In this document: one piece after another, positions 1 through 11,546 of the stretch | Position numbering within the stretch: the stretch's first letter is position 1 | Layout: every line of letters begins with the position of its first letter | Source of the DNA: an uncultured Ruminococcus sp. | GTDB taxonomy: Bacteria; Bacillota; Clostridia; Oscillospirales; Ruminococcaceae | Length of the DNA: 11,546 bases | Direction: 5' to 3' | Assembly: GCA_947176565.1 (NCBI GenBank) | Contig: CAMWRC010000017.1 | Location: 1-11,546 of the forward strand | Made by a program: the position numbers and the translations under genes | Notes under the pieces: model-generated | Told to the model about the DNA's origin: nothing | Seen by the model: the letters and a program-made list of their open reading frames with translations, nothing else | Database searches by the model: none

Positions 1-109
1 GAAGATGTTATTATAAGTTAAATTATAAAAATTTATAAACGGGTCGTCTTTTTTGCTTTTTCAGGACACTTATATATAGAGAACTCAGATAAGGGTCGGT
101 GATTTTGAT

Positions 110-991
110 TTGAATAAACTGAAAAACCAATGCGGCAGACGCAATGAACGGATATTCAGTAATATCTGTATTCTGCCAAGTCTCATCGGTGTGCTTATAT
201 TTTTCTTAATACCGTTCGGAATAGTAGTATATTACTCGACAATAAATAATCCAATAACAAGACAGTTTGTAGGACTTGAAAATTATAAAAAGCTTTTTCA
301 GAACAGTGCATTGAAGCTTGCGGCATCGAATACGGCTTTGTTTTCGCTGATAGCCGTACCGCTTGCGATTATATTATCATTATGGCTCGCAATGCTTCTT
401 GAACGGAATATTCCGGCAAAGAGTTTTATACGGACACTTTTTCTCAGTCCGCTGATGGTTCCTACAGCATCGGTAGTTCTTGTATGGCAGGTGCTTTTCC
501 ATAATCACGGAACAGTCAATCAGTTTATCGAGATGTTCGGATTAAAGGGAATCGACTGGCTGCAATCGGATTATGGACAAGTAGTTATAATACTGATGTT
601 TCTGTGGAAGAATTTAGGATATAATATGATACTTTTCATGTCGGCTCTTGCAGGAATCCCAAAAGACCTTATTGAAGTCGCGGAACTGGAGGGCGCGGGA
701 AAATTATATCAGCTTATACATATAAAACTCAGGTATCTTTCACCGACAATGCTGTTTGTATTTATACTTTCGCTGATAAATTCATTCAAGATATTCCGCG
801 AGGTTTATCTTCTGACTGATGACCACCCGTATGACAGCATGTATATGCTACAGCACTTTATGAACAATACATTCAATAATCTTGACTATCAGAAATTATC
901 TTCGGCAGCTGTTTTGTTTTCTCTTGTGATGATTGTTGTAATTGCGGTGCTTCTCGTTCTTGAAAACATATTCGGAAAGGACGTGGAGTAA
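110..991 (+). CDS. Sugar ABC transporter permease, MalF/UgpA type (first of a pair)
   Basis: Inner-membrane subunit of a carbohydrate importer (binding-protein-dependent transport permease family, COG1175-like). The 293-residue protein has about six hydrophobic segments (near 20-42, 74-96, 107-130, 157-180, 211-229, 266-285). Between the fourth and fifth lies the cytoplasmic EAA loop that docks on the ATPase (residues about 189-212, with E189, A191, G195 and P212). In the usual I-x-L-P part of that loop the proline is replaced by Arg208. The start is a TTG at 110: the frame has a stop at 77-79 and no ATG or GTG before the first membrane segment. The ribosome binding site is weak (AAGGG at 91-95, rather distant). 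Its stop overlaps the ATG of the second permease by one base (TAATG), which implies translational coupling. Family assignment is firm; the transported sugar cannot be told from sequence. Confidence 0.93.
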   Translation: MNKLKNQCGRRNERIFSNICILPSLIGVLIFFLIPFGIVVYYSTINNPITRQFVGLENYKKLFQNSALKLAASNTALFSLIAVPLAIILSLWLAMLLERNIPAKSFIRTLFLSPLMVPTASVVLVWQVLFHNHGTVNQFIEMFGLKGIDWLQSDYGQVVIILMFLWKNLGYNMILFMSALAGIPKDLIEVAELEGAGKLYQLIHIKLRYLSPTMLFVFILSLINSFKIFREVYLLTDDHPYDSMYMLQHFMNNTFNNLDYQKLSSAAVLFSLVMIVVIAVLLVLENIFGKDVE

Positions 992-1881
992 TGACAAAAC
1001 GAAAAAAAGAATTGCTCCTGAACAGAATAGCAACAGTTTTTCTGGTACTTGCAGCATTCCTGTTTATTATGCCGATTATACTTACTATGGCGAATTCTTT
1101 CATGACATCTTCGGAAATTTCTGCAAACTATGGCGCAATGCTTGGCAACATGACTGAGGACAAGAAAGTATTTATTTCGGAAAATGTCAATCTGAAATTT
1201 ATTCCTGACAAAGTGACTTTTGAACAATATAAAAGCGTATTGTTGAAAAGTCCGGATTATCTGCTTAAATTCTGGAACTCTGTAGTACTTACGGTTCCTA
1301 TAACTGTTTTCCAGATAATTCTTGCGGTAATAACATCATACGGATTTTCACGATGTCCGAATAGACTGAAAAGCATAATATTCTTTATATATATCATACT
1401 TATGATAATGCCTTATCAGGTAACAGTTGTGCCGAATTTTCTGGTATCAGAAAAGTTCGGGATTCTCAATACAAGATGGGCGATAATACTTCCGGGAATT
1501 TTTTCGCCGTTCAGCGTGTTTCTGCTTACAAAGGTAATGCGGAGGATTCCGGAATCATACGTCGAAGCGGCGAAGCTTGACGGAGCAAATGAATTTCAGA
1601 TAATGACGAGAATATTTATGCCGCTGTGCAAGGGTGCAATTGTATCGGTTGCAATGCTAGTATTCATTGATTACTGGAACATGGTTGAACAGCCGATTAT
1701 ACTTATGAAAGATAGCGATATGCACCCGTTGTCGGTATTCTTATCACAGATAAATACCGGCGATATAGGACTTGCCTTTGCAGTAGGCGTGGTGTATATG
1801 GTTCCCGCGATACTTATGTTCCTGTACGGCGAGGACGACCTTGTAGAGGGAATAACTTATGCAGGCGGAATAAAGGGCTGA
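991..1881 (+). CDS. Sugar ABC transporter permease, MalG/UgpE type (second of a pair)
   Basis: Partner membrane subunit of the same importer (COG0395-like). The 296-residue protein has six predicted membrane segments (about 14-35, 98-118, 127-147, 163-181, 214-231, 260-280). It has a large extracytoplasmic loop after the first helix and a well-kept EAA loop at residues 190-214 (E192-A193-A194, D197-G198, then M210-P211). The C-terminal stretch, residues 284-296, resembles the conserved EGxTxGAVKG-type tail of MalG-like proteins. Length is normal for the family. The ATG at 991 sits inside the stop of the upstream permease gene. After its stop there is a 22-base gap carrying an AAAGGAAAG ribosome binding site for the next gene. 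With the first permease it should form the heterodimeric channel. An ATPase must be supplied from elsewhere, as is common for Firmicute sugar transporters that share an MsmX-like ATPase. Confidence 0.94.
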   Translation: MTKRKKELLLNRIATVFLVLAAFLFIMPIILTMANSFMTSSEISANYGAMLGNMTEDKKVFISENVNLKFIPDKVTFEQYKSVLLKSPDYLLKFWNSVVLTVPITVFQIILAVITSYGFSRCPNRLKSIIFFIYIILMIMPYQVTVVPNFLVSEKFGILNTRWAIILPGIFSPFSVFLLTKVMRRIPESYVEAAKLDGANEFQIMTRIFMPLCKGAIVSVAMLVFIDYWNMVEQPIILMKDSDMHPLSVFLSQINTGDIGLAFAVGVVYMVPAILMFLYGEDDLVEGITYAGGIKG

Positions 1882-1903
1882 TTGAAAGAAAGGAAAGATA
1901 TAA

Positions 1904-3700
1904 ATGGCTGATATTGAAATAAAAACAGAGGATAAAAATAATCCGCATTTCAGACGAGAGGTTATAAAAACTGTTCTTATTATATTTCTTGCGGTGCTTC
2001 TTGTGCTTACTTTCTGTTCAAATACAATACGGAACAAATCCCTTGCGGAGATTTCAACAGAACGTACCACAAGCGGAAAGCTTACTGAAAGATTACGCGG
2101 AAGCGGACTTGTTGAATCAAATCAGAGCTATGGCGTTACTGTTGACGGAAACAAAGTAATTGATACAATCATGGTTAAAACAGGAAAAGAAGTCAAAAAA
2201 GGTGATGTTCTGTTTACGGTCGGCACTGAGGAAAGCGAAGAGATTACAGATGCTGAGGACGCTTTAGCAGCACTTGAACTTGAATATAACAAGCTTCTGC
2301 TCACACCTCCGGCTGATTATACAGAAGAAAATCAGGCGATAAAAAATGCCCGCGATGACCTTTCAGCGGCGATTGCAGCAAGAGATAAAGCTGCGGCAAA
2401 TCAGGGGAATGAAGACGCGGCAAAACAGAATTATCAGTATAACAAATCGCAGCTGAATTATTATACAAAACTCCAGACAAAGCTTACAGCTATGGTTACA
2501 GCAATAGATACTGATGAATACGTCGGCGCGCCGGCAGAATATACAGGCGAACTTATAACTCTGCTGAATGCTTTGAATGACGCTGAAAAGGCGTATAACG
2601 AAGCTGTGGAAATATATACAGCTATGTTGTCAGGAGGCAGTCAATTTCCGGAAGATGATGAAATCATGACAGAACCGGGAGAAAATCAGTCAACAGGCAG
2701 ACCGGCAGGTCGGGAAGCGTCAGCAACTCCCGAAGAAACAGAAGCCGCAAGGATTGAAATGGAAAAGGCAGAAACCGCTCGCGATGCTGCTAAGAATACA
2801 TACAACAACCGGAAGTATGAACTCAGAAACGAATATGTCGCACAGCTTGAAGATGCAGAAAATAATGTCGATTACTATACATCGCTTACTGAGGATTATG
2901 AAATCGGTTCAGCAGGCAGCGGAATGACAGCCGCAGACCTTGATGATGATGTCCGTCAGAAACAGCGCGCCCTCGAAGACCTTATAGCGCAGCTTGACAA
3001 GACACAGAAAGAAAATGCAAATCAGGGAAAAATAGATAATCTTGATATTGAGGCTAAGAAGAAAGAAATCGAAAAGGCAAAGACAAAAATCAAAAAGCTG
3101 AAAGAAGAAAATTCTATTACAGAGATAAAGGCGGAACACAGCGGAATTGTCAGTAACATAAATCTCCGTGCCGGAGATGAAACTGTTCCTGATATGGACG
3201 TAATGACAATAGATATTGCAGAGGACGGCTACACAGTCAAGGTAACTGTTGAAGCAGAAAAGACAAAGAAAATCAAGAAAGGTACGGCGGCAGAAGTCGT
3301 TAATAACTGGAGCGGCGATATTGAAGCAGTACTTATGGATATACGCAATGATACAACGGCAAATTCAAAAAACCGCATACTTGTATTTGATGTGACAGGT
3401 GATGTTGATTCAGGTTCATATATTGATTTATCGATACCGTGCGGAAGCGGAAGTTATGATTCTATAGTTCCGAAAAGTGCGGTTCATGAGGACAGCGAGG
3501 GAAAATTTGTACTCGTGGTTGAATCGAAAAGTTCACCGCTCGGCAATCGTTACTATGCAAGACGTGTTCCGGTTGAGGTTCAGGCATCGGACGAGATTTC
3601 AAGCGCGGTTTCCGGCAGTATCTCCAACGGCGACTATGTCATAACAGCAGCAAGCGCACCTGTAAAAGCAGGCGACCAAGTACGTATGAATGACCAGTAA
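1904..3700 (+). CDS. HlyD/MacA-like membrane fusion (periplasmic adaptor) protein
   Basis: Membrane-anchored extracytoplasmic adaptor of the HlyD/MacA superfamily. These proteins normally accompany ABC exporters. The 598 residues read as: one N-terminal membrane anchor (about 21-39); first half of a lipoyl-like hairpin (about 75-108); a long alpha-helical coiled-coil hairpin (about 113-240 and 276-404) rich in Ala, Glu, Lys and Gln; second lipoyl half (about 405-430); a beta-barrel region (about 440-515); and a membrane-proximal domain (about 518-595). The coil is interrupted at about 243-280 by an acidic, Pro/Gly/Ser/Thr-rich segment that is probably disordered. The protein is longer than the roughly 350-450 residues usual for Gram-positive adaptors, mostly because of the coil. 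The start has a good ribosome binding site. It lies between sugar permeases and a MacB-core protein in one operon, which is odd for an exporter part. Superfamily is confident; role in this operon is inferred. Confidence 0.85.
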   Translation: MADIEIKTEDKNNPHFRREVIKTVLIIFLAVLLVLTFCSNTIRNKSLAEISTERTTSGKLTERLRGSGLVESNQSYGVTVDGNKVIDTIMVKTGKEVKKGDVLFTVGTEESEEITDAEDALAALELEYNKLLLTPPADYTEENQAIKNARDDLSAAIAARDKAAANQGNEDAAKQNYQYNKSQLNYYTKLQTKLTAMVTAIDTDEYVGAPAEYTGELITLLNALNDAEKAYNEAVEIYTAMLSGGSQFPEDDEIMTEPGENQSTGRPAGREASATPEETEAARIEMEKAETARDAAKNTYNNRKYELRNEYVAQLEDAENNVDYYTSLTEDYEIGSAGSGMTAADLDDDVRQKQRALEDLIAQLDKTQKENANQGKIDNLDIEAKKKEIEKAKTKIKKLKEENSITEIKAEHSGIVSNINLRAGDETVPDMDVMTIDIAEDGYTVKVTVEAEKTKKIKKGTAAEVVNNWSGDIEAVLMDIRNDTTANSKNRILVFDVTGDVDSGSYIDLSIPCGSGSYDSIVPKSAVHEDSEGKFVLVVESKSSPLGNRYYARRVPVEVQASDEISSAVSGSISNGDYVITAASAPVKAGDQVRMNDQ

Positions 3701-3705
3701 GGCGG
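3699..3705 (+). promoter_or_regulatory. Ribosome binding site that sets the start of the MacB-core gene
   Basis: AAGGCGG, close to AAGGAGG, overlaps the stop codon of the adaptor gene and lies 8 bases before the ATG at 3714. An earlier in-frame ATG at 3690 would sit inside the adaptor gene without a comparable site in front of it, so 3714 is the preferred start. Confidence 0.6.
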
Positions 3706-3713
3706 TGCTGTGC

Positions 3714-4808
3714 ATGAAATTCAGAAAGCTAATCTATTCTGCTGTCGCCGGTGTAAATATAATATCCGCGGCTGTATGGGTAATACTCACAGTTGCCGGA
3801 AATTCCATAGCAGAGTCGCAGAGCTATAATTACGGCGCGGAACGCTGGGACGAAAGCGGAGGCAGTACGCAGATAAGCTGTTTTTTTACCGAAGATGCCG
3901 GATTCACTACGGATATTGCAGGAGGAATCAGAGCGGATATGCTTTCTCAGCTTAAAAATATATCCATAGTGCCGGAGGAGGGAAAAGAACTTATTCCGGA
4001 GGCATACAGCACACCGGCAGGAAAAATGACAATCCGCTGTGATACAACAGGACGTTCCGAAGCGGAAGTGACAGCAGTAGGCGGAGACTTCTTTCTGTTC
4101 CGCGGATTCACGCTTCTGGACGGCGCATATTTCAGCAGTGATGACATAATGCAGGACGGCGCAGTAATTGACAGAGGGCTTGCATGGGCTTTGTACGGCT
4201 CTTACAACGTGGCAGGCATGAATATATACATCAACGGCACTAAATTCTACATTGCCGGAGTAATAGACAATCCGCAGACAAAAGAGGAAAAGCAGACAGC
4301 AGCGGAATTTCCCCGTGCATATATATCATATGACGGAATAAATCTTATACAGGGAACAGAATCAGCTCAGGAATCCGGCATAATGAAAAAAATCACCGTG
4401 TATGAATGTATTGCTCCGAATCCGGTTGAGAATTTTGCTTACAATGCGGTTTCGGAATATCTGAAATCGTCCTATGACGGTAAAGTCAGCGTAGTGAGCA
4501 ATTCTGAGCGTTTTCAGCCGTCAGTGAGAGCAAAGTCATTCCGGAAGCTTTCGGATTATGCCGTAGCCGATAAGCCGGTAGTATATCCCTACTGGGAGAA
4601 CGCCTCGCGGATAGCGGAGTTCAGACTCAGCGGAATATATTTTTACCGCCGTCTTACGTATGTGATTCCGGTGCTTACGATTCTGTGGCTGCTGTTCCTG
4701 CTGTACAGACTGATTGAAAAGACACGGCGTATGCTGACGGATAAGACAGCAGATGCAGTTACAAAAGCGATATACAGACATAATCAGAAGAAATATAAAG
4801 AAAATTAA
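3714..4808 (+). CDS. Membrane-anchored protein with MacB-like periplasmic core domain, lacking FtsX
   Basis: A 364-residue protein with one N-terminal membrane helix (about 8-28), an extracytoplasmic domain (about 40-300) and one C-terminal helix (about 315-333) followed by a short basic tail. Residues about 118-185 look like the MacB periplasmic core: a V-x-G-G-D-F segment, then a GFTLLDGAYF segment, an acidic residue pair, a conserved LAWALYG stretch, and a G-x-x-I-Y-I-N-G...I-A-G-V-I strand pair. MacB and LolC/E proteins carry this domain between helix 1 and a three-helix FtsX permease domain. Here the FtsX part is absent and only one helix follows, so it is unlikely to transport anything alone. 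A conserved-looking Y-P-Y-W-E-N-A motif lies at about 291-297. It follows the adaptor gene directly, repeating the MacA-MacB order. A start at 3690 would add eight residues. Function unknown; an assembly or sensing partner of the adaptor is a reasonable guess. Confidence 0.75.
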   Translation: MKFRKLIYSAVAGVNIISAAVWVILTVAGNSIAESQSYNYGAERWDESGGSTQISCFFTEDAGFTTDIAGGIRADMLSQLKNISIVPEEGKELIPEAYSTPAGKMTIRCDTTGRSEAEVTAVGGDFFLFRGFTLLDGAYFSSDDIMQDGAVIDRGLAWALYGSYNVAGMNIYINGTKFYIAGVIDNPQTKEEKQTAAEFPRAYISYDGINLIQGTESAQESGIMKKITVYECIAPNPVENFAYNAVSEYLKSSYDGKVSVVSNSERFQPSVRAKSFRKLSDYAVADKPVVYPYWENASRIAEFRLSGIYFYRRLTYVIPVLTILWLLFLLYRLIEKTRRMLTDKTADAVTKAIYRHNQKKYKEN

Positions 4809-4844
4809 AAATCAAGAAATAAAAAATCGAAAAGAGGAAATCAA

Positions 4845-7289
4845 ATGAATAAACTTGGAATTTTCAAAAAGACACTTGCGGCGATTCTTGCAGGAGCAGC
4901 GGTTCTTGCTTCTGTATCATGCGGAGAAAAAGGCGGAGAAAAAGTCGGAGACGAAAGCAGCAGCAGTAACAGCAGCGGCGGCGGAAATAATTCGGCAGCA
5001 ACACCACAGTCAGCTGATAAGGTAATGGATAAATCATATCAGGCTGTTGACATCGGACAAGCTCCGCCGCTTAAATACGTCAATGAAATCAAAACAATGG
5101 GCGATACCGGAAAAGTTATCATGTACGGAAGTACACAGGACGGCAACGAAATATATATTACAGATATGAACTTCGAGGAATATAAGAAAGTGGAGCTCAA
5201 ACTTCCCGAAGCTGATAATATCGAATCCTATTACAGGGTTGTTGTTGCAAAAGACGGCACGGCTTATGTTTTTGCTAACATTACGAATTACGGCGATTTT
5301 GAACTTCCTGACTATGAAGACCCTGATTTTGACTGGGAGAACTTCGATTATGAAGCAATGGAAGAAGCCGCAGAACGCAGTTATAAGATATATACTATCA
5401 GTCCGGACGGCGAAGCAAGTGACGGAATCGATATAACCGGACTTGAAAAATACGAAGATGATGATACTTATTTCGGCGAAGTTCTTATAACCGGAAATAC
5501 ACTGCTTCTTACTATCGGTACTAATTCCGGTCAAAAGTTTGTAGTTATAAATAATGATGGAAGTATCGGCGATGAGGTTGACTGCGGAGATGATTATTTC
5601 TATCCGTCCGGAATGGACAGCGATGGCAATCTTGCGTATATATCCTATTCCGGAAGCGATACTGTACTTAAGAAAATAGATGCTGAAACTTTGAGTTTAA
5701 GTCCGGACGAGATAAAGATTGAAGAAGCAGAAATGAATTACCGTGCTATATTTGCAGGCAGTGGTGATTATACAGTTTATCTTTCCGGTACTTCGTCACT
5801 TTACGGAATAAAGAAAGACGGAACTACAGATGAAATCATAAACTGGATAGATTCAGACCTTAATGGCGACTATATTGAAAGTTTAATTCCGGCAGGAAAT
5901 GATGAATTTATCGTCTATGAGAATAACTGGAACAGCAACACTACAAAATTCTACCGTCTTACAAAGCGTGATGCGTCTGAAATGGAGAATACACAGATAA
6001 TCAGCATGATGGTTCAATATGCAAATCAGGACGTTATGGACAAGGTAAGCCAGTTCAACAAGACAAATTCCGGCTACAGAATAAAAGTAGAGGACTATCA
6101 GAAATATTACGAGTGGGACGACGAATCACTCATAAGCAAGAACAATCCGGAAAAACAGCTCAAGCAGGATATAGCATCGGGCAAGAAATTTGATATTATC
6201 TGCATGAACAATTCATCTCTTATCATGAATCTCGGCAAAAAGGGCGCGCTTGTTGATTTGTATGAATATATCGACAAAGATGACTCACTCAGCAAGGAAG
6301 ATTTCATGCCGGCGGTGCTTAATGCTGGAGAGATTGACGGAAAACTCGTATCAATTTCCTCGTCGTTCAGTCTCGATACATATGCTTTGAAATCAAAATA
6401 TTTTGATAAGGAAAACTGGACAGTTGACGATATTATTGAAACATACAACAATCTGCCTGACGGAATGAAACTGCTTTCATACGGTAGCAGCAAACGCAGT
6501 GTATATGGTTTATTTGCGTATGGCGGCGGTACGGAATATATCGACTATGACAAGGGAACGTGCAGCTTTGATTCTCCGGAATTTATAAAGATACTGGAAT
6601 TCTGCAACCGTTTTGACAATGACGGCGAGGGCGATGAAATCGACTGGGAGACAGCTACCAATGATGAAATGGACAAGTACTACAATGAACAGGAAGTTGC
6701 CTGCCGTAATGACAAGGCACTGCTGAGAAGCGTATATTTAGGCGATTTACGCTCCTATGCACGTGCAGTAGCCGGTGATTTCGGCGATGATATAACTCTT
6801 GTAGGCTATCCCTCTGCTAACGGAGCAGGCGGTGCAGTTGCAAGCATGGGAATGAGCTATTCTATCATGTCGGATTCTCCTAATAAAGATGCGTGCTGGG
6901 ATTTCATCAATGATTTCTTTGAGGAAGAATATCAGACCAGTGAAGATATGTACAATATTCCGGCTATAAAATCAGCCTTTGAGGTAAAGCTCGATGAAGC
7001 CATGGAGAAGCCGTATTATATGAACAGCGAAGGCAAGAAAGAAACATATGATGATACATACTACATAGGCGGAGAGGAAATCAAAGTTCCGCCGCTTACA
7101 AAGGAACAGCGTGATAAGCTGGAAAATTACATTCTCAGCGGAAATAAAAGCAGTTATCACTATAATGACGAGGTAAGCACAATCATAGAGGAACAGCTCA
7201 ACGCATTCTTTGCCGGTGAAAAGACGGCACAGGAAACGGCGGAACTGATTCAGAACCGTGTATCTATCCTCGTAAGCGAACAGTCTTAA
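4845..7289 (+). CDS. Lipoprotein: propeller-like N-terminal domain fused to extracellular sugar-binding protein
   Basis: Substrate-capturing subunit of the importer, anchored outside the cell by lipid. The 814 residues begin with a type II signal peptide (basic K8-K9, hydrophobic 11-24, Cys26 after A-S-V-S), then a Ser/Gly/Asn-rich linker (about 36-52). Residues about 66-380 contain repeated beta-strand stretches with D-G or N-D-G turns (for example near 137, 188, 237, 259, 325), which suggests a beta-propeller-like fold. Residues about 385-814 match the family 1 extracellular solute-binding fold (COG1653-like): an opening strand followed by an amphipathic helix, a K-K-F-D-I-I stretch near 447-452, an LVDLYEYI segment near 469-476, and a late W-D-F-I-N-D-F segment near 685-691. 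Ordinary binding proteins are about 400-550 residues, so the N-terminal half is an addition. AAGAGG precedes the ATG at usual spacing. It is last in the operon, before the terminator. The ligand is unknown. Confidence 0.88.
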   Translation: MNKLGIFKKTLAAILAGAAVLASVSCGEKGGEKVGDESSSSNSSGGGNNSAATPQSADKVMDKSYQAVDIGQAPPLKYVNEIKTMGDTGKVIMYGSTQDGNEIYITDMNFEEYKKVELKLPEADNIESYYRVVVAKDGTAYVFANITNYGDFELPDYEDPDFDWENFDYEAMEEAAERSYKIYTISPDGEASDGIDITGLEKYEDDDTYFGEVLITGNTLLLTIGTNSGQKFVVINNDGSIGDEVDCGDDYFYPSGMDSDGNLAYISYSGSDTVLKKIDAETLSLSPDEIKIEEAEMNYRAIFAGSGDYTVYLSGTSSLYGIKKDGTTDEIINWIDSDLNGDYIESLIPAGNDEFIVYENNWNSNTTKFYRLTKRDASEMENTQIISMMVQYANQDVMDKVSQFNKTNSGYRIKVEDYQKYYEWDDESLISKNNPEKQLKQDIASGKKFDIICMNNSSLIMNLGKKGALVDLYEYIDKDDSLSKEDFMPAVLNAGEIDGKLVSISSSFSLDTYALKSKYFDKENWTVDDIIETYNNLPDGMKLLSYGSSKRSVYGLFAYGGGTEYIDYDKGTCSFDSPEFIKILEFCNRFDNDGEGDEIDWETATNDEMDKYYNEQEVACRNDKALLRSVYLGDLRSYARAVAGDFGDDITLVGYPSANGAGGAVASMGMSYSIMSDSPNKDACWDFINDFFEEEYQTSEDMYNIPAIKSAFEVKLDEAMEKPYYMNSEGKKETYDDTYYIGGEEIKVPPLTKEQRDKLENYILSGNKSSYHYNDEVSTIIEEQLNAFFAGEKTAQETAELIQNRVSILVSEQS

Positions 7290-7334
7290 TTACGACAGCT
7301 ACAAATTTTTATATACTCCACCTCCTTACTTAAA

Positions 7335-7372
7335 GGCGAACCTCTGTAGAAATACAGGGGTTCGTCTTTTTT
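7335..7372 (+). terminator. Intrinsic terminator of the transporter operon
   Basis: A 14-base-pair stem (GGCGAACCTCTGTA with TACAGGGGTTCGTC, two G-U pairs) closes on a GAAA tetraloop at 7349-7352 and runs directly into six T residues. It starts 45 bases after the stop codon of the binding-protein gene. This is a strong rho-independent terminator and it separates the operon from spoIVB. Confidence 0.95.
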
Positions 7373-7418
7373 ATAAAAAAATAATAATACTGACATTTTA
7401 TTTGAGATTATTTTTCAA

Positions 7419-7447
7419 GCATAATGCCCATACTTGTATATATAATA
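7419..7447 (+). promoter_or_regulatory. Possible sigma-G/sigma-F-like promoter of spoIVB
   Basis: GCATA at 7419-7423 is followed after 17 bases by TATAATA at 7441-7447. From memory, sigma-G promoters have a G-C/T-A-T-A/G -35 element and a C-A-T-x-x-T-A -10 element; the match is full at -35 and lacks only the first base at -10. The -10 also fits sigma-A, but the bases at the sigma-A -35 position fit TTGACA poorly. Expression of spoIVB under forespore sigma factors is established in Bacillus. The call rests on pattern only, in very AT-rich DNA. Confidence 0.4.
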
Positions 7448-7452
7448 ATATA

Positions 7453-7473
7453 GCCGGAAATCAGGTTTCCGGC
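7453..7473 (+). promoter_or_regulatory. Perfect inverted repeat (hairpin) in the spoIVB leader
   Basis: GCCGGAAA and TTTCCGGC form a perfect 8-base-pair stem around the 5-base loop TCAGG. It lies between the possible promoter and the GGAAAGGGG ribosome binding site, and no T-run follows, so it is not a terminator. It may stabilise the message, affect initiation, or be a protein-binding palindrome. Confidence 0.5.
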
Positions 7474-7489
7474 GGAAAGGGGAAAATTT

Positions 7490-8662
7490 GTGAAAAAAAA
7501 TTTTATTAAAAAAGTGGCAGCAGGTATACTTTCCGCAATGCTGCTGGGATTATTCGGGGTTGCCGGATATTATTCCTCACATCTTCCCGACAGCGTTACC
7601 ACAGAGACAGGAGCAGTGCATTTCGGAGCGTATCCCAAGCTTACAGCGGATTATATATCAGAGGATAAGGCGGCAGTTTCGCTTATGGGAGCTATACCGG
7701 TGAAAAGCGTAACAGTGAACTGCGAAGAAGCTCCGACGCTTATTGCAGGCGGAAATCCGTTTGGAATAAAGCTTCTCATGGAGGGCGTAATGGTTACAGG
7801 AGTGGGTGAAGTTGACGGAAAATCCAGTCCTGCCGAAGATGCCGGAATAATGCTCGGAGATGTCATAACTCATGCAGATGATACTCCGCTTGCATCAAAT
7901 ACTGATTTACAGCGGATAATAAGCGAAAGCGGCGGCAGAGATATTGACCTTGATATAAACCGTTCCGGAGAGCATATGACAGCGGTGCTGAAGCCGGTGT
8001 ATTCCGAGAAAAGCTCCACATACAAAGGCGGAATGTGGGTTCGTGACAGTATAGCCGGTATAGGAACTATGACATTCATAGACGCAGCTACAGGACGTTT
8101 TGCAGGACTCGGACACCCTGTATGCGACAGCGATACGGGAGAGATGATACCGATTCAGAGCGGTGAAGCAGTTCCTGTGAAAATTACAGAGGCAAGAAAA
8201 GGCGAACCGAGCCGACCGGGTGAACTCCATGGGCAGTTTTCGGGTTCTAACGTATACGGAACGCTGAATATGAACAGCGGCTGCGGAGTTTTCGGAACTC
8301 TTACAGAAACGGCAGTCGAAAAGCTTGCGGACAGCGGAACGGCTTACAAAATGGGCTATCGTCAGGATATACAGATAGGAAGCGCATATATTCTTGCTAC
8401 GGTATCGGGTAAGAGTCCGAAAAAATATGAAGTTCAGATAGAAGCGGTTGATTACAACAGCCGTGAGCTTTCAAAAAATATGATAATACGGATAACTGAC
8501 GAGGAATTAATAAAATCCACGGGCGGAATTGTGCAGGGAATGAGCGGAAGTCCGATAATACAGAATGACCGGCTTATCGGAGCGGTTACTCATGTATTTG
8601 TGGCTGACCCTACGCGCGGCTACGGAGTTTTTGCAGAAAATATGTATAACAGCATGGATTAG
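7490..8662 (+). CDS. spoIVB: SpoIVB-type sporulation serine peptidase (S55) with PDZ domain
   Basis: In Bacillus, SpoIVB is secreted from the forespore into the intermembrane space, where it cleaves SpoIVFA and so releases the SpoIVFB protease that processes pro-sigma-K. This 390-residue protein has an N-terminal membrane anchor (about 9-28), a PDZ domain (about 95-165) and a C-terminal S55 peptidase domain (about 180-388). The catalytic residues known from B. subtilis (H236, D363, S378 and T393, recalled from memory) have counterparts in matching motifs at nearly the same spacing: H209 in GLGHP, D337 in ITDEE, S352 in GMSGSP and T367 in AVTHV. The enzyme therefore looks intact. The start is GTG at 7490, seven bases after GGAAAGGGG. 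The B. subtilis protein is somewhat longer (about 426 residues). It stands alone, flanked by terminators, without recN or spo0A alongside. Confidence 0.93.
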   Translation: MKKNFIKKVAAGILSAMLLGLFGVAGYYSSHLPDSVTTETGAVHFGAYPKLTADYISEDKAAVSLMGAIPVKSVTVNCEEAPTLIAGGNPFGIKLLMEGVMVTGVGEVDGKSSPAEDAGIMLGDVITHADDTPLASNTDLQRIISESGGRDIDLDINRSGEHMTAVLKPVYSEKSSTYKGGMWVRDSIAGIGTMTFIDAATGRFAGLGHPVCDSDTGEMIPIQSGEAVPVKITEARKGEPSRPGELHGQFSGSNVYGTLNMNSGCGVFGTLTETAVEKLADSGTAYKMGYRQDIQIGSAYILATVSGKSPKKYEVQIEAVDYNSRELSKNMIIRITDEELIKSTGGIVQGMSGSPIIQNDRLIGAVTHVFVADPTRGYGVFAENMYNSMD

Positions 8663-8692
8663 AAAATTATATCTGTTAAAAATCGGGAATAT

Positions 8693-8736
8693 GAAAAAAT
8701 AAGGGCTGACACAGGAACAAAGACCTGCATCAGCCC
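8693..8736 (-). terminator. Intrinsic terminator of ptsH (reads on the minus strand)
   Basis: GGGCTGA (8703-8709) pairs with TCAGCCC (8730-8736). A 2x2 CA/CA internal loop follows, then CAGG (8712-8715) pairs with CCTG (8724-8727). On the minus strand the stem is followed by TTATTTTTT (8702-8694), the T-run expected of a rho-independent terminator. It begins 22 bases after the ptsH stop. No T-run follows on the plus strand, so it is not a clear terminator for the convergent spoIVB. Confidence 0.85.
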
Positions 8737-8758
8737 AATTAGCTGGCATAGTGATAGT

Positions 8759-9031
8759 TTATCTGTTTTCCTCGCTGAAACCGCTGTCAACAAGTTCAAT
8801 AAGAGCGTCTACAGCAGCTCTTTCATCTGAGCCGTCAGCAATAATTTTCACATTAGTTCCGCCAACGATACCGAGTGAAAGGATTCCGAGGAGGCTCTTG
8901 GCGTTTACTCTGCGTTCTTCCTTTTCAATCCAGATTGAGGACTTGAACTCGTTAGCTTTCTGAATGAAGAAAGTAGCAGGTCTTGCGTGAAGACCAACCT
9001 GATTTTTTACCAATACTTCTCTGACAAACAT
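8759..9031 (-). CDS. ptsH: Phosphocarrier protein HPr of the PTS sugar system
   Basis: Small cytoplasmic phosphocarrier that takes phosphate from enzyme I (PtsI) at a histidine and passes it to sugar-specific IIA proteins. In Firmicutes it is also phosphorylated on Ser46 by HPr kinase to drive CcpA catabolite control. The 90-residue chain carries the active-site motif GLHARPA with His15, and NAKSLLG with Ser46. Both land on canonical numbering if translation begins at the ATG at 9031. A TTG two codons upstream (9037) is in frame, but AGGAGAG at 9044-9038 is spaced for the ATG. The presence of His15 distinguishes it from the HPr-like regulator Crh. It stands alone, with its own promoter and terminator; no ptsI follows it in the window. 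It could serve mainly in regulation if the strain has few PTS permeases, but that cannot be judged here. Confidence 0.95.
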   Translation of the reverse strand: MFVREVLVKNQVGLHARPATFFIQKANEFKSSIWIEKEERRVNAKSLLGILSLGIVGGTNVKIIADGSDERAAVDALIELVDSGFSEENR

Positions 9032-9037
9032 ATACAA

Positions 9038-9044
9038 CTCTCCT
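9038..9044 (-). promoter_or_regulatory. Ribosome binding site of ptsH
   Basis: On the minus strand AGGAGAG is followed by six bases (TTGTAT) and the ATG at 9031. The spacing decides for this ATG over the in-frame TTG at 9037, which would directly abut the site. Confidence 0.75.
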
Positions 9045-9057
9045 ATCTCTGTAATGG

Positions 9058-9074
9058 CGTACTGTATCAGTACG
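9058..9074 (-). promoter_or_regulatory. Perfect inverted repeat in the ptsH leader
   Basis: CGTACTG and CAGTACG, a perfect 7-base-pair palindrome around TAT, lie between the ptsH promoter and its ribosome binding site, about 27-43 bases downstream of the predicted transcription start. It could be an RNA hairpin or a dyad operator. It has no T-run after it. No known riboswitch or cre site is recognised in it. Confidence 0.5.
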
Positions 9075-9107
9075 TCTCATGCAAATATTTTTCAATTGCT
9101 GTAATAT

Positions 9108-9136
9108 ATTATACATTCATTTTTCAACATAGTCAA
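9108..9136 (-). promoter_or_regulatory. ptsH: Sigma-A promoter of ptsH
   Basis: On the minus strand, TTGACT (9136-9131) and TATAAT (9113-9108) are separated by exactly 17 bases. This is a near-consensus vegetative promoter with one mismatch at -35. Transcription should start near 9101 and give a leader of about 70 bases before the ptsH ATG. High constitutive expression would suit HPr. Confidence 0.88.
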
Positions 9137-9335
9137 CGGATTTTTGAGTTAAAAACGAGACTTTGACGAATTTTCTACATTTAAGTGCAATGAATGGAGA
9201 AAAACACGGCTGACCTTGTGAATATTCACTACACCATATATGAATAAATCATGAACAGAATATTAGTAAACTTCCATAGTTTTTAGCGGCAAAATATGTA
9301 GAATATACCCAAATCAAAATTCCGGATAAACTATA
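9137..9335. other. Noncoding spacer between trmD and ptsH
   Basis: AT-rich stretch with no convincing coding frame, tRNA or intrinsic terminator for trmD. The visible structure is a 12-base perfect palindrome GTGAATATTCAC at 9218-9229. There is also an 8-base inverted pair, TTCTACAT at 9173-9180 and ATGTAGAA at 9296-9303, too far apart to be impressive. Either could be chance in DNA of this composition. Confidence 0.5.
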
Positions 9336-10028
9336 CTAATTGGAGTTATATTTTTCATACAAATCGGGACGGCGTTCTTTTGTGAGTTCAATACTCTGTT
9401 CGTGCCGCCATGTTTCGATATTCTTATGATGACCGGAAAGCAGAACAGCCGGAACAGATTCGCCCTCCCATATTTCCGGGCGGGTGTAATGCGGATATTC
9501 AAGCAGTCCGCTGTAGATACTTTCATCAGTGAAACATACTTCATCAGAAAGAACACCGGGGCAGAGACGGGCTACTGCATCAGTAAGCACGAGAGCCGGA
9601 AGTTCTCCGCCGGTAAGAATATAATCGCCTATGGATATTTCCTCATCAACGATTTTGTCAATTACACGCTGGTCGACACCTTCATAGTGACCGCATATAA
9701 TAAGGATATTATCCATTCGGGCAAGTTCTGATACACGCTGTTCGGTGAGGATTTTACCTTTCGGAGACATATATATTGTATGCGGAACTGTTCCCATATC
9801 GGCGCATACGGCTTTATAGCAGTTATAGATTGGTTCGCACTGCATAACCATGCCCATACCGCCGCCGTATGGTGTATCGTCAACACGGCGGTGCTTATCC
9901 TGAGTATATTCCCGTATCTGCCGGCATGAAACGTTTATTTTTCCGGCTTTTCTTGCACGTCCCACGATACTTTCGCCGAGGACGGTTTCGCACATTTCCG
10001 GAAAAAGTGTTGCAATTTCTATTCTCAT
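9336..10028 (-). CDS. trmD: tRNA (guanine-37-N1) methyltransferase TrmD
   Basis: Cytoplasmic SPOUT-class enzyme that uses S-adenosylmethionine to methylate G37 next to the anticodon, which prevents +1 frameshifting. The 230-residue protein is of normal length. It shows the N-terminal MRIEIATLFPEM start, the DDTPYGGGMGM stretch at 50-60, the SAM-binding knot around CGHYEGVDQRV (112-122), SIGDYILTGGE (132-142), Arg154, and the LLEYPHYTRP segment (175-184). Asp168, just before this last segment, probably corresponds to the catalytic aspartate of E. coli TrmD (position recalled from memory). The ATG at 10028 overlaps the rimM stop by one base (TGATG), with GGAGGG 12 bases upstream inside rimM. 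It is last in its operon; the rplS gene that often follows is replaced by spacer and then ptsH. No clear terminator was found after it. Confidence 0.97.
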   Translation of the reverse strand: MRIEIATLFPEMCETVLGESIVGRARKAGKINVSCRQIREYTQDKHRRVDDTPYGGGMGMVMQCEPIYNCYKAVCADMGTVPHTIYMSPKGKILTEQRVSELARMDNILIICGHYEGVDQRVIDKIVDEEISIGDYILTGGELPALVLTDAVARLCPGVLSDEVCFTDESIYSGLLEYPHYTRPEIWEGESVPAVLLSGHHKNIETWRHEQSIELTKERRPDLYEKYNSN

Positions 10029-10528
10029 CAGTCAAACAATCCCTCCAGCGGTCTTATTATCATGATATTATCATCAATATCTGTTGATATAACAACATCG
10101 GGAATAGCAGGTACAAGATATTCCCTGTCGCCTTTGATAACATAGACATCATTTGCGCCGTTCTGGAGTACGTCTGTGATTTTTCCATAGATAAATTCAC
10201 TGTCAGCGTCTTTGACTTCCATACCGATTAAATCCTGTATGAAATAGGTATCCTCATCGAGTTCGAGGTCATCGCGGTGCATGAAAAGCACCTTATTGCG
10301 GAGCTTTTCGGCTTCCTCAACAGTATTTACGCCCTCTATTTTTGCGATTATCATATTCTTGAAAACACGGCTCTTTTCGATAAATATTTCATTGTGATTC
10401 TTGCCGATAAAAAGCCTTTCAAATTCGCACAGCAATTCAGAGGAATCAGTGTATGGCATGATTTTGACTTCGCCGCGTATGCCGTGAGTAGTAACGATTT
10501 TTCCTGCTTCCAGATATTCTTTTTTCAT
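10028..10528 (-). CDS. rimM: Ribosome maturation factor RimM
   Basis: Assembly factor for the 30S subunit that binds ribosomal protein S19 and helps mature the head domain of 16S rRNA. The 166-residue protein has the usual two parts. The N-terminal beta-barrel opens with the signature EAGKIVTTHGIRGEVKI (about 7-23). A C-terminal PRC-barrel begins near the DLIGMEV segment and contains GKITDVLQNGANDVYVI and the typical LVPAIPDVV and final PLEGLFD motifs. Length is normal. GGAG precedes the ATG by about ten bases. It overlaps the upstream hydrolase gene by four bases (ATGA) and the downstream trmD by one, so the three are probably translationally coupled. The rimM-trmD pairing is common across bacteria and supports both calls. 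Confidence 0.96.
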   Translation of the reverse strand: MKKEYLEAGKIVTTHGIRGEVKIMPYTDSSELLCEFERLFIGKNHNEIFIEKSRVFKNMIIAKIEGVNTVEEAEKLRNKVLFMHRDDLELDEDTYFIQDLIGMEVKDADSEFIYGKITDVLQNGANDVYVIKGDREYLVPAIPDVVISTDIDDNIMIIRPLEGLFD

Positions 10529-11028
10529 TTTATCAATTCTCCGAAAAATTCTTTTAGCGGAAGTGTTGCTCCCGAATGTTTACCGTCAGGAATGACAGTA
10601 CAGTTTCTGATAATTTTCATTGTTACATTTTCGTGATAGTTTATAACTTCGTCCTGACCGCCTATTATTGCATATGTTTTTTCAGGGTCTGCTGAAAAAT
10701 CATTGAAAAAGTTTACAAGAGATATATATCCGTTGTAGCCGAGTTCAGGGAGAGTAATTTCCGGCATAAGGCACGGATTGACAAGTATAACAGGAACGCT
10801 GTTTTCTGCTGATACAAGAAGTGCAAAAGCTCCGCCTAAACTTGTTCCGACGATATAATCAGGCATATTTTCTGTGAATATTTTTCGCAGATTATCGAGG
10901 ATATTTTCAAATGATTCCGTGTCGTAGTCAATCTGCGGGGAAATCACATCGAATCCCATTTCTTTCAGCACAAGACAGGCGGAATTTTCCACACTGCCTT
11001 TGTAGCCGTGTATGTTGAGTATTTTCAT
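10525..11028 (-). CDS. YqiA/UPF0227-like alpha/beta hydrolase (putative esterase)
   Basis: Small single-domain alpha/beta-fold hydrolase of 167 residues, similar in layout to the YqiA/YcfP (UPF0227) esterase family. It has an N-terminal strand ending in N-I-H-G-Y (5-9, probable oxyanion loop). The nucleophile elbow is GTSLGG with Ser63. Asp126 lies in GGQDEV and His151 in DGKHSG, so a full Ser-Asp-His triad is visible. There is no signal peptide, so it should act in the cytoplasm. E. coli YqiA hydrolyses short acyl esters in vitro; the natural substrate is unknown. AAGGA precedes the ATG. It starts 21 bases after the XRE gene stop and its end overlaps rimM by four bases (ATGA), so it is translated as part of the rimM-trmD operon. 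A link to translation is suggested only by position. Confidence 0.82.
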   Translation of the reverse strand: MKILNIHGYKGSVENSACLVLKEMGFDVISPQIDYDTESFENILDNLRKIFTENMPDYIVGTSLGGAFALLVSAENSVPVILVNPCLMPEITLPELGYNGYISLVNFFNDFSADPEKTYAIIGGQDEVINYHENVTMKIIRNCTVIPDGKHSGATLPLKEFFGELIK

Positions 11029-11049
11029 AATAAATCCTTTTTTTAGTGA

Positions 11050-11546
11050 TTATTTTGTCATGACATGTTTGCAGTATGTTGATTTTCCGCATTTCGGACA
11101 TCTGAGTTTTCTTTTGGTAGGGGTATGAGGGCTCATGATATATGTTCCAAATTCAGGAACAAAACGGTGATGGCACTCCTTACATTCAAATGCACCGGCT
11201 TCTCTGTCAAGAATACAGGCTATAATAATACCGCCTGCCATTACTGTAACAGCGGTTGCGATAAGCAGAACTCTTGTCCATACAGCCATTTCAAATGTAC
11301 CTGCTACTACAATCAGAGCAATAGCCGGCATAATTGTCAGTACTAATATTATTGCTGACAGAATAATTTTCTTTTTGCTTTCCTGTGCTTCATTTACTAA
11401 ATTCATCATATTTTCCTCCGCTTTTTTGATATAATTTTCCTGTGGGATTCTTTCGCCTGTAAGCAATTCATTTACATTGATTTCAAGTGCTTCACATAGC
11501 GGTAACATAAGTGAAATTTCCGGCATACCCTTGCCCGTCTCCCATT
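11050..11546 (-). CDS. XRE-family regulator with two membrane helices and a zinc ribbon (5' end outside window)
   Basis: Partial gene: the reading frame stays open to the window edge, and the first visible codons give W-E-T-G-K-G-M-P-E-I-S. This matches the end of an XRE/Cro helix-turn-helix domain (the usual S-K-W-E-x-G-K-x-x-P-D-I-S). The ATG at 11526 is therefore internal, and about 40-50 residues should lie beyond the edge. Counting from that internal Met: the end of the DNA-binding domain through N-E-L-L-T-G-E (19-25), a charged linker, two hydrophobic segments (about 53-76 and 83-104), then a C-terminal zinc ribbon with Cys115-x-x-Cys118 and Cys143-x-x-Cys146. A membrane-tied regulator sensing an envelope or metal signal is plausible but inferred. 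The esterase, rimM and trmD follow closely on the same strand. Confidence 0.85.
   Translation of the reverse strand, partial: WETGKGMPEISLMLPLCEALEINVNELLTGERIPQENYIKKAEENMMNLVNEAQESKKKIILSAIILVLTIMPAIALIVVAGTFEMAVWTRVLLIATAVTVMAGGIIIACILDREAGAFECKECHHRFVPEFGTYIMSPHTPTKRKLRCPKCGKSTYCKHVMTK

Follow-up and report, generated by a model that had tools for sequence, protein, structure and literature searches.

A recurrent Firmicutes operon that joins importer-type permeases to a MacA-like adaptor and a motorless MacB core

ABC systems for import and for efflux are usually seen as separate architectures. Here, we describe an operon from an uncultured Ruminococcus sp. that combines parts of both: two CUT1-type permeases, a MacA/HlyD-type adaptor, a MacB-core protein and a solute-binding lipoprotein (SBP) are encoded side by side, and the same mix recurs across many genera of Firmicutes. 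We consider it probable that these proteins make up one transport system rather than two, namely an ATP-driven importer equipped with a stalk from a MacAB-type pump. The recurrence in many Firmicutes points to an uptake machine not yet described, whose stalk would reach into the cell wall. If true, this would be a new transport layout at the thick wall that is conserved across Firmicutes, and it would explain the role of some Gram-positive adaptors.

The window, i.e., the 11,546 nucleotides of DNA analyzed here, is a whole contig, so that the assembly holds no sequence before base 1. All five open reading frames (ORFs) lie on the forward strand and either overlap their neighbors or sit at most 36 nt apart. 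PermF (110..991, TTG start) is a MalF/UgpA-type subunit and PermG (991..1881), which shares 1 nt with the PermF stop codon, a MalG/UgpE-type subunit of a CUT1 permease; both exceed the Pfam cut-off of 26.4 for BPD_transp_1 (64.4 and 50.0 bits, respectively). The adaptor (1904..3700), the MacB-core protein (3690..4808) and the SBP (4845..7289) follow, and an intrinsic terminator on the same strand (7332..7369), a 17-bp hairpin of -26 kcal/mol (z -9.4) with a U-run behind it, closes the operon. This terminator is absent from the output of a simple terminator scanner. The initial annotation had proposed the same five-gene mix with a strong terminator, and ORFs, Pfam matches, profiles and folds confirm it; an annotation artefact as the source of the mixed operon is ruled out by the agreement between profile searches and predicted folds. 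In all six relatives scanned for RNAs, three divergent tRNA genes are located upstream of PermF, which rules out an ATPase gene directly upstream of the operon.

The two components of exporter type were assigned by several lines of evidence. The adaptor consists of one N-terminal TM helix, a split lipoyl domain, beta domains and a long helical hairpin (residues 112-402). On Pfam alone its identity is weak (HlyD_3 22.6 bits, cut-off 22.2; HlyD_D23 26.4 bits, under the cut-off of 30), and it is borne out by a profile match to MacA (4dk0, E 1.9e-11) and by the predicted fold, for which Foldseek returned MacA with E 4.5e-14 (AF2 model, mean pLDDT 86, pTM 0.45). For the MacB-core protein, Pfam (MacB_PCD, 34.7 bits, cut-off 27), a MacB profile (3ftj, E 9e-8) and the fold (mean pLDDT 94.4; MacB 5gko, E 6.1e-11) concur, and its Foldseek matches include MacB, YknZ, Spr0695 and LolE. 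Its layout is TM1, periplasmic core, TM2, with a last helix of 71 residues and without NBD, TM3 and TM4; the AF2 model and hydropathy both give two TM helices, not four. The MacB cores of the genus likewise have two TM helices in 67 of 68 cases and one in the remaining case, compared with four in both full MacB proteins used as controls. These controls stem from loci L050 and L101, whose weak MacB matches were rejected as operon members because they belong to MacA-ATPase-MacB exporters. Among 58 distant MacB-like proteins, 20 have 4-6 predicted TM helices.

The SBP carries a lipobox cysteine (Cys26) that is invariant across 50 aligned sequences. Its C-terminal SBP_bac_1 domain (residues 399-697, 44.0 bits) matches the profile of CbpC (7x0o, E 1.4e-36) and is closest to oligosaccharide-type binding proteins such as CbpC and Lmo0181, while the large N-terminal domain is probably a beta-propeller, to judge from weak matches to WD40/NHL. 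The genes beside orphan SBP paralogues were also examined and gave no hint of a substrate.

Conserved co-occurrence in related genomes, which the initial annotation had suggested looking for, is borne out well beyond this strain. Merging of identical permeases reduced 193 permease runs to 187 distinct ones, of which 3 contained ordinary permeases and 14 were cut by contig ends; the sorting of runs as "other order", "cut" or "none" rests on gap and contig-end limits that we chose. ORFs shorter than 100 aa were left out of the run analyses, and the re-fetched loci L199, L230 and L272 were excluded from the counts. Among the 170 usable runs, a full-length adaptor is present in 165, together with a MacB core in 153 and without one in 12, all of the latter from Paenibacillaceae; the remaining five are exceptions. 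In L201 and L206 the adaptor is merely a stub of 136-148 aa, in the second run of L171 the MacB core is present but no adaptor ORF reaches 100 aa, and L203 and L258 contain a permease of the linked clade without a convincing adaptor. Mixed runs occur in Ruminococcus, other families of its order, Lachnospiraceae, Clostridium and Paenibacillus, ruling out a strain-specific accident. Of 153 gaps measured between adaptor and MacB core, 152 are 150 nt or shorter. Contrary to the earlier impression that a permease-first, binding-protein-last order is uncommon, the exact four-gene block plus SBP is the most frequent pattern (89/187 runs). Permease and MacB core also come and go together: 64 of 72 Ruminococcus genomes have both, 5 have neither, and the 3 discordant genomes have loci that end at contig ends. 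A second Ruminococcus system contains the adaptor without the MacB core in 6/6 loci, and both components are missing from all 14 ordinary CUT1 loci examined in the genus.

The permeases themselves carry a mark of this association. A quick tree was built from 72 sampled linked permeases, 66 of them drawn at random and 6 belonging to the second Ruminococcus system, together with 21 ordinary sequences; a branch with an SH-aLRT value of 98 separates the accessory-linked permeases from the others. Just before the last TM helix of PermF, at a position occupied by a GGP segment in many ordinary MalF proteins, residues 226-253 (FKIFRE to QHFMNN; codons at 785..868, forward strand) contain a QHxxNN loop signature. 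Of 191 linked permease ORFs, a total that includes refetched copies, 190 carry this signature, compared with 0/14 ordinary CUT1 controls. These counts are partly circular for 80 loci because the scan for them used such patterns; the gene-context counts are free of this circularity. For PermF, an alignment of 11 sequences, read by eye, further showed invariant residues E208, G214, A215 and P231, in agreement with an EAA-type loop, which couples permeases to a MalK-type NBD.

The distribution of ATPases points in the same direction. A MalK-type ATPase gene lies inside 15 runs of relatives, 13 times as the next gene behind the MacB core, and the four run-borne genes that were typed all encode OB_MalK. 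Within the genus, an OB_MalK (MalK/MsmX-type) ATPase is present in 67/75 genomes, and each of the 38 good genomes has exactly one, encoded away from the operon; the window's own draft assembly, which is 66% complete, yielded none. The guess made from the window alone, that a shared MsmX-type ATPase serves the permeases, fits these data. A search with one query (>150 bits) recovered no MacB-type ATPase in the 187 runs, and in 5 loci such an ATPase lies within 9 kb but outside the run.

A search of the literature for an importer combined with a motorless MacA/MacB pair yielded background on MacB and MsmX and no description of the combination itself. CUT1 type I importers, as outlined in PMC7658222, are served by a shared MsmX/MalK ATPase, and the operon resembles them in its two BPD_transp_1 permeases, its SBP_bac_1 lipoprotein and the single unlinked OB_MalK ATPase per good genus genome. 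It differs from the importers outlined there by two additional membrane-anchored extracytoplasmic proteins of exporter origin, its own permease clade and loop signature, and the few glycosidases that adjoin. The side-by-side MacA-type adaptor and MacB periplasmic core, whose folds match MacA, MacB, YknZ and Spr0695, recall the MacAB, YknWXYZ and Spr0693-0694-0695 pumps in the accounts given in PMC5768738 and PMC5985334; unlike the pumps in these accounts, the window lineage lacks a MacB-type ATPase in the run, its MacB core has two TM helices, its adaptor hairpin is longer, and importer permeases and an SBP belong to the same operon. A core domain on two membrane helices and the LolE fold match are shared with the Type VII (mechanotransmission) family as introduced in PMC5985334 (FtsEX, LolCDE). 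In contrast to FtsEX/LolCDE, the MacB core lacks NBD, TM3 and TM4, and hence mechanotransmission in the style of MacB, as described in the same source, is not expected from it alone.

We infer the following complex, direction of transport, path and substrate. The channel through the membrane would consist of the two CUT1 permeases, as in an ATP-driven type I importer; the lipoprotein would act as the binding protein, and the motor would be the MsmX/MalK-type ATPase that the genomes of the genus encode at another site. The adaptor and MacB core would descend from a MacAB/YknXYZ-type pump, whose ATPase is absent from the operons and whose TM3/TM4 were lost in the lineage, and would now be dedicated extracytoplasmic importer subunits. 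The adaptor, probably hexameric like MacA, may serve as a stalk or tube through the wall space, and the MacB core as a collar seating it on the permeases; an oligosaccharide-like solute would then be delivered by the lipoprotein through or beside the stalk. Chances are roughly even that this represents a new ABC architectural class, in which a type I importer with an MsmX/MalK-driven channel has captured a motorless MacAB pump as a wall-spanning stalk. Such a class would have two forms. In one (e.g., in Paenibacillus and Clostridium), the stalk would be short, the MacB-like protein multi-TM and the SBP plain; in the other (Ruminococcus and many Lachnospiraceae), a long stalk would go with a two-TM core and a large SBP that probably bears a propeller. 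Of 149 loci, 127 combine a long adaptor with a MacB core of at most 3 TM helices, 19 a short adaptor with at least 4, and 3 are intermediate. SBP size covaries with both properties, and few events in the tree may underlie this joint shift.

The initial annotation had weighed a single system against two systems co-transcribed for one substrate. The latter would pair a CUT1 importer with a MacAB-like exporter that uses an unlinked ATPase, and the homology to MacA and MacB, the multi-TM forms among distant MacB-like proteins and an ABC ATPase just upstream in Butyrivibrio would suit it. This ATPase, of a different kind and accompanied by a DUF6449 protein, occurs in Butyrivibrio as well as in one or more further genomes (typed in L213 and L195); most such Butyrivibrio pairs lie among the neighbors outside our scans. 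A single system is favored since no MacB-type ATPase was recovered in the runs, the MalK gene directly follows the MacB core in 13 of the 15 runs that have one and the permeases form a linked clade; with the two-TM cores of the genus also speaking against an exporter, we regard two systems as unlikely. Counting against the single-system view are the exceptional runs and the second Ruminococcus system, in which an accessory is missing, the ABC ATPase and DUF6449 genes upstream, neighbors that do not suit a plain nutrient importer, and the lack of an OB_MalK match in the window's draft. Marginally less unlikely is a sensory or envelope-defense machine, which would recognize a glycan or some envelope-active compound and signal to an OmpR-type two-component system, with transport being secondary. 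Bce modules provide the model for such a machine. OmpR-type genes are the commonest upstream family (13 kinases and 11 regulators; 116/133 same-strand genes scanned, top 25 families listed), with kinase or regulator genes typed in Paenibacillus and Anaerocolumna; beside the second Ruminococcus system, such genes were typed in divergent orientation at L279. Few glycosidases adjoin the linked loci among the top 25 families listed in the upstream and downstream scans; in a control scan, GH88 was matched by 14/75 proteins (72/115 genes of 14 control loci plus 3 from L279, permeases and small ORFs excluded). Against a sensory role, no two-component gene was recognized downstream of the window operon, tRNA genes precede it in the six relatives, and the SBP domain is closest to oligosaccharide-type binders. 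Least probable, and very unlikely, are conserved neighbors without contact, in which the adaptor and MacB core act on wall enzymes or on a different transporter and share no more than their regulation with the permeases. The 12 runs that keep the adaptor without the MacB core would be compatible with this, whereas tight overlaps across genera, joint presence and absence of permease and MacB core, and the linked permease clade with its loop signature argue for contact.

Downstream of the linked loci, no family recurred (85/99 same-strand genes scanned, top 25 families listed), and the neighbors of these loci are overall unlike those of a plain nutrient importer. Among the 120 listed of 419 MacB-core homologues, few are named, and those mostly as "ABC transporter permease", a label that would need correction for a protein with two TM helices and no ATPase.

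The five genes at 110–7289 lie on the + strand, overlap or almost touch, and are closed as a unit by a 17-bp terminator hairpin (7332–7369). The window, 11,546 bp, is one entire contig from a draft assembly that is 66% complete. Genes for SpoIVB, HPr, TrmD and RimM follow downstream of the terminator, outside the operon. The two permeases contain BPD_transp_1 domains; because the top NCBIfam models, UgpA and GlcU, scored far below their cut-offs, we describe them as CUT1-like without a specific substrate. The C-terminal solute-binding (SBP) domain of the lipoprotein is near CbpC (E 1.4e-36), and its N-terminal domain, with weak WD40/NHL matches, is likely a beta-propeller judging from sequence.

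A profile comparison matched the adaptor to MacA (4dk0, E 1.9e-11). Its model (mean pLDDT 86, pTM 0.45) comprises one TM helix, a split lipoyl domain and a hairpin at residues 112–402, with MacA, MexC-like and AcrA adaptors as top fold matches. Estimated from residue count, hairpin arms of ~130 residues each would, if straight, reach at most about 190 Å; for a pneumococcal MacAB-like assembly, the published height above the membrane is about 154 Å (PMC5768738). The MacB core, whose named close homologues are from Ruminococcus, matched MacB (profile E 9e-8), and its model (mean pLDDT 94.4) consists of helix 4–43, the core and helix 301–371, with fold matches to MacB, Spr0695, YknZ and LolE. In MacB, according to a published account, the porter domain is connected to both stalk helices, and motion of the nucleotide-binding domain (NBD) reaches the porter via the membrane part (PMC5985334). 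Of these parts the window protein has the core and two helices, the remainder being absent, and therefore cannot alone be an ATP-driven MacB.

The coupling of the permease, adaptor and MacB-core genes is solid. Across 72 genomes of the genus (G000–G071), the MacB core was present in 66 and the permease in 65, including a contig-cut piece in G035; both occurred in 64 and neither in five, among them G013 (98% complete) and G063 (96% complete), and in the three discordant genomes the locus is at a contig end each time (G011, L177; G069, L064; G070, L094). Beyond the genus, searching 394 genomes of the order with the L100 permease, which comes from another family, gave a group at 317 bits or more, with the next match at only 251 bits or less, and the more distant permease type matched in eight of 398 genomes of the phylum, the window's included (E <= 1e-50). 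A scan of named genomes found at least 585 relatives, of which the best 80 were taken; these include Paenibacillus, Cohnella, Butyrivibrio, Clostridium, Anaerocolumna and many Lachnospiraceae. Among 187 distinct permease runs, 152 have PermF, PermG, adaptor and MacB core in this order: 64 are from the genus, 30 from elsewhere in the order, and 58 are more distant. One (L167) has all parts in a different order, 12, every one from Paenibacillaceae, have a full adaptor without a MacB core, 14 are truncated by contig ends, three are ordinary permeases and five are exceptions (L171 second run, L201, L203, L206, L258). An SBP gene immediately follows the four-gene block in 59 of the 64 genus runs with that block; it is not directly adjacent at L063, L069 and L076, and contigs end there at L093 and L097.

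As controls, we used 20 other MalF-type loci of the genus. Neither adaptor nor MacB core occurred at the 14 ordinary loci (178–190 bits), and the six next-closest (303–321 bits) have an adaptor and no MacB core. A 93-row quick tree placed 72 accessory-linked permeases, this second Ruminococcus system included, on one branch side versus 21 ordinary ones (SH-aLRT 98). Of 191 linked permease ORFs, 190 carry the motif QHxxNN and 179 carry FKxFRE (6/6 and 5/6 in the second system), neither being found in any of the 14 ordinary controls, eight of which carry a GGP segment. In the usual permease topology the EAA loop is cytoplasmic, which would place the signature loop on the extracytoplasmic side, where a docking partner would sit. 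GH88 was matched by 14 of a pooled 75 proteins scanned near control loci (72 from the 14 ordinary loci, three from L279). The ordinary CUT1 loci (L285–L298) lie near GH88 genes, a hint of unsaturated glucuronyl or rhamnogalacturonan substrates.

A MacB-type ATPase gene was found within none of the 187 runs, and within 9 kb outside the run at five loci. MalK-type ATPase genes lie within 15 runs, immediately after the MacB core in 13, and all four typed (L142, L151, L154, L194) contain OB_MalK. An OB_MalK ATPase is encoded in 67 of 75 genus genomes, exactly one in each of 38 good genomes and two in G033 and G055, alongside 1–8 MalF-type matches (E <= 1e-8), the pattern expected of a shared MsmX-type ATPase (PMC7658222).

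Two TM helices were predicted in 67 of 68 genus MacB cores (one in the other), in 23/32 from the order (four or five in 5/32) and in 32/58 more distant MacB-like proteins (four to six in 20/58); both full MacB controls gave four. Over 149 loci, excluding the differently ordered L167, 127 combine a long adaptor (>=480 aa) with at most three MacB TM helices and 19 a short adaptor with four or more, a correlation over few lineages. Three (L215, L218, L259) have a long adaptor, a large SBP and four TM helices. Because L218 and L259 jointly diverge earlier in the permease tree than the remaining sampled long-adaptor members, the data suggest that TM3/TM4 were lost after the stalk had lengthened and the large SBP had arisen.

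A scan of 116 upstream neighbours gave histidine kinases (13) and OmpR-type regulators (11) as the commonest families, followed by ECF transporter components (4) and ABC ATPases (at least 4, an undercount since Butyrivibrio pairs were left out). Within the top 25 families listed, GH1 accounted for 2/116 upstream genes; of 85 downstream genes, one matched GH1 and one GH53. The two-component neighbours and scarce glycosidases speak against a plain nutrient importer, whose place may be taken by a system for a glycan of the envelope or one used in signalling, not for food. A single complex, a MalK/MsmX-driven importer with a stalk from a MacAB-type pump, is our best reading and somewhat favoured; its putative direction, import, rests on protein families. 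No description of this gene combination was found in the open-licence literature searched.

The second system (L279–L284, about 650–10300) comprises a large SBP, two permeases and a 350–468 aa adaptor, the MacB core being absent; genes sized like a kinase and regulator diverge from all six loci, typed at L279 as OmpR-type regulator and kinase. G063 lacks the main operon and has this system (L283). Large-SBP paralogues at L098, L099 and L102–L108 have no recognised adjacent permeases, and one genus genome has at least nine SBP matches among those listed; such orphans possibly supply one permease hub. Immediately upstream of the permease gene, L213 (7023–10062) and L195 (10521–13587) encode a ~300-aa ABC ATPase and a ~720-aa DUF6449 protein, both typed; L223, L228, L254, L264 and L267 have a similar pair, judged by size alone. 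Two Clostridium species have upstream a DUF4230 protein (L209, 9043–9630) and a D-alanyl-D-alanine carboxypeptidase (L207, 6637–7530). Several draft contigs, the window included, start a short way ahead of PermF, and three divergent tRNA genes lie upstream of PermF in all six relatives scanned (L031, L033, L035, L036, L041, L048). On the other flank, an 8-bp inverted repeat (7453–7473) lies just ahead of the SpoIVB start; SpoIVB, then HPr, TrmD, RimM and a UPF0227 hydrolase on the other strand, occupy 7490–11028, and several relatives (e.g., L036, L051) share portions of this arrangement downstream.
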